This document shows, piece after piece, positions 1 through 64,000 of a DNA stretch of 64,000 nt. Positions within the stretch are counted from its first letter, which is position 1, and each line of letters begins with the position of its first letter. A program made the position numbers and the translations under genes. The notes under the pieces were generated by a model. The model ran no database searches and was not told the origin of the DNA. It worked only from the letters and a program-made list of their open reading frames with translations. Source of the stretch: Catenulispora pinistramenti (lineage in GTDB: Bacteria > Actinomycetota > Actinomycetes > Streptomycetales > Catenulisporaceae); NCBI RefSeq assembly GCF_018274385.1, contig NZ_JAAFYZ010000020.1:1-64000 (forward strand), written 5' to 3'.

Positions 1-74
1 CAACCAACCCCGACGCTCAAGAACCTGACAGCAACAGTCACCGCAGACAGGCTTGATGCGGCATCCTGGACGGC

Positions 75-350
75 ATGGACACACCATCCGGCGAGTTCGT
101 CCGCGTCCTGGACTACCACCTCGACTCAGGACACCCCAAGCCCGTCGAGGCGCTGCAGGCTTGACTGCGCGAGCGGGGCATCGAGGAGATGCCCTTCGGC
201 GTCGATGACGTCCTCCTCATCGCCCCCTGCGGACGTGACGAAGAAGGCAACTGGGACCGCAGCGTCAAAGTCCACGTCCGCGGTGCAGCACTTCGCCGAC
301 TCAGCCTCCATCCTGACGAGCCGACCTCATCGATCGAACCGCAGACCTGA
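75..350 (+). pseudogene. Small hypothetical gene interrupted by an in-frame TGA
   Basis: From ATG 75 one frame reads as a coherent acidic protein (start MDTPSGEFVRVLDYHLD) to TGA 348-350, but it is broken by a TGA at 162-164 after 29 codons. The sequence beyond it (LRERGIEEMPFGVDDVLLI...) keeps actinobacterial codon use with GC-rich third positions, so the two halves look like one ancestral gene of about 91 codons. I do not recognise the family. Its 3' end overlaps, tail to tail, the broken gene on the other strand. A sequencing error at 162-164 is possible but cannot be judged here. Confidence 0.4.
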
Positions 351-690
351 AGTCTTGCTGTCACGACCAAGTTCGTTGAGCCCCCATGCTCCGAGCCAGT
401 TGAACAAAAATCCGTGGGCCCGGCGTCCGGAGTTGTGCCATTTGTTGACGCGGGTGCGCTCGGCGACTTCGGCGGTGTCTAGGCGGAAGTCCTCGATCAG
501 CCAGTGCAGGTAGGCCCGGAGGCTTTCCAGGCTCTCGACGGTCTTGGCGTCGGCGTGCTTGTCGGCGACTTCGGCCGAGGCCGCGGGGGGGTGTGGAGCA
601 GGACCGCGAACTCCCACCACGTAGTCATCATCGGCTCGGTGAACGCGGGGTTCCCGAGCGCTGCTTGATCCTGAGCGAGCTCGGATAGTT
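327..690 (-). pseudogene. Hypothetical gene with a frameshift at a run of seven G
   Basis: On the minus strand one frame downstream of the G7 run at 585-591 encodes a plausible helical C-terminal segment (KTVESLESLRAYLHWLIEDF, then a tryptophan-rich tail ending GLRFDR) to the stop at 327. Upstream of the run the coherent reading lies in a different frame (ELAQDQAALGNPAFTEPMM, then TTWWEFAVLLH). The switch falls exactly on the homopolymer, which argues for a one-base indel. No family recognised and the true start is unclear, so the upper coordinate is approximate. Confidence 0.3.
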
Positions 691-699
691 CCAGACATA

Positions 700-1464
700 A
701 CGAACCCCTCGGTCTCCAGCGTGTGATCAGCGAGCCGAACACCACCAGGCGCGTCACCCTCCGTCTCACTGCAACCGTCGTTGCGTGGCTGGCCGCGACC
801 GGCGCACGCTGTCGTCCGTCACGCAATTCGGGCGACGGTTCACACATGCTTCGGCTTGATGTCCGGTCTCGCCGTGGCCGGGAGTCCAGCGGACGTGGGA
901 GGCCCTTCTCGTCGCGTCACGCCGCCACGGACGCCGCCAGAGATAGGCGGCCACAGCTGGAGTGCAGACGACTCGTCCCTGATTTCGCCAGGACTGCGGA
1001 CGCGTGCCCGGTCCACGAGAAGGCCGGTTGGTCCGACGGGCGTCGCGGCTGCCGCAGCCATTGGTGGTGCCGGAGATCGTCCTCGGGTCAGGAGACTCGG
1101 TCAGCGTCGCGACGGACGTCCCGCGGATGCGGTGGCAACGCGTGGCGCAGAGGTTCGGGGTCCGGACGTCCCCTCCGCCGTCGAGAGGCTGCGACCGCCA
1201 GCCCTTTGACATACGTGCACCAATTGCGGGCGCCGTTGCTGCTGATCCACTGCCCGTACGGCGCGCGTGCGCCTACAGTTTAGGCCAGCGGCCCGTCAGA
1301 ACCAGACCGCTTCGTCCTGTAAGCCAGCGATACACACGCCGATTCCTCCATGCGCCACACTGCTGTGCGCGATCGGTCACTGCCTGTATGATCGGCGGCC
1401 AGCCGCAACAACAGAACTCTGATACAGCAACACTCTGGCGGCATCGAATCGATGGGGGATGCCC
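700..1464. other. Gap without a recognisable gene
   Basis: About 760 bases upstream of the vWA-phosphatase-kinase triad. Open frames exist on both strands but all are arginine/serine/proline-rich translations with no family resemblance and no good ribosome site. A TATGAT hexamer at 1387-1392 could be a -10 box for the triad, but no convincing -35 box stands 16-19 bases before it. Otherwise I see nothing in this stretch. Confidence 0.4.
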
Positions 1465-2301
1465 GTGACCTACACGGCCGAAATCAGCAGGTCCAATCCG
1501 GGATGTTTCGTGTTCCTGGTCGACCAGTCCGGGTCGATGTCCGATCCGATCGGCGGCGAAGCCCCGGGCCGCAAAGCCGACGTCGTCTCCGACGCCATCA
1601 ACCGGCTGCTTACCGAGCTGTCCGTGAAATGTGCCAAGGAAGAAGGCGTCAGGGATTACTTCCACGTGGGGGTCATCGGCTACGGCCAAAGCGTCGGCCC
1701 GGCGCTCGGCGGTCCGCTGTCCGGGCGTGACCTGGTTCCGCTGAGCCAGATCGCAGACAACCCCGCGCGCGTGGAGGAGCGGTCGAAGAAGGTCCCGGAC
1801 GGGGCCGGCGGCCTGGTGGAGACGACGGCGAGCTTCCCGGTGTGGATGACGCCGATCGCCAACGGGGGAACGCCGATGGTGGCCGCCCTCGGCTACGCGC
1901 GGCGCCTGATCGGGCAGTGGTTGGACGAGCATCCCGGAGGGTTCCCGCCGATCGTGCTGAACCTGTCCGACGGCGAGTCGACCGACGGCGACCCCGGCAT
2001 CGCTGCCGGCGACATTACGTCCCTGGCCAGTGCCGACGGCGGTGTCCTGCTGTTCAACCTGCATGTCTCGTCAGTCGGTGGCACCCCCGTCGAGTTCCCG
2101 GACACCGACGCCGGCCTCCCCGACGCCCACGCCCGAACCCTGTTCGGTATCTCTAGCTTCCTTCCGGCCCACATGCGCACGTACGCCGCCGCACAGGGCA
2201 AGAAGGTCAGCGACGGCACCCGAGGATTCGTCTACAACGCTGGCATCAGCGCCGTCGTGCAGTTCCTCGACATCGGAACCCGTGCCACTGAGCTGCGGTG
2301 A
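1465..2301 (+). CDS. vWA-domain protein of the YegL/TerY type
   Basis: A 278-residue protein consisting almost wholly of a von Willebrand factor A domain. The MIDAS metal site appears near the N-terminus as FLVDQSGSMSD (DxSxS), with a later LSDGES strand end that would supply the last acidic ligand. vWA proteins of this type bind partner proteins through a metal-dependent site. I prefer GTG 1465 (VTYTAEIS...), 6 bases after the G-run GGGGG at 1454-1458; an in-frame ATG lies at 1459. The stop overlaps the next start by 4 bases, so translation is probably coupled. It is the first gene of a vWA-PP2C-kinase triad equivalent to E. coli yegL-yegK-yegI and to the TerY-P triads. Confidence 0.85.
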   Translation: MTYTAEISRSNPGCFVFLVDQSGSMSDPIGGEAPGRKADVVSDAINRLLTELSVKCAKEEGVRDYFHVGVIGYGQSVGPALGGPLSGRDLVPLSQIADNPARVEERSKKVPDGAGGLVETTASFPVWMTPIANGGTPMVAALGYARRLIGQWLDEHPGGFPPIVLNLSDGESTDGDPGIAAGDITSLASADGGVLLFNLHVSSVGGTPVEFPDTDAGLPDAHARTLFGISSFLPAHMRTYAAAQGKKVSDGTRGFVYNAGISAVVQFLDIGTRATELR

Positions 2302-3110
2302 CCGCCACACCAGGCTACGTATCACGGTTCCTCGTACCGAAGGACGGGAACAACGCCGACCAGTGCGAAGACGCCCTGGTCGTCTGGCCGCCGGCCGCGT
2401 ACGACGAACCGGTCATCGGGGCGTTCCTGGCGGTCCTGTGCGACGGGGCTTCGGAGAGTCTGCTGGCCCGCGACTGGGCGAACCTGCTCGCTGAGCACCT
2501 CGCCGACCGGATTGACCGGCGGCCCGGCACCGTACGTTCGCCGCGGGCTGCCGCCGCGGCGATCGCGGAGGCGGCCCGAGGTTGGGACAGTTGGCTGGCC
2601 GCGTACATCGGGCGCCGGGCAAACGGCGGCAAGCCGCTAGCCTGGTACGAGAAGCCAGGGCTCGAGCGCGGAGCCTTTGCCACGGTATTGGCCGTCAGCG
2701 TTCGCCCCGACGAACACTGCTGGCGATGGAACGCGGCCGCACTTGGAGACACCTGCCTGTTCCATGTCCGCGACGATCAACTGCTGCAGGCGTTCCCCGT
2801 CACGGACCCGGCGGAGTTCGGCGTCACACCGGCGCTTGCCGGCAGCCGCAACGAGGACGCCGCGCTGCTCGCCCGGCACATTGCGGTCGCTGCCGGAGAC
2901 TGCGACTCCGGCGACGTTCTGTTCCTGGCTACCGACGCGCTCGCCGCGTGGTTCCTCGCCGAAACCGCGGCCGGTAGGCAGCCGTGGAACGTGCTCCGCG
3001 AGTTCGCAGGCCAGGAAGCGTCGGAGTTTCAGGCCTTCATCACCTTGCAGCGAGCCGCTGGAGACATGCGTAACGACGACGTTGCCTTCGTCCACTTCGA
3101 CTTCGGATAG
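2298..3110 (+). CDS. PP2C-type protein phosphatase, YegK/PphC-like
   Basis: A 270-residue PP2C-fold protein. Metal-binding signatures are spread as in PphC: QCEDAL near residue 25, VLCDGASES near residue 50, LATDALAAW near residue 212 and a closing MRNDDVAFVHF. By family it should remove phosphate from Ser/Thr residues, most likely on the kinase encoded next. It starts with GTG in the overlapping GTGA of the vWA stop and lies 5 bases before the kinase start, so all three genes look like one transcript with fixed stoichiometry. No signal peptide or membrane segment is seen; a cytosolic enzyme is inferred. Confidence 0.82.
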   Translation: MTATPGYVSRFLVPKDGNNADQCEDALVVWPPAAYDEPVIGAFLAVLCDGASESLLARDWANLLAEHLADRIDRRPGTVRSPRAAAAAIAEAARGWDSWLAAYIGRRANGGKPLAWYEKPGLERGAFATVLAVSVRPDEHCWRWNAAALGDTCLFHVRDDQLLQAFPVTDPAEFGVTPALAGSRNEDAALLARHIAVAAGDCDSGDVLFLATDALAAWFLAETAAGRQPWNVLREFAGQEASEFQAFITLQRAAGDMRNDDVAFVHFDFG

Positions 3111-3115
3111 GGGCC

Positions 3116-5245
3116 ATGGCCGGAAACCAGATGTTCCCCAGCGGCGCCGACTACGCCGAGGCGATCCAGAACCCCCAGTTCTGCTTCAACGATCCCGACC
3201 TACGCGACGGACGCCCGGCGCTGACCAACCTCAGGCAGCCCAAGCCGATCTCCGGCAACTTCGCCTCGGTATTCTCTATGACCGCACCCAACGGCCGGCG
3301 GTACGCGGTCAAGTGCTTCACCCGCGACGTCGCCGACCAGCGCACCAGATACGAGGCCATCAGCCGCCACCTCACGACCATCGACGACCGCACCCTGTCA
3401 CAGCCGTGGCGTATGGACTTCACCTACCTGCCAGACGGGATACTCATCCGCGGCAAACGTTGGCCCGTCCTCAAAATGGCCTGGGTCGACGGCACCGGTC
3501 TGATCAGTTGGTTGGAGACATACCGTGCGGACCGCACCGCCGTCGGGAACCTCGCCGATCGTTTCGCCGAACTCGTGACCGACCTCGAAGCGAGCAGGAT
3601 CGGCCACGGCGACCTCCAACACGGCAACCTGCTCGTAGCGCACGACGGCACTCTGCGGCTGGTTGATTACGACGGCATGTACGTGCCGGCGTTGTCCAGC
3701 GCACGAGCCGCCGAGGAAGGCCACCGCCACTACCAGGCACCGATGCGGAAGAACTCCGGCGACTTCAGCGAAACCATCGACCGGTTCTCCGCATGGGTCA
3801 TCTATCTGTCCCTGACAGCGCTCGCCGCCGACCCCAGCTTGTGGGATCAGCTGCGAGCGACAGACGCCGAATACCTGTTGACCTGCGACGAGGACTACAT
3901 CACGCCATCAGCCTCCTGGCGGCTCAGCCAGCTGATCGCGGTCGGCGGGGAGACCGGACGAATAGCCGAGATGGTCCGCGAACTCGCCGGCAAAACCACA
4001 CAATCAATGCCAAAACTGCTACCGGCACTGCGCACCACGCAGGCGAACCCCGTGAACAGAGCATCCACGGCACCCGCCGCCGTCCACCGGCCGGCATGGC
4101 TTGACGACCACATCGAACGGACACCTCCTCCCGCGCCGACGCGGTTCACTGACCGCCGCGTGTCCGACGTCATCTTCGCCATCGCCGCCGTGATGACAAT
4201 GGCCCTGGGCGTCCTCGGCATCGTCCTCGCACCGCTGATGGCGTACATCGGCGCCGCCGTAGTCATGGCCAGCCTCGTGATCTCCGACCTTGGCAGGCGC
4301 GCTCGACCGGAGTGGAGAACCGCCCGAGACACCCACCGGTCACGCGCCAAGCAGATCGCCGCCTTCGGCGACCCGGCCAGCCATCTACAACACCTGGAGC
4401 GCGACCACTTCAAACAGGACGCGCAGATCACGCAACAACTAGAAGGCGTTGCGCTAGAACAGCGAGAGACGGTAACCCGGCGGACGCACGACCTAGCGCG
4501 CGTCGACCGGATCCTCGCCGGGCAGCTCTCCGCGATCTCCCAGCGCAAGCAGCGGCTCGAGACTGACCACAGCCTGCGAGCTTCCTCAGAGCTCCAACGG
4601 ATCCAGGCCGCCCACGTCCAAGACCGGCTGCGTCGCCACACGATCCACCAGGGCATCAAAGGCATCAACGGCCTGGGCCCCGCGGCAGCGGCCACCCTCA
4701 GTGCGCACGGTGTCCACACCGCCGCCGACATCGAGATCGTGCTGGTTGCCGGAAGCAGCAAATACCCCACGCGCATGGCGTACTTCGTCCTTCCCAACGG
4801 CAGCAGGACGCGGATCGACGGCATCGGAGAAGTCCGAGCGAAAGCGCTGCTCGCATGGCGTGACGGCCTGACCCGCGAAGCGCTGCGCAGCGCGCCGAGC
4901 ACGCTCTCGGCCGCCCAGCAGTCCGCGCTGCGCAACGCCCTGGCTGCCGACCTCGCTCGCTTGGATACCGAACGCCGCACGGCCGAGGACGCGGCGAGGG
5001 TCGAGAAGACCAACATCAACGTGAACGCCGGACAAGGGGCGACACGGCTCGCCGACCGGCACCGGCAGCTGACCGCGGAGCAGACGGCGGCCCGGGCAAA
5101 GTTCACATCGCAGACCGCTGCATTGCGAGACCAAGTCAACCAGCGGACTCACGTGGTTGCCGCGGCGGATGCCGAGCGTCGTGCGCGTCGTCGGCTCCGG
5201 CTGCACCGGTACCTGTTGTTCGCATTATTTGGATCGTCACGATGA
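3116..5245 (+). CDS. Membrane-anchored Hanks-type kinase with helix-hairpin-helix region, YegI-like
   Basis: A 709-residue protein. Residues about 35-290 form a Ser/Thr kinase domain: glycine-rich SGNFASVF, lysine in YAVKCF (about residue 66), catalytic loop HGDLQHGN (about 163) and a DYDG in the DFG position (about 184). Two hydrophobic segments follow at about 350-392, then a long charged coiled-coil region, then helix-hairpin-helix motifs (GINGLGPAAAATL near 517 and RIDGIGEVRAKAL near 565), and a second basic coiled coil to the end. This order matches E. coli YegI. HhH motifs usually bind DNA without sequence specificity, so this kinase may connect membrane, DNA and phosphorylation. The partner phosphatase is encoded 5 bases upstream. 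Confidence 0.85.
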   Translation: MAGNQMFPSGADYAEAIQNPQFCFNDPDLRDGRPALTNLRQPKPISGNFASVFSMTAPNGRRYAVKCFTRDVADQRTRYEAISRHLTTIDDRTLSQPWRMDFTYLPDGILIRGKRWPVLKMAWVDGTGLISWLETYRADRTAVGNLADRFAELVTDLEASRIGHGDLQHGNLLVAHDGTLRLVDYDGMYVPALSSARAAEEGHRHYQAPMRKNSGDFSETIDRFSAWVIYLSLTALAADPSLWDQLRATDAEYLLTCDEDYITPSASWRLSQLIAVGGETGRIAEMVRELAGKTTQSMPKLLPALRTTQANPVNRASTAPAAVHRPAWLDDHIERTPPPAPTRFTDRRVSDVIFAIAAVMTMALGVLGIVLAPLMAYIGAAVVMASLVISDLGRRARPEWRTARDTHRSRAKQIAAFGDPASHLQHLERDHFKQDAQITQQLEGVALEQRETVTRRTHDLARVDRILAGQLSAISQRKQRLETDHSLRASSELQRIQAAHVQDRLRRHTIHQGIKGINGLGPAAAATLSAHGVHTAADIEIVLVAGSSKYPTRMAYFVLPNGSRTRIDGIGEVRAKALLAWRDGLTREALRSAPSTLSAAQQSALRNALAADLARLDTERRTAEDAARVEKTNINVNAGQGATRLADRHRQLTAEQTAARAKFTSQTAALRDQVNQRTHVVAAADAERRARRRLRLHRYLLFALFGSSR

Positions 5246-5279
5246 CTCTGCCTGACCTCGTGACCGTAGGGAACCTGTC

Positions 5280-5969
5280 GTGACCCGCCGAGGCACGTCA
5301 ACCACGACGGATGTGACGGTACTTGCCACCCGGTTGGTGATGATGACCGCCGTGGGCATGGTGAAAGCCGTCAGGAGGATGCCATCGCTCATCCTGTTGG
5401 CGGTCCCCGTGATTCTGGTGGTCGTGGGCGAGGACAGCGCTGCGGACCCGCTGCGCGGCGCCGCCGTCACGATCGTGACCGTCGCGGCCGCTGGACTGTT
5501 CGGCCGCTGGCGCTACCGCAGATGGCAGCAGCACCTGGCGGAACAAGCGGCAATGCAGCGGCTGCACGCGCTGCGCGCGCAGCACATCTCGACTTACCAC
5601 TCGATGAACCCCCGGCAGTTCGAGGAAGCCCTGGCCTACCTCTGCGGTCGCGACGGGTGCGCCGGCGCCGCAGCCACCGGAGGCTGTGGCGACCTGGGGG
5701 CGGACGTCGTCGCCGTCACCCCCGACGGCCGACGACTCGTCATCCAGGCCAAGCGGTACTCCGCCGGAAACAACGTGTCGGGTCCGGACCTGCAACGGTT
5801 TGGAGGCACCTGCTTCGCAATCCACGGCGCGCACGTCGCCGTCGTCGTCACCACAGGCGGGTTCACCAAGCAGGCCCGCGCCTATGCGGCCAGCGTCGGC
5901 ATCCGGCTGGTCGACAACGGGGTTCTTGCTGCCTGGGCGTCGGGAACCGGCCCGCCCCCGTGGCAGTGA
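5280..5969 (+). CDS. Membrane-anchored Mrr-type restriction endonuclease
   Basis: A 229-residue protein with two N-terminal hydrophobic segments (about residues 34-52 and 60-75), a basic linker and a C-terminal Mrr_cat-type nuclease fold. The PD-(D/E)xK signature reads GADVVAVTPDGRRL then VIQAKRYS (about residues 140-160), with acidic D and the QAK triad in the right places, so the active site looks intact. A conserved YHSMNPRQFEEALAYL helix precedes it, as in Mrr-like enzymes. GTG 5280 is preceded by GTAGGGA. It lies 34 bases after the kinase gene on the same strand, so it may be the effector of the vWA-PP2C-kinase set. Substrate specificity cannot be read from sequence. Confidence 0.78.
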   Translation: MTRRGTSTTTDVTVLATRLVMMTAVGMVKAVRRMPSLILLAVPVILVVVGEDSAADPLRGAAVTIVTVAAAGLFGRWRYRRWQQHLAEQAAMQRLHALRAQHISTYHSMNPRQFEEALAYLCGRDGCAGAAATGGCGDLGADVVAVTPDGRRLVIQAKRYSAGNNVSGPDLQRFGGTCFAIHGAHVAVVVTTGGFTKQARAYAASVGIRLVDNGVLAAWASGTGPPPWQ

Positions 5970-6011
5970 CCCCTATAGTCGAACCCTGATTTACCCGCTA
6001 ACGTCAGCCGA

Positions 6012-6398
6012 ATGAACAGCATACTGCGATACTGGGGATATCTCGCAGCACTCGGCCTCGTCCTGGCGTGGACAACGCACAACCGCAACTGGGTCCTGAT
6101 CCTGGTGCTGTCGGTCGTGGTCGTCATCTACAGCTTCTTCCGAGCCCCAGCGTGGTGCGGGGCCCCGATCCGGAAGAAGGACGCCTACTGCCGCAACAAC
6201 GCCTACGGGCTGCTGATGGGATGTCACTTGCGGCAGCATCGATGGGAGAAACTCAAGATGACCGTCGCGCCGAAAAGGTGGCGCGAACTCGTCGGGCGCT
6301 GCCTGACCTCCACGCAGCAGAAGCTGGCCGTCCTGGCCGGGATCGCGGGTTCGATCTCGACGATGCTGGCCCTGATCAAGGTCTTGGCCAAAGCCTGA
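6012..6398 (+). CDS. Small hypothetical membrane protein
   Basis: A 128-residue protein with two hydrophobic helices near the N-terminus (about residues 8-22 and 26-43), a central basic, cysteine-containing segment (WCGAPIRKKDAYCRNNAYG with four cysteines in the region) and a C-terminal hydrophobic helix (KLAVLAGIAGSISTMLALI). No family function is known to me. It follows the Mrr nuclease by 42 bases on the same strand and may be part of the same module. There is no clear ribosome site before ATG 6012, so a leaderless or coupled start is possible. Confidence 0.6.
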   Translation: MNSILRYWGYLAALGLVLAWTTHNRNWVLILVLSVVVVIYSFFRAPAWCGAPIRKKDAYCRNNAYGLLMGCHLRQHRWEKLKMTVAPKRWRELVGRCLTSTQQKLAVLAGIAGSISTMLALIKVLAKA

Positions 6399-6592
6399 GC
6401 ACTATTCGTGAAGTGCGCGACGGGTGCAGGCGTAGTGGACCTCGGTGGTGCTCTCCTTACTGAGGTCCAGCGGATCGTGCATACCGCAGGAGGGGCCAGA
6501 GCTTCTCGCCCGAGCGCTCGATCATGGTCCAGAACTCGTCGCCATCCAAAGCCCTCAACCCTCCCTCAGCAGACCGGCGGTGCCGGAAATCG

Positions 6593-7093
6593 TCAGTCGA
6601 GCCAGACGATGACGGCCTGGCCGCATGCCGCGGCAGCCGCGAAGAACAGCGCCAGATCGCCGTAGTAGCCCCGGGCCCAGTCCAGCTCGCCGGGCGAGTC
6701 CCAGCCCAGCGGGTAGACCTTCGCCTCAGCCAGCTCGCCGACGCCGACCCTGCGGATCAGGTCGTCGTAGGACACCCGACTCATCTCTCGCGCGGCCACC
6801 CCAACCCGCTCGACCGGCACGAACCGCGGCGGGCCGTAACCCCAGTCCCCGTCTTCCGCGAACGGCTCCTCGCCATGGACGACATCCACCGGGAAGTTGA
6901 AGCGCCGGAACAAGAACCCCAGCATGTCCCACGTCTTGTAGGTGGTGAACAGCCGCGCGTCCGCCGGCGGGAGTTCCTGCTCGTCCTCGACATCCTGAAT
7001 CTGCTCGATGAGCTCCAACGCCCAGTCCGGATCGCTCACAGCCCGGGTCAGCTCGTCCGGCGTGACCCGCAGATACTCACCGATCATGCTCAT
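6593..7093 (-). CDS. DUF1877-like (YfbM-like) protein
   Basis: A 166-residue acidic protein starting MSMIGEYLRVTPDEL, with the pattern of the DUF1877 family: the SMIG(x)YLRV start, a central TYKTWDMLGFLF segment, HGEEPF, GYGPPRFVPVERV and a C-terminal YYGDLALFFAAAAACGQAVI. Function is unknown; members are small cytosolic proteins found often beside phage and toxin-type loci. The start at 7093 is chosen because the family begins with this MSMIG motif; upstream in-frame codons give a low-complexity translation. It is divergent from the broken gene at 7167. Confidence 0.75.
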   Translation of the reverse strand: MSMIGEYLRVTPDELTRAVSDPDWALELIEQIQDVEDEQELPPADARLFTTYKTWDMLGFLFRRFNFPVDVVHGEEPFAEDGDWGYGPPRFVPVERVGVAAREMSRVSYDDLIRRVGVGELAEAKVYPLGWDSPGELDWARGYYGDLALFFAAAAACGQAVIVWLD

Positions 7094-7166
7094 GCGCGCC
7101 AGGATAGAGCGCCCGTAGGACAAGCAGTGAAAACGTCCGTCAGACCCGCCTGCCATCCTGAGCCTC

Positions 7167-7508
7167 ATGTCATCCATCGAAGCGTTGCGACGTGAACATA
7201 ACGCGGAGGACGGCACGTTCCTCCTGCTCGCTCGCGCCGAAGGCGTATGGAACCGCGACGCCTTCAACCGGTTGCAGCGCGTCATGCGCGAGGTCTGTGA
7301 GGAACTGGCCGACCGGGACCGGATCGACCGATGAATCGCTGACGCGTTCTGGTTCGCCGAAGGCTTCGTCCGCGAAGACCAGTCCTTCGCCCGACCCGAG
7401 CCAGCGGAGTACTTCGAGGAGGCGAACAGGAGGATGTTCGACCTCTGCTCGTGGCTGTTCAGCGGCCAGAGCCCGTACCTGCCGGGCCACGACTGGCCCG
7501 ACCCGTAG
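7167..7508 (+). pseudogene. Small acidic hypothetical gene with in-frame TGA
   Basis: From ATG 7167 the frame MSSIEALRREHNAEDGTFLL... runs to TGA 7332-7334 (55 codons) and then continues in the same frame with equally good coding character (IADAFWFAEGFVREDQ... to HDWPDP) to TAG 7506-7508. The second half has the same acidic, aromatic-rich composition, so the intact ancestor was about 113 residues. A single CGA or TGG to TGA change would explain it. Family not recognised. Divergent, 73 bases from the DUF1877-like gene. Confidence 0.45.
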
Positions 7509-7779
7509 CCCGCCAGCCTTCCCACCAAACTTTCGTAGGCGAAGAGCAGACGAAAACTCGATGGGAAAGCGAAAGATTCAACGGGACCCTACAGCCGTTA
7601 AACTGGTGGAGTCCACATATCTGAACCGCGTCGTATTCTCTGTCCCCGGTCAGGCGACGAGTTCAGTCGTGTCGTGGGGCCTTGTCTGAGGTCGGCTGCT
7701 GTCACGTGGGTCACGTTGCGGCTGGCCTCAGCTGGCGTCAAGGAACTCGCCGACACAGAAGGGCATGAGCAAATTCTGG

Positions 7780-8961
7780 TTACGGCTTTGCGGGCACGCC
7801 CGGCGGGTTCCGCGCGGCGTCGGGCGGGGCGAATCCGTCGGGCCACACTGACAGGCGCTCGCCGAGGAACATGGCGCGGGTGAACGATGGCGGCGGGTCG
7901 GGGAAGACCGATCGGTAGAACCAAACGGCCTCGCCGAAGGTCACGTGGTCGAACGACGTGGTCGCCGCGAAGTGAGCATCGGTGAAGTGTGTGATCTTCG
8001 TAAAGGTCGCGCCGTTGAAGCTGGCCGAACCCGCGAACCGGGATTCGCGGAACGCCGCGCCCATGGCAAATCGAGTGTTCTTGAACGATGCGTCGCCTCC
8101 GAACTCGACGTTGGCGAACCCTGTGACGCCGTTGATCTGCACGTCGTCGAACCGTACGGCACGGTCGAACTTCACGCCGTCGAAGTTGGCCCAGCCGAAC
8201 AGAGCGCCCTGGAAGTCGACCTCGTTGCCTTGGTGGAAGTGCGCGCCCCTAAATATGGCGCCTCCGTCAAACGCTGTGTGGTCGAACTCGCAGATCCCGT
8301 CAAACTCGGTGTCGACGAAGTAGGCGCCTGCGGTTTTGGCGTGCCGCAGTGAGACATTGGTAAGGCGGGCGCCGCTGAGGTCAACTACGGCGTTGGCCCA
8401 GAAGCTCTTGTGGTCGGGTCGCAACCGTGCGAACACTGTGGCCTGGGCTGCTGCACGAACCTTTACTTCACCCGGGTCCGCGGTGTTTGGATCGTACGGA
8501 ATGCACAAGTAGGCACACAGCACTTCCATGCAGGTCTGCCTGTCGCGTTCTGAGTCGTCCGCTATTCGGGCGAGAGCGTAGACACCGCCGAGTCGCACTG
8601 CGGCGGCCGTGTTCCCGAGCTGGGCTATGGCTTGCGTGTATCGCTCGGTGAACAGCTTGTCCTGGTCACGTATGTGGTTGGCCTCGTCGGTTCTCTGCTT
8701 CCGATACGCGACGTAAAGGCCGGCGACCGCGCCGGACCCACCGACCACCAGCAGCGCGGTTTTCGCGACGTCCAGCCGGTTGGCCTTAGCGCCCGGAATC
8801 AGCCACAACAGCAGCAGGTAGACCCCAGCTGTGCCGATGACGCCGGCTACCAGTAGCGCCGCGTAGATAGCAGGGAACGGCCGTGGGCGGTACGGCCGCG
8901 GCTCTCGGTCTCGACGAAGCGTCAGAACACGACGGTATCTCTTCTGCACGCCCGCACTCAT
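7780..8961 (-). CDS. Pentapeptide-repeat membrane protein
   Basis: A 393-residue protein. A basic N-terminus is followed by two membrane helices (about residues 28-50 and 66-84), a cytosolic helical linker (RYTQAIAQLGNTAAAVRLGG, then YALARIADDSERD), and from about residue 195 a right-handed beta-helix of pentapeptide repeats with the A(D/N)LXX-type pattern, here rich in phenylalanine at the centre position (GALFGWANFDGVKFDRAVRF). Such proteins are common in actinomycetes and their role is usually unknown; some bind DNA gyrase, but the membrane anchor makes that a guess. Divergent from the gene at 9052. Confidence 0.8.
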   Translation of the reverse strand: MSAGVQKRYRRVLTLRRDREPRPYRPRPFPAIYAALLVAGVIGTAGVYLLLLWLIPGAKANRLDVAKTALLVVGGSGAVAGLYVAYRKQRTDEANHIRDQDKLFTERYTQAIAQLGNTAAAVRLGGVYALARIADDSERDRQTCMEVLCAYLCIPYDPNTADPGEVKVRAAAQATVFARLRPDHKSFWANAVVDLSGARLTNVSLRHAKTAGAYFVDTEFDGICEFDHTAFDGGAIFRGAHFHQGNEVDFQGALFGWANFDGVKFDRAVRFDDVQINGVTGFANVEFGGDASFKNTRFAMGAAFRESRFAGSASFNGATFTKITHFTDAHFAATTSFDHVTFGEAVWFYRSVFPDPPPSFTRAMFLGERLSVWPDGFAPPDAARNPPGVPAKP

Positions 8962-9051
8962 GGCCGAAGGCTAGCCGTCGCGTCATGGCGCGGGTGGCGT
9001 ATTGCCCCGAACCGGCACCAGCGCTCGTCATACCGCGAGAACCTATGGTCC

Positions 9052-9630
9052 ATGTCCATGCCGACCTGGCTCGCTACAGTCCTGATCGCCGCTGGCACTT
9101 CCGTGGTGGCGCGGATGGTTCCCGACCTGACCGTCGTGTCGCGCCTCGATGCGCGCAAGGCCCGTGTGAAGGCGGTGCACGATGCCCGCGACCGCTTTTC
9201 GAACTGCGTGATTACGATGCTCACGCTCTGCGGGGCGCTCGCGGCTTGGGACATCCCTGATGACGTATCCGATGTTGTGCGTGCGCGGCTGGAAGGCGAG
9301 AGCGAGCGATGGCGGGGGCTGATCGATGAGACCACGGTGTGGTTGATCGACAACTCGGCGTTCTACGCGCTGAGCTGGCCGCGTAATCTACGGGTCATCG
9401 CCGGCCGGTACGCCACCGAGACGCGCGGCGTGTGGCTGTCTGAGCGGACCGAGGCTGACAAGGTCCGGCTGCTTGGGGACCTGACAGCACACATTCAGTC
9501 GATCTACTTCATCCGTTTGTGGCGGGTGATGGCCAGGGCTGAAGCGCTGCGGAACGTACAGAACGCATTCGATGCGCTGAACTCTCCGCCGGTGCCCATG
9601 CCGCTTCCGGTTGTCGAAGAGTCGCCGTGA
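9052..9630 (+). CDS. Hypothetical protein with N-terminal membrane helix
   Basis: A 192-residue protein. The first 20 residues (PTWLATVLIAAGTSVVARMV) can form a membrane anchor; the rest is helical and charged, with YALSWPRNLRVIAGRYATET and a late coiled-coil-like segment. Family not recognised. It begins with two closely spaced ATG codons (9052, 9058) 90 bases from the divergent pentapeptide gene, so both may share a control region. It is convergent with the HEPN-like gene, 92 bases away. Confidence 0.6.
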   Translation: MSMPTWLATVLIAAGTSVVARMVPDLTVVSRLDARKARVKAVHDARDRFSNCVITMLTLCGALAAWDIPDDVSDVVRARLEGESERWRGLIDETTVWLIDNSAFYALSWPRNLRVIAGRYATETRGVWLSERTEADKVRLLGDLTAHIQSIYFIRLWRVMARAEALRNVQNAFDALNSPPVPMPLPVVEESP

Positions 9631-9722
9631 CACGCGCGGAGCCCAGCGGCATGACACTGCCGACTGGTGACGGGCTGTCAGACTACTCCGATGCCGTTAA
9701 GCAGGAACCTGTCGGTCGAGCA

Positions 9723-11915
9723 TCACTGTGTGGTGGAATCGTCCCTAAGCGGGTCGACTCCGGGGGCGGCTGCTTCAGCGGCCTCCGGAACTCCGAGATC
9801 CGCCAGCACACCCCGCCAACGCTGTCGCCAGGCGTCTCGCGCGTGTTCGTCCGCCATCATCGCGTCTACTGGCACTTCCTGGCCAAACGGCCAGAGGGCA
9901 TCGGGTTCAGCGGCGAGGCAGAGACGGGCAAGAAATGCCCGGCGCACCAAGTCACGCATACGGTCGACGGCGAATGCGAGGCTGACGCGGGGAGGCATAT
10001 CGCTGGGCGCCGTCGAAAGACCTGTGGTGATGTCGCGTAGGTCTTTCTCGCTGATGCTCCCTCCGTGCACCAGTTTCGAGCGCAACTTGTAGAGCCTGCC
10101 TACATCTTCAAAGATTGCGCGCCCGGAGTCCACCTCGGTCACCAGAAGGGCAGCCGCGCGTCCGCGGAGACGCAGCGAGATCGCGTCAGTCTCATTGCCG
10201 TCGCTGATCAGAACCGCTTCGAGTGCGGTGGCCAGGTCAACGATCGCCTCATAGTCATCGTGTGCCTCGTGTGCGCGATTGAACCGGTACAACGCGACGT
10301 CGAATGTGGTCGTCACTTTGCCCGCACGTTTGACCTTCGCCGCGTCCAGGTATCCTCCGAGAGCTGCGAAGGCTGGGGCGTGGCCTGTGTTCAACTTGAC
10401 GACTCGCTGCATCAAGGTGGATATAGCGCCTTTGCCGAAGACGTGATGCGCGGGGTAGCGCCTCGATACGGAGCTTGCAGGTCCGGTGATCTCCCAGCAA
10501 GACTGATGAGTGCCGGCCAACAGTAGTCGGGCGAGTAGGAGGAACCGATCAACGTCGCCCTCGATTCGGCGACTCGCCGCATACGCCTCGACGGGGGAGC
10601 TCGACGTGGTTGCGATGACCAGGCTCTGTGGAGGGTCGAACGTGTGGGGAGGACGCTCGTCGAGCGCCCGGGGAATCATCTCCTGAGTCCGTTCGAGAAG
10701 ACTGCCTGGTCCAGTCTCCGGGGAGACAGTGATTTCACCGATTTTGACCGGCTCATCGGTCTCGGTGGTGAGGTGCGAGACGACGCGGCAGCAGTGCAGC
10801 TGCTCGGTTCCCACCTCCAGAAGTGCGAGCCAATCCTCGATTGTCTGGCCCACGAGCTCGTTGTCGGCCTCGAAGTCAGCCAAGGCGACGGCGCAACGCG
10901 CGATCGCTGCTTCGAGAAGCCCGAAGATGTATGAGTTTGCGAATTCTAGATTCGGCTGCCTCGGCGGAGTCGTCGACAGCATGAACCGCTCGGGGAAGAG
11001 GCGCTGGACCGCGGCTTCGAGTTCTGTGAACTCCGGCAGGCCCATCACATTGCTTCCTTCGTAGTCGTTGCCGACGCGCAGGAAGGGCCGGTAGACCGAG
11101 GCTGGCACAACTCTCAGCTCAGCAAGCGCCGGGAGCGCAGCACCGACAAAGGCACGTGCAACGGTCCTGAGGTGGTCGGTCGTGGTGGCAAGGTCGCGGT
11201 TGCCCCTGTAACCGGCCTGGTACTCCCAGATCTCGTGGTCTAAGGCGCTCAGGTCGGCGCCAGTGCGCTCGGCAGCAGCCTTAACCAATTCCGCTGCCGT
11301 GTCCGAGGACAGAGCATCCTCTGTGACACCGAGCCCTGCGGCGACAAATCGGACGATCATCCGGTCTGGTTTCACGTCAGGCAACCCCAGCAGCATCCGC
11401 AGGTAGCGCCAGGAGATTCCCGCCTCCTGGGCGGGGACCGTCAACCATGCATCTCGTGCATCTCGGCCGAGATCCGTTTCGTCGGCTTCGACAAACTGCT
11501 CGGCGGAGTCGATTCCGAGATCGACCAAGACCTTGGCCGCCAGAAGCACAGCTTGGCCCCTGCTGGGCGCATCCGGCTGTGTCGACACCCTATTACGTGT
11601 GCCGATCTTGTCGATGAACTCGGTGACGCCACCAAGGCGCTCGTAGAGGCCGAGAAGATCGGTCAAGGAGTCCTTCGACGGGTCAGCCCCCTCCCGCATA
11701 CGGACAGTCCGGTACCGACCGATGACGCCTCGCGCAATTGGGTACCGTGTCTCGATCGACCAGATCGAGCTGATAACCGCGAGCGCAAGGCTGCCCGGGT
11801 GTTCCGTCACCAGTGTCCACTCGTCCTGGGGCCGCAGGTGCTCGGCGCACGCACCAACGATGCGCTCTACATCGCTGAGACTGCCGTCTTGTGCTCGCAG
11901 AGCCTCGTCGCTCAA
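9723..11915 (-). CDS. Large protein with HhH-like N-terminal region and C-terminal HEPN-like domain
   Basis: I place the start at TTG 11915 because AAAGGAGGC stands at the right distance before it; an upstream ATG at 12062 in the same frame lacks such a site. The product is then 730 residues. Residues about 120-215 carry an all-helical block with the motif ISWRYLRMLLGLPDVKPDRM, seen in many actinobacterial proteins of helix-hairpin-helix/glycosylase-like type. The middle (about 270-480) is unrecognised. The C-terminal 200 residues resemble ApeA-like HEPN domains: YRFNRAHEAHDDYEAIVDLA (helix 1) and LYKLRSKLVHGGSI, where RSKLVH is the RxxxxH RNase motif (about residue 611). HEPN proteins are often abortive-infection RNases; that role here is inference. 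Confidence 0.65.
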   Translation of the reverse strand: MSDEALRAQDGSLSDVERIVGACAEHLRPQDEWTLVTEHPGSLALAVISSIWSIETRYPIARGVIGRYRTVRMREGADPSKDSLTDLLGLYERLGGVTEFIDKIGTRNRVSTQPDAPSRGQAVLLAAKVLVDLGIDSAEQFVEADETDLGRDARDAWLTVPAQEAGISWRYLRMLLGLPDVKPDRMIVRFVAAGLGVTEDALSSDTAAELVKAAAERTGADLSALDHEIWEYQAGYRGNRDLATTTDHLRTVARAFVGAALPALAELRVVPASVYRPFLRVGNDYEGSNVMGLPEFTELEAAVQRLFPERFMLSTTPPRQPNLEFANSYIFGLLEAAIARCAVALADFEADNELVGQTIEDWLALLEVGTEQLHCCRVVSHLTTETDEPVKIGEITVSPETGPGSLLERTQEMIPRALDERPPHTFDPPQSLVIATTSSSPVEAYAASRRIEGDVDRFLLLARLLLAGTHQSCWEITGPASSVSRRYPAHHVFGKGAISTLMQRVVKLNTGHAPAFAALGGYLDAAKVKRAGKVTTTFDVALYRFNRAHEAHDDYEAIVDLATALEAVLISDGNETDAISLRLRGRAAALLVTEVDSGRAIFEDVGRLYKLRSKLVHGGSISEKDLRDITTGLSTAPSDMPPRVSLAFAVDRMRDLVRRAFLARLCLAAEPDALWPFGQEVPVDAMMADEHARDAWRQRWRGVLADLGVPEAAEAAAPGVDPLRDDSTTQ

Positions 11916-12182
11916 GGCTGCCTCCTTTGGATAGCAGAACCTTCCCACAACGACCCGCAAGATCGCCTGAGGATGAGGACAGGCTGGGCCTGGAGAACGC
12001 CGACTGTAGTCGGCTGTCGAGTTGAGGACTGCGGCGGTAGCAGCCTCATACCCGAGAACCACCCGCGTGGTGGAAGCGCGGACGCTCTCTGCGAATGACG
12101 CTGTGCCGCATCGTCAGGCGGCGGCCAGATGCGTAACCGGGTTGCATCCAACGCAACGGGCAATGGCCTAGCTGTCGGGGAT

Positions 12183-12221
12183 CTCGCCACTGCGGTTAGG
12201 AAACACCAGGTCAGTGGCGAG
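12183..12221. repeat. 10-bp perfect inverted repeat in the 314-base gap before the HEPN gene
   Basis: CTCGCCACTG (12183-12192) is matched by CAGTGGCGAG (12212-12221) around a 19-base spacer. It lies just after the stop of the NlpC/P60 gene (minus strand) and about 270 bases before the TTG start of the next gene. It could be a factor-dependent terminator hairpin for the regulator-P450-hydrolase operon or an operator. No U-tract follows, so it is not a classical intrinsic terminator. The rest of the gap 11916-12229 shows nothing else. Confidence 0.45.
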
Positions 12222-12229
12222 AATAATGT

Positions 12230-13234
12230 CTAATTAAGCTGACGCCGGATCGCGACAAGGTTCTCCCTCCAGTAGCCTGCCAGTGGGCTTAGTTGGACGT
12301 GCAATCCGGTGTGTGGTGCCTCCACCAAGATCCCCTGGCCCAGGTACATACCGACATGTCCTGGTGCGGTCACCGTTCCGTCCGACCCTGCTACGAACAG
12401 TAGATCGCCAGGTTGAAGGCTGTTCGTGTCGTAGACAGGTATGCCGACGGTGGACTGTGCGATGCTGCCGCGTGGGATCGCGATGCCCGCGGCGCGGTAG
12501 GCCATCATCATCAGGCCGGAGCAGTCCCAGCCGTCGGGACCGGTCCCGCCCCAGATGTATGGCTTCCCGATTTGCGCTAGAGCGAAGCTGATGGCCGTGA
12601 CTATCGGCGCGGGGACCCCGGCTGGTATGTGGTAGCCGGCCGCCTTGGCAGTTGCTGCGGCGACCGCGAGGCCGCTCGAATCCTGTGGTGTGCAGTTCGC
12701 GCCGCCGGTGAAGGCGGCGGCGAGGGCTTGGGCTTCGTCTTGCCATTTGGCGTAGGCGTAGGGGAAGCCGCTGTGCTGGACTGCCTGAGCTGCGTCGGTG
12801 GTGGACATCGAACGCCAGCCCGGGACCTGGAGCAGTCTGCTGTAGAACTGCCGGGCGGCGTACGCGGGAGTCAGGATCTGCGCGGGGCTGCCCCAGCCTT
12901 GCGACGGTCGTTGCTGGAACAGCCCCAGGCTGTCGCGGTCTCCGTAGTTGAGGTTCTGGAGGCCGGATTCTTGGAGGGCGGTGGCTATGGCGATCGCCTC
13001 GCCGGGCGCCGGGACGCCCATGCTGATGCCGACTTCGGCGATGATTTGGGCGTTTCCGAGCCGGGCGGCGCTCAGATTGCCGGTGTTGGGTGAACCACCG
13101 TTGAAGCCGGCCGTGCAAATAGATGTCGTGGTTGAGACGGGTGCTGTGATGATGGCCCCTGCTATGGCGGCGACTGCGGCCACGGCGAGCAGGGGCGCGG
13201 ATATGGCGGCGGCTATCGCGGGCTTGACGGGCAT
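12230..13234 (-). CDS. Secreted bifunctional peptidoglycan hydrolase: lysozyme-like plus NlpC/P60
   Basis: A 334-residue protein. A hydrophobic N-terminal segment (residues about 5-32) exports or anchors it. Residues about 60-180 form a lysozyme-like transglycosylase region with ALQESGLQNLNYGDRDSLGL and GLFQQRPSQGWG, including the catalytic glutamate in QES. Residues about 205-334 form an NlpC/P60 cysteine peptidase with the nucleophile in WDCSGLMM and the histidine in APGHVGMYLG. This two-domain pattern is the usual wall-opening enzyme of Gram-positive conjugation systems. It begins 13 bases after the P450 stop with GAGGAGGG as ribosome site, so it is read with the regulator-P450 operon and not with the secretion genes on the other strand. 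Confidence 0.88.
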   Translation of the reverse strand: MPVKPAIAAAISAPLLAVAAVAAIAGAIITAPVSTTTSICTAGFNGGSPNTGNLSAARLGNAQIIAEVGISMGVPAPGEAIAIATALQESGLQNLNYGDRDSLGLFQQRPSQGWGSPAQILTPAYAARQFYSRLLQVPGWRSMSTTDAAQAVQHSGFPYAYAKWQDEAQALAAAFTGGANCTPQDSSGLAVAAATAKAAGYHIPAGVPAPIVTAISFALAQIGKPYIWGGTGPDGWDCSGLMMMAYRAAGIAIPRGSIAQSTVGIPVYDTNSLQPGDLLFVAGSDGTVTAPGHVGMYLGQGILVEAPHTGLHVQLSPLAGYWRENLVAIRRQLN

Positions 13235-13247
13235 TGTGCCCTCCTCA

Positions 13248-14474
13248 TCAGGCGGGCTGAGCCGCGAAGGTGACGGGCAGTTCGGTTAGGGCGTGTTGGC
13301 GGTGATCGGGCTTCCACCGCAGTTCTTGTTCCGGGATGGCGAGCCTGAGATTCGGCAGCCGGCGCACCGCGGTCCACAAAGCGGTCCGCACTTCCATCCG
13401 TGCGAGCGGGGCGCCGAGGCAGTAGTGCGGTCCGTGGCCGAAGCCGAGGTGTCCGCTGCTGGCGCGATCGAGGTCGATGGCGTCGGGGTTGGTGATGTAC
13501 TGCGGGTCGCGGTTCGCCGAACCGATCGCGAGTAGGACGGTGTCGCCCGCCGGCACGACTCGCTCGCCGACGCGGAGGTCTTCGAGGGGGAAGCGTCGGA
13601 TGGCGGTGAGCATGGGTCCGTCCCGGCGTAGCAGCTCTTCGACGAGTGCGGCCATGCGGGGCGTGTGCGGATCAGGTTCCTCACGGACGAGGTTGGCTAA
13701 CCCAGGTTCGCTGAGTACGGTCGCCATGGCGTTGGAGATCAGGTGCACCGTGGTCTCGAAGCCGGCCCACAGGATGAGGAAGGCCAGCGAGGTCAGCTCA
13801 TTCTCGGTCAATCGGTCGTCACCATCCCGCGCGGTGATCATCGCGGTGAGCAGGTCGTCGGCGGGCTCGGTGCGTTTGCGATTGATCAAGGCCACCAGGC
13901 AGGCATGCATGCCAGCCACAAGGTCGCGGGTGGAGGGGCGATTCGGATCGTTCGGCGTCATCAGCGAGCGGGTGTAGGCCTGGAACGCGGCGCCGTCCGA
14001 TTCCGGGATCCCGAGCAGGTCGCAGATGACGACCACGGGCGTCGGAACAGCGAGTTCAGCGACGAGGTCGGCACGGCCGTTCGGAACGATCGCGGCGACG
14101 AGGCGGTCGACGGCTGCCTCGACGCGCTCCCGCTGAGCTTCGACGCGGCGCGGAGTGAAAGCGGAGGAGACCAGGCGGCGCAGCCGTGCGTGTGCCTGGT
14201 CGTCGACGTTCATCAGGTGCTCGTCGAGTGCCGGGGGTAGACCGAAGCCCTGGTAGCCGTGACGGGAGTTGCGCGCTTCGATGGACATCCGCGGGTCGGA
14301 GAGCAGGGCCTTGACGTCGTCGTAGCGGCTGATCACCCAGACCTGCCCGCCGCTGGGCTTGACCGCTTGGTGGGCGCCGCCGGCCTCGCGCAGCCGCGCG
14401 TACGAGTCGTACGGGCATCCGGACAGGTGTGGTGCCATTTCGATCGGCTCGGTGAAGGGCTGGTTGGTGGTCAC
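13248..14474 (-). CDS. Cytochrome P450
   Basis: A 408-residue class I-type bacterial P450. Visible motifs: I-helix WAGFETT, K-helix EELLR (ExxR), and the haem loop LGFGHGPHYCLGAPLAR with cysteine ligand. GTG 14474 is the likely start: GGAGGT stands 6 bases before it and it overlaps the stop of the upstream membrane-protein gene by 4 bases. An ATG-initiated longer version reading back to 14567 would run inside that gene. Electron partners are not encoded in the window. Its substrate is unknown; P450 genes linked to regulator-membrane sets recur in actinomycetes. Confidence 0.9.
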   Translation of the reverse strand: MTTNQPFTEPIEMAPHLSGCPYDSYARLREAGGAHQAVKPSGGQVWVISRYDDVKALLSDPRMSIEARNSRHGYQGFGLPPALDEHLMNVDDQAHARLRRLVSSAFTPRRVEAQRERVEAAVDRLVAAIVPNGRADLVAELAVPTPVVVICDLLGIPESDGAAFQAYTRSLMTPNDPNRPSTRDLVAGMHACLVALINRKRTEPADDLLTAMITARDGDDRLTENELTSLAFLILWAGFETTVHLISNAMATVLSEPGLANLVREEPDPHTPRMAALVEELLRRDGPMLTAIRRFPLEDLRVGERVVPAGDTVLLAIGSANRDPQYITNPDAIDLDRASSGHLGFGHGPHYCLGAPLARMEVRTALWTAVRRLPNLRLAIPEQELRWKPDHRQHALTELPVTFAAQPA

Positions 14475-15718
14475 GCGATACCTCCGGTCGGGGTCAGGTC
14501 GGTGTCGGCGATTTCGCGACGACTCGCCGTATGCTTCACGAAGTGTTTGGTGACCTTCAGCAGCCACGCCAGTTCGGCATCGAGGTCAGCGGGGGAGTTC
14601 CCAACTGTGGGTGATACGGGCCGGTCACGTGCCACCGCGGCTTCCCGCGCGTCGAGCGCACCATGAATCTGTTGAGCGGTGACTGCGGCGTCAAGTTCGT
14701 CGCCTGCGAGTCCGTGGCCAGCTAGGCACGCGCGAAGGAGCTCAGAGTGCGCGGTGTCCTGGTACGGCCGAAGGGTGAGGATTCCATCGCGGATCTCGAC
14801 GACGCGTCGCGCGACGTGATACTCCACATCGCTCAAGACGCGGGCAGCCGTGCGCACTCTGTTCAGGACGCTCCCAGAACCGAGGCTTCGCGGGGCATCG
14901 AAGGCAATGGAGGAGTCCAGTGTGTAGAAGCTCGCCCAAAGCGGACGCAACCGGATGTAGGCCATCAGGCGCCGTGAACGTTGAGCGAGCGCGGAGATGC
15001 GCGGTCCCCACCAGTGCAGGGTCAGACCGATCATGACCAGAAGTGCGCCGAGTCCAGCGCCGACTTCGGCGACGTTTTCCAACGGGGAGATGTCGACGTC
15101 GGCAAGGGCGGCGGCGATGTCCGCCAACCGAGTGATGCTGTAGAACAGTCCGATCGCTGCGCCGATGCTCGCCGTGATCAGCCCGGTGCGGAGCCAGCTG
15201 GGGCTCATCACCTTCGAATACCGGCGGCACAGGCGGATGACCTCGACTTCGGCGGTCGTGTAGGTCGTCAGGTAGATGACGAGGTAGGCGTCGTACTCGA
15301 CCGATCCGCCGTACCAGTCCTTGAACGACTGCTGGAGATGGTGCGTCGAGTCGCTGTGCACGAACAGCGTGATCATCGCGGTGAGCACCACAACGACGGT
15401 CGAAATCGTGACCTTGACATGGCGCCGCGCTCGATCCGGGGCGTATGACCACAGCTGTAGGAGGGCAAGTTGGCTGGCGCTGTAGCACACGACCAGGCAC
15501 ATAGTGATGAGCGTGTTCGACTCGGGCAGGCCGGTCCAAGCATCGGTCCGGTTCCAGACCTCTGACCATCCGGCGGTGAAAATCAGCGCGAAGGACAGAT
15601 AGAGGAACCAGGCGGCCAGACGCGCCGGTTCCTTGAGGATGGCAGAGAACCGCTTTGCGCTGGAGAACACGACCGCCCAGGCGAACAGCGCAGCCAGCGG
15701 ATACAGGGTGGTGTTCAT
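14471..15718 (-). CDS. MAB_1171c-like (DUF6545-type) membrane protein
   Basis: A 415-residue protein with about seven hydrophobic helices in the first 235 residues (first MNTTLYPLAALFAWAVVFSS), then a cytosolic C-terminal domain of about 180 residues (starting near RPLWASFYTLDSSI). This is the shape of the actinobacterial MAB_1171c family, often labelled putative transporter but regularly found beside XRE/ImmA pairs, which suggests sensing. It overlaps both neighbours by 4 bases (ATGA with the ImmA stop; GTGA with the P450 start), so the three are translationally coupled. Confidence 0.75.
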   Translation of the reverse strand: MNTTLYPLAALFAWAVVFSSAKRFSAILKEPARLAAWFLYLSFALIFTAGWSEVWNRTDAWTGLPESNTLITMCLVVCYSASQLALLQLWSYAPDRARRHVKVTISTVVVVLTAMITLFVHSDSTHHLQQSFKDWYGGSVEYDAYLVIYLTTYTTAEVEVIRLCRRYSKVMSPSWLRTGLITASIGAAIGLFYSITRLADIAAALADVDISPLENVAEVGAGLGALLVMIGLTLHWWGPRISALAQRSRRLMAYIRLRPLWASFYTLDSSIAFDAPRSLGSGSVLNRVRTAARVLSDVEYHVARRVVEIRDGILTLRPYQDTAHSELLRACLAGHGLAGDELDAAVTAQQIHGALDAREAAVARDRPVSPTVGNSPADLDAELAWLLKVTKHFVKHTASRREIADTDLTPTGGIA

Positions 15719-16239
15719 CGCTCACCTCGCGACAGAGAAGTCGTGATGCGCGCGATGGCTTCATCGGCGCTGGGATCGGTGGCGCGCGGTACTTCTCGAA
15801 GCGGTTGGCGTCCGATCCGGCGCAGGATCAACGTGGCGATGAGCTCGGCTTCGAACTCGTCGTCCTCGGCGTATGAGTCGCGGCCGAGCACTCGGAAGAC
15901 ATCGCTGACCTTCATGCCGGCCGCGATGGTTCGCGCCAGGTCCTTGCTGAGCTCCTTGCCGGGCACGTGGGCGCGCAGGATGTGCCCGATCTCGTGGAAG
16001 ACGATGTGCTGCTGGTGTAGCAGCGAGGTGTCCTCTTCGTAGAAGACGTAGTCGGCGTTGGACGTTCTCATCCAAGACCCGCACAGTCCGCCGATCACCA
16101 TCGATTGCGACATCAGGACGATGCTTCGGCCGATGTGCTGGCCGAGTTGTGCACAGAAATCCTGGAGATCGAACGGGGCGGGAAGGTCGAGGCCGGCGAC
16201 CAGCGCAGAGCACTCGCGGCGCGACTGCTCCCGATTCAC
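15715..16239 (-). CDS. ImmA/IrrE-type metallopeptidase
   Basis: A 174-residue protein with the zinc motif HIVFHEIGHILRAH (HExxH) near residue 85 and a downstream acidic EDDEFEAELIAT helix with the probable third ligand. In ICEBs1 and phages, ImmA cleaves the paired XRE repressor after DNA damage or quorum signals and so releases transfer. Here the XRE gene lies 67 bases upstream in the same operon, which fits that pairing. Start is GTG 16239. Overlaps the next gene by 4 bases. Confidence 0.82.
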   Translation of the reverse strand: MNREQSRRECSALVAGLDLPAPFDLQDFCAQLGQHIGRSIVLMSQSMVIGGLCGSWMRTSNADYVFYEEDTSLLHQQHIVFHEIGHILRAHVPGKELSKDLARTIAAGMKVSDVFRVLGRDSYAEDDEFEAELIATLILRRIGRQPLREVPRATDPSADEAIARITTSLSRGER

Positions 16240-16306
16240 CGCAGGTCACCCGGTGCTCGAAGCGGCACGAACTCGCGCCGCAGCGGGGTGGAGCTGCGGT
16301 CGAGTG

Positions 16307-16837
16307 CTACTCGCCCGTGTCCGGCGGCGATTCGGCCGGAGGTAGTCCTTCGACCTCGCGCACCCGGTCGATCATGCTCAAGACCAGCTTGACGCTCTCC
16401 GGCGGCAGCCCGACCGTACGCATAGCCACGTCCTGGACGCCGGCGTGCTGGAGTGCGGCAACCAGCTTGAGCTGATCGTTCGTCTCCTCGGTGTCCTCGT
16501 GCTCGTCGAAGTACGACAGCGGTACTCCGAAGAACTTCGCAAGACCCTGGACCGCGTCCATCATCGGGTTCGTTCTGACCCCGTTGACCAGTTGCGACAG
16601 GTAGCCGACCGAGATCGATGCGCCGCCGGCATCCTCGATCGCCCGAATGGCCTCCCGGTAGGAGTACTTCTTGCCGTCGGGCTTGCGCTTGTTCTCGAAA
16701 AGGTACTGCAGCCGCTCCGCGATGACGCCTGGGTCGGCCGTGCTGTGCTGCGGTGACGGGTCGTCGGGCGGGGTCGGTTCGTCGGTCGCAGCAGGCGCTG
16801 CCGGCTTCTCGCCCGCTCCCTTGGCCTGCTTGCTCAT
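16307..16837 (-). CDS. XRE-family transcriptional regulator
   Basis: A 176-residue protein: a proline-rich disordered N-terminus (about 30 residues), an HTH_3-type domain at about 35-110 (YSYREAIRAIEDAGGASISV, then GYLSQLVNGVRTNPMMDAVQ and GLAKFFGVPLSYF), and a helical C-terminal part. It has the layout of regulators paired with ImmA-type peptidases. It is the first gene of the minus-strand operon and its start faces the secretion operon, so it is the best candidate repressor for both directions. ATG 16837 is preceded by GGGAAAGGG. Confidence 0.82.
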   Translation of the reverse strand: MSKQAKGAGEKPAAPAATDEPTPPDDPSPQHSTADPGVIAERLQYLFENKRKPDGKKYSYREAIRAIEDAGGASISVGYLSQLVNGVRTNPMMDAVQGLAKFFGVPLSYFDEHEDTEETNDQLKLVAALQHAGVQDVAMRTVGLPPESVKLVLSMIDRVREVEGLPPAESPPDTGE

Positions 16838-16928
16838 CGACTGCCCTTTCCCGGTGTACGAGCTGCCCGATTGCTGTCCGCTCAGGTGAACACTGCTGGG
16901 TCATTTCAGCTTACCCCGTTCGCTCCAG

Positions 16929-16959
16929 TTGACGTGACCGATTTAGCACAGCTTATGGT
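16929..16959 (+). promoter_or_regulatory. Candidate sigma-70-type promoter for the secretion operon
   Basis: TTGACG at 16929-16934 matches the -35 consensus in five of six positions. A weak -10 (TTATGG at 16953-16958 or TATGGT at 16954-16959) follows after 18-19 bases. Transcription would begin near the ATG at 16966. It lies between the divergent XRE gene and the first secretion gene. Confidence 0.4.
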
Positions 16960-17079
16960 GGTTTCATGCTGTTCGCAGAGATGAACAGTTGGCCCGCATC
17001 CGAGGACCGCTCGAGATGCCTCGGCCGGATCCGCGAGGCGTTTGCGCCTCGCCAACCACCTAAGGAGCAGGTGAAGGTC

Positions 17080-17394
17080 ATGATCGGGATGCTCATTCAG
17101 CAGGCCGCAGTCCAGGTGCTCAGCCACGCCGCCAGCGTGATCCCCGACCCGCCGCCGGCGGCGCCGGTCGGATCGGGTGCGATCGCCACTTTGTTCTCCT
17201 GGCTCAAGTGGGGCGCTCTGACCTGCTGCGGAGGGGCGGCTGTCATCGGCGGCTGCATGATCGCCGCCGGCAACACGTCGCGTCGGGCCGAGATGGCCGA
17301 GCGCGGAAAGGTCACGCTGTTCAGCTCCGTGATCGGGGCGGTCGTGGTCGGGGTGGCGGTGGGCCTGATCACTGCCTCCTACGGCTTGAGCTAG
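17080..17394 (+). CDS. Small two-helix membrane protein, pilin-like (VirB2/TrbC position)
   Basis: First gene of the secretion operon. From ATG 17080 it gives 104 residues: MIGMLIQQAAVQVLSHAASV, a short proline-rich loop, then two hydrophobic helices (WGALTCCGGAAVIGGCMIAA and LFSSVIGAVVVGVAVGLITA) separated by the basic loop GNTSRRAEMAERGK. Size, position and two-helix hairpin fit a VirB2/TrbC-type pilin, but there is no diagnostic motif. TAAGGAG at 17061-17067 favours a start here or at GTG 17071; the frame is also open from ATG 16966, which may be leaderless if the promoter at 16929 is real. Confidence 0.6.
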   Translation: MIGMLIQQAAVQVLSHAASVIPDPPPAAPVGSGAIATLFSWLKWGALTCCGGAAVIGGCMIAAGNTSRRAEMAERGKVTLFSSVIGAVVVGVAVGLITASYGLS

Positions 17395-17438
17395 GGCCGC
17401 CACCGATCGCATGCGTATCGCCATCACCAGGAGTCACA

Positions 17439-18158
17439 ATGCGCAACCTTATCGGCGCAAAGCGCCTAGTTCCGGGAGCTTTCGCTGCCGGTGTCGTGCT
17501 GGTCATCGGGGCAATCGCGGTTCCGCTCATCTGCGCCCGGGATGGCAGGAACGCAGGGAACAAGCCTGCGATCCCGGCGTCTCCTTCATCCCCTGCCGTA
17601 GCCCCATCGGGCGCGATTTCCCTGGTCCAGGGCGCCCGCACTGCCGCCGGCATCCAGGTCGGCTTTCCGCACACGACAGTCGGCGCGGTCAGCGCGGCGT
17701 CGGAGTATGTCGATGCCGCGGCATCCACGCTTGACCCGGACTACGCCGCGTCGGTGATGCGCGTAGCCGGCGACCCGGGCAACACGGCCCTGCCATCGAA
17801 CCTCGCCACGAGCATCGGCAAACTTCGGGCCGCCCTACAGCTGCGGCCCGCCGGGCCGTTGGATCCGCCGGTGACGTTCCAGACCACGGCGCAGATGTAT
17901 CAGCTCCGGAACGTCGCGGCAGACGACGTTCTGGTGCTCCTGCTCACCGACAGTACGTTTATCAACGCGCAGGGCGGGACGGCTCAAACCACCGGCGTAT
18001 TTCCGGTTCAGATGCGCTGGATCGCGGGGGACTGGAAGATCGGAGCCGTCGGCCATACCGACCAGGACTACTCCGCGCTCGTCGCTACCCCCGATACCCA
18101 GGCAGCAGCGAGCCATGGCTGGCTTGCCCTCGTAGGCGCCCCGGGCGGTGCGTCGTGA
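17439..18158 (+). CDS. Membrane-anchored conjugation protein, possibly VirB8-like
   Basis: A 239-residue protein: one N-terminal membrane helix (residues about 11-30, LVPGAFAAGVVLVIGAIAVP), a proline/serine-rich linker and an extracytoplasmic domain of about 180 residues. Single-pass proteins of this size between the pilin-like and TrbL-like genes are often the VirB8/TcpC-type (NTF2-fold) component in Gram-positive systems; I see no motif that proves it. AGGAG precedes ATG 17439 by 5 bases. The stop overlaps the next start by 4 bases. Confidence 0.6.
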   Translation: MRNLIGAKRLVPGAFAAGVVLVIGAIAVPLICARDGRNAGNKPAIPASPSSPAVAPSGAISLVQGARTAAGIQVGFPHTTVGAVSAASEYVDAAASTLDPDYAASVMRVAGDPGNTALPSNLATSIGKLRAALQLRPAGPLDPPVTFQTTAQMYQLRNVAADDVLVLLLTDSTFINAQGGTAQTTGVFPVQMRWIAGDWKIGAVGHTDQDYSALVATPDTQAAASHGWLALVGAPGGAS

Positions 18159-19540
18159 TTCCCGTGGGAGTGGTCTTCGAGCCGCCCGGATCGGGCTCCG
18201 GATGTCTTGACGGAGACATCGGCAAGTGCCTGACAGATGTGGCTGCGCTGCCGGGCAAGGCAGCCGAAGCCGTCACCTCTGGGGCGGCGTCCGCGGTCAG
18301 CGGCGCGGTCGGTGACGTGGCCAGCTCAGCGTGGGATTCGATCTGCCAGTCCTTCGCCGGCGCCTTCACCACGGTGTTGAAGTGGTTCGGCGGCGTATTC
18401 GCCTCGATGCCCGACCCAGACCTCGGCTCGATCCACGGGGTCTACGCGATCAGTCTGACGCTCGGCATGATCGCTGCGGTGTTCTTGTTGGTGCTGCAGG
18501 CCGGCTCCGTAGTGTGGACCCGCTCGGGTGCGCCGCTGGCCCAAGCGTTGACCGGACTGCCCAAGGCAGTGCTGGCCTCGCTGCTCACCCTCGCCGTCTC
18601 CGGTCAGATCATGGCAGCCTCCGACGACCTGGCGAACTGGATCGTGTCGTCCAGCGGCAGCAGCATGACGGGCTTCACTCAGCGGCTGACCACCTTGCTT
18701 GCACTCAGCGCGCCGCAGGGGCCTGCGACTCCGTCGGTGTTGCTGCTTCTCTTCGGCCTGATCGGCATCGTCGTCGTGCTGTTTCTGTGGCTTGAGCTAG
18801 TGCTGCGCAACGCAGTGTTCTGCATCTTGGTGGCAGCCGCGCCGATCAGCGCGGCCGGTCAGATCGGCTCCTCGACCCAGGAGTGGTGGCGCAAGCTGGT
18901 CAAAGCCGGCGTCCAGCTGGCCATGGTCAAGCCGGTCATCGCGCTGGTCTTCGTCATCGGCTTCGACACAACGGGAAACGCCACCGGCATCACCGGGGTG
19001 GTATCTGGGATGGCCGTGCTCTTCATGGCTGTGTTCGCCTGGCCCGTCATCGGGCGGCTGTTCACCCTCACCTCGGCCTCGGTGGGCGGGGCGATGGGCG
19101 CGGGCGCGTTGGTCGGAGCGGTCGCCAATCGCACTGCGGGCGGCGGACCTGGTATCGATCCGTCTGCTTTCGGTCAGTTCTCCGAGCGCCAAGCCATGTC
19201 GGCCAACGCCGCGCGAGGCGCTGGGGCTGGCACGGCTGGTGGTGCCGGCGGGGCCGGCAGCGCGGCGGTTGGCTCGGCGGCCGGTCCTGCCGGATTCGCG
19301 GTCGCCGCGCTTCAGACGCTGCACAAGACCATCAACGCGGTGGCCTCGCGAATGGAGCAGCAGGCCGGACACGCAGGGCTGGAGGGCGCGAATCCGACGG
19401 CGTACCCGGCCGGATATCCGACGTACGGCTCGGTCCGTATGCCCCAGAGGGCGATCTCAGGTGGTTCGAATAGCACCACGCCTTCCGGGTCTGAGACTGC
19501 GGATCCGACCGGCGGTGCTGCAAACAGCGGGAAGGCGTGA
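18155..19540 (+). CDS. TrbL/VirB6-like polytopic conjugation protein
   Basis: A 461-residue membrane protein with about six hydrophobic helices between residues 95 and 310 (IHGVYAISLTLGMIAAVFLL onward). They are followed by a glycine/alanine-rich cytosolic tail (GAGAGTAGGAGGAGSAAVGS) and a disordered serine/threonine-rich end. An N-terminal extracytoplasmic stretch contains an alanine-rich segment. This is the TrbL/VirB6 pattern: the inner-membrane channel part of the type IV system. GTG start overlaps the upstream stop; its own stop overlaps the SCO6880-like gene start. Confidence 0.8.
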   Translation: MIPVGVVFEPPGSGSGCLDGDIGKCLTDVAALPGKAAEAVTSGAASAVSGAVGDVASSAWDSICQSFAGAFTTVLKWFGGVFASMPDPDLGSIHGVYAISLTLGMIAAVFLLVLQAGSVVWTRSGAPLAQALTGLPKAVLASLLTLAVSGQIMAASDDLANWIVSSSGSSMTGFTQRLTTLLALSAPQGPATPSVLLLLFGLIGIVVVLFLWLELVLRNAVFCILVAAAPISAAGQIGSSTQEWWRKLVKAGVQLAMVKPVIALVFVIGFDTTGNATGITGVVSGMAVLFMAVFAWPVIGRLFTLTSASVGGAMGAGALVGAVANRTAGGGPGIDPSAFGQFSERQAMSANAARGAGAGTAGGAGGAGSAAVGSAAGPAGFAVAALQTLHKTINAVASRMEQQAGHAGLEGANPTAYPAGYPTYGSVRMPQRAISGGSNSTTPSGSETADPTGGAANSGKA

Positions 19541-21072
19541 TTGACATGTCTGTACATACTCCCGCCAGGACTTACGCGGGCTGGCAGCACGAGAAGGTCA
19601 ACTTCCTCCTCGGACTCTCTGGCCGTCGCGCCGTTCTGGTCGGGGCCGCAGTCTTCCTCGGCCTCCAACCGCTCGCCTCCGGCCACGTCGCCGGCGCCAT
19701 CGTGTTCTGGCCCCTCGCCCTCATGCTGGCCGGATGTGCCTACATACGCGTGGCGGGCCGCACCCTCGACGAATGGATGATCACAGTGGTCTCCTACAAC
19801 CTGCTCAAGCTTCGACACAAGACTGTCTTCCTGTCTGGTGCGTTTGCTCCAGAGCGTGGCGTTGAGCCCTCCCGCTTGGACCTGCCCGGCGTTCTTGCTT
19901 CCCTGAGGATTCTCACGGCCCAGGACGGCGTGGGCCGGGATATCGCGGTCCTGCATCACCCTCAGGCCTGTACCTACACGGCCGTGGCGGCGGTCGATCC
20001 GGCCGGCTTGGGCCTGCTCGATGCAGATCGCGCCGAGGCGATGGTTCAGGCGTGGGGCGAAGTCCTCGCCTCGCTGTGCACCGAGGAACAGCCGATAGCC
20101 CGGGTCCAGTTCGTCTCACGCACCGTTCCGGAGACCGGGGGAGCGCTACGTTCCTGGCACACCGGCCACCTCGATCCCGCCGCCCCGCTCGCCTCGGTCA
20201 TGGCGAACGAAGCACTGCTCGCCGCCAGCCCGGCTACGTGCCGACGTCAGATGTGGCTCGCCGTCTCACTCGATGCCAGACGTGCCCTGGTAGCGACACG
20301 TGCGGCGGGCGGAGGCGAAAAGGGAGCCTTTCGTGTCCTCGGACAGCAAGTACGAGCTCTTAGCCCTCAGCTCATGGGCGCGGGTATCACGGTCGCGCGT
20401 TGGCTGGACTCGCCGGAGCTGTCCGAAGTCATCCGCACCGGGTTCGACCCGCACGCCGCGGTCATGCTCGACCAGCGCCGCGCAGCGGCGGACGAGCTGA
20501 CAGACCGCGGTGACCTTCCTGCCGTCCGAGCAGGTCTCGACCCGGCGGTCGCCGGCCCGACCGCCGCCGAGAACTCGTGGTCGTCATACCGACACGATGG
20601 TGCGGTCTCGGTGACATACGCGATCCATGCCTGGCCGATATCCCCGGTCTACGCGACTGCGCTGGCATCGCTGCTGGCCGACGCGACGCATCGGCGCTCG
20701 TTCTCGTTCGTCGTCGAGCCGCTCGGGCCGCGAGCGGCGCAGAAGGCGGTGATGGTCGAGCGCACGAAGCGCGAGGTCGGTATCAGATTGCGTGCTCGTA
20801 CCGGTCAAGCCGTCTCCGCATCTGAGCAGGTGGCGCTCGATCGGGCCGCGGCCCAGGATGCCGAGCACGCACACGGGTCTGGCTTGTGCCGGTTCACCGG
20901 CTACCTCACGGTGACGGTCGACGATCCGGACGAGTTGGCAGACGCATGTGTGCAGGCTGAGGCTGGCGCGGCGCTGGTCGGGATCGAACTCAGGCGAATG
21001 TATGGCGCTCAGGACACGGGTTTCGCCATGACTCTCCCTGTTGGTCTCGGCCTTCCGGCGAAGCGGTGGTGA
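19537..21072 (+). CDS. SCO6880-family conjugation protein (PrgI/VirB3 plus VirB4 N-terminal-like)
   Basis: A 511-residue protein. The first 85 residues hold two membrane helices (RRAVLVGAAVFLGLQPLASG and IVFWPLALMLAGCAYIRVAG), the PrgI/VirB3 arrangement. The rest is a soluble domain without a Walker motif, resembling the N-terminal half of VirB4-type proteins (segments RTKREVGIRLRARTGQAVSA, CRFTGYLTVTVDDPDELADA). With the following ATPase gene this gives a VirB3-VirB4 split between two polypeptides, the usual actinobacterial form. GTG 19537 overlaps the upstream stop; ATG 19546 is an alternative start. Confidence 0.85.
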   Translation: MIDMSVHTPARTYAGWQHEKVNFLLGLSGRRAVLVGAAVFLGLQPLASGHVAGAIVFWPLALMLAGCAYIRVAGRTLDEWMITVVSYNLLKLRHKTVFLSGAFAPERGVEPSRLDLPGVLASLRILTAQDGVGRDIAVLHHPQACTYTAVAAVDPAGLGLLDADRAEAMVQAWGEVLASLCTEEQPIARVQFVSRTVPETGGALRSWHTGHLDPAAPLASVMANEALLAASPATCRRQMWLAVSLDARRALVATRAAGGGEKGAFRVLGQQVRALSPQLMGAGITVARWLDSPELSEVIRTGFDPHAAVMLDQRRAAADELTDRGDLPAVRAGLDPAVAGPTAAENSWSSYRHDGAVSVTYAIHAWPISPVYATALASLLADATHRRSFSFVVEPLGPRAAQKAVMVERTKREVGIRLRARTGQAVSASEQVALDRAAAQDAEHAHGSGLCRFTGYLTVTVDDPDELADACVQAEAGAALVGIELRRMYGAQDTGFAMTLPVGLGLPAKRW

Positions 21073-22598
21073 GTATGATGCGCACCCCTGCGACCAGGCG
21101 TCGCCAGCGCGATGCCGCCATGAGCCTTCCAGCTGTCGCCATGACTGACCTTCGGCCTCTCGTCCCCGCCGTTCTCCGTGCCACGGAGGCCACCGCAGTC
21201 GACCGGGGCAAGCCACACCGCGCTGGCGGAGCTCCGCGCCGCGGGACCAATCGGCCGTACTCCGGCCGCGCCGTCCGTGCACCGCAGCCTCGGGTCTACC
21301 GAGCCGCAACCGCACAGCTCGCCGGGCTCTACCCGTTTCTCTACGGCGGCGGCATCCCGGCGATCGGACCCTACATCGGCACGAACCTACTCACCGGCGC
21401 GGCGTTCTCCTGCCATCCGATCGCCTGGCTCAACGCCGGACTGATCACCAACCCCAACGTGCTGTTCACCGGCATTCCCGGGGCGGGCAAGTCCGCGCAC
21501 ATCAAGGCTCTTTCTCTCCGGCTGATGTCCTACGGCGTCAAGACTCTCGTTCTCGGCGACCTGAAGAACGAGTACAGGGAACTCGCGCAGGGGCTTGGTG
21601 TGGAGCCGGTCCAACTGGGCCCGGGGCTGCCCGCCCGGCTCAACCCACTCGATGCCGGACCGCTCGGTGAAGACCTGCCCAGTGATCCTGTCGAGTTGGA
21701 GGAACGCCTGGCCGAGATCCACCGGCGACGGCTCACGTTGCTCAACGCCCTGCTGGCCACGAAGCTCGGGCGCCCGCTGTCTCCGACGGAAGAGGCCGCA
21801 GTTTCGCTCGCCATTCACGAGGCGACGGGACATGCCCGCGGGGCCACTCGCCTGGTGGATCCGACATTGCCGCAGGTGTGGGCCGTACTTCGAGACCCAA
21901 CGGACGAGATGGCCCAGGATCTACGGGTCCGCGGTGGGGATGCCGAGGAACTACGCGAGCTCGTGCGACCGGTCACTGATGCGCTCCGTGCCATGGTCCA
22001 CGGTTCTCTCTCAGGTCTGTTCGACGGCCCGACCACCGTTGCGCTCGACTTCACCGCACCGATTCAGACCGTCGATCTTTCGCGGCTCAACGGGCGGGGG
22101 GACGAGACGATCGCGATGACCCTCGCATGCGTCTCCTCCTGGGGTCAGTCCGCGATCGACGATCCCGCGGGCCCGGTGCGTTTTGTCGTGCGCGATGAGC
22201 TGTGGCGGGCAATGCGGATTCCCGCGATGGTGCGCAAGCTCGACGGTGACCTGCGTCTGTCTCGTGCTACCGGCACGATCCAGGGCCTCGCCACCCACCG
22301 GTTGGCCGACTTCGAGACTGTCGGCGCGGCCGGCAGCCCGGAAGCAGCCATCGCGGCGAACCTCATTGCCAGCTGTGACGTGCGGGTGTGCCTGGCCCAG
22401 GACGTCGCTCCGCTCGCGATGACCCGCGACGCCATTGGGCTGACAGGCCCCGAATGCGCCTACATCGCCTCCTGGGGCGCGGCGCATATCGGCCACGCAC
22501 TCTGGAAGGTCGGACGCCATCACTCGGCTGCGGTTCGTCTGGAACTGACCCCTCTCGAACGCGAGTGGTTCTACACCAACCAGCGGATGTCCGCCTAG
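21066..22598 (+). CDS. VirB4-like conjugation ATPase
   Basis: A 510-residue P-loop ATPase. Walker A is TGIPGAGKSAHIK (about residue 139), followed by the VirB4/TraC-type stretch TLVLGDLKNEYRELAQ and LPARLNPLDAGPL. A later strand RFVVRDELWRAM (about 375) takes the Walker B place, with RDE in place of the usual DE pair. An arginine/proline-rich N-terminus of about 70 residues precedes the core. It powers pilus assembly or substrate transfer at the membrane. The gene overlaps SCO6880 by 7 bases and is followed by AAGGAGG for the coupling-protein gene. Confidence 0.86.
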   Translation: MVSMMRTPATRRRQRDAAMSLPAVAMTDLRPLVPAVLRATEATAVDRGKPHRAGGAPRRGTNRPYSGRAVRAPQPRVYRAATAQLAGLYPFLYGGGIPAIGPYIGTNLLTGAAFSCHPIAWLNAGLITNPNVLFTGIPGAGKSAHIKALSLRLMSYGVKTLVLGDLKNEYRELAQGLGVEPVQLGPGLPARLNPLDAGPLGEDLPSDPVELEERLAEIHRRRLTLLNALLATKLGRPLSPTEEAAVSLAIHEATGHARGATRLVDPTLPQVWAVLRDPTDEMAQDLRVRGGDAEELRELVRPVTDALRAMVHGSLSGLFDGPTTVALDFTAPIQTVDLSRLNGRGDETIAMTLACVSSWGQSAIDDPAGPVRFVVRDELWRAMRIPAMVRKLDGDLRLSRATGTIQGLATHRLADFETVGAAGSPEAAIAANLIASCDVRVCLAQDVAPLAMTRDAIGLTGPECAYIASWGAAHIGHALWKVGRHHSAAVRLELTPLEREWFYTNQRMSA

Positions 22599-22619
22599 AC
22601 GGAAGGAGGCTGGTCCACG

Positions 22620-24452
22620 ATGGGTTCACGTTCTGACGGTCCGTCTCCTGCCCGGCATCTCGTGCATGATGGCAAGGACTTGGTTCTCATGATCGCGGTT
22701 GGCGTGCTCATGATCGCCGGGTTCGGTACCTGGATGTGGGGCGAAGCGGCCGGGCTATTGGCGCAGGGCGGCCTTCCCCACGTTTCGCCCTCGGGGAGTC
22801 TGTCGATCGTCCTGCGCCTGCCCGGGCATCTGAGCGATCCGCGCTCGGCTTGGCCGACCGACGTAGCCGCAGTACTTCCTGGGCCCGCATGGTTCTACGG
22901 CGCGGGTTGTCTTCTGCTCGTCGCTTCCGCCGGATTGACGGTGGTCGGTCTTCGCCTGTGGGGTCGCTTTAAGCGACGTGATGACGGATTCGCTACGCGC
23001 AAGGAACTCACGGTCCACTTGGCCGCATCGGCGGTCATCAAGCGCGGGCCGGTGGTGCGCCCGAGCTTGAAGAAGACCCCGTTCGGGCTGACCGACGTTG
23101 GGCTGCCGCTCGGCGACTCCGTACCCGACAAGCTGAAGCTGGCTGTGTCGACGGAGGACTCGGTCGTCGTGATCGCTGCTCCCCGTCAGGGCAAGTCTTC
23201 GCAGGTGGTCATTCCATGGGTGCACCGCTGGCCGGGGCCCGCGCTGGTCACGTCGATGCGGATGGATGTGCTGCTGGCCACTGCGGCGTTGCGGAGCGAA
23301 CAAGGCCTCGTCGCGGTCATGGCTCCGACTGGGATGACGTCGTGGCCTTCGATGGTCCGCTGGTCGCCTACCTCTGGTTGTAAGAACCTGGACAAAGCTC
23401 GTGAGCGAGCTGAGGTGATGGTCACCGTCGGGCGCAGTGAGAAGCAGGACTCATCGAACGCCGGGTACTTCGGTGCCAACGCTACCAACTTGCTCACCTT
23501 GTGGTTGCATGCCGCCGCGCTCGCCGGCCGCTCCATGCTCGACGTACTTGCCTGGTCCCTCAACGATCGCGACGACACCCCGGTCAAGCTCCTGCGTGAT
23601 CACCCGGCTGCCGCACCCGGCAGTGCTCAGTTGCTCGACGGCCTCTATCGAACGCCGCCGGAGACCAAGTCCGGCCTGTGGACCACCGTCCAGACGGCGC
23701 TGGCCCCGCTGCTCTCGCCGACCGCACAGGCCACGTTCTGCCCGGAAACCGAGTCTGACGGCTTCGACCTGGAAGCGTTCCTGCGTGCGAAGGGGACCAT
23801 CTACCTCCTGGTCGAAAGGAAACAAGCGAGCGCTCTCGCGCCGCTCATCGCGGTGTTCGTTGACGAGCTGATCGAGACCGCGAAGCGCATCGCCGACACG
23901 ATGCCGGGCGGCCGGCTCGATCCGCCGCTTGCCCTGTTCCTCGACGAGATCGCCAACGTCGTCCCGCTCCCGTCCCTGCCCGACCTGATGTCGTTCGCCG
24001 GCGGTTCCGGCATCTTCATCGCAGCCATCCTCCAGTCCCGTGCCCAGGCCGAAGCTCGCTGGGGCGCGGAACAAGCCGCGATGCTCTGGGGCGCCGCGAC
24101 CGTGAAGCTCATCCTCGGTGGCCTGTCGGGCAACGAATTGCGTGATCTATCGGAGAACTTGGTGGGCGAGTACGACCGGCACATGACCAGCTACCAGCGC
24201 TCGGACGACGGCTCGATAACCACCGGTACCTCGATTCAGCAGCACAAGACCATGACTGCCGAGGACATCCGCACGCTTAGCTCGGCCGACCGCGAGGCGC
24301 TGGTAATCCACGCCACCACTCCAGCGGTGAAGATCCGCATGACCCGGCACTACGAGGGTCCCGACGCGGCGCTATACGCCAACGCGGAAAGGGCCGCGTA
24401 CACAGTCCTCGCTGAGCATTCCGCACCAGTGATGAAGGAGGAGATCCCGTGA
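22620..24452 (+). CDS. VirD4/TraG-like type IV coupling protein
   Basis: A 610-residue protein: two N-terminal membrane helices (about 22-42 and 90-112), then the coupling ATPase core with Walker A AAPRQGKSSQVVI (about residue 185) and Walker B PLALFLDEIANV (about 440). Two further signatures follow: the GSGIFIAAILQSRAQAEARW motif III region and the LSGNELRDLSENLVG helix. It links the relaxase-DNA complex to the channel. ATG 22620 follows GGAAGGAGG. Its stop overlaps the DUF4913 gene start by 4 bases. The relaxase partner is encoded 32 kb away (56849-61426), so transfer genes are split over the window. Confidence 0.9.
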   Translation: MGSRSDGPSPARHLVHDGKDLVLMIAVGVLMIAGFGTWMWGEAAGLLAQGGLPHVSPSGSLSIVLRLPGHLSDPRSAWPTDVAAVLPGPAWFYGAGCLLLVASAGLTVVGLRLWGRFKRRDDGFATRKELTVHLAASAVIKRGPVVRPSLKKTPFGLTDVGLPLGDSVPDKLKLAVSTEDSVVVIAAPRQGKSSQVVIPWVHRWPGPALVTSMRMDVLLATAALRSEQGLVAVMAPTGMTSWPSMVRWSPTSGCKNLDKARERAEVMVTVGRSEKQDSSNAGYFGANATNLLTLWLHAAALAGRSMLDVLAWSLNDRDDTPVKLLRDHPAAAPGSAQLLDGLYRTPPETKSGLWTTVQTALAPLLSPTAQATFCPETESDGFDLEAFLRAKGTIYLLVERKQASALAPLIAVFVDELIETAKRIADTMPGGRLDPPLALFLDEIANVVPLPSLPDLMSFAGGSGIFIAAILQSRAQAEARWGAEQAAMLWGAATVKLILGGLSGNELRDLSENLVGEYDRHMTSYQRSDDGSITTGTSIQQHKTMTAEDIRTLSSADREALVIHATTPAVKIRMTRHYEGPDAALYANAERAAYTVLAEHSAPVMKEEIP

Positions 24453-25240
24453 GCGCCTTCGACGAACGCCATGCTGGGCCGCCGTCTGTCGCCCCGAACG
24501 CCGGACGTCGGATCCGCGGCCGGCCCCGGCAAACCGCGAGCGGCCTGACACGCAGGACGCGGGGCACGCCGAAGGCCGCGGAGGATGGTGAGGGCCAGAC
24601 CGGAGCTGGTGGTTCTCATCGATCGCTGTGCGAATGGCACGCCATGACCGAGCCGGAGTACACCCTGGCCTGGGAGCAGCTGCGCAACTGGACCGCGTGG
24701 CTTGTCGGTCGCTACCGCTTGGTTCTCGAAGATCGGCTACCCGGTTGCTGGCCACAGCACCCAGAACTCATCGAAGAACTCTGGGCGCTGCGCGCTTGGC
24801 GAGCGGAGGCTTACGGGCCCGAGGGCGCTGGACAGTCAGCCGTCTACTGGCATCAGGCTCTTGTCACCTTTCTTGGCCACGTTTCGATCTGGTGGGCTGG
24901 CGGTTGCAGAGCCGGTCACGCGAGCCCTAACACGGATCTCAGCACCGAGCAGACCGGTAGGTGGGTGGGCGCCGACCCGCTGGCCGGGATTCCGCAGCCG
25001 CTGCGCCCAGCCTCCTCCGAAACCGGGGCGATCACCATGCCCGAACTCAACATGCTCTCCGGGGCGCAGATGCGTGCCCTGACCAGGGCCGGACTGGCTC
25101 ATCCGCAGCACGCGAGCATCGCTGCGTTCACCTACTACGACGGTTCTTGGTGGGCCATCGCCCCCGCCGAGGACGAAGACGCGATGTGGTTCCGCGCCGA
25201 CCACACGGAGCTCGCCTTCGACAGCACCTTCCACCGTTAG
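24449..25240 (+). CDS. DUF4913 protein
   Basis: A 263-residue protein. After a disordered basic N-terminus of about 60 residues it carries the DUF4913 pattern: LAWEQLRNWTAWLVGRYRL, LPGCWPQHPELIEELWALRA and a closing histidine/tryptophan stretch VYWHQALVTFLGHVSIWW. The family is almost confined to actinobacterial conjugative elements, next to coupling-protein genes, with unknown role. A C-terminal extension of about 70 residues ends in a beta-rich segment (AAFTYYDGSWWAIAPAEDED). GTG start is preceded by AAGGAGGAG. Confidence 0.82.
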   Translation: MSAFDERHAGPPSVAPNAGRRIRGRPRQTASGLTRRTRGTPKAAEDGEGQTGAGGSHRSLCEWHAMTEPEYTLAWEQLRNWTAWLVGRYRLVLEDRLPGCWPQHPELIEELWALRAWRAEAYGPEGAGQSAVYWHQALVTFLGHVSIWWAGGCRAGHASPNTDLSTEQTGRWVGADPLAGIPQPLRPASSETGAITMPELNMLSGAQMRALTRAGLAHPQHASIAAFTYYDGSWWAIAPAEDEDAMWFRADHTELAFDSTFHR

Positions 25241-25285
25241 TCCATTGTCACCACCTGAAACGCCGAACTGAGATCGAGGACTCCC

Positions 25286-25738
25286 ATGACCACCACCGAA
25301 TCCAGAGCCAACCGGGCAGACCACCAGGCCTATATCGAGGCGGTGCGCGTCGCGCTGCTGCTGGAAGACATTCGCGTCGGTGACGCGACCTTCAACACCG
25401 GCACCGTCCGCTCGGCCTCGATGACGCTGCTGCCGCCTGACGACGACTTCGATGATCCCTGGCATCACACCTTCGTCAGTGCCGAGCGCGTGGAACTGCG
25501 GTGGACCGAAGAAGACGGCTGGTTTCTGCTGGCTCTCCACGCCGGTGCCGGGAGGCGCCTGCCGACGATCTGGCGCGCCGGCTTCGGGGCCGTCCTGCCC
25601 GCCAACGAGATCCGTGCCTGGCTGGCGGTACTGCTGACCATGCCCGGCGTCTCGCCGAGCCAGGACGACGGTCCCTACCGCTCCCACCAGTCGGACGATG
25701 CCGCGTTCGAAGCCTCCCTCGCCTTCTACGCCATCTGA
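25286..25738 (+). CDS. DUF6292-like protein
   Basis: A 150-residue acidic protein with the pattern of short actinobacterial proteins of the DUF6292 type: AYIEAVRVALLLEDIRVGDA, then WTEEDGWFLLALHAG, WRAGFGAVLPANEIRAWLAV and MPGVSPSQDDGPYRS. Function unknown. ATG 25286 follows CGAGGA. It lies between DUF4913 and the giant methylase-helicase gene, all on the plus strand with short gaps, so it probably belongs to the transfer operon. Confidence 0.65.
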   Translation: MTTTESRANRADHQAYIEAVRVALLLEDIRVGDATFNTGTVRSASMTLLPPDDDFDDPWHHTFVSAERVELRWTEEDGWFLLALHAGAGRRLPTIWRAGFGAVLPANEIRAWLAVLLTMPGVSPSQDDGPYRSHQSDDAAFEASLAFYAI

Positions 25739-25792
25739 GCCGCCCGCAAAGCCCCGGCTCGCCGCCGGGCCGCACCACACGGAGGCCGCACG

Positions 25793-28700
25793 ATGGCCGA
25801 AGTCACCATCGCCCAGAGCACGGATGTCGGTCCGATCCGCCGCGCTCGTGCCAGCCTGGTCGCGCTGGAAGCCCTGGACCAGCTACACCAGGCTCCGCAT
25901 CAAGCACCAGCATCGGAAGACCTGGCGAAGCTACGCGGCTGGTCCGGATGGGGACCGCTGGCACCAGCCTTGGAACGCTCTCGAACTGGAAGCTGGAAGG
26001 AGATCGGCGAGCGCATAGCGTTCCTGCTTCCCGAGGATCATTACAATCACGGGATTCAGGCGGCCTACAACGCCTTCTACACACCGCCGCAGATCACTGC
26101 GGCATGCTGGCAGATCCTCACCGACCTGGGATTCTCCGGCGGGAGGATCCTCGAACCAGGTTGTGGTGCCGGCGCGTTCATCGCGAGCACCCCCGATGCG
26201 ATACCCGCGGCCTGGACCGGTGTCGAACGTGACCCCACCACGGCCGCCATTGCTCGGATCCTTCACCCGGACGCCACGATCCACGCGGCGAGGCTGGAGG
26301 AAACGTCGGTTCCGTCGTACGGCATGGACGCGGTGCTGGGCAACGTACCGTTCGGGGACACCAAGGTCTACGACCCGACGGCGCCGCGCGAACTGACTGC
26401 CAACCTGCACAACTACTTCATCTACCGCTCGGTGAAGGCGTTGCGGCCCGGGGGCGTCGCTGTGCTGGTCACGTCGCGGTACACCATGGACGCGGCGGGA
26501 AGCACCGGCCAGATGGCCCGGGCTCTGATAGCCCGCGAGGCCGAGCTGCTCGGTGCGATACGTCTGCCCAACGACGCTCTCACCTCTGGTGGTACGGAAC
26601 CCCTCGTCGACGTCCTGGTGCTGCGCCGCCGTCGGGCTGGCGAACCGGCTCGTCCCGGCCAGGACCAATGGATCACGACCGGACCATCGGTCGGGGGTCA
26701 GCAGGTCAACGGATACTTTCTGACGAACCCGAGCATGGTGCTCGGCGACCTGGCCGAAGACAAGGCACCGCGCTGGGGCCGCACTCTGCGGGTTGACGCC
26801 CGTCCGGACGATCCTCCGATCGAGCTCGCGATCGCGGCCGCCGGGGGTGAGATCGTGCGCCGGGCCGCCGAGACGGGCCGACGGTGGTGCGTAGATGCCG
26901 GTGCCGCGCCGATCACCGCGGAGACCGCGCCCTTCGAACTGCGCGCCGACGGCAAAAAGGAGGGCTCGTTCCACCTGGTCGACGGTCTCGTGTACGAAGT
27001 GGTCGATGGTGCGCTTGCCGCGGTCGAACGACCCGGCAAGGAACTGCCGAAGCTGGTGGCCCTCCGCGACGCGGCGCTCACCCTGTTGAACGCAGAGCCC
27101 GACCACAGCCGGCCTGACGAGGAGCTTGCCCCTCTTCGGGCCGAAGCGGCGCGTCGCTATGACGCTTACGTCAGGGCTCACGGGTATCTCAATCGGTACA
27201 CGGTCGTGGAAGGGAAGCCCGACGAAGACGGTTCAGTGACCGCCTCGCGTCGGCGGCCGTCGATGGGCGGATTTCGCCGTGACCCGGACTTCGTCACGGT
27301 CCTGGCTTTGGAGGACTTCGACGACGACAGCCGCACAGCGACCAAGGCCGCTCTGCTCACCCGCCGCGTCAACCGGCCGCGTGAGCGCGCGACGCACGCT
27401 GAGAGCCCCGCTGAAGCCATCGCACTTTGCCGCGATGAGCTCGGTAGGTTCGACTTCGACCGCGTGGTCGCGCTGCTGGGAGTCGACGCGCAGGAAGCGG
27501 CGCGGCGCCTCACCGGGCTCGCGTTCATCGACCCGGACACGAATAGCTGGGTGCCGGCCGATGAGTACTTGAGCGGGAACGTGCGGGCCAAGCTGGTGCG
27601 AGCACGAGCGGCGTCCGTCATTGGCAGCGACCGCTTCGGCGGGAACATCCCGGCGCTCGAAGCCGTCATCCCCGTAGATCTCGAACCGGAGCAGATTGAA
27701 GCCAACCTCGGTGCACCGTGGATCCCGGCCACGGACGTACGAGACTTCGCTCAGGAACTGCTCGGATTCCCGGTGAAGGTCTGGCATGAACCACGCACCA
27801 ACACGTGGAGTGTGACCGCCACTCGGCGCGCGGAAGAGTCCGCGGCAGCCACGGCCGATTGGGGCACCCCCCGGCTCAACGCGTATCGGCTGCTCGAATA
27901 CGGTCTCAACGGCAAGGCGCCTGTGGTCTATGACGTCGTCGACGACAAACGCGTACGCAACCAGGACGAGACGATCGTTGCGAACGACCGCCTGGATGCC
28001 ATGGCCGGACGTTTCGCCGATTGGTGGCGGGAGGAACCTGATCGCGCCGACCGCCTCACTTACGCCTACAACCAGGTCTTCAACGCCGTCGTTCCCAGGA
28101 AGTACGACGGCGGGCACTTGACCTTCCCCGGTTTGGATGCTGAGTTCGAGCCGTATCCTCACCAGCGCGACATGGTCGGCCGCATGATCTCCGGAGACGA
28201 CGCGCTGTGCCCGTATCCGGTGGGTACCGGCAAGACGGCGACCATGTTCATGGCCGCGATCAAGCTCAAGACTCTCGGGCTGGCGTCCAAGCCGCTGATC
28301 ATTGTGGTGCCCTCCACGCTTGAGCAGATCGCTCGCGATGGTAAGCGGCTGTTCCCCAACGCCCGGATTCTCATGGCGGGCAAAGAGGATCTTGCGACGG
28401 CCCGCGGACGCAAGTTGTTCGCGGCACGCTGCGCGATGGAGGACTGGGACGCGGTGGTCATGTCCCATCCGTCCTTCACCTCTCTGCCAGTCCATCCGAC
28501 GGTCAAGGCGGAGTACCTGACGGCGTTGGCCGCCGACTACAGAACGGCGCTTATCGAGGCGAACGCGGACTATGCCGACCCGCGCAAGATCAAGCAGATC
28601 GCCAAGATGGTCGACAACCTGGACGCCCAAGCCAAGACGCTGTTGAACCACGCCACTGACGACGGGATCTTCTTCGAGCACCTGGGAACCGACTACCTGC

Positions 28701-31700
28701 TCGTCGATGAGATGCACTACTTCAAGAACCTCGGCGTGCCGGTGCACACCGACGGCTTCGCGATCAACGGTTCCAAGCGCGCTCAAGACCTGGACATGAA
28801 GCTGACCTGGCAGCGCAGTCGGCATCCAGGCCAGCCGGTGGTCACCGGATTTACCGGTACCCCGGTCTCCAACACACTCCTCGAGCTGTTCATCCTTCAG
28901 CACTATCTCCAGCCTCAGCGTCTGGAAGAGCTTGGGCTGACCTCGGCGGACGCCTGGGCGAAGCTGTTCGTGCGCTTCGCAACCGGTGTCGAGATCACTC
29001 CGGATGGCGGCTTCCGGCTCAACCGCCGCCCGGTCGAGATCATCAACATCCCCGAGCTGATGCATACAGTGGCCGAGTTCGCCGAGCTGCGGGCGCCGGA
29101 GGCCTTCCCCGTCGTGCGGCCCGATGCCGAGCGGCACGTCGTGGTCATTGACGCTTCCGATGCTGTGCGCGACTACGTGCATGATCTGGCGGACCGGGCG
29201 GACGACATCCGGGCCGGGGGAGTGCCGGCCAACGAAGACAACATGCTCAAGATCTGCTCAGACGGTCGCAAGGTGGCGCTTCACGAATCACTTGTCGGAC
29301 TCGAACCCGAGGGTCCTGGCAAGGTCGGTGCGGTCGCGGCGAACGTCGCGCGCATTTACCACGGGACCAAGGACCTCGAACTCGTCGGCGACGGCTCGGG
29401 CACGCTCGGGCGGCTCCAAATGGTCTTCTGTGACCTCGGCACACCGAACAAGGACAAGGGAAACCAGGTCTACGGCATCATCCGACAGCAGCTGATCGCC
29501 GCCGGCGTCCCGGTGCGGGGTATCCGCTTCATTCACGAAGCCGCCACGGACGCTCAGCGCCTGGTGCTGTTCGACCAGTGCAACAAGGGAGAGGTCAACG
29601 TCCTGCTCGGTTCCACCGACAAGCTCGGAGTCGGTGTCAACGTCCAGCGCCGCGCTGTCGCGCTACACCACGTCGACGCGCCCTGGCGGCCTGATCAAGT
29701 GGAGCAGCGCGAAGGGCGCGTGTGGAGACCGAAGAACCTGAACTCGAACGTGGATATCTATCGCTACGTCACCAAGGATTCCTTCGACGCTTTCATGTGG
29801 CAGACCCTGGAGCGCAAGGAGAAGGCCCTACGCCCGATCCTGGCCGGCCAGGTCACCGCACGCAGCATCGAGGACATCGGCGATGTGGCGTTGGACTACG
29901 GCCAGATCAAGGCGGTCGCCACGGGCAATCCGATGCTGGCTGAGCTGAACGAGCTGAATGTCAAGGTCAAGAGCTTGGCGAGCCTGGCGGCCAGCCATCA
30001 GCGCAATCAGCGCCGCCTGCGCGCCGACATCCACACCCTCAACATGCAGGCGGCCGCAGCAGCGACCAACTGTCAGGCACTGGAGAGCGTCGCCCAGTTC
30101 GCCACAGCCTTCGGTGGCGAACTGCCGTGGCGTGATGTCCTCGGCAACTCCATCCCTCACGAAGCTGTGCCCGCGCTCCTCGGAGACCTAGTCGAGTCCA
30201 CCATTGCTAAGGGCTACTGCGACCACGAAGTGTTGTGGCGCGGCATGACTATCGACTTCACCTGCACCAGGAGGGGACGCGAAGAGCTGATCTCTGCGCG
30301 CATCATCACCGGCGATAACCGGCACCGGGTAGACGTCCCTGTGAATAGGGCCTGGACGGCCAAGGGCCAGCACTGGCGTATCAGGGATGCCATCGCGGCC
30401 TCGGTTGACAGTGCCGAGCAGGTCGCGGCCGAGACGCGGGCGAACATCGAAGTGCTCCGACAGCGGATCGCCGAGAACGAAGCCGCCATCGGCCAGCCGT
30501 TTGCCGACCAAGCCGCTCTGGACGAGGCGCGTGGGCAGCGCGCCGTGCTCGATGCGGCGATCCGCGAGCAGGCCCGGAGAGATGAGGAAGCACGCCGCAG
30601 CCGCGTTGCGCGCACCGCGGAGAAGGCTGCTGTTGCCGGCGTGGATGGCGAGAGAAACGCGCTGCTTCTTCGAATGCTTACATCCATGTCCGCCGTTGTC
30701 TCGCGCGGGGAGGCTGAGCCCGAGCCGACGAGGCCGCAGACTGCCCAAGTCACGCATGAGTCTGTCCGCGAGCCTACGGCTAGGAGCACCCCAGATCTGG
30801 TCGAATCGCGGCCCGCAGCAGGGGAGCTGTCGCCGGCCCAACCAGAGGGCGCTGCTTCGACGACGCAGCCCGAGCCCGAACCCAAGCAGGCGACCGAGGC
30901 CCGTGCTACTTCTCCTGAGCCGGACTCGCGAGCGTCGCTTCCCGCGCTCCGCCGCATTACTCAGGAATCCACAACCCAGGAGCCATCGGAGATGTTCGAG
31001 CGGGCGATCGCATTGGCCAATCAAGGATTTCACGTCTTCCCGCTCAAGCCAGGCACCAAGAGACCGATGTTCAAGGCATGGGGAAGCCTGGCGAGCACCG
31101 ATCCCGCGCAGATCGCTCGCTGGTGGAGAGCTACGCCGAGCGCGAATATCGCCATCGCCTGCGGGCCGTCGAATCTGCTTGTCATCGATTTGGACAAGGC
31201 CAAGAAGCCTGGCGGACCGCAACACGGCCAACAAACGCTGACCGCACTGGCGGCTGGCCACGAGCTGCCCCGCACGCTCAGCGTCGCCAGCGCTCGTGGT
31301 GGCCGGCATCTCTATTTCCGTCAACCTGAAGGTACCGAGCTGCGGAATACCGCGGGCAGCGAAACCGCCGGCCTCGGCCCGCTGATCGACACCCGCGGCC
31401 ACGGCGGCTTCATCGTCGCGCCAGGCTCTGTCTTCGAAGGCGGGAGCTACCGCGTCGAGGACGACGCGCCTGTTGCGCCGCTGCCCGGGTGGATCGTCGA
31501 TGAACTTGGCAGGCGGAAAGCCCCTGCGGAGCCAGCCCTTGCGCCCGCGCGTCCGCGTACCCCTACGACCGATCGACGGCGTAGCGCATACGGCAACGCG
31601 GCCCTGAACCGGTCGGTCGACACCGTGGCCACAGCACCGGAGGGGACGCGCAACGACACCCTGAACCGGGAAGCGTTTCGCATGGGCCGCCTCGTCGGCG

Positions 31701-33256
31701 GTGGCGTTCTGCAGCGAAACGACGTCGAGAGCGAGTTGGTGACCGCGGCGCGCCACGCTGGTCTGTCGCCCGGCGAGGTGGCGAACACCGTCAGGTCCGG
31801 CCTGACTGCCGGCGCCAGCCACCCGCGCTCCATTCCCGACCGAGACCCCCTTCCCAGGACCCGCCGACAGCACAAGGACAACGTCATGACTACAACAGAG
31901 CATGAGCCGGAACCCGCAGCCGAGGCCGTTGCCGCGCTTTCGACCGCCACTGAGGCTGTCGCACCTCAAACACCGGAGCGGAGCGTCGAGAACTCGGAGG
32001 CTACTGCGGTCGATGCCGGCGCGGGTGAGGCAGCGCTGGTCATGGCAACGGCTTCTTCCGCCCCGCTCCCCGAGACGTCACCGGAGACCGCTGCCGAAAG
32101 AGAGCCCGCCCCTGAACCGGCGCCGACCGCCGAAACTCACGCTTCCGGAAACATCTGGAATGATCTCCGCGCCAGCTTCGACAATGTCCATCAGGTCCTT
32201 GCCAATTGGGCCGACCGTGATGACGTGACAGACGATCTGAAGCCAGCGCTGGACGAGGCGTCGAGGCGCATAGCTGAGATCGTAGACACACGTGGTCAGG
32301 CCGACAGTCCTCTACCAGTTGCTGATTCGCGAGGTACCGAGGCCGTCGACCAAGGCGCGTACGACCAAGCGGCAGGCTTCGTGGAACCGGTAGACACCGC
32401 GTATTCGGAAGCCCGAAATGCTGGACTCCCCGCCGAGAGCCCTGAGTGGGTGGGGATCAGTGCTATTCGCGACGCGGTCCACAACCTGTGGGACACCGTC
32501 AAGGCCGTCGCCGGCAGATACTGGGCCGAGCTGTCTGCGGACGTCCGCGTCGCAGGACCTCTGAAGTCGCTCGCCACCCGGGCCGCTCGAGGAATTGCGA
32601 ACCTGGCCACCCGCGCGGTCAACCATCTCGAACAGCGTGGTGCGGAGCAGCGGCCCGGCGTCGAGTCGCTGGCGAGCCTTCGTGAGGCGTATATCAACGC
32701 ACGCGGCGAGGTACGTGCGCACGCGGCAGCGTACGAGTGGCAGCGGATCTCGGCCCTCTGGGGCACGGTCGGCACCCTCGCTCGGCAGACCGGCGACGTA
32801 GGAATCCGCGCGGTGGTCGCCCGCAGTGCCGATGCCATCTCCGACCACGCGGACGCGCTCAGCCGCCGGGTCGCTCAGGATGTCCATGCTGGCGCTGCTG
32901 CCCGCGCGCTCACCGTCCTCGCCCGCGCAGCCGAGCACCATGCCTCCGTCCTTCGTGCCCCCAACACCGGTCAGGCCCCAGACACCGGGCACAGTCGCGC
33001 TTTGGGCTCGGCGGGCTCTGCTGGCGCTACAGCCCCCGCCGGCCCCGGGCAACAGGGCGCGGATTCACGAGCGCTTCAAGCAAGGGCAAATGAGGTTGCC
33101 CGGCTCGCGCAAGCCAGACTGGGCCAGGCGCCCAGGCCGGATGCCGTTCCGAGCAAGCCACAAGGTGCCAACCTCCCTCGCCGTCATCAGGAGAACCCGA
33201 TGAGCTACCGGCCGCCGGCTTCTTCGCAGGAGTCAGCGAGAGGACCGCGTTGGTGA
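25793..33256 (+). CDS. Giant polyvalent protein: N6-methylase, SF2 helicase, PrimPol and helical tail
   Basis: A 2487-residue protein. Residues about 110-310: SAM methylase with ILEPGCGAGAF (motif I) and GNVPFGD (about 183-189) in the place of the NPPY motif. About 780-1330: superfamily 2 helicase with YPVGTGKTATM (Walker A, about 806), LLVDEMHYFKN (about 970), TGFTGTPVSN and QREGRVWRPKN (motif VI, about 1303). About 1400-1640: coiled coil. From 1734: bifunctional primase/polymerase N-terminal domain with FPLKPGTKRP, LLVIDLDKAKK and RGGRHLYFRQP. From about 2030: disordered linker and an alanine-rich helical region. Methylase-helicase fusions of this kind are carried by plasmids, ICEs and phages and are linked to antirestriction (P1 DarB type). 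GGAGG precedes ATG 25793. The 3' end overlaps the convergent regulator gene by 52 bases. Confidence 0.87.
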   Translation: MAEVTIAQSTDVGPIRRARASLVALEALDQLHQAPHQAPASEDLAKLRGWSGWGPLAPALERSRTGSWKEIGERIAFLLPEDHYNHGIQAAYNAFYTPPQITAACWQILTDLGFSGGRILEPGCGAGAFIASTPDAIPAAWTGVERDPTTAAIARILHPDATIHAARLEETSVPSYGMDAVLGNVPFGDTKVYDPTAPRELTANLHNYFIYRSVKALRPGGVAVLVTSRYTMDAAGSTGQMARALIAREAELLGAIRLPNDALTSGGTEPLVDVLVLRRRRAGEPARPGQDQWITTGPSVGGQQVNGYFLTNPSMVLGDLAEDKAPRWGRTLRVDARPDDPPIELAIAAAGGEIVRRAAETGRRWCVDAGAAPITAETAPFELRADGKKEGSFHLVDGLVYEVVDGALAAVERPGKELPKLVALRDAALTLLNAEPDHSRPDEELAPLRAEAARRYDAYVRAHGYLNRYTVVEGKPDEDGSVTASRRRPSMGGFRRDPDFVTVLALEDFDDDSRTATKAALLTRRVNRPRERATHAESPAEAIALCRDELGRFDFDRVVALLGVDAQEAARRLTGLAFIDPDTNSWVPADEYLSGNVRAKLVRARAASVIGSDRFGGNIPALEAVIPVDLEPEQIEANLGAPWIPATDVRDFAQELLGFPVKVWHEPRTNTWSVTATRRAEESAAATADWGTPRLNAYRLLEYGLNGKAPVVYDVVDDKRVRNQDETIVANDRLDAMAGRFADWWREEPDRADRLTYAYNQVFNAVVPRKYDGGHLTFPGLDAEFEPYPHQRDMVGRMISGDDALCPYPVGTGKTATMFMAAIKLKTLGLASKPLIIVVPSTLEQIARDGKRLFPNARILMAGKEDLATARGRKLFAARCAMEDWDAVVMSHPSFTSLPVHPTVKAEYLTALAADYRTALIEANADYADPRKIKQIAKMVDNLDAQAKTLLNHATDDGIFFEHLGTDYLLVDEMHYFKNLGVPVHTDGFAINGSKRAQDLDMKLTWQRSRHPGQPVVTGFTGTPVSNTLLELFILQHYLQPQRLEELGLTSADAWAKLFVRFATGVEITPDGGFRLNRRPVEIINIPELMHTVAEFAELRAPEAFPVVRPDAERHVVVIDASDAVRDYVHDLADRADDIRAGGVPANEDNMLKICSDGRKVALHESLVGLEPEGPGKVGAVAANVARIYHGTKDLELVGDGSGTLGRLQMVFCDLGTPNKDKGNQVYGIIRQQLIAAGVPVRGIRFIHEAATDAQRLVLFDQCNKGEVNVLLGSTDKLGVGVNVQRRAVALHHVDAPWRPDQVEQREGRVWRPKNLNSNVDIYRYVTKDSFDAFMWQTLERKEKALRPILAGQVTARSIEDIGDVALDYGQIKAVATGNPMLAELNELNVKVKSLASLAASHQRNQRRLRADIHTLNMQAAAAATNCQALESVAQFATAFGGELPWRDVLGNSIPHEAVPALLGDLVESTIAKGYCDHEVLWRGMTIDFTCTRRGREELISARIITGDNRHRVDVPVNRAWTAKGQHWRIRDAIAASVDSAEQVAAETRANIEVLRQRIAENEAAIGQPFADQAALDEARGQRAVLDAAIREQARRDEEARRSRVARTAEKAAVAGVDGERNALLLRMLTSMSAVVSRGEAEPEPTRPQTAQVTHESVREPTARSTPDLVESRPAAGELSPAQPEGAASTTQPEPEPKQATEARATSPEPDSRASLPALRRITQESTTQEPSEMFERAIALANQGFHVFPLKPGTKRPMFKAWGSLASTDPAQIARWWRATPSANIAIACGPSNLLVIDLDKAKKPGGPQHGQQTLTALAAGHELPRTLSVASARGGRHLYFRQPEGTELRNTAGSETAGLGPLIDTRGHGGFIVAPGSVFEGGSYRVEDDAPVAPLPGWIVDELGRRKAPAEPALAPARPRTPTTDRRRSAYGNAALNRSVDTVATAPEGTRNDTLNREAFRMGRLVGGGVLQRNDVESELVTAARHAGLSPGEVANTVRSGLTAGASHPRSIPDRDPLPRTRRQHKDNVMTTTEHEPEPAAEAVAALSTATEAVAPQTPERSVENSEATAVDAGAGEAALVMATASSAPLPETSPETAAEREPAPEPAPTAETHASGNIWNDLRASFDNVHQVLANWADRDDVTDDLKPALDEASRRIAEIVDTRGQADSPLPVADSRGTEAVDQGAYDQAAGFVEPVDTAYSEARNAGLPAESPEWVGISAIRDAVHNLWDTVKAVAGRYWAELSADVRVAGPLKSLATRAARGIANLATRAVNHLEQRGAEQRPGVESLASLREAYINARGEVRAHAAAYEWQRISALWGTVGTLARQTGDVGIRAVVARSADAISDHADALSRRVAQDVHAGAAARALTVLARAAEHHASVLRAPNTGQAPDTGHSRALGSAGSAGATAPAGPGQQGADSRALQARANEVARLAQARLGQAPRPDAVPSKPQGANLPRRHQENPMSYRPPASSQESARGPRW

Positions 33257-33840
33257 ACGTGGTGATCACCCTTCTGAGCGGCTGCCAGAGTATTGATCAG
33301 ATCTCGTAGCTGTCGATCGAACTGGTCACTGGTGCCAGCCCACCTTGAGAAACTATCGAGTCGCTCCAGGGCGACGGTGTAGCCCAACTTCTGTGCCCAG
33401 ACAATAAGTGCAATCGGCCGCGGAGGTACGCGAACCAGCTCCCACCGCTGGATTGAGTCCCTGCTGACGCCGACGCATCGACCGAGTGCTTGCTGCGAAA
33501 GTCCCAAGGCCAAACGGCGGTTACGCAACGGAACGGCCAGACGCCGTCGCTCGAAGACCTCCCAGGGCTCGCCGGCTCGCACGCGCAAACGTCCGGACAA
33601 TACCTCGCCATCCCGGCCGAGGACTACCAAGCGCCGGCCAAGCGCACGGGCGAGCAACATCAGATGTGCCAGGGTGGGCTCGACGGCCCCGGTCTCCCAC
33701 TCGGAGACCGCTCTACCTCTCACCGGCAGCCCGACCGCCAGTTCATTTTGGGAAAGCCCGGCATCCAGTCGGGCGGATCGGAGGTCCCCGGTCATTCCCG
33801 CGAGCGTCCGCTCCGCCCTAAGGTCTACACGCAGCGTCAT
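33205..33840 (-). CDS. Regulator with two XRE helix-turn-helix domains
   Basis: A 211-residue protein with two Cro/C1-type HTH units: RSARLDAGLSQNELAVGLPV (about residues 18-70) and RNRRLALGLSQQALGRCVGV (about 110-165). A tandem-HTH layout in one chain can bind asymmetric or paired operators. ATG 33840 is chosen because it overlaps the stop of the upstream ATP-binding gene as ATGA; a GTG at 33864 is in frame. It is convergent with the giant methylase-helicase gene and overlaps its last 52 bases, so strong transcription of one may affect the other. Confidence 0.7.
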   Translation of the reverse strand: MTLRVDLRAERTLAGMTGDLRSARLDAGLSQNELAVGLPVRGRAVSEWETGAVEPTLAHLMLLARALGRRLVVLGRDGEVLSGRLRVRAGEPWEVFERRRLAVPLRNRRLALGLSQQALGRCVGVSRDSIQRWELVRVPPRPIALIVWAQKLGYTVALERLDSFSRWAGTSDQFDRQLRDLINTLAAAQKGDHHVHQRGPLADSCEEAGGR

Positions 33841-34319
33841 CGGCGTTCCCGGCCCCAGTGACACTGCTCAGGTACTGTCGGATGCCGCTCGGGTCGTAGT
33901 GTTCCCGGTATCAAGATCTCTGCCCATACCGACCGTGAAGTCTGATCGCCGATCACTCCCCACACCGACGACACCGCCGCGATCATTGCCAGACCACGTC
34001 CGGCTTCGGCCTCATCGCCGAGGTAGTCGAGGTCTTCGGCGCTGTCGATCGACGGGAGTTCGCAGATGTGCGGCACGGTCGGCCCGCCTTCGTCGATCAC
34101 ACGGATCTGCCACCGGTCCGGGAAGCCCGCGACCTGAAGCGTGAATTTGCCGCCCGGTTCACCGCTCTCGCTGTGCTGGATAGCGTTGCCGGCCAACTCC
34201 GACGCGACCATCTCCATCACATCGGCGCCTTCACGGTCGCCAGCCACGAGGCGCGTGAACTCTCGGACTGCCGTCAGGTACTCGGGTAGCCCCTCGAAAC
34301 TCTTGGACCAGTACGACAC
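33837..34319 (-). CDS. HATPase_c (GHKL) ATP-binding regulator, anti-sigma-like
   Basis: A 160-residue GHKL-fold protein with N-box VASELAGNAIQHS, a D-box variant RVIDEGGPTVP and G-box EAGRGLAMIAAVS. Stand-alone proteins of this size in actinomycetes (RsbW-like) usually act as anti-sigma factors or partner-switch kinases; the target here is unknown. Its stop overlaps the start of the double-HTH regulator gene by 4 bases, which suggests that both act together. A further small gene lies 3 bases upstream. Confidence 0.8.
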   Translation of the reverse strand: MSYWSKSFEGLPEYLTAVREFTRLVAGDREGADVMEMVASELAGNAIQHSESGEPGGKFTLQVAGFPDRWQIRVIDEGGPTVPHICELPSIDSAEDLDYLGDEAEAGRGLAMIAAVSSVWGVIGDQTSRSVWAEILIPGTLRPERHPTVPEQCHWGRERR

Positions 34320-34322
34320 GGC

Positions 34323-34628
34323 TCACCTCGCCTCGCCCGCATTGCCGTCAGGCCCCAGGTCGACCATGGCATCTGCGATGTGCTGGTTGACAACCTCAGC
34401 AGCCTTCTTCGGCTCGATACCCCGCTCGTACATCGCCAGGCACAACAGCGACGCTCGCAAGCCGTCGAAGTGTCCTGACCACACGGTGAGCTCCACGGAG
34501 CTCTCCGGGCCGAGCGCCGTCGGGTCGAAGCCCATGACGGCGGCCAAGTAGAGCAACGTGCCGTAGCTGTCCGTGTGGCCCTCTTCGTTGACGCGTTTGA
34601 GGATCCTGTCCTTGGCGCTCTCAGCCAT
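34323..34628 (-). CDS. Small acidic hypothetical protein
   Basis: A 101-residue helical protein starting MAESAKDRILKRVNEEG, with YLAAVMGFDPTALGPESSVE and a late EPKKAAEVVNQHIADAM. Family not recognised. ATG 34628 follows AAGGATGGG. It is the first of three minus-strand genes with gaps of 3 bases or less, so it shares a transcript with the ATP-binding and double-HTH regulators. Confidence 0.6.
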   Translation of the reverse strand: MAESAKDRILKRVNEEGHTDSYGTLLYLAAVMGFDPTALGPESSVELTVWSGHFDGLRASLLCLAMYERGIEPKKAAEVVNQHIADAMVDLGPDGNAGEAR

Positions 34629-35651
34629 GTGCACCCATCCTTGATCGTGAACCGCGAGACTCGATGTGTTGGTGACGCCATAACGCTGGGGTGTGGCCGG
34701 GGGCGTCTGAAGCCCGCCTAGCCGGCGGAGTGGAGACTGTTCGGCGTAGCCCGCGCTCCGAGATACGGTGGCGGCCCGGCTTCCCAGGCTGGCTATTGCC
34801 CCGTCTGCACCAAATGCAGACCGCTAGCAGAGGCGCGGCGCAAAGCGCCCTTGATGGCTTTTGGGAAGCGTGACGTCCGTGAACGGCTGACCGTGTGGGG
34901 TAGTAGCTGTAGCACCAGACCGTTAGCGCCAGAACCGCAGTCTGCATCCGCTCCTCCGTCGTTCATCGAACGTGGGGATCGCGGTCGGTGATGTGCCGCA
35001 TCCCGCTCTCGACGGTAAGAGATGCCTGGTCAGACCGATCCAACATAGTGTTGGGATGCGTCGTCGCGCGCGGCAACGTAGTGGTGGAAGTTCGAGGAGC
35101 GCGCTCGGGCCTCTTCGAAGTCGCTGCCTGACTGCCCTACACGATCCACAGCCCGGAGGGCGTCTGCGATCTTCCTTCTGCTCGCGGTCGGGCACGTACT
35201 CGCTATCGTCCCGTTTTCGGCGGGGTAGCCACAGCTCTATCTCGAGGCGTTGTCCATGGATGACTCGTCCGCTGGTGCTGATTGTGATGCGGTGGACGGT
35301 GAGGTAGCCGGGTGTTGTTTGTAGCGGTATCGCAATCCTTCTGGCGACGAGCGTCGGTTCCGGTGAGGAGATTTGTAACTGTGAGCAGGTGAGATCCGCA
35401 GACTAATAGGGCAATAAAGCCATCGCCTGTGTGGATCTCTACGGCATCGCGCCCTTCGGTATCCCTGGGTACTACTTGCTAGCAGGCGAAGAGGTCACGT
35501 GTCGGGACTGGCTCCCATGCAGTGCAGTGTGCGAACATCTCCTGACCTGGTCGATCTACACGGTCGGCACGAACGCTCATTCTCGGCGTCCCAATACGCC
35601 GATACGACCGGTCCTGAACCCGAGCCGCCTTTCCCGACTGCCTCATCAGAG
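34629..35651. other. Non-coding or decayed stretch with two hairpins
   Basis: About 1 kb without a recognisable gene on either strand. Open frames here give no family resemblance. Two clear hairpins lie close together: GTCTGCA (34803-34809) with TGCAGAC (34815-34821) around a 5-base loop, and GGCGC (34837-34841) with GCGCC (34845-34849) around AAA. They could belong to a small RNA, an attenuator or a terminator; the T-tract after the second is short (CTTTT). The rest looks like degraded sequence at the edge of the IS-rich zone. Confidence 0.35.
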
Positions 35652-35872
35652 TCACGATCTATTGATTACTGGTTTCGCCAGCCAGCCTTGTTCTCGTCCG
35701 CCTAGACCAGCCGCCGGTGGAACAGTGCCGCTAAGCCGTTCAATAGCTTCGATGAGGACATCGTGGATATGTTGCGCGGCTGCCGGACTGTGGTCTGTGC
35801 GCGCGGCCAGGTCGTTCCAGATCTTGGCGATGGGGCCCCACCAACTGTCGTGCAGGCGCAGTTGGTCCTGTT
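35652..35872 (-). pseudogene. 3' fragment of a hypothetical gene cut by an IS
   Basis: On the minus strand a coherent reading runs from the IS edge to TGA 35652-35654: QQDQLRLHDSWWGPIAKIWN, then DLAARTDHSPAAAQHIHDVL and a proline-rich tail. Composition and third-position GC fit an actinomycete gene end. The upstream part is missing beyond the left IS repeat at 35873, and the other flank of the IS holds unrelated transposase sequence, so the gene was lost by insertion plus deletion. Family not recognised. Confidence 0.35.
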
Positions 35873-37091
35873 GGGCTCGGAAATACGAATGTGGGGTTGA
35901 TCTGCGGTTCTCTGGTGGGGAGCGTGGGGTGCGGTCAGGAGGCGATCTGGTACTCGTGGGTGAGTCCGCCGAGGATGGCCTTTCGGCGGATCCGGTAGTC
36001 CGCGAGGTTGACCGGAACCGGCGGCCCGGTTTCGGCTTGCGCCGGGGTCAACTGGCCGAGCGCTCGGTGCGGCCTGGCCTCGTTCCGGTGTGCCAGGTAG
36101 GTAGTCAGGGTCTGGCGCAGGTGCTCTTGGTTGACGATCAACATCCGGTCGAACAGTTCGCGACGTAGCTCCCCGATGACCCTCTCGCAGATCGCGTTCG
36201 CCTTCGGGGCCCGCGGCGGGCTCTTCAGGATCCGGAACCCCTCGTCAGTGAACACGGCGTCGAACCCGTCGGTGAACTTCGTATCGCGGTCCCGGATCAG
36301 GAACTTGAACTCCTTGCCGCGCTCCGCGAGGTCCATCAGGACGTTGCGGGCAGCCTGGACCGTCCACTCCCCGGTCGGGTTGGTGGTCACCCCGGCCAGG
36401 CGGGCCCGGCGGGTCCCGTGCTCGATGAGGACCAAGGCATAGAGGCGCTTCAGCCCGATCGTGTCCACATGCACGAAGTCGATCGCCAGGATGCCGTGGG
36501 CTTGGGCGGTGAGGAACTGCTTCCATGTCGGGCCCGAACGCCGCGGTGCCGGATCGATCCCGGCGGTGTGCAGGATCTCCCACACCGTCGAGGAGGCTAT
36601 CCGGTGGCCGAGCTTGACCAGCTCGCCTTGGATCCGGCGATGGCCCCACGCCGGATTGTCCTTCGCGATCGCAAGAACGAGCTTCTTCACCGCCGCTGCG
36701 GTCGGCGGCCTACCTGATTTCCGCCGGGCGCTGTAGTCCCACTTGCGCGCGACCAGCCGGCGATGCCAGGCCAACAGCGTCGCCGGGCTGACCGGGAACA
36801 CCTCAGCCCACCGCCGGCGCGAGATCAACGAGGAGAGCGCCGCGAACCAAAACCGGTCGGCCGGCTCGTAACGGACCCTGACGATCTGACGGCGCAGGAC
36901 CGCATTCTCATGCCGCAACACCAGCAGCTCAGCGTCCTTTGACACCTCACGGCGGAGCAAGACCGCCACGGAACTCAAGACACGGCGCGTTGCACAGTAC
37001 ACGAGAGACAGGAACATCGAGCCAGGATCCCAGCTCGACCATCGAAGGCCACATGTGCCCAGGCCACAGGCGCAATCGTATTTCCGAGCCC
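35873..37091 (-). mobile_element. Apparently intact rve-type insertion sequence (IS3/IS481-like)
   Basis: About 1.2 kb bounded by imperfect 20-bp terminal inverted repeats: GGGCTCGGAAATACGAATGT at 35873-35892 and its near-complement at 37072-37091 (18 of 20 match). It holds one full-length transposase gene on the minus strand. It is inserted beside or into an older, broken transposase gene (right flank), and a gene fragment lies at its left edge. I saw no clear target duplication. Confidence 0.65.
35935..37017 (-). CDS. Transposase with rve integrase catalytic domain
   Basis: A 360-residue transposase. The N-terminal 60 residues hold a leucine-rich helical segment (ELLVLRHENAVLRRQIVRVR) typical of actinobacterial rve transposases; a helix-turn-helix-like region follows (WGHRRIQGELVKLGHRIASS). 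The DDE triad is visible: AIDFVHVDT, RDRDTKFTDGFDAVF and NAICERVIGELRREL. The C-terminal end HRALGQLTPAQAE is conserved in the group. No frameshift or stop, so it is probably active. A related but truncated copy lies at 51023-51357. Confidence 0.85.
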   Translation of the reverse strand: MFLSLVYCATRRVLSSVAVLLRREVSKDAELLVLRHENAVLRRQIVRVRYEPADRFWFAALSSLISRRRWAEVFPVSPATLLAWHRRLVARKWDYSARRKSGRPPTAAAVKKLVLAIAKDNPAWGHRRIQGELVKLGHRIASSTVWEILHTAGIDPAPRRSGPTWKQFLTAQAHGILAIDFVHVDTIGLKRLYALVLIEHGTRRARLAGVTTNPTGEWTVQAARNVLMDLAERGKEFKFLIRDRDTKFTDGFDAVFTDEGFRILKSPPRAPKANAICERVIGELRRELFDRMLIVNQEHLRQTLTTYLAHRNEARPHRALGQLTPAQAETGPPVPVNLADYRIRRKAILGGLTHEYQIAS

Positions 37092-37790
37092 TACAGGGTA
37101 GAGGATGTCGCGGTCGCGGATCAGGAACTTGATCTGGTCGGCGGCCCCGTCGATCTCCATCAGGACGTTACGGATCTGCTGGACGACCCACACGTTAGTG
37201 AGATTCGCGGTGGCGCGCCGAGGACCCGAATGCGGCGGGTGGCGTGCTCGATCACCGCCAGGATATAGGCCTTGGTGCCGTCGAGCAGTTCGACGGTGAA
37301 GAAGCCGCAGGCGATGATCGCTTCGGCTTGGGACCGCAGGAAGTCGGCCCAGATCGGTCCGGCACGGCGGGTAGCGGGGTCGATACCGTGATCCGGCAGA
37401 TCCGCCGGGCTGGGAATCGGTCGCGCAGTTCGTGTACGACGGTGAAACGTTCCCTGGCGGGCGTGTGATGGATCAAGGTCTCGGCCGCCTCGTGCAGGGC
37501 ATCGGCTTTCTCGCGCAGCGTTTGCAGTTTGTGCTTGTGGCGGCGTAGCTGTCCGCGGGCATCGGTGAGAGCAGCTTCAAGTTCACGGCGGCTGATTCGG
37601 TGCGGTATGAACAAGAACGCTGGCACCGGCAGGTGGTCCGCCCTCGCGCTGTTGCGGTTTCGTGCCATAGCGGACGCAACAGCGGGACCCGCTCCGCCAC
37701 ATGTCAAAGCCCACCGACGGCTACGTGGTGACAGAAACCGTGCTGACTTCAACCCTACGCAGACCCCGATCAGGTCCACGAACTGCATGC
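37092..37790 (-). pseudogene. Broken transposase remnant (IS3-like)
   Basis: Minus-strand pieces of a transposase survive in changing frames. Near 37790-37410 lies a basic helical coiled segment (RRELEAALTDARGQLRRHKH) leading to RFTVVHELRDRFPARRICRI, as at the start of IS3-type orfB products. From about 37400 to 37220 follows DGTKAYILAVIEHATRRIRV with the first catalytic region. After a frameshift near 37215 comes VQQIRNVLMEIDGAADQIKF ending in LIRDRDILYP, where the intact IS cuts it off. The C-terminal third is missing, so it is dead. Confidence 0.55.
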
Positions 37791-37793
37791 TGT

Positions 37794-37823
37794 ACCCGAC
37801 CCGACCCGACCCGACCCGACCCG
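37794..37823. repeat. Six tandem copies of the pentamer ACCCG
   Basis: ACCCG is repeated six times without error from 37794 to 37823. It lies between the transposase remnant and the 3' end of a TetR gene and is not inside a recognised gene. Such a tract is prone to slippage; no function is evident. Confidence 0.8.
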
Positions 37824-37889
37824 GTACCGGTTTCGCCTTGCGGACCTTCCTCCAGCCTGGCGGGCGTTCTCAAACTGCACGGTGTCTAC

Positions 37890-38465
37890 CTAGTCGGCCG
37901 CGCCTGTTCCGGCGTTGTCGAAGATCCCTGTCACGAGTTGGCGGGCATACTCGGCATCGAGACCGTCGGGGCGGAAGAGGATGCGGTACATCAAGGGGGC
38001 GACGACGCGGTCCATGACTGTCTCGACGGCCGGTGTCTCCTCGCCGCGTTCGGCGGCGCGGCTGAGGATGACGTCGATCTGTTCGGCGGCGTAGGCCGAG
38101 CAGCGGCCGGCGTTGCCGCCGTCCGGGTCGCCGAGCAGGGCGTCGCGGATGTAGGCGCGGCCGGAGGGGGAGGACATCTCGTCGAGGAACTGCTCGGCCC
38201 AGGCCGTCAGGTCGGAGCGGAGTGTGCCGTGGTCGCCGGGTGTGGTGTCGGGGCGTAGCCGCTCGACCGCCACGTCCGACAGCAGTTCCTGCAGGTCTCC
38301 CCACCGTCGGTAGACCGTTGACGGGGTCACGCCGGCGCGCTGGGCGATCATCGGCACCGTCAGGGCGTCCCGGCCCACCTCGGCGGAGAGCTCGCGCACG
38401 GCGGCGTGCACCCCGGCTTGGACGCGGGCGCTGCGTCCGCCGGGGCGTACCATCTGTCTGCTCAT
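37890..38465 (-). CDS. TetR/AcrR-family regulator
   Basis: A 191-residue repressor. N-terminal HTH at about residues 18-65 with DALTVPMIAQRAGVTPSTVY and RRWGDLQELLSDVAVERLRP. The C-terminal ligand domain includes EQFLDEMSSPSGRAYIRDAL and YRILFRPDGLDAEYARQLVT, the usual TetR_C pattern with LMYRILF. It is the last gene of a three-gene minus-strand set after the AtzG-like and amidase genes, 9 bases from the amidase stop. A CTTTAAAGC element just before its start (near 38472-38480) resembles the half-site of the 43-bp palindrome at 40143-40185, so it may bind both places. Confidence 0.85.
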   Translation of the reverse strand: MSRQMVRPGGRSARVQAGVHAAVRELSAEVGRDALTVPMIAQRAGVTPSTVYRRWGDLQELLSDVAVERLRPDTTPGDHGTLRSDLTAWAEQFLDEMSSPSGRAYIRDALLGDPDGGNAGRCSAYAAEQIDVILSRAAERGEETPAVETVMDRVVAPLMYRILFRPDGLDAEYARQLVTGIFDNAGTGAAD

Positions 38466-38474
38466 AGATCTACT

Positions 38475-39887
38475 TTAAAGCGAAATCATTGCTTCTAGTG
38501 TCTGCTCGTAGGCGTGGCCGATCCGCAGGAGCACTCGCTCACCGAGCGGCCGCCCGAGCAGTTGCATGCCGATGGGCAGTCCCGCCGTGTCCTGGCCGAC
38601 CGGTATGGACAGGGACGGTATTCCGGTGATGTTGGCGGGGGACGAGAGGCGTACGTAGGCGTCGGAGACGCCCTCGACGGTGCCGTCGGCCCAGGTGATC
38701 GTCTCCTGGCCGGCCTTGACGGCGGTCGCCGGGATGGTGGGGGCGGCGATCACGTCGACCTGCCGCAGCAGGCGGGTCCATTCCTGCCGCATGAGGGTTC
38801 GCGAACGCTGAGCGCGCAGGTAGTCCCCGGCAGGCATCAGTTCGCCGGCCTCGAGGAGGGTGCGGACATCGGCCTGGTAGAGCTCGGGGACGGTGCGCAG
38901 GGTGCCCTCGTGGTACGCGGTGGCCTCGGGCACCATCAGAGCCCACTGGGTGGCCTGGATGTAGCGCGTCATGGGGATCTCCACCTCGACGAGGCGTGCG
39001 CCCAGGGCTTGCAGCCGGTTGATGGCCTGCCGGACGCTGTCTTCGACCTCGGGGTCGGTGTGGTCGAAGTAGTAGTTGCGCGGCACGCCGACCCGAAGCC
39101 CCGTCAGGTCCGGGTCGGCGGTCGGCCGGTAGTCCGCGGCGGGTGTGGTCGGGGAGGCCGCGTCCAGGGAGGCGAAGTCCAGGGAGGCGGCGTCCTGGGG
39201 GTCGTGTCCGGTCAGGGCGGTCAGGACCAGGGCCGCGTCTTCGACGGTGCGGGTGATCGGGCCGACGTGGTCCAGGGACCAGGACAGAGAAGTGACGCCG
39301 TGACGAGGGATGAGGCCGTAGGTCGGCTTGAGGCCCACCACCCCGTTGAGCGCGGAGGGCACCCTGATGGACCCGCCGGTGTCGGTACCCAGAGCGAACG
39401 TGGCCATGCCGGCCGCTACGGCTACGGCGGATCCGCCGCTGGATCCGCCCGCGATCCGGTCGGTGTCCCAGGCGTTGTGGGTCTGCGGGGTGGTCAGGCC
39501 GTAGGCGAACTCGTGCGTGTGCGTCTTGCCGAGCAGGACCGCACCGGCCTGCGCCAGACGCGTGGCGACCGTGCTGTCGGTTCGCGCCAGGTGGCCGGCG
39601 CGGACCTGGGAGCTGGCCGTTGTCGGCGTGCCCGCGACGTCTATCAGATCTTTGAGACCCATGGGGATGCCGTGCAGCGGACCGCGGTGGCGGCCGGCCA
39701 CGATCTCGCGTTCTGCTTCACGCGCGGCCCTGCGGGCCCGCTCGGCGCTGATGGTGACGTAGGCCTGAAGGCGCGGCTGCATCTGCGCGATGCGCTGAAG
39801 GACGGAGTCTGCCAGCTCGACAGGGGACAGTCGTCGTTCCCGGATCGCGTCGGCGGCCGCGGCCAGGGACAGTTCATACGGCTGCAT
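38475..39887 (-). CDS. Amidase-signature hydrolase (AtzE/GatA-like)
   Basis: A 470-residue amidase-signature enzyme. The catalytic lysine is in GLKDLIDVAG, the bridging serine in GGSSGGSAVAVAAGM, and the nucleophile in LGTDTGGSIRVP, so the Ser-Ser-Lys triad is complete. It should hydrolyse a carboxamide; the substrate is not evident. ATG 39887 follows CAGGAG and overlaps the 3' end of the small AtzG-like gene by 14 bases. The pairing with that partner recalls AtzE with AtzG rather than a tRNA amidotransferase. The divergent MFS pump and metallo-hydrolase suggest a detoxification or uptake-degradation unit. Confidence 0.88.
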   Translation of the reverse strand: MQPYELSLAAAADAIRERRLSPVELADSVLQRIAQMQPRLQAYVTISAERARRAAREAEREIVAGRHRGPLHGIPMGLKDLIDVAGTPTTASSQVRAGHLARTDSTVATRLAQAGAVLLGKTHTHEFAYGLTTPQTHNAWDTDRIAGGSSGGSAVAVAAGMATFALGTDTGGSIRVPSALNGVVGLKPTYGLIPRHGVTSLSWSLDHVGPITRTVEDAALVLTALTGHDPQDAASLDFASLDAASPTTPAADYRPTADPDLTGLRVGVPRNYYFDHTDPEVEDSVRQAINRLQALGARLVEVEIPMTRYIQATQWALMVPEATAYHEGTLRTVPELYQADVRTLLEAGELMPAGDYLRAQRSRTLMRQEWTRLLRQVDVIAAPTIPATAVKAGQETITWADGTVEGVSDAYVRLSSPANITGIPSLSIPVGQDTAGLPIGMQLLGRPLGERVLLRIGHAYEQTLEAMISL

Positions 39888-40083
39888 CAGGGATCTCCTG
39901 TCCTGCGCGGTAGGCGATGGCGGGTGGGGTGTCGCCGAAGTCCAACTCGCGCAGGATCTCGACGACGGAGCTGATGTGGTTGGCGACGGCCGCGACCTCG
40001 GTGTGGCGGTCGGCGGGCAGGTGGAGCCCGGCGCGGGCGGCCCAGCGGGCCACCTCCGGCGGGGTGGGTTGTGCGGCGGACAC
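39874..40083 (-). CDS. Small AtzG-like (DUF4089) amidase partner
   Basis: A 69-residue helical protein (VSAAQPTPPEVARWAARAGL, then HLPADRHTEVAAVANHISSV, ending PDAAV). Size, position before an amidase gene, and the pattern of a helical pair followed by FGDTPPAIAYR fit the AtzG/DUF4089 family, a GatC-like subunit that stabilises its amidase. Start GTG 40083 is preceded by GAAGGAAG. It is too short for most gene callers and overlaps the amidase start by 14 bases. Divergent from the MFS gene across the palindromic control region. Confidence 0.65.
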   Translation of the reverse strand: MSAAQPTPPEVARWAARAGLHLPADRHTEVAAVANHISSVVEILRELDFGDTPPAIAYRAGQEIPDAAV

Positions 40084-40142
40084 GGACTTCCTTCTTTCCT
40101 CATGCTGAAGTGGCGCGGCACCCTTCAGGTAAAAGCTAAGAG

Positions 40143-40185
40143 TTTGCTTTAGCTCACGGTAGGGCCTACAGTGACTTAAAGCAAA
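40143..40185. promoter_or_regulatory. 43-bp near-perfect palindrome in a divergent promoter region
   Basis: The arms TTTGCTTTAGCTCACGGTAG(G) and (C)CTACAGTGACTTAAAGCAAA pair in 18 of 21 positions around a central G at 40164. The site lies 60 bases before the AtzG-like gene and 28 bases before the MFS gene, so one bound regulator could control both directions. The nearby TetR protein is the obvious candidate ligand-responsive repressor. Length suggests two overlapping dimers. Confidence 0.75.
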
Positions 40186-40212
40186 CCCATAGCGTTTAGC
40201 TGAGAGGGCCCC

Positions 40213-41484
40213 ATGGCCACCGCCACCCGCCGAGCACCTGCCCCCCGTCCCTACCAGGCCGTCCGCACCGTCCGCACCCGCACGGCCGACCGACCGGCCG
40301 CCTTCGCCCTGACCGCCTCGATCCTGGCCGCTCTCCTCGCCGCATCCAGCGCGCCCACCCCGCTCTACCCGCGCTACCAGGACATATGGCACCTGACCTC
40401 GCTCACCGTCACCGTCGTCTTCAGCGCCTACTCCCTGGCCTTGCTGCTGGCCCTGCTCACTACCGGAGCGCTCTCCGACCATCTGGGACGACGTCCTGTA
40501 CTGGTGGGTGCCCTGCTGGTGCAGGCCTGTGCCATGATGCTGCTGGCCTCGGCGGACGGCGCCGGTGCGCTGATCGCGGCCCGCGTCCTGCAGGGAGCGG
40601 CTACCGGCGTGGCCACCAGCGCCGCGGGCGCGGCCCTGCTGGACCTGGCCGATCCCCGGCGTCCGGGCCGATCCGCGCTGACCAACAGCATCGCCCCGGT
40701 GACGGGTATGGCCGCCGGTGTCCTGGCCGCCACCCTCCTCGTGGGCTTCGCGCCCGCACCGACGGTCACCGTGTACGTCGTGCTGGCGGTCGTGTTCGCA
40801 GCTCAGGCGGTAGCGGTCATGCGCACCGCGGAGACGGCCCGCCCGCATGCCGGCGCCCTGCGTTCGTTACGCCCCCGACTCGCGGTGCCGCCCGCGGCGC
40901 GCCGCGCCCTGCTGGTGGTCGGTACCGGTGTCGTGGCCGTCTGGGCGTTGGGCGGCTTCTACTCCTCCCTCGGGCCGGCGCTGGTGCACCTCGTGTCGCC
41001 CGGCGCCCCGCAAGCCGCCGGGGGCCTGGTCTTCTTCACACTCAGCGCCACCGCCGCGCTGACCGTGTGGATGCTGCGACACTCGGTGCCGCGCACTGCC
41101 GCCATCGGCGGAACCCTGGCCGTCGTCCCCGCCACGGCCTTGACGCTGAGCGGTCTGCACGGAGTCGGGCTGCCTGCCGTCTATGGCGGTGCGGCCCTGG
41201 CCGGGATCGCTTTCGGTGCCGTCTCGCAAGGGGCGCTGCGCATGACACTCGCTGCACTCGACGAGTGGGACCGTGCCGCGACGCTCGCCGCGTACTACGT
41301 CCTCAGTTACCTTTCCATGAGCCTGCCCGCCATCGCCGCGGGCGCCGCCACCCAGCACTACGGACTGCGCACCGCCGCCTACGCCTACGCCGTCGGCGCC
41401 GCCGTGCTGGCCGTCGCGGCCTTGGCAGCGCTTATCGTGCCGAGGAGCAGGCTCGTCCGCCACGTACTCAACGACCTGCTGTAA
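40213..41484 (+). CDS. MFS transporter
   Basis: A 423-residue protein with about twelve hydrophobic helices. The loop after helix 2 carries the MFS signature as GALSDHLGRRPVLVGALLVQ (motif A, GxxxDxxGRR). A basic N-terminus of about 30 residues precedes helix 1 (PAAFALTASILAALLAASSA). Likely a proton-driven exporter of small molecules at the plasma membrane. It is divergent from the AtzG-like/amidase/TetR set and 23 bases upstream of the metallo-hydrolase gene, with which it shares a transcript. Confidence 0.87.
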   Translation: MATATRRAPAPRPYQAVRTVRTRTADRPAAFALTASILAALLAASSAPTPLYPRYQDIWHLTSLTVTVVFSAYSLALLLALLTTGALSDHLGRRPVLVGALLVQACAMMLLASADGAGALIAARVLQGAATGVATSAAGAALLDLADPRRPGRSALTNSIAPVTGMAAGVLAATLLVGFAPAPTVTVYVVLAVVFAAQAVAVMRTAETARPHAGALRSLRPRLAVPPAARRALLVVGTGVVAVWALGGFYSSLGPALVHLVSPGAPQAAGGLVFFTLSATAALTVWMLRHSVPRTAAIGGTLAVVPATALTLSGLHGVGLPAVYGGAALAGIAFGAVSQGALRMTLAALDEWDRAATLAAYYVLSYLSMSLPAIAAGAATQHYGLRTAAYAYAVGAAVLAVAALAALIVPRSRLVRHVLNDLL

Positions 41485-41507
41485 CGAGACCGAAGGAAAG
41501 ACCGATC

Positions 41508-42452
41508 ATGAGTACTGCGCCCGTCACCGACCCGACCGCTGCCGACCTGACTGCCTCCAATCCGACCGCCGCCGCGTCCTGGACCGTGGGTGATGTCACC
41601 GTCCACCGCGTCGACGAGGTCCTGCTGTCGCCCGCGACCGGACCGTGGTTGCTGCCCGACGCCACCCCGGACCTCGTCGCCGCGCAGGACTGGCTGCATC
41701 CCCACTTCGCCGACGACGAGGGCCTCCTGCGCCTGCACAGCCACAGCTTCGCCTTCGCGCTCGGCGGGCTGCGCGTCTTGGTGGACACCGGTATCGGCAA
41801 CGGCAAGGAGCGTGCCAACCCCGCGTGGCACAACCTGGACACCGACTACCTCCGGGGCCTGGCCGACGCCGGATTCGACCCGGACTCGGTCGACCTGGTG
41901 ATCCTCACTCACCTGCACGCCGACCACGTCGGTTGGAACACGCGGAACGTGAATGGGACGTGGGTGCCCACCTTCCCCCGCGCCCGCTACCTGACCTCCC
42001 GCGACGAGCGGGAGTTCTGGGCTGGATATGAGATGGAGCCGGCGCGTGAGCAGATGTTCCGGGACTCCGTGATCCCGGTGGAGGAGGCGGGCCTGCTCGA
42101 TCTCGTCAACGTACCCGCCGAGGGCGCCGACGTCGCCCCGGGGCTGCGGCTTCTCCCCACTCCCGGTCACACCCCCGGCCACGTCGCCGTCGAGCTGACC
42201 AGCCACGGCCGGACGGCGCTGATCACCGGCGACTGCGTCCACCACCCCGTCCAGCTCGCAGACCCTGGCATCGGTGCCTGCGTCGACATCGACCCGCGAC
42301 AGTCCGAGGCCTCGCGCCGTACCCTGCTTGCCGGACTCGTCGGAACGGACACCCTGGTCCTGGGCACGCACTTCGCGCCGCCCACAGCCGGGCATGTCGT
42401 GCACCACGAGGGCGGCTACCGTTTCTCGCCGGTCTCCGGAGCATCACGCTGA
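41508..42452 (+). CDS. MBL-fold metallo-hydrolase
   Basis: A 314-residue metallo-beta-lactamase-fold hydrolase. The metal motif is LTHLHADHVGW (HxHxDH, about residue 130), with LPTPGHTPGHVAVEL supplying the next histidine, ALITGDCVHH the bridging aspartate and VLGTHFAPP the last histidine. All ligands are present, so it should be active. Members of this branch include lactonases and other detoxifying hydrolases; the substrate is unknown. ATG 41508 follows GAAGGAAAG, 23 bases after the MFS stop. Confidence 0.88.
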   Translation: MSTAPVTDPTAADLTASNPTAAASWTVGDVTVHRVDEVLLSPATGPWLLPDATPDLVAAQDWLHPHFADDEGLLRLHSHSFAFALGGLRVLVDTGIGNGKERANPAWHNLDTDYLRGLADAGFDPDSVDLVILTHLHADHVGWNTRNVNGTWVPTFPRARYLTSRDEREFWAGYEMEPAREQMFRDSVIPVEEAGLLDLVNVPAEGADVAPGLRLLPTPGHTPGHVAVELTSHGRTALITGDCVHHPVQLADPGIGACVDIDPRQSEASRRTLLAGLVGTDTLVLGTHFAPPTAGHVVHHEGGYRFSPVSGASR

Positions 42453-42476
42453 AGGAGTAGGGCGGGCAAGGGTTGA

Positions 42477-42920
42477 ATGCGGGACATGAGCACAAAAGAC
42501 TACGGATACACTCGCCGGCTGGTGGACGACCTCTTCGTGGATCTCAGTCCCGAGGAAGTCAAGACAGTCGAGATTCTTGATGCGGCCGAGAGCCAGCGAG
42601 TTGAGACTGCTGCTCTCAGTACGGTTCCCATGACGAGGTGGAGTGCGATCGACACGGCCGAGGCGGACGTCGCCGGGAAGTGGAATCCCGGCACGGATCG
42701 TGCGATGGCACAGCGGATCCGCGAGGTTTTGGGCCTGTTCGGCGAACCGTCGGAAGTCGTCGTCATCGTAGAGGGAAACGCCTTGATTCCGTCGATCAGG
42801 CTTCCTTCGAGCGCGGTCGCCGATCATGGAGAGGAAGTCGTGGCGGCGTGCCATGGCCTGTGGATCATCCTGCCTGGTGGCTGTGTGGTCGAGAAGTACC
42901 ATGAAGGCCGCATCGTTATT
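42477..42920 (+). pseudogene. Hypothetical gene truncated by an IS701-like element
   Basis: The reading MRDMSTKDYGYTRRLVDDLF continues as a coherent acidic protein (VAGKWNPGTDRAMAQRIREV, VVVIVEGNALIPSIRLPSSA) up to the left repeat of the IS at 42921, about 148 residues. Beyond that the frame runs into IS sequence. No C-terminal remainder is seen on the other side of the IS, where a different transposase remnant begins. Family not recognised. The start may be ATG 42477 (after CAAGGG) or ATG 42486. Confidence 0.5.
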
Positions 42921-44312
42921 CGGTGGTTTGTTGGCTCTGGCCTGGTTTCGCAGTATCCGTACCTAGAGAGGGTAGTGGTGCGGGGCTGGGTTTGTGCAGG
43001 TGGTAGGCGTGACGGCGAGACGGCCGTGTCCGGTGGTGCCGGGTCCGCTGGAGGACTACGCGGCGATGTTCGATCCGCTGTTCGCCTCGCTGGCCCAGCG
43101 CAGGGGTTTCCGGGAGTACCTCACCGGGCTGCTGGCGCCGCGCGATCGGAACAAGACCCTGACGGCTCTGGCCGGGGCCGAACCGGTCGTCGGGGCGCAG
43201 CATCCGGCGGTGCAGCGGCTGCAGTTCTTCTTGTCCGAGTCCCGCTGGGACCACGAGGCGATCAACACCCGGCGGCTGGAGCTGCTGCTCGCGGATCCAG
43301 CCACCGCCCCGCACGAGTGTGGGGTGCTGGTCATCGACGATTCCGGGGACCGCAAAGACGGCACCGCGACCGCCCACATCGGCCGGCAATGGCTGGGCCG
43401 GCTGGGCAAGACCGACAACGCCGATCGTCACCGTCACCACAGTCTGGGCCGATGAGCGCGTCTACTACCCGGTACACGCCGTGCCCTACACCCCGGCCAA
43501 GTACTTCCTACGCGGTAAGGCCGACTTCGACTTCCGGACCAAGCTGCAGATCGGCGCCGAACTGGCGGCCCGCGCTGTCAAGGCCGGCTTCGTCTTCCGG
43601 GCCGTGGCTGCGGATGCCGCCTACGGTGACCAGGACGGGTTCCGCGGCGAGCTGCGCACCGCCGGGCTGCCTTTTGTCATGGCCCTGAAACCCCGGCACG
43701 GCACCTGGGCCTACGGCGCGGACGCCTACACCCCGGCCGACGCCGCCCGCATCCTGACCTTCACCAGCGAAGAAGAGCCCGGGGACTGGACGCCGGTCAC
43801 CTGCACCTTCCACGACGGACACACCGAGACCTGGTGGGCCGCCGACGCGCGGCTGGGATTCTGGGGCCCGGACGGCACGACCCGCCTGGTGGTGGCCACC
43901 GCCGATCCGGCCACGCTGCCGGGATCGAGCAGAGCTACAAGCAGGTCAAAGACGAGCTGGGCTGGGCCGACCGCTCCGACACGGCGATCCGCCGCCACCA
44001 GACCCTAGTGAACTGCGCGTTCTCGTTCTGCTGGGACACCTGGTTCGACCAACCGGCATCGCCGGACCCGCCGACGACGGCCGATGCCGCCGCCGGAGAG
44101 AGGGGGTCCCGAACCCGGGCGCCAGCCCTCCCCGCCGTCCTGGCCGAAGGCGATCCGCGCCGTCCGGGCCTGGCTGGCCCCATGGATCGCGCTACAACGC
44201 TGGTGGCAGGCATGGTCGCCCGAGCCCCCGCCACCAGACCTCCAAGCCCTGATCAACGCAGTCGGCACAGGACGAGGACTCAACCTCTACCTCCCGCCTT
44301 AACAAACCACCG
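42921..44312 (+). mobile_element. Degenerate IS701-like insertion sequence
   Basis: About 1.4 kb with short terminal repeats CGGTGGTTTGTT (42921-42932) and AACAAACCACCG (44301-44312), a perfect 12-bp inverted pair. It holds one broken transposase gene. Inserted into the hypothetical gene at 42477. No target duplication was seen. Confidence 0.6.
42994..44302 (+). pseudogene. IS701-family transposase, frameshifted
   Basis: The protein is spread over at least three frames. Frame 1 (42994 to about 43410) holds EDYAAMFDPLFASLAQRRGF and the first catalytic region GVLVIDDSGDRKDGTATAHI. Frame 2 (about 43420 to 43915) holds VTTVWADERVYYPVHAVPYT and AVAADAAYGDQDGFRGELRT with the second aspartate. Frame 3 (about 43920-44085) holds IEQSYKQVKDELGWADRSDT with the glutamate. 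A further switch gives the C-terminal WLAPWIALQRWWQAW and GRGLNLYLPP end at 44302. The junction near 43918 also lacks residues expected in intact copies. Not functional. Confidence 0.75.
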
Positions 44313-44334
44313 CTAGGGCTTGTAGCCGTCAGAC

Positions 44335-44561
44335 AAAGCGATGGCGGTTCTCGCTGGCGTCGTCCCGGTCCCCGATGCCGGTCGCGATCGGCCAGCCGCG
44401 CTTGAAGGGGCGGCGTAGCCGAGGTAGGGGCTCTTGTTCTCCAGGTAGGTGCGGACCTTTTCGACCGTCTCGGTCTCGCTGGCGCCGAGTCCGGCGTCGG
44501 CGACGTGCTCGCGTAAGTGAGGGGCGATGGAGCCGCTCCAAGAAGTCCTCAAGACTCGGTT
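44335..44561 (-). pseudogene. ISKra4-like transposase fragment
   Basis: A short minus-strand remnant with ASETETVEKVRTYLENKSPY in one frame and KRGWPIATGIGDRD in another. This order recalls the ISKra4-family segment with its N-K-x-Y block followed by GWPIATG-type sequence. Both ends are missing and there is a frameshift near 44405. It abuts the IS701-like element on one side and the TetR gene on the other. Confidence 0.45.
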
Positions 44562-44568
44562 CACGGCA

Positions 44569-45219
44569 TTAGCGGGCGCCGTATGCGCGGACGAAGGCGC
44601 GCGCGCCGTCAATCATGGTCGCTCGGAGTCGTTCCTGGTCTACAGCGAGCGGGTTCGGCTGCTCGTTGAAGGCCAAGAGAACTGTGAGAGCGAAAAAGTG
44701 ATCCGTCGCGCGCCGCGCATCTTCGGCATCGAGGAGTCCGAGCTCGGTGAAGTGCGCGATACGTTCGGCGATGGCATTCTCGATCGCCGTGGTCTCCACG
44801 TCGTCATCCGCGTCCGGGTCTTGCCAACGTCGCTGCGCGACCAACGCCCAGACCGCGGAGTACTCGATGGAACCGACGAGCCCGATGCCGAAGTCGATGG
44901 CGGTCTCCGTCAGCGCCTCCTCCAGTCGAGCCGAGCTGGTGATGCCGGCACCGTCGCCGAGATGCGCGCCGATGACCTGCCGAGCGAATGCGTCCAGAGA
45001 CTCGGCGGCGTCAGCGAGGATCGCGCGGAACAGCCGCTGTTTGTCACCGAAGTGGCTGTAGACGGTGGCCTTAGAGACCTGGGCCCTGGCAGCCACGGCG
45101 TCCATGCTGACGCGATCCACGCCTTGACTGACGAACAGGTCGCGTGCCGCTGCCAGGACGGCCCGGCGCTTCGCCGCCGATCCCGCACTCAGCAGGTGCA
45201 CCGGCTTGGGCTCATTCAT
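44569..45219 (-). CDS. TetR/AcrR-family regulator of the efflux cassette
   Basis: A 216-residue repressor. HTH at about residues 18-65: RRAVLAAARDLFVSQGVDRV and DAVAARAQVSKATVYSHFGD, a textbook TetR signature. The C-terminal domain is of the AefR-like type (EALTETAIDFGIGLVGSIEY). ATG 45219 is given as start, although the purine-rich GGAGGG directly abuts it; GTG 45234 in the same frame is the alternative. Divergent from a DHA2 pump gene across two palindromic operators, so it probably represses both itself and the pump. Confidence 0.85.
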   Translation of the reverse strand: MNEPKPVHLLSAGSAAKRRAVLAAARDLFVSQGVDRVSMDAVAARAQVSKATVYSHFGDKQRLFRAILADAAESLDAFARQVIGAHLGDGAGITSSARLEEALTETAIDFGIGLVGSIEYSAVWALVAQRRWQDPDADDDVETTAIENAIAERIAHFTELGLLDAEDARRATDHFFALTVLLAFNEQPNPLAVDQERLRATMIDGARAFVRAYGAR

Positions 45220-45241
45220 CCCTCCACGATACACGAATCAG

Positions 45242-45284
45242 ACTGAACGGTTCAGTGTTGCACTACTGAACTGAACGGTTTAGT
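45242..45284. promoter_or_regulatory. Two TetR-type palindromic operators
   Basis: ACTGAACGGTTCAGT (45242-45256) is a perfect 15-bp palindrome around a central G. A second copy, ACTGAACGGTTTAGT (45270-45284), has one mismatch. Centre-to-centre distance is 28 bp, between the TetR start (45219) and the MFS start (45293). This is a classical autorepressed divergent TetR/pump control region; binding would cover the MFS ribosome site. Confidence 0.88.
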
Positions 45285-45292
45285 TTGAATCT

Positions 45293-46756
45293 ATGACGAC
45301 GACAATACCGGCCCCTACGGGCGCGCTCGTGCCGCAGCGGCGGCTGAACCTCATCAGCGTGGTTCTAGTCCTCGGGGTTTTCACGACTCTGCTGGACGCC
45401 ACGATCGTGAACATCGCGATCGACCACCTGCACACCGTCTTCAACGCCTCGGTTGCCCGGACCCAGTGGGTCGCCACCGCCTACCTGCTGCTCTATGTGG
45501 CGGTGATCCCCGTCAGTGGATGGGCCTCCGAGCGATTCGGCGCCCGCAACGTCTGGGCCTTCGCGGTCGCGGCCTTCCTCGTCGGCTCGGCCCTGTGCGC
45601 CTCGGCGAGCTCGCTGCCGATGCTGATTGCCTTCCGCGCGCTCCAGGGCACCGGCGGGGGCATGCTGATCCCGCTCTCCTTCTCGATGCTCACCCGCGCC
45701 GCCGGCCCCGAGCGGATCGGGAAAGCCATGATCGCGATCGCGCTCCCAGCGCAGCTGGCCCCGGTACTGGGTTCGGTGCTCGGCGGGCTCATCCTCCAGT
45801 ACTGGTCCTGGCAGTGGATGTTCCTCGTCAACGTCCCGGTCTGCATCGCAGCCCTCACCCTCGTCCGGTTCCTTCCCGCAGTCCCCGGCCGTCCCGGCGA
45901 CCGGCTGGATGTACTCGGCCTCATTTTGCTGACCCCCGGCGTCATCGCATTGGCATACGGCGTCTCCGAGGCCGCCGGCGCCAACGGCTTCGCCGCCGTA
46001 TCCGCCTGGCTGCCGCTACTGATCGGCACCGTGCTCATCGCGGCCTTCGTCCGGCATTCGCTGGCCTCGCGGCGCAAGCCCCTCATCGACGTGCGCCTGT
46101 TCGCTCGGCGCAGCTTCGGCCTCAGCAGCATCATCACATTCATGGCCGGGTTCTCCACCTATGCCCTGACCCTGCTGCTGCCGCTGTTCTACCAGCAGCT
46201 TCGCGGCGAGAGCGTGTTGACCACGGGCCTGCTGCTGATCCCCCAGGGCGCCGGTACGACACTCTTCTTCCTCCTCGCACGCCCCCTGGTGGCCAAGCTC
46301 GATGGACGCCTCGTCGTCGCCGGCGGAATCGCCCTGACAATGATCGGCATCCTGCCCTTCACCTTCGCCGACCTCCACGGCGGCGAGCTTCTGCTGCTGG
46401 CCGGCCAACTTCTGCAGGGCATCGGTTTCGGTGCGGCCACGTACCCGGTCATGACCCTCGCCTTCGGCAGCCTCAGCCACGAGGAGACCCCCAGCGGCAG
46501 CGCGGCCTTCAGCGTCGTCCAGCGCGTCGGAGCGCCCTTCGGCGTCGCCGTCATCGCCGTCATCCTGCAGAACCACCTGAAAACCGCCCACACCCCGAGC
46601 CAAGTGCTTTCCGGGTTCGCCGACGCCTTCTGGTGGACCTTCGGCCTGGGCACCATCCCGCTCGCCCTCGCCTTCCTCATCCCCAGGAAGCACAACCAGG
46701 TGCGCAAAGAAGACACCGTGCTCGACGCGAACGAGCTCGGCCCCGCCGCCGAATGA
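45293..46756 (+). CDS. DHA2-type (EmrB/QacA) MFS drug transporter
   Basis: A 487-residue protein with about fourteen hydrophobic helices. Diagnostic segments: VLGVFTTLLDATIVNIAIDH (helix 1 with the DATIVN acidic motif), GWASERFGARNVW (motif A), APVLGSVLGGLILQYWSWQW (motif C) and MFLVNVPV after it. A proton-coupled multidrug exporter is the family role. It begins 8 bases after the second operator. The siderophore-interacting protein gene follows on the same strand after 63 bases. Confidence 0.9.
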   Translation: MTTTIPAPTGALVPQRRLNLISVVLVLGVFTTLLDATIVNIAIDHLHTVFNASVARTQWVATAYLLLYVAVIPVSGWASERFGARNVWAFAVAAFLVGSALCASASSLPMLIAFRALQGTGGGMLIPLSFSMLTRAAGPERIGKAMIAIALPAQLAPVLGSVLGGLILQYWSWQWMFLVNVPVCIAALTLVRFLPAVPGRPGDRLDVLGLILLTPGVIALAYGVSEAAGANGFAAVSAWLPLLIGTVLIAAFVRHSLASRRKPLIDVRLFARRSFGLSSIITFMAGFSTYALTLLLPLFYQQLRGESVLTTGLLLIPQGAGTTLFFLLARPLVAKLDGRLVVAGGIALTMIGILPFTFADLHGGELLLLAGQLLQGIGFGAATYPVMTLAFGSLSHEETPSGSAAFSVVQRVGAPFGVAVIAVILQNHLKTAHTPSQVLSGFADAFWWTFGLGTIPLALAFLIPRKHNQVRKEDTVLDANELGPAAE

Positions 46757-46819
46757 CGACCCCACTCACCAGCCCCATCAATCCGCGGAAGCCTTGAGCC
46801 GCCGCAAGGAGAGACGTTC

Positions 46820-47524
46820 ATGCCCAAAGCACCGGCCCTCGTCGGCAAGCTCGCCGAAACTCTCATGGGCCGTCGAGCGCGCGTACTTCGCACCGAGCGG
46901 ATCGCACCCGACTTCCTTGAACTCGAGTTCCGCGCCGACCCGCCGGCCGGCGGCTGGCAGCCCGGCCACGAGGTGCAGGTTCGCGCGACCCCGACACAAG
47001 GGCGCCGCTACAACGTCCGTACCGTCGACGCACCCGACCGCATCACCGTCCTCGCCGTTCTCCACGGCGACGGACCGGGTGCGCGATGGCTGCAGAGCCT
47101 TCACCCAGGAACGGAGACCACACTTCTGGCCAGCCGCTACGTGTCCATGAGACTGACCGGCACCCACCGGCTGCTCATCGGCGACGGCTCCGCACTCGGC
47201 ACCCTCGACGCATACGCCACCGCCGGCCGGCACCCGTCGACCGTGGTGATCGAGGCCCCGTCAGCGTCGGTCGACCGGCTCCGCGGTAGGTGGCCCCACT
47301 ACCGCTTCGTCCCCGCGTTCGCAGACGATCCCGGGGCGATGACCCGCGCCTGGCTCGATGAGACGCTCCGCCGCGAAGACCTCGCCGATGTCGATGGCGC
47401 ACTTCTCCTCGGCCATGCCCAGTCCATCCAAGGCCAAAGGCAAGCACTCGTCGGCGCGGCGATCCTCGACCGAAACGCGATCACCACCAGGCCGTATTGG
47501 GCAACAGGAAAAACCGGACTCTAG
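46820..47524 (+). CDS. Siderophore-interacting FAD-binding reductase
   Basis: A 234-residue protein of the SIP family: an N-terminal FAD-binding barrel with QGRRYNVRTVD (R-x-Y motif), then LLIGDGSALGTLDAYA and a C-terminal NAD(P)H-binding-like domain ending in RPYWATGKTGL, typical for the family. It reduces ferric siderophores or other flavin substrates in the cytosol. GCAAGGAGAG precedes ATG 46820. Being behind the DHA2 pump, it may be co-controlled by the TetR, which would fit export and reductive handling of one compound; this is inference. Confidence 0.85.
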   Translation: MPKAPALVGKLAETLMGRRARVLRTERIAPDFLELEFRADPPAGGWQPGHEVQVRATPTQGRRYNVRTVDAPDRITVLAVLHGDGPGARWLQSLHPGTETTLLASRYVSMRLTGTHRLLIGDGSALGTLDAYATAGRHPSTVVIEAPSASVDRLRGRWPHYRFVPAFADDPGAMTRAWLDETLRREDLADVDGALLLGHAQSIQGQRQALVGAAILDRNAITTRPYWATGKTGL

Positions 47525-47558
47525 GCGCGGCCGCAGCGTCGCACCCACCTCGGTGAAC

Positions 47559-49273
47559 GGATCTGGCCCACATTCAGTGATCGAACTGGCTACATGGGGT
47601 GGGCGCGCCTGCCAATATGACGTCGGCGGTCATCACAGACTATTGATTTACTCTTGCCGCACCTAGCGTTCGTGCAGGTAGAGAGCATAGATCGCCGCGA
47701 CGGCATCGTGATGCTCGGCACGTGCGCGGTAGGCCCGACGGCGACTTGTCCACGATGCGGAGCGAGGTCGGAGCGGGTTCACAGCCATTACCGGCGGCGT
47801 CTGGGGGACCTGCCGATCGGCGCGCAGCCGGTGATCGTCGAGCTGACCGTGCGCCGGTTCTTCTGCGACGGACCATGTCCTCTGCGCACGTTCGCCGAGC
47901 GGGTCGGGGTCCTGACCTCACGCTATGCCCGTCGCAGTATTCCGGCGGCTGGCCTGGTCACGCAGCTGGGGCTGATGTTGGCCGGTCGGCCGGCGGCCCG
48001 GATGGTTGCGGTGTTCGGTCTGCCGGTCGGGCGGAACACGCTGATCCGCGCGGTGCGGGCGCTTGCGGACCCACCGATCGGCGCGGTCGAAGTGCTCGGT
48101 GTTGACGACTTCGCCATCCGGCGCGGCCGGGTCTACGGCACGATCGGGCTGGACATGGCCGACCACCGGCCGATAGACCTGTTCGAGGGACGCGAGGCTG
48201 ACGACCTGGCCGCACGGCTCGAAGCACACCCCGGCGTAGAGGTCGTGCCGTGACCGTGGCGGCGCCTACGCCGACGGCGCCCGGCGCGGCGCGCCGGAAG
48301 CGATCCAGGTCGCCGACCGGTTCCACTTGTGGAAGAACCTCGGCGAGCATGTGAAGAAGACCGTCACCGCACACTACGGCTGTCTGTGCCAGGCCTCGGA
48401 CGACGTGCTGCGGGATGCGCGACAGGCGTGGGAGCAGCGGCCCGATGCCGAGCAGCTGGCCGCGGCCGCCGCCGCTCGGCGCATCGACGAAACGGTGATC
48501 GCCGGAGCGGATCGGGCGCACCTTCGCCGAGGTCCAGGAGCTGAAGGCCGCTGGGCTGGGCATCCGGCGGATCAAACGCGCGACCGGGCTGGCCAAGGGC
48601 ACCATCGCGCGTTACCGCCATGCCGAGACCGTCGAGGAACTCCTGGTCGCCACACGCACCGGCAAGTCGAGCGTGCTGGACGAGTACAAGCCCTACATCC
48701 ACGAGCGCTTCAACGCCGGCGTCACCAACATCAAGCAGATATGGACCGAGATCCACGAGATGGGCTGCTCTGCCGCCTACGGCACGCTGCGGGACTACAT
48801 GAAGCCGTTCCGCCAGGTCGGTGTCGCGCCGCCGGGCAGGCCCGCAGCGCCGGAGGTCGGCGAGGCGACGACGTGGCTGCTGACCCGTCCCGACAATCTC
48901 GATGGGGACGAGGCGGTGAAACTCAAGTAGGTCAAGGCCGCGTGCCCGCACTTGGAGGCGACGGCGAAGATTGTCGGGCGGTTCGCCCACATGCTCACCG
49001 AGCTGGAAGGCGGCAAACTCGAAGCCTGGCTGGCCGACGTTGAGGCCAGCGGCCTGCCGCAGCTGAAGACGTTCGCCAACGGCATCCGCCACGACCGCGA
49101 CGCCGTCATCAACGGACTTACCCTCGAACACAATTCCGGTGCTGTGGAAGGAGTCATGGACCGACTGAAGGTCTACAAACAGCAAATGTACGGCCGCGCG
49201 GACTTCGACCTACTCCGCAAACGGGTCCTGCTGAGCTCTTGACCAGTTCGATCACTGAATGTGGGGCAGATCC
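47559..49273 (+). mobile_element. ISL3-like element with long, well-kept ends but dead transposase
   Basis: About 1.7 kb bounded by 31-bp inverted repeats: left 47559-47589 (starts GGATCTGGCCCACATTCAGT) and right 49243-49273, differing at only one position. The ends flank a transposase gene with two frameshifts and a stop. The 8-bp sequences outside the ends do not match, so no target duplication is visible. The near-identical ends mean it could still be moved by a related transposase. Confidence 0.75.
47654..49242 (+). pseudogene. ISL3-family transposase, frameshifted and interrupted
   Basis: Starts at TTG 47654 with the ISL3 zinc-finger region ([32 protein letters not shown]) and first catalytic part [21 protein letters not shown] frameshift near 48247 moves to [21 protein letters not shown] second near 48525 moves to [24 protein letters not shown] at 48928-48930 then interrupts the frame before [20 protein letters not shown] and the final NSGAVEGVMDRLKVYKQQMY. 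All family blocks are present in order, so decay is recent in terms of indels. Confidence 0.8.
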
Positions 49274-49497
49274 AGATCCGAATGAAACCGCCGCAGACAG
49301 GCGACGTGACCGTGCCGGAGGCCTGCTCCATGAATATCGGCAGGTCGTATAGGTTGTCGGCACCCTCAGCATACTGCACATGGCGCCGTGCAGCGCCGCG
49401 CCAGAGAACTGATTCGAGCGGCGCGACCGCATCCGGCAACCGGATGCGGTCGCGCCGCCGCGTGGCGCCGGCCGGCGCCACGCGTGAGGGTGTGCTG

Positions 49498-50181
49498 TCA
49501 GTGCCCTGCGTACATCGATATCGGTGCCGTGTCGGTGGGAATGATCGGATTCGGCACCGGATGGACGGGCGTGATCACCAGAAAGTCGTGGTGCATCGGG
49601 TCGCCGGTCCCGAATCCGAGCAGATCCAACTGGCCGTTGGCGACGGAGGTGGAGTAGTCGCCGTTGCTTTGCCGGAAGGCCACGCTGATGCTGTCCCCGA
49701 TGTGTATTTTGACGTTCTTCACCTGGTCGGGGCTTATCGCGGTGACCGTGGCTTCGACCCCGAGCTTGGACAGGTCGGCCTGGAACTCGGCCGGGTTCAC
49801 GGCCGCGCTGGCGTGGAAGACGATGTGCACACTGTTGTCGCCAACCACCTTGGTCAGGCTGTATGCCACGGTGCTGATCTGGTCGCCGGCGACGGTGTCG
49901 TCGCCGGGGGTGGTGCTCGTCGCGACCGCGTGGCCGGCGGCGGAGTGGCTTTCGTGGGTGGCGACGGCGGCGAACGCCCCGACGGCGGCCGCGGAGACGG
50001 CGACCGACGTGGCCACACGGACCGCCAGGCGGCGTGGCTGGTTGCGGCGGTTCATGGACGTCCAGCTGGTCATCAAGTGCTCCTCACGGAGGTGTCGGCG
50101 GCCGGGCAGGAAGTCACGGTCGGGGGGCACCGGGAGCATCTGGCGCAGGGCGCGCAGGTCGTCATCGGGGTTCCCGGTCAT
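49498..50181 (-). CDS. Membrane protein paired with an ECF sigma factor (CU044_5270-like)
   Basis: A 227-residue protein: a cytosolic N-terminus of about 50 residues (DDLRALRQMLPVPPDRDFLP) with the short motif seen in CU044_5270-type proteins, one membrane helix (about 53-72, AVRVATSVAVSAAAVGAFAA) and an extracytoplasmic domain. The gene starts within the 3' end of the sigma-factor gene (4-base overlap), the usual arrangement for a membrane regulator of an ECF sigma factor. No zinc anti-sigma motif (HxxxCxxC) is present, so direct anti-sigma activity is only inferred from position. Confidence 0.65.
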   Translation of the reverse strand: MTGNPDDDLRALRQMLPVPPDRDFLPGRRHLREEHLMTSWTSMNRRNQPRRLAVRVATSVAVSAAAVGAFAAVATHESHSAAGHAVATSTTPGDDTVAGDQISTVAYSLTKVVGDNSVHIVFHASAAVNPAEFQADLSKLGVEATVTAISPDQVKNVKIHIGDSISVAFRQSNGDYSTSVANGQLDLLGFGTGDPMHHDFLVITPVHPVPNPIIPTDTAPISMYAGH

Positions 50182-50807
50182 CGTGATCTCCTGTTCGTGG
50201 GCCGGACCGCATCGGTGCGGTCATCCGGTAGCTGTCTGTCTGGGCGGGCTGGGTTCCCGGTTTGGGCGAGAGTTTTTTCAGCGAGCTGGTCCAGGCGCCG
50301 CCGGGCCCGCGATAGGCGGGAGCGGACCGTGCCCACCGGCACGCCCAGCGCGGCGGCCGCGGCCGCGTAGTCCAGGCCGGCCCATACGCACAGCGACAGC
50401 ACCTCGCGGTCGGTACGCCGCAGCCCGGCCAGGACCTGTTTGACCACGGCGATGCGTTCCTGGTCGTCCAGCCTCTCGACCATCTCGTCGGCCAGGTCGG
50501 GGACCAGTTCGGGCGTGGGGATCTTCTGCATGAGCCGGTGGTGGCGCCACGCCGCGCGCCGGCGCTGGTGCATGACGTTGGTGGCGATGCCCAGCAGCCA
50601 GGGCAGCAGGCTGCCACCGTGGGGGTCGGCCCTGCCGCGCAACCGCCACGCTTCCAGGAACGTCAGCGACGTGCAGTCCTCGGCGACCGACCAGTCGCCG
50701 CTCAACCGGAGGCAGTGGTTGTACACAGACCTGCCGTGTTTTCGGAACAGCTCGGCGAACGCGCCTTCGTCACCAGCCCGTATCCGGGCCCGGAATTCGT
50801 CGTCCAT
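50178..50807 (-). CDS. ECF-family RNA polymerase sigma factor
   Basis: A 209-residue sigma-70 ECF protein. Region 2 covers about residues 8-75 (DEGAFAELFRKHGRSVYNHC, VAEDCTSLTFLEAWRLRGRA), region 4 about 120-175 (EVLSLCVWAGLDYAAAAAAL, GVPVGTVRSRLSRARRRLDQ). The C-terminus is a basic disordered tail. It resembles the SigE/SigK-type Streptomyces sigmas that pair with CU044_5270 proteins. Start ATG 50807. Targets are unknown. Confidence 0.85.
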   Translation of the reverse strand: MDDEFRARIRAGDEGAFAELFRKHGRSVYNHCLRLSGDWSVAEDCTSLTFLEAWRLRGRADPHGGSLLPWLLGIATNVMHQRRRAAWRHHRLMQKIPTPELVPDLADEMVERLDDQERIAVVKQVLAGLRRTDREVLSLCVWAGLDYAAAAAALGVPVGTVRSRLSRARRRLDQLAEKTLAQTGNPARPDRQLPDDRTDAVRPTNRRSR

Positions 50808-50870
50808 GCCATGGCCTGTCGTTTCGGCCGGGTGTGGTTCCCGTGATGTGCGTCACACCCGCGGTGGTCA

Positions 50871-53790
<2,920 letters not shown>

Positions 53791-53829
53791 CGGCCCGGGC
53801 GACGGTCTCTCAATGTTGACAATGCGGCC

Positions 53830-55056
53830 CTATGCGATGTCGAGTAGTCGGGCGAGCTGTGAGAGCTGCGACGCCGGGTCGGTCCGGCAAGCGCGGACTT
53901 GGGCTAGGACAAGGTCCCGGGCATCTGGGCTGTAGAGAATGGTCTCTCGGGACTCGGCGATGGAAGCGAGCAGCGCTGGGAGTACTCGTGCCCCGTCGCC
54001 GGCCTGGTGGTGGCTGCGTGCGACGTCGATGAAGTGCTGAGCGCGGCGATTGGTCGATGGAATCTCGCTGGGATCGAGGCTCGCGGCTCTATCGGTGGCC
54101 ACGGTCGCGTTGCCGGTCTCGACATCCAGGACGACGCCATAGACCGCTACGTTCGCGTTGCTGAACTGTGTGTGTGGGTGCTGATACCCGTGGGGCAACC
54201 GTCCCGCGATCGTGGCTGCTTCATCCCAGTACCGCCATGCATCGGCAGGCTGGCGGGCGCGTGCCGCGCCAATCGCGGCGAACAGCATCAGCGAGCCCCG
54301 CAATGCCGTCGAGCGTGGGGTCGTCGCGACTGGAAGGCGCTCTCTCGCGCACAGCGCGATTTCTGACGCCTCGCCCGGCTCGCCAGCGGCGAGGGAAGTC
54401 ATGGCGGAGGCCCACCCCGCGAGTGCCAACAGTTCGGGATTGTCGGCCTGGTCCGCGGCCAAGAGTGCGCGATCAGTACATCGCGTGGCGAGTGCCGGGG
54501 CGGTGACGCAGAATGCGAATCGTTGCGCTAGTAGATACACGTGTGTGAGCAGTTTGTGCGCTGCTCGCCGTTCGTTGTCCGGCGCCGAGCGGGCTAGCAC
54601 GATCGAGTCAGTGAGAAGGTCGGGCAGCAGGGCACCAAGAGCCATGTATTGGGCTCGTGATACTCGCCATGCCGTCCACGCATGTTGAACGCGTTCCTGT
54701 AGCGACTCCACAGTGCACCGAGGGCCGTCGGCGGCCGGCGCGAGGACGGCCAGGCTCAATGCGAGGCGTACTTCAGCGACCGCAGGATGCTCGGGCACTC
54801 CGGTTGTGCGGAGAGGACGCAGGTCGAACCCGACAAGCATCGAGGCGTCGCTCATACCGAGTGCGTGTGCCAGGTTGCTCAAATTGGACAGCCGCTCAGC
54901 GCCCCGTCCCTCGACTTCAAGAAGTCGGAGCCATTCCTCAGATCGACCGACGAGCTCGGCTAGTGCCCTGCGTGACATGCCGTGTCTTTGCCGGTGCCAA
55001 CTCACTCGTTCGCCAGTCGTGAGTGGGTCAGCGCTACGCTTTTCGGACGACGGCAT
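53830..55056 (-). CDS. XRE-family regulator with TPR-like C-terminal domain
   Basis: A 408-residue protein. HTH at about residues 15-70 (VSWHRQRHGMSRRALAELVG, RSEEWLRLLEVEGRG), followed by about 320 residues of helical repeats (AHKLLTHVYLLAQRFAFCVT, QADNPELLALAGWASAMTSL). This is a very common actinomycete regulator type with unknown ligand. It is divergent from a flavoprotein gene, with 120 bases between the starts that include a short palindrome, and it precedes the STAND gene on the same strand. Confidence 0.82.
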   Translation of the reverse strand: MPSSEKRSADPLTTGERVSWHRQRHGMSRRALAELVGRSEEWLRLLEVEGRGAERLSNLSNLAHALGMSDASMLVGFDLRPLRTTGVPEHPAVAEVRLALSLAVLAPAADGPRCTVESLQERVQHAWTAWRVSRAQYMALGALLPDLLTDSIVLARSAPDNERRAAHKLLTHVYLLAQRFAFCVTAPALATRCTDRALLAADQADNPELLALAGWASAMTSLAAGEPGEASEIALCARERLPVATTPRSTALRGSLMLFAAIGAARARQPADAWRYWDEAATIAGRLPHGYQHPHTQFSNANVAVYGVVLDVETGNATVATDRAASLDPSEIPSTNRRAQHFIDVARSHHQAGDGARVLPALLASIAESRETILYSPDARDLVLAQVRACRTDPASQLSQLARLLDIA

Positions 55057-55081
55057 CGGACACCACCCGGGGCATGGATAA

Positions 55082-55096
55082 CGGTAAGTGGTACCG
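55082..55096. promoter_or_regulatory. Short palindrome between divergent XRE and flavoprotein genes
   Basis: CGGTAAGTGGTACCG has 5-bp arms (CGGTA/TACCG) around AGTGG, 26 bases before the XRE start and 81 bases before the flavoprotein start. A candidate operator for the XRE protein; short enough to be chance. Confidence 0.3.
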
Positions 55097-55176
55097 ATGT
55101 TACGATGCGCGACGTCCGCCCCGGAACCCTCGTGCCCTGTTTTTCTTTACGGCCGTGCGGTTGGAAGGATACTGTC

Positions 55177-55731
55177 TTGCTCGAAAAGCCCGTTCTCTAC
55201 GCCATCGGTTGTGGTGGCTACCCGTCGGAGTTCATGCCGGAGCTCGTACGGCACGCACAGGGTGAGGGATGGGACGTCTGTGTGATCGGGACCCGTATGG
55301 GGATGCGGTTTCTTGATACCGAGTTGCTCCGAGAGCTAACCGGATATCCCGTTCGTGACGACTATAAGAATCCTAATGAACCTGACGTCCTGCCGGATGC
55401 GGATGCGTTCGTGGTAGCGCCCGCGACATTCAACACCGTCAACAAAGTAGCCGGCGGTATCTCTGACAACTTGGCCCTTGGCCTGGTCAATGAAGCAATC
55501 GGCATGGGGAAGCCTGTCATCCTGGCACCTTGGCCGAACCAGGAGCTGGTCAAGCATCCGGCGTTTCCTCGAAGCGTCGAGCTGCTTGCGGAGGCCGGCG
55601 TACGCTTCGTGCTCGACCGGGCCGCCCTTCCACTTCCTGCATCAGGCAGGCCGGGGGCTGCCACGTTCCCGTGGGCTCAGGTCTATTCCGCGCTCGCGGT
55701 CGCGAGGGACGAGGTCCTGTCGAGTCGCTGA
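55177..55731 (+). CDS. Flavoprotein of the phosphopantothenoylcysteine-decarboxylase fold
   Basis: A 184-residue protein with the homo-oligomeric FMN-binding fold: VLYAIGCGGYPSEFMPELVR at the N-terminus, ADAFVVAPATFNTVNKVAGG (FMN loop) and ISDNLALGLVNEAIGMGKPV. Family members bind FMN and include decarboxylases and oxidoreductases; stand-alone copies beside XRE regulators are frequent in actinomycetes with unknown role. I choose TTG 55177, 8 bases after GGAAGGA; upstream codons in the same frame read through the non-coding gap. Confidence 0.78.
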   Translation: MLEKPVLYAIGCGGYPSEFMPELVRHAQGEGWDVCVIGTRMGMRFLDTELLRELTGYPVRDDYKNPNEPDVLPDADAFVVAPATFNTVNKVAGGISDNLALGLVNEAIGMGKPVILAPWPNQELVKHPAFPRSVELLAEAGVRFVLDRAALPLPASGRPGAATFPWAQVYSALAVARDEVLSSR

Positions 55732-55868
55732 ACGTGCTCCCGGCCGACCCGTGCGACATCACGTTCGATGGTCGGCCGGGCTTGAGCCTCTTCATGCGAT
55801 CGGGTGAAATCTCAGCGTGCTTCCTTGAAGCAGCGCGGTTAGCTGCGACTAAAGGTGCTTGGCGGGTA

Positions 55869-55926
55869 GTATCTTCGGCAGCTGAGAAAGAAGATACCCC
55901 GGCCGGTGCTACCAACACCGCCGGGG
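55869..55926. repeat. Two consecutive hairpins upstream of a winged-helix-like gene
   Basis: Hairpin 1: GTATCTTC (55869-55876) with GAAGATAC (55890-55897), a perfect 8-bp stem around 13 bases. Hairpin 2 follows at once: CCCCGG-CC-GGTG (55897-55908) with CACC-G-CCGGGG (55916-55926). They end 28 bases before the ATG at 55955. Neither is followed by a U-run. Candidates: attenuator or translational control leader, operator pair, or part of a replication origin. Confidence 0.65.
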
Positions 55927-55954
55927 CGTGGCACCAGGAGTAAAGGGCTCCCGA

Positions 55955-56845
55955 ATGCGTATCCATCGTAGCGCGCGAGTGCGCTTTTTCACGACGTTGG
56001 GCAACGAAGTCCTTCGAGACAGCCGCTTGAGCTTCTGTGCTCGCGGCATCCTCGCCTACCTGCTCTCGCAACCTGACGGGAAGCGCGACGACATCCGGAC
56101 GTTGGCGGAACGGACACCGGAGGGACGGGAGCGCGTAGCTTCTGCGATGCGGGAGTTGGAGAGGCATGGCTATCTCAAGAGGACGAAGAAGCGTACGTCC
56201 GAAGGGCACATCTACACCGAGGTAGAGGTGTTCGACGGTCCAGGCGGGCCGTCGTCCCAGCTCAGCCCGGAGACCGAGCTTCCGGCCTCCGGTGGGCCGA
56301 CTACCGGTCCAGACGGCGATCAACCCGTGAAAGATCGGGGGAAAGAACCCACCCACCCGGCGCCTTCTGCGGAGGACGGAGAAGACGGGCGGGAGGGGGA
56401 ATGCGACGAGGAGACGAGAGCGAGCGTCGAGCTGCTTGCCCGCGTGGCACGTACGGAGCCGCAGCTGTCAGTGGGGCGGGCCGACGTGGTGCGCCTCGCG
56501 CCGCTGGTGACGGAGTGGCGGCGGCGTGGTGCCTCAGAGCTTCACGTCGTGGGCTCGCTGACGTCTGGCCTGCCGCGGGCCGGGGTGTATCACCCGGCGC
56601 GGTTCATCGAGACGCGGCTGATCGCGAAGATGCCAGTGGAGCGGTGCGCCGCACCGGAGCGGTTGGAGTGCGGCGGGTGCGGCATTCCTGTTCCTGCTGC
56701 TGGCCTTTGCCGATCCTGCCGGGAAGCTCGGCCGACGGAGGTCGGGGCTGCAACGGAAGATCACGTGCTCGCCCGAGGCGTGGCGATGGCCCGTGCCGCC
56801 CTGCGTGGCCTGTCGCTGGACGTCGGGAAGCCCGCCTTGGCATGA
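55955..56845 (+). CDS. Winged-helix-like protein with zinc-ribbon-like C-terminus
   Basis: A 296-residue protein. Residues about 1-95 form a winged-helix-like DNA-binding region of the type in plasmid replication or DnaD-like proteins (NEVLRDSRLSFCARGILAYL, RTLAERTPEGRERVASAMRE, LERHGYLKRTKKR). A disordered acidic middle (about 95-165) follows, then a helical segment, and a cysteine cluster CGGCGIPVPAAGLCRSC (CxxC-CxxC) near residue 250 that may bind zinc. Such proteins are frequent on Streptomyces plasmids; initiator or regulator roles cannot be told apart here. Start ATG 55955 (AAAGGG 7 bases before) is preferred over an upstream GTG-type start at 55928. Convergent with the relaxase gene, 3 bases apart. 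Confidence 0.7.
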   Translation: MRIHRSARVRFFTTLGNEVLRDSRLSFCARGILAYLLSQPDGKRDDIRTLAERTPEGRERVASAMRELERHGYLKRTKKRTSEGHIYTEVEVFDGPGGPSSQLSPETELPASGGPTTGPDGDQPVKDRGKEPTHPAPSAEDGEDGREGECDEETRASVELLARVARTEPQLSVGRADVVRLAPLVTEWRRRGASELHVVGSLTSGLPRAGVYHPARFIETRLIAKMPVERCAAPERLECGGCGIPVPAAGLCRSCREARPTEVGAATEDHVLARGVAMARAALRGLSLDVGKPALA

Positions 56846-56848
56846 GCC

Positions 56849-59800
56849 TCACTGCCCGGGCCTGGGCCCGCGTTGTGGGTTCGGCGGGATCCGGGGCGGG
56901 GGCTGCCCGTCGGGGTTTGGCGTGTGCTTCGGTGCCTCAGATCTGCGGACTCTGGGCGCCGGTTGCTGACTTGTATGGACCGGCTGAGTGCGGTGCAGCT
57001 TTGCCCGACCGCGAGCACTCGGAGGCCTCGGACCCCGTCGTCCGGCGGGGTCGGACTCTGGAACGTCCAGGTGCCCATTCTCGGCCAGGATGGCTGCGAG
57101 TTGGTGGAGGTAGACGGGCTGATCTGCGTCGACAGAGGGCTCGCGTACGTCGCCGAGCCAGTCTTGGCCGAGTCGTTTGGCGAGTTCGACGCCGATGCGG
57201 TTCTGCTCTTCGACGCCCAGGGTCCGGTAGTGGTCAGCCGCCAGCCTCCCCCAGGCCGGATTGGCATCCGGGCGCGCCCCGCGTAGCGCCAGGAGGGATG
57301 CGGCGGCCACCCAGTAGGCGCGGTGGCCGACCCGTCCGCTCTCGGGGTATGGACCGAGGGGGTGGTCTGGGTCGTCGTCGGCGACTCGGTACTGGTCGCG
57401 GTAGGCGGCTATGACGGCGAGGTGACTTAGCCAGACCTCGCGGCTGGCCGGATCGGTGGGTTCCGCGGTGAGGCACGCGGTCCACGCTGGTCTTTCGGAT
57501 GCGGTCGTCTGTGCTAGCTGGCCAACGCGACGACGGATCAGCTCGGCCCGGGTGTCCAGGTATGGCTGCCACTGTAGGTCGGCACCGCGCCGTATGGTGC
57601 GCAGCCAAGGAGGAAGAAGCGGATCCTCGGCGCGATGAGCAGCGACCTGCAACCGCGCAGCCAACGACGCCAGCGTGATCCGACCTGGTCGGGTCTCGGC
57701 GGACTCAAGGGCGTCGGCGAGAGCAGCGGCGGGTTCAGTGCCGGCCTGTTCCAACTGCGTCAGCGCACGCGTGATTCGTCGCCATATAGAGCGCGAATTG
57801 TTGCTCGTGCCAGCGGTTTGCGCGTCAAGGTAGTGGTGGACGGCGAGGGCGACAGCCTGGCAGACCGAGGTCCCAGCGCGGAACGTTCTCTGATCGATCA
57901 CGGCGTCGAGCGACGTGGTGGGGTCGAGCCCGAGGGCGTCCGCGCGCCGCAGAGCAAGTACCAGCGTCGGCCACGCGGCGTCCTCGCGAGCCTGGTTTGC
58001 ACGGACGGATCCAAGCACCGCGCTCACTGCGTCCTCGTAGAACTGCTCGTGGTCGTCATAAGAGTGGGCTCGCGGGACAGAGACGGTCGACGAGCGGGTT
58101 GGCCCGGCGTCAGCCGCCAACGTGGGGGCGAGCTCGCCCAGCAACAAGCGGTAGCGAATCTCGTCGGCGGCGTCGGCCACCGGTGTCGGCTCCGCATCTA
58201 TCACTCGGCGCAGACGCCACGAGATGACTTGAGCCAGGGACTCCGCAGTGTGCAGCTCGCGGCGGCGCACCGTGGTGTTGAGGAGAGCTGGAACGTCCCA
58301 TCCCGCAGCATCGGCGTCGCGCAGAGCTCGCAGCACGGCGTGCCATGCCGAGTCGCTGGTGATCTCCTCGGCAACGTCGGGCAGTACTCTCTCGACCATC
58401 TGCCGGTAGTGGGCGTCGGTGGCCACGTCGAGCGCGTGGTCGTACCGGGGCACGAGGCCGGACAGAGATTCGGCTTCGGCGAACGAGGTCCGGATCTGCT
58501 CGGTCGCGGAGAGCTCCGCGGTTTCGCGGGCGACCACATGCTCGAGGATTTCGCGAGCGGCATAGGCATCCTGGTCGAACTTCACAGCGTCCACGTGTTC
58601 GTCCTCATCCAGGCTCGCGAGCTCGTGGGTGGCGACGTACAAGACCGTCCCTTGGCGGGCGCGGGAGACGATGACGTAGAAGTTCTCCCGTCCCATCTCT
58701 TCGGTGATGAGAGCGTGGCAGGCGTCCACGGTTGAGCCCTGGGCGCGGTGTGCGGTGGTGGCGTAGAGCAGTTCGACGTTGGTTGCGACGTACCCCGGCG
58801 GGAGCAGCACCTGGCCGCGATGCTCCAAGTGCTGGACGGTCAAGGCGCCGTTTTCGTGGCGCTCGACTACCTCCCAGGCATCGCCGTTCTTCACGAAGTC
58901 GCGCACCCCGGAGCGGAGCCGCCGGTCGTTGTCCCGGGTGACGATGAGGTCCCGGGCCCCTGCGAGGTTGCCGTCGTGGAGACGCACGCCTTCGGCCTCG
59001 ACCTGCCTCGCGGCGACTCGATCGGCTCGCGCTCGGGCGCACAGCTCGGCGACGTTCGCGTTGGACGTGGCGACCATCAGTGCTTTGCGCCCGGCCAGCA
59101 TGTCCGCTTTCCAGCCTGCGTACGCCTGCTCGGTCATGCCCTGGCGGGAGCCGTGCCGAATCCGTCCCGCGTCCTGATAGAAGTCGAGCCCGGCCGCGTC
59201 GCCGACGCGGATCTTGAGTGTTGCCTCGGCCTCGATCGGGTCGGCGAAGCGGTAGAGCGTGGACAGCTCCACAGCCCCGCACTCGTTGGCTATGAGCCTC
59301 AGCGCGCCACCCGACTCCACGGCACCGAGCTGGCGGTAGTCGCCCAACAGGCGCACGACCGCACCGCGTTCGGCCGCGATGGTCACGAGCCGATCGAGGT
59401 TCATAGTGCCGGCCATGCCGGCCTCGTCGACCAAGACGACGTCGCCCGGGTTCAGGGCGAAGAACCCGACCTCACGCGGCACGTTCTGCCCTCGTGCTAA
59501 CGCTTCGGCGTGTGGCCCCTTAGTCCATTCCCACAGGAACTTGTGCAGGTTCTCGGCATCGGCCCCCAAGTCCGCGGCCAGCACGCTTGCCGCGGACGCG
59601 GAGGTGGCCAGCGGCACGAGTCGCTTCTCGCCAGCATCGATCACCTCCGACAGGGCCTTCATAGCCGTGGTCTTTCCGGCTCCGCCCGGGCCGATTCCCG
59701 CCATTAGAAGTCGTCCGTCGCACGCAAATGCCTTCACCAGCGCACGCTGGCCTGGGTCGAGACTTTCGCCGGTCCGGTGTTCATGGTCGGCCACCACCAA

Positions 59801-61426
59801 GTCGGTGGTCTGCCCGTCCACCGCGACCGCTGTCTGATACTTGGCGGCCTCGACCAGCCGGGCCTCGGCCTCCAATACGGCTTGGCTGGTGTACCGCTCG
59901 GCGCCGTGTTGCGTGAACACCGACGATCCGTCCGATCGGCGCAGTGCGGTCGGCTCGGCCACCGATTCCGGCGGTTCGGTGGAGATCGACCACGTGGAGA
60001 GCGCCGCGTCCACGACCGCCGAGACCGCAATTTCCTGCTCAGTCGGAGTCGTGAACCGCGTTCCTCGCAGTTCTCGTTGCACCTGCGCCAGGACGCTCCA
60101 GCGGGTCCATGTCGCGTGCTGTTCCTGTACTTCGGCCACGACTCGGCCGGCAAGTTCTGCGACGTCCAGCTGGGCGCAGTTGATCGGCTTCGACTTGCGC
60201 CTGCCGCCTATGGGGACGATCGCCGTCACCTTGGTGAGGGCCTTCGAACCGAAGGTCTCTGCCAGGTCGGCGCGCCACTCATCTCGCATCTTTGACCACG
60301 CTCGCGGAGGCTTCTTGCCATTGCGGGTCGCCAACGTCGCTTGTTGGGCGAGCTCGTGAGCCGCTGGCAGCGACGGATCACGCCCATGCGTGGCGCGAAA
60401 CTCGTCCACCAGCCGCTTGTACTCTGCCTCGATGTCGGAGCGCCGGCGGGTGAAGTGCGACAGTACTCTCGACGGGAAGTCCTTGATCTCGCGCACCGGC
60501 TCGCGCTTGTCCAGGGTGTCTGGTCGGGGCTCGAATTCGAGCCCGAGGCGGGCGTGTAGTTCGTTTTCCAGCACCGTGTTGTAGAGCTCGGAGGCAGCCA
60601 CAGTGATGCGGTAGAAGCTGCGGGCGTCGAGTGCCTGCCACTTTCCGTTGGTCCCCAAGACTTTGCTGGAAACCGCGACATGGGAGTGGAGGTTCGGCTC
60701 GCCCAACCGGTTGTCCGCATGGTCGAAAACGGCGGCGATCAGGCCGTGAGTCTCGATCTGGGCCTGGCCCGAGGAGCCCGTGCGGGTGAGCGCGGCATTC
60801 TCTTCCAGCAGCTTCAGTGCGGTGTCTCGGGCGGCGTAGTGGGACTGCTCGATCGCGTCGCGTACCCATGGGCGCGGATCGAGACCCCAGAGCCGGGAGA
60901 CCGAAGAAACCGGGGTGAACACGAGGTCGAAGCCAGCCACGGCCCGCCGCTGGCGTCGCGCCTCCTCCCGACGGATCTTCTTCTCCTCCGCTGCGGTTGG
61001 GGCACGGCCGACCTCGGTGCGGATTGCCTCCAACCGGCCTGATACTCGCTCGTCGAACGGCTCAAGATGCTTGTAGTCGGGGAACGGGCGGCCGAGGCGT
61101 GCTGCCTTCAGCGCCAGCTGGTTGACCTTCTCCAGCTGTCCTTCCGACATGCCGGCTTCGACGTGCTCGCGCTGGTAGTCGGCGATGATGTTCGCGGCGT
61201 TCGGGTGCAAACCCTGACCGAACAGGGCCGTCATCTGCTGCTCGGACACCTGCCCGGCCAACCCCAAGTCGGTCAGTCCCGAACCCATCCAGATCCCCGG
61301 TGGATTGCCGGTCTCGGTGTAATACCTCGCTGCGGCCTTGCCCCGTTCAGGACTGGTGTCTCCTGCGGCTACCTGCCTGGTCAGGTAGGTGTAGCCGTCG
61401 CCAGCGGTGATCTTGTGGATCGTCAT
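56849..61426 (-). CDS. MobF (TrwC/TraA-like) conjugative relaxase-helicase
   Basis: A 1525-residue protein. The N-terminal relaxase (about residues 1-420) has tyrosines 12 and 14 in TAGDGYTYLTRQV and the metal motif FDHADNRLGEPNLHSHVAVS (HxH near 245). The helicase half shows Walker A AGIGPGGAGKTTAMKAL (about 580), DVVLVDEAGMAGTM (Walker B), RLLGDYRQLGAVESGGALRL and the superfamily 1 C-terminal AHRAQGSTVDACHALIT plus ENFYVIVSRARQGTVLYVAT. About 500 residues of unrecognised helical sequence follow, ending in a proline/arginine-rich disordered tail. It nicks oriT, remains bound to the 5' end and unwinds the strand for transfer through the coupling protein. A GTG at 61429 directly precedes ATG 61426. 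Confidence 0.92.
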   Translation of the reverse strand: MTIHKITAGDGYTYLTRQVAAGDTSPERGKAAARYYTETGNPPGIWMGSGLTDLGLAGQVSEQQMTALFGQGLHPNAANIIADYQREHVEAGMSEGQLEKVNQLALKAARLGRPFPDYKHLEPFDERVSGRLEAIRTEVGRAPTAAEEKKIRREEARRQRRAVAGFDLVFTPVSSVSRLWGLDPRPWVRDAIEQSHYAARDTALKLLEENAALTRTGSSGQAQIETHGLIAAVFDHADNRLGEPNLHSHVAVSSKVLGTNGKWQALDARSFYRITVAASELYNTVLENELHARLGLEFEPRPDTLDKREPVREIKDFPSRVLSHFTRRRSDIEAEYKRLVDEFRATHGRDPSLPAAHELAQQATLATRNGKKPPRAWSKMRDEWRADLAETFGSKALTKVTAIVPIGGRRKSKPINCAQLDVAELAGRVVAEVQEQHATWTRWSVLAQVQRELRGTRFTTPTEQEIAVSAVVDAALSTWSISTEPPESVAEPTALRRSDGSSVFTQHGAERYTSQAVLEAEARLVEAAKYQTAVAVDGQTTDLVVADHEHRTGESLDPGQRALVKAFACDGRLLMAGIGPGGAGKTTAMKALSEVIDAGEKRLVPLATSASAASVLAADLGADAENLHKFLWEWTKGPHAEALARGQNVPREVGFFALNPGDVVLVDEAGMAGTMNLDRLVTIAAERGAVVRLLGDYRQLGAVESGGALRLIANECGAVELSTLYRFADPIEAEATLKIRVGDAAGLDFYQDAGRIRHGSRQGMTEQAYAGWKADMLAGRKALMVATSNANVAELCARARADRVAARQVEAEGVRLHDGNLAGARDLIVTRDNDRRLRSGVRDFVKNGDAWEVVERHENGALTVQHLEHRGQVLLPPGYVATNVELLYATTAHRAQGSTVDACHALITEEMGRENFYVIVSRARQGTVLYVATHELASLDEDEHVDAVKFDQDAYAAREILEHVVARETAELSATEQIRTSFAEAESLSGLVPRYDHALDVATDAHYRQMVERVLPDVAEEITSDSAWHAVLRALRDADAAGWDVPALLNTTVRRRELHTAESLAQVISWRLRRVIDAEPTPVADAADEIRYRLLLGELAPTLAADAGPTRSSTVSVPRAHSYDDHEQFYEDAVSAVLGSVRANQAREDAAWPTLVLALRRADALGLDPTTSLDAVIDQRTFRAGTSVCQAVALAVHHYLDAQTAGTSNNSRSIWRRITRALTQLEQAGTEPAAALADALESAETRPGRITLASLAARLQVAAHRAEDPLLPPWLRTIRRGADLQWQPYLDTRAELIRRRVGQLAQTTASERPAWTACLTAEPTDPASREVWLSHLAVIAAYRDQYRVADDDPDHPLGPYPESGRVGHRAYWVAAASLLALRGARPDANPAWGRLAADHYRTLGVEEQNRIGVELAKRLGQDWLGDVREPSVDADQPVYLHQLAAILAENGHLDVPESDPAGRRGPRPPSARGRAKLHRTQPVHTSQQPAPRVRRSEAPKHTPNPDGQPPPRIPPNPQRGPRPGQ

Positions 61427-61429
61427 CAC

Positions 61430-61863
61430 GACCGGATCACCGTCCTTCGCGGGCGGCTGCGTCGGCTAGTCCCGCGTAGCGAACCCATGCTCAGATTGTC
61501 TGCAAAAGGTGTGTTAGCAGAAATATAGGGCATTCTGTTCACGTGGGCTAACGCCGCGATGTCTATGCACTGGTTAGAGATAGTTTGCACGTGATCTTGC
61601 GCAGGTCAGATTGATCTTGCGCCAACGGTGTGGGATCGCATGGCCGAGGCAGGGGGTCGGCTGACGACTTCCGCCATGAGCTCGGCGGGGTACGTGCCGA
61701 GGCAGACTCCCCGTCTCGAACCGGGCGGCTTTCGGGCGCACATTTGTGCGGCGCTTGATCTGATGAACCACGAGCCGGGCACTTCAGTCCGGAGCTGTCC
61801 TGTCAGGTTTGTCAGGGCGGGTCGAAGAGACGCGCCGAAGGACCGAGTAGTCTCGACCGCACC
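61430..61863. other. Repeat-bearing gap behind the relaxase start: oriT candidate
   Basis: 434 bases without a gene. The part 61495-61620 is clearly richer in A and T than its surroundings (TTGTCTGCAAAAGGTGTGTT, AGATAGTTTGCAC). It contains a GTTAGC / GCTAAC inverted pair (61513-61518 and 61547-61552), direct repeats at 61592-61622, and further on a 14-bp palindrome CGCACATTTGTGCG (61737-61750). MobF oriT sites usually lie next to the relaxase gene, so this is the first place to look. The nic site cannot be identified by eye. Confidence 0.4.
61592..61622. repeat. Direct repeat TGATCTTGCGC, two copies
   Basis: TGATCTTGCGC occurs at 61592-61602 and 61612-61622, start to start 20 bp, i.e. about two helical turns, so a protein could bind both on one face. 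It lies in the oriT candidate gap, 170 bases behind the relaxase start. Confidence 0.7.
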
Positions 61864-62364
61864 ATGGCGAAGAAGCCCTCCCCGCTCCGGAACCGGCTGG
61901 CGCGGCATCAGGCCGACCGGCACTCTAGCGTGTACACCGCGCTGCTGGCCCCGACCGTCGAAGACCGGTCGCTCTTCGACGTCGCCTGGGACGCCCTGAG
62001 GCGATCCGATCTATTCGACATCGCCAACGCCGATGCCCTAGCCGAGCGGTTCACCTGGCTACCCGCCTTCGACTCGACCGCCGCCACCGGCTGGATCGCC
62101 GGAATCCTCAGCGGCTCGCTGGCCTACCCGGCAGCCACCGACCCGCTGTCCGATCCCAAGCTGTGCGCTCTTGAGGCCGACGTGATCGCGGCGCTCGGGC
62201 CGGAGGCGCGGTGGCACGCCAACGGCGACCATCCGCTGCCCGGCTTCGTCCCTGCCGGGAAGTCGCAGGGTTGGCGGCCGATCACCACAGCGACCTTCGA
62301 TCGCGCGGTCGTCGCACGGGGGAGCGGAGTCGATCTCGTGCTGGCGTGCACGGACGAGGACTGA
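61864..62364 (+). CDS. Hypothetical protein
   Basis: A 166-residue protein starting MAKKPSPLRNRLARHQADRH, with DRSLFDVAWDALRRSDLFDI and TWLPAFDSTAATGWIAGILS, and a C-terminal beta-rich end (DRAVVARGSGVDLVLACTDE). Its codon use is strongly GC-ending, which supports a real gene. Family not recognised. It lies on the other side of the oriT candidate from the relaxase and is followed by the CRISPR-like relic. Confidence 0.55.
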   Translation: MAKKPSPLRNRLARHQADRHSSVYTALLAPTVEDRSLFDVAWDALRRSDLFDIANADALAERFTWLPAFDSTAATGWIAGILSGSLAYPAATDPLSDPKLCALEADVIAALGPEARWHANGDHPLPGFVPAGKSQGWRPITTATFDRAVVARGSGVDLVLACTDED

Positions 62365-62389
62365 ACGACGCGGTCACAGTGCCGTCGGC

Positions 62390-62478
62390 AGACCAGCCCC
62401 GCATGCGCGGGGACCGCGACTGGGTCTGGAGGCTCCAGGCGTGCGTGCAGGGACCAGCCCCGTATGCGCGGGGACCGC
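62390..62478. CRISPR. Two-repeat type I-E-like CRISPR relic
   Basis: Two 28-base repeats, 62390-62417 and 62451-62478, both ending in ATGCGCGGGGACCGC and each with the short palindrome CCCCGC/T-A-TGCGCGGGG, differ at only two positions. Start-to-start distance is 61 bp, the unit length of type I-E arrays (repeat 28-29, spacer 32-33). One 33-base spacer lies between (62418-62450). No third repeat is seen on either side and no cas genes are in the window. The remaining 270 bases to the next feature show nothing further. Confidence 0.7.
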
Positions 62479-62751
62479 ACTGCCTGACCTGCCGACCTAC
62501 CTGAACGCAGTGCAGCAATCCTTGGGTTTGAAAGAATCCGACATAAATGTCATTCGGGCCATTCCGCGCCCTCCTGAACCTTGCGCCGTTGAGCCGCCTT
62601 ACACCAAGCGGTCTTGGTGGTTGACGGTGCTGCGGTGGGTAGTTCCGCACCCTCGCGGATGAGTGTATGCCGTTGCGGTCGAGGGCTTGGAAGGCGAGTC
62701 TATTGACGACGACGCCCACCACTGAATGTCTCCACGCTGCGGGGGGGGAGG

Positions 62752-63063
62752 ATGGCCAGAGGACGGGTTCGAGCTTTCGATGCGGCCCGCTGGGCGGACC
62801 CCGGCCGGGGCTACCGGGCCGCGTTCGACCTGTGGCGGGGGCCGTTCCTGGCCGACGTGGTCGCCGAGGGCTGGCTGGCCGACGAGGCCAGCCGGTTCGA
62901 CGAGCTGCGCTGCCGTACCGCCGAGGGCTGGATCGGTGCCGAGCTGCGGCTGGGCCGCCAGGACGAGGTGATCCCTGTGGACGATCGCGTAATTCCCGAG
63001 GCTCACGATCACGTAATTCCCTGGGCGTCCAAGGGATCTAGGCTTGCGGGGAGGCCGCGGTGA
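62752..63063 (+). pseudogene. Fragment of a SARP-type BTAD domain
   Basis: The reading from ATG 62752 gives FDLWRGPFLADVVAEGWLAD, then EASRFDELRCRTAEGWIGAE and LRLGRQDEVIP, which is the characteristic helix pair of the bacterial transcriptional activator domain (alternating TPR-like helices of AfsR/SARP regulators). The winged-helix part before it and the ATPase or remaining BTAD after it are missing, so this is a relic. G-run GGGGGGGGAGG just before it is fortuitous or a slippage site. Its end overlaps the convergent gene at 63038. Confidence 0.55.
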
Positions 63064-63667
63064 GGCGTTCGGTGAGGTGGTTCGCGAAGAGCTGGTACTC
63101 CGCTGCGATGGGGATCGTCGCGTCGTTCCCGTAGGCGGCCAATCCGTCGGCGAGACGGTCACGGGCCTCTTGGAGCTCACCACGGAGCAGGTGCAGGGCC
63201 GGGATGAGCAGGTTCTTGCGGTCGGGGTTGGCGACGAAATGCGTCGTGCGCAGTGCCGCCAGCAGGGCGTCGGAATCGGCGTAGCGGCGCGCGAACGGCA
63301 AACCGTAGGCATCGACCAGGTCTCGAAGGCGGCCGGCCGCCGGCTCAGCTTGCTCTGAGGTGGCGATTTCGAGCTGCAGGAAACGGTTCTCCGGCGTGAG
63401 GTAACCGACCGGGCGGCTCAAGGTGCCGGTGGTGGGCGGGGTCCCGAGGAGTTCGGCGACGAGTTGTTCCAGCGGCTCGTAGTGCAGGCCGACGACCGGG
63501 TTCACCTGCAGCGGCAGTGCTCGGGTGGCCTTGTTCAGTCCGAGCCAGGCATGGAAGCCGTCGCCGAGATCCAGGGTGTAGATGTCGCCGCTGCGTTTGC
63601 GCCATCCGGCCGCGGTCATCCGGTCTTTGGCTGCGGCACGGAAGGCGCTGATCAGGTCACGCATCAT
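63038..63667 (-). CDS. Hypothetical protein
   Basis: A 209-residue protein starting MMRDLISAFRAAAKDRMTAA, with GDIYTLDLGDGFHAWLGLNK, a beta-rich middle and a helical C-terminal half (RDLVDAYGLPFARRYADSDA, LLRGELQEARDRLADGLAAY). The opening resembles proteins that start with a short helix followed by a beta-sheet around a WRKR-x-GDIY motif, often seen as solitary actinomycete hypotheticals. Function unknown. No signal peptide or membrane segment. ATG 63667 follows GATG with weak ribosome-site match. Confidence 0.6.
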   Translation of the reverse strand: MMRDLISAFRAAAKDRMTAAGWRKRSGDIYTLDLGDGFHAWLGLNKATRALPLQVNPVVGLHYEPLEQLVAELLGTPPTTGTLSRPVGYLTPENRFLQLEIATSEQAEPAAGRLRDLVDAYGLPFARRYADSDALLAALRTTHFVANPDRKNLLIPALHLLRGELQEARDRLADGLAAYGNDATIPIAAEYQLFANHLTERLTAASPQA

Positions 63668-63713
63668 CGGGCCAGAGTATGCGGCGCCCGATGATCGCCC
63701 GTGACCGGTTGCC

Positions 63714-64000
63714 CTACTTGATCGTGGGCTCCTCCGCCTTGGCGGCGGGGTTCTTCGGTCGCTTGTTCGGCCGGTAGCTGGGGCCGTTCATGATGACCTG
63801 GTGACTGGTGTTGATCAGTCTGTCCAGGAGTGACTCGGCGACGACCGGGTTCGGGAACAGCGGATACCAGTCGGATGGTGCCCTGTTGCTCGTGACGATC
63901 AGGCTCCTGCCCTGGCGTTCGCTGACCAGCTCGTAGAGGTCGTCGGCCTGGGGCGCGGTCATCTGGCGCATCGCGAAGTCGTCGAGGATGAGCACGTCGG
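63714..64000 (-). CDS. istB: IstB-like ATPase of an IS21-type element, 5' part beyond window
   Basis: The last 93 residues of an IstB/DnaC-type ATPase reach the window edge: DVLILDDFAMRQMTAPQADD-type Walker B region at the edge, then LIVTSNRAPSDWYPLFPNPV (sensor and a typical W-Y/F-P stretch) and LLDRLINTSHQVIMNGPSYR. The C-terminal lysine-rich tail ends at 63714. IstB loads onto DNA and guides the IS21 transposase. The start and the transposase gene must lie outside the window, so this is a partial gene at the edge and not evidence for an intact IS. Confidence 0.85.
   Translation of the reverse strand, partial: DVLILDDFAMRQMTAPQADDLYELVSERQGRSLIVTSNRAPSDWYPLFPNPVVAESLLDRLINTSHQVIMNGPSYRPNKRPKNPAAKAEEPTIK

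What the first reader, a model, noticed from the sequence alone, without database searches (positions are those of the whole stretch)
62390..62478. Orphan type I-E-like CRISPR unit: two repeats, one spacer
Two 28-base repeats with 26 of 28 identical positions, an internal palindrome and a period of exactly 61 bp point to a type I-E unit and not to a random duplication. With no cas genes it could be a decayed array or a mini-array carried by a mobile element that would rely on host Cas proteins. The element may thereby target competitors.
Basis: seen in the sequence. Interest (0 to 1): 0.55.

Follow-up and report, generated by a model that had tools for sequence, protein, structure and literature searches.

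The report
Orphan one-spacer type I-E CRISPR array
A leftover, one-spacer piece of a common bacterial immune-memory array (type I-E CRISPR), still with its leader but without cas genes beside it; it is real but an ordinary kind of thing in this group of soil bacteria.

Summary
In detail: two near-identical type I-E repeats 61 bp apart, absent from 100 shuffled windows and, at up to 3 mismatches, found nowhere else in the 11.46-Mb genome. The unit reads on the minus strand: leader about 62600-62479, repeat 62478-62450, 32-nt spacer 62449-62418, repeat 62417-62389. No cas match was found on the 78-kb contig. The genome has two other I-E loci, but their repeats differ at 9-12 of 29 positions. The same spacer, one base changed, sits in the same 34-kb block of C. 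pinisilvae, so the array looks frozen. No protospacer was found. Best reading: an orphaned, probably dormant I-E array in a relaxase-bearing accessory region. Use in trans is possible but unshown; targeting of competitors has no support. Of 14 short I-E arrays examined in the order, 13 had no cas match in the stretch fetched. Ordinary; new member of a known kind.

The parts
62450..62478 (-). leader-proximal type I-E repeat, 29 nt (GCGGTCCCCGCGCATACGGGGCTGGTCCC)
   Evidence: 4 mismatches of 29 to the consensus repeat of the C. acidiphila array (G005), with an identical 8-nt 3' part (crRNA handle)
62418..62449 (-). single spacer, 32 nt; no protospacer found
   Evidence: only itself and the C. 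pinisilvae copy at up to 3 mismatches; no credible viral or plasmid target; best 23 of 32
62389..62417 (-). leader-distal type I-E repeat, 29 nt (GCGGTCCCCGCGCATGCGGGGCTGGTCTG), changed at its 3' end as terminal repeats often are
   Evidence: the remark on terminal repeats is general knowledge
62479..62600 (-). I-E leader; ATGTC at -66 (62544-62540) and GCAGGTC at -14 (62492-62486) before the first repeat; 57% G+C against 66% for the window
   Evidence: homology with the C. acidiphila leader is shown for about 62479-62528, the outer limit near 62600 is approximate
56849..61429 (-). context: relaxase with TrwC and AAA_30 domains (MobF type)
   Evidence: Pfam; plasmid matches annotated MobF relaxase
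61864..62364 (+). context: 166-aa ORF of unknown family, convergent with the array
   Evidence: no Pfam match; 43.5% identical ORFs on 3 Streptomyces plasmids
62752..63063 (+). context: fragment of a BTAD-domain protein
   Evidence: profile positions 18-87 of 146
63714..63998 (-). context: end of the IstB gene of an IS21-type element that continues beyond the window

Best explanation
It is a genuine type I-E CRISPR array cut down to leader, repeat, one spacer, repeat, and separated from its cas genes. It belongs to the I-E lineage seen, with cas genes, in C. acidiphila and in Streptomyces. Inferred history: an ancestor, or an incoming conjugative element, carried a full I-E locus; cas genes and most spacers were lost, and the stub was inherited by this strain and C. 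pinisilvae. Inferred present state: dormant. Any transcript from the leader would give one crRNA whose repeat parts do not match the two I-E systems now in the cell. Shown: array form, leader homology, absence of cas matches on the contig, mismatch to the host repeats, no spacer turnover between two species. Not shown: expression, processing, how it arrived.
For: Repeat pair and 61-bp period beyond chance. Leader plus first repeat align at 78% with the leader end of a C. acidiphila array lying beside I-E cas genes. Leader motifs at exact positions in other I-E arrays of the order: GCAGGTC-like near -14 in 23 of 28, ATGTC at exactly -66 in 9 of 28; the second lies outside the stretch that selected the 27 loci other than C. 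acidiphila. No cas match on the 78-kb contig with the G000 A and B, G005, G012 and pSP01 cas proteins. Repeats differ from the host's own at 9-12 of 29 positions and at 3-4 of the 8 handle positions. Same spacer with 1 difference in 90 nt in C. pinisilvae, within 34.3 kb at 99.05% identity. The only Cas6e found in G006 is 51% and 22% identical to the two of this genome, so the cas complements differ while this stub stayed. PMC5294841 (passages) uses the same two signs, foreign repeat and no spacer turnover, to call an isolated CRISPR non-functional.
Against: The host has two I-E cas sets, the repeat stem CCCCGC/GCGGGG is shared with array A, and the leader ends of host arrays A and B carry the same or nearly the same -14 motif, so use in trans is not excluded. 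Both repeats and the leader are nearly intact, and the stub has changed by 1 in 90 nt between the two species; but the whole 34-kb block is 99% identical, so that conservation shows no selection. The -66 motif is absent from the C. acidiphila leader itself, and the motifs were chosen after looking at the sequences.
Confidence: 0.75

Rival explanations
1. A functional mini-array used in trans: the crRNA is made and loaded by one of the host's two I-E systems, so the accessory region gains one immunity.
For: Two I-E cas loci in the genome; intact leader; same stem as array A; 11 of 14 genomes with comparable short arrays also hold a Cas6e gene elsewhere.
Against: Repeats differ from those of systems A and B at 9-12 of 29 positions, including 3-4 of 8 handle positions. 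No spacer turnover. No protospacer. In 3 of the 14 genomes with comparable short arrays no Cas6e was found at all.
Confidence: 0.15
2. An RNA anti-CRISPR (Racr) or repeat decoy: the element makes a crRNA mimic that soaks up Cas proteins of a host.
For: Repeat-bearing unit without cas genes next to a relaxase gene.
Against: A decoy should resemble the host's repeats; these do not. It has two repeats, a normal-length spacer and a true array leader, whereas Racrs are described as solitary repeat units in viral genomes (PMC10651486, start of abstract in the listing).
Confidence: 0.03
3. Not CRISPR: REP-like or operator-like palindromes that happen to lie 61 bp apart.
For: Only two copies, no cas nearby, one spacer only, so the usual CRISPR criteria of many spacers fail; the RNA fold is unremarkable.
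Against: Homologous leader and repeats in cas-bearing arrays; no dispersed copies; same I-E repeat type in C. pinisilvae, S. zagrosensis and S. kronopolitis.
Confidence: 0.02
4. A young array: a leader plus a single repeat, moved in by an element, that gained one spacer from a host Cas1-Cas2, rather than the stub of a longer array.
For: A leader with a single repeat exists in the order (L121), and the leader ends resemble those of host arrays A and B.
Against: The two repeats differ at 3 of 29 positions; a fresh duplication would be identical.
Confidence: 0.05

Closest known systems
Type I-E CRISPR array of Catenulispora acidiphila (G005 C1, about 4,438,330-4,439,800; adjacent I-E cas genes)
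   Same: Leader homologous over at least 50 nt, repeat differs at 4-5 of 29, handle of the first repeat identical, period 61
   Different: About 18-24 repeats and cas genes alongside; here 2 repeats and no cas match on the contig
Orphan (isolated) CRISPR arrays as defined by Zhang and Ye 2017, PMC5294841 (passages)
   Same: No cas within 10 kb, repeat unlike those of the genome's own systems, no spacer turnover between relatives
   Different: Nothing that sets it apart; very short
Two-repeat I-E unit on a linear plasmid of Streptomyces anulatus (NZ_CP108693.1, L108 6024 and 6085)
   Same: Leader with GCAGGTC at -14, two repeats, one spacer, no cas in the 7.2 kb read
   Different: Other spacer; lies about 1.1 kb from the end of the plasmid record
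Complete I-E system on the MOBF conjugative plasmid pSP01 (NC_021056.1)
   Same: Leader with the same -14 motif and similar repeats (5-6 of 29 differ) on a MobF-type element
   Different: Full cas operon and 22 repeats
Virus-borne mini-arrays and RNA anti-CRISPRs (Racr)
   Same: Few repeats without cas genes
   Different: No viral context: 0 exact matches of the repeat core in IMG/VR and no match of leader plus unit in the phage collection; host repeats not mimicked

Membership tests
Type I-E CRISPR array | 28-29-nt repeat with a CCCCGC/GCGGGG-like stem, about 61-bp period, 32-33-nt spacer | tested here: met
Type I-E CRISPR array | Leader next to the first repeat, homologous to leaders of arrays beside I-E cas genes | tested here: met
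Type I-E CRISPR array | Several different spacers | tested here: not met
   one spacer only
Type I-E CRISPR array | Transcribed and processed into crRNA | not testable with these tools
   no RNA data; no sigma-70-like promoter in the simple scan, which does not cover all promoter types
Complete CRISPR-Cas locus | cas genes within 10 kb | tested here: not met
   no tblastn match on the 78-kb contig with five cas sets
Orphan (isolated) CRISPR array | True array without cas genes nearby, repeat unlike the genome's other arrays, spacers unchanged between relatives | tested here: met
   spacer compared in one relative only, since 2 of 14 family genomes hold it
RNA anti-CRISPR (Racr) | Repeat mimics the host's repeat | tested here: not met
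   9-12 of 29 positions differ from both host repeat types
Array that targets competing elements | Spacer matches a plasmid or phage | tested here: not met
   no credible match in phages, plasmids, IMG/VR (exact sub-patterns of 16-18 nt) or genomes; the collections are incomplete
Dispersed REP-like palindrome | Many copies across the genome | tested here: not met
   two copies only, at up to 3 mismatches

The most novel reading that the evidence does not exclude
Leader-bearing I-E units with one or a few spacers are a recurrent cargo of actinomycete plasmids, conjugative regions and chromosome ends. They would serve as portable landing pads or single-shot guides for whatever I-E machinery the host has. 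The unit here, the S. anulatus plasmid unit and the short cas-less arrays of Streptomyces would be instances.
Probability: 0.1. Interest if true: 0.5.

Novelty: new member of a known kind. Interest (0 to 1): 0.15.

Why it matters
Taken alone it matters little: it is a real but ordinary orphan array. It shows that a two-repeat pair can be assigned to type I-E by its leader even without cas genes or spacer diversity. It also adds a case in which two near species share a fossil spacer while their Cas6e genes differ. If short leader-bearing units prove to be used in trans by distant I-E systems, a set of natural examples would already be at hand in Streptomyces.

Tried and rejected
Spacer target. 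Blastn of 46 nt (spacer plus 7 nt on each side) gave no phage match and only 12 plasmid records at E 3-9, none covering 80% of the query. Exact 16-18-nt pieces of the spacer region gave 1, 5 and 5 IMG/VR contigs; the best of these 11 matches 23 of 32 positions, so they are chance. At up to 3 mismatches only this genome and C. pinisilvae hold it: 2 of 14 family genomes, 2 of 391 order genomes, 1 of 394 class genomes (part of these repeat the order sample).

REP-like or operator repeats: rejected. Known RNA family: none near by; one sub-threshold match elsewhere in 55000-64000. Promoter and terminator scan: 0 found. RNA fold: not distinctive. tRNA as integration site: 0 in the window. Cas remnants: none on the contig.

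Vertical inheritance against transfer: the 34-kb block shared with C. pinisilvae is 99.05% identical; one other stretch of 6.8 kb is 97% identical. One yardstick is too little to decide.

Selection bias to keep in mind: the 28 leaders are C. acidiphila plus 27 loci of the order search, which lists 45 matching genomes and was capped at 30 loci. The query included the -14 motif, so 23 of 28 is inflated; the -66 motif was outside the matched stretch for those 27. Of the 14 short arrays, L110, L113 and L118 were cut by contig ends, L119 has cas-like matches, L114 and L122 lack the -14 motif before the short array, L115 has it with one change, L121 has one repeat only, and L122 has a second array of 17 repeats 4 kb away.

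Not followed: the Nocardia farcinica match (H14).

Full report
The pair of repeats is real. Copies at 62391-62417 and 62452-62478 are 96% identical over 27 nt at a spacing of 61; over 28 nt, 26 positions agree. One such pair is in the window and none in 100 dinucleotide-preserving shuffles. The repeat core occurs nowhere else in the 11.46-Mb genome at up to 3 mismatches.

Orientation and parts. On the minus strand the order is leader (about 62600-62479), repeat (62478-62450), 32-nt spacer (62449-62418), repeat (62417-62389). The first repeat differs from the C. acidiphila consensus at 4 of 29 positions, none of them in the 8-nt handle.

Source. The window's genome shares a genus with G005 and G006. 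G005 has one contig of 10,467,782 bp, the published size of C. acidiphila (PMC3035231, passages). The G006 contig with the same unit is 54,314 bp, as is NZ_JAAFZA010000052.1 of C. pinisilvae NH11, which holds two repeats 61 bp apart. The names rest on these lengths.

The leader is the main evidence. The region upstream of the first repeat aligns with the leader of a C. acidiphila array: 74% over 140 columns for leader, repeat, spacer and repeat, and 78% over 78 nt for leader end and first repeat. That array lies beside I-E cas genes. Across the order 45 of 391 genomes match leader end plus repeat. Among 28 leaders examined, 23 have a GCAGGTC-like motif near -14 and 9 have ATGTC at exactly -66, as the orphan does. 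The first count is inflated by selection; the second motif lies outside the matched stretch for the 27 loci other than C. acidiphila, but it was picked after looking, and C. acidiphila itself lacks it.

Cas genes. No match on the 78-kb contig was found with cas proteins of host loci A and B, C. acidiphila, G012 and pSP01. The genome holds two I-E loci: A on C112 with Cas1e, 5e, 6e, 7e, 8e, 11e and a Cas3-like match, and B on C201 with Cas1e, 3e, 5e, 6e, 7e, 8e, 11e. Both have long arrays whose repeats differ from the orphan at 9-12 of 29 positions. Cas2 was not tested.

Frozen state. C. pinisilvae has the same unit with 1 difference in 90 nt, the first base of the spacer, in a block 99.05% identical over 34.3 kb. 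The single Cas6e found in G006 is 51% and 22% identical to those of the window's genome. PMC5294841 (passages) judges an isolated CRISPR non-functional by the same two signs: a foreign repeat and unchanged spacers.

Setting. A relaxase with TrwC and AAA domains ends 960 bp from the array; MobF relaxases are its plasmid matches, none above 60% identity. An IS21 pair, a DUF2637 protein and an integrase-like gene lie further on in the contig. No tRNA was found in the window. This is a plausible mobile region without defined ends. A complete I-E system with the same leader motif sits on the MOBF conjugative plasmid pSP01, so arrival on such an element is credible but not shown. In PMC9071438 (passages), 207 orphan arrays are reported on plasmids, shorter on average than cas-associated arrays.

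How ordinary it is. All 14 of the 28 loci with chains of at most 6 repeats were fetched with up to 10 kb on each side. 13 of 14 have no cas match in the stretch fetched, three of them cut by contig ends; 11 of 14 have the strict leader motif within a base of -14, and two besides the window's unit have exactly two repeats behind that motif (L109, L116). 11 of the 14 genomes have Cas6e elsewhere and 3 have none. An S. anulatus plasmid has the same two-repeat, one-spacer form with leader.

Function. Most likely none at present (0.75). Use in trans by a host I-E system is the main rival (0.15): the stem is shared with array A and leader ends are alike, but the handles differ and no target was found. 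Targeting of competitors has no support. No claim is made that this unit is absent from print.

Noticed in passing
L108 6024-6113 (Streptomyces anulatus plasmid NZ_CP108693.1, near its start): A two-repeat, one-spacer I-E unit with leader about 1.1 kb from the end of a linear plasmid record, no cas in 7.2 kb.
   Followed up: partly
G334 C1: 2310-2361 and 7276999-7277050 (L110): The same leader and I-E array start lies about 2.3 kb from both ends of a 7,279,370-bp contig, in opposite orientation, which looks like a terminal inverted repeat; no Cas6e found in that genome.
   Followed up: no
L022 (G005) and L026 (G012): Two Catenulispora genomes have nearly the same I-E repeat, yet their Cas6e proteins are only 22% identical.
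   Followed up: no
L009 1111-1200: In host array B a repeat-spacer-repeat stretch of 90 nt recurs at a spacing of 61, so a spacer seems to be duplicated.
   Followed up: no
window 62981-63026: Two 22-nt direct repeats 24 bp apart (86% identical) near the end of the BTAD fragment.
   Followed up: no
window 61864-62364: A 166-aa ORF without Pfam match, convergent with the array, has 43.5% identical full-length relatives on three Streptomyces plasmids.
   Followed up: partly
L119 (G139 C67): The one short array of 14 with cas-like matches nearby (Cas1 and Cas3 queries), while the genome's Cas6e lies on another contig.
   Followed up: no
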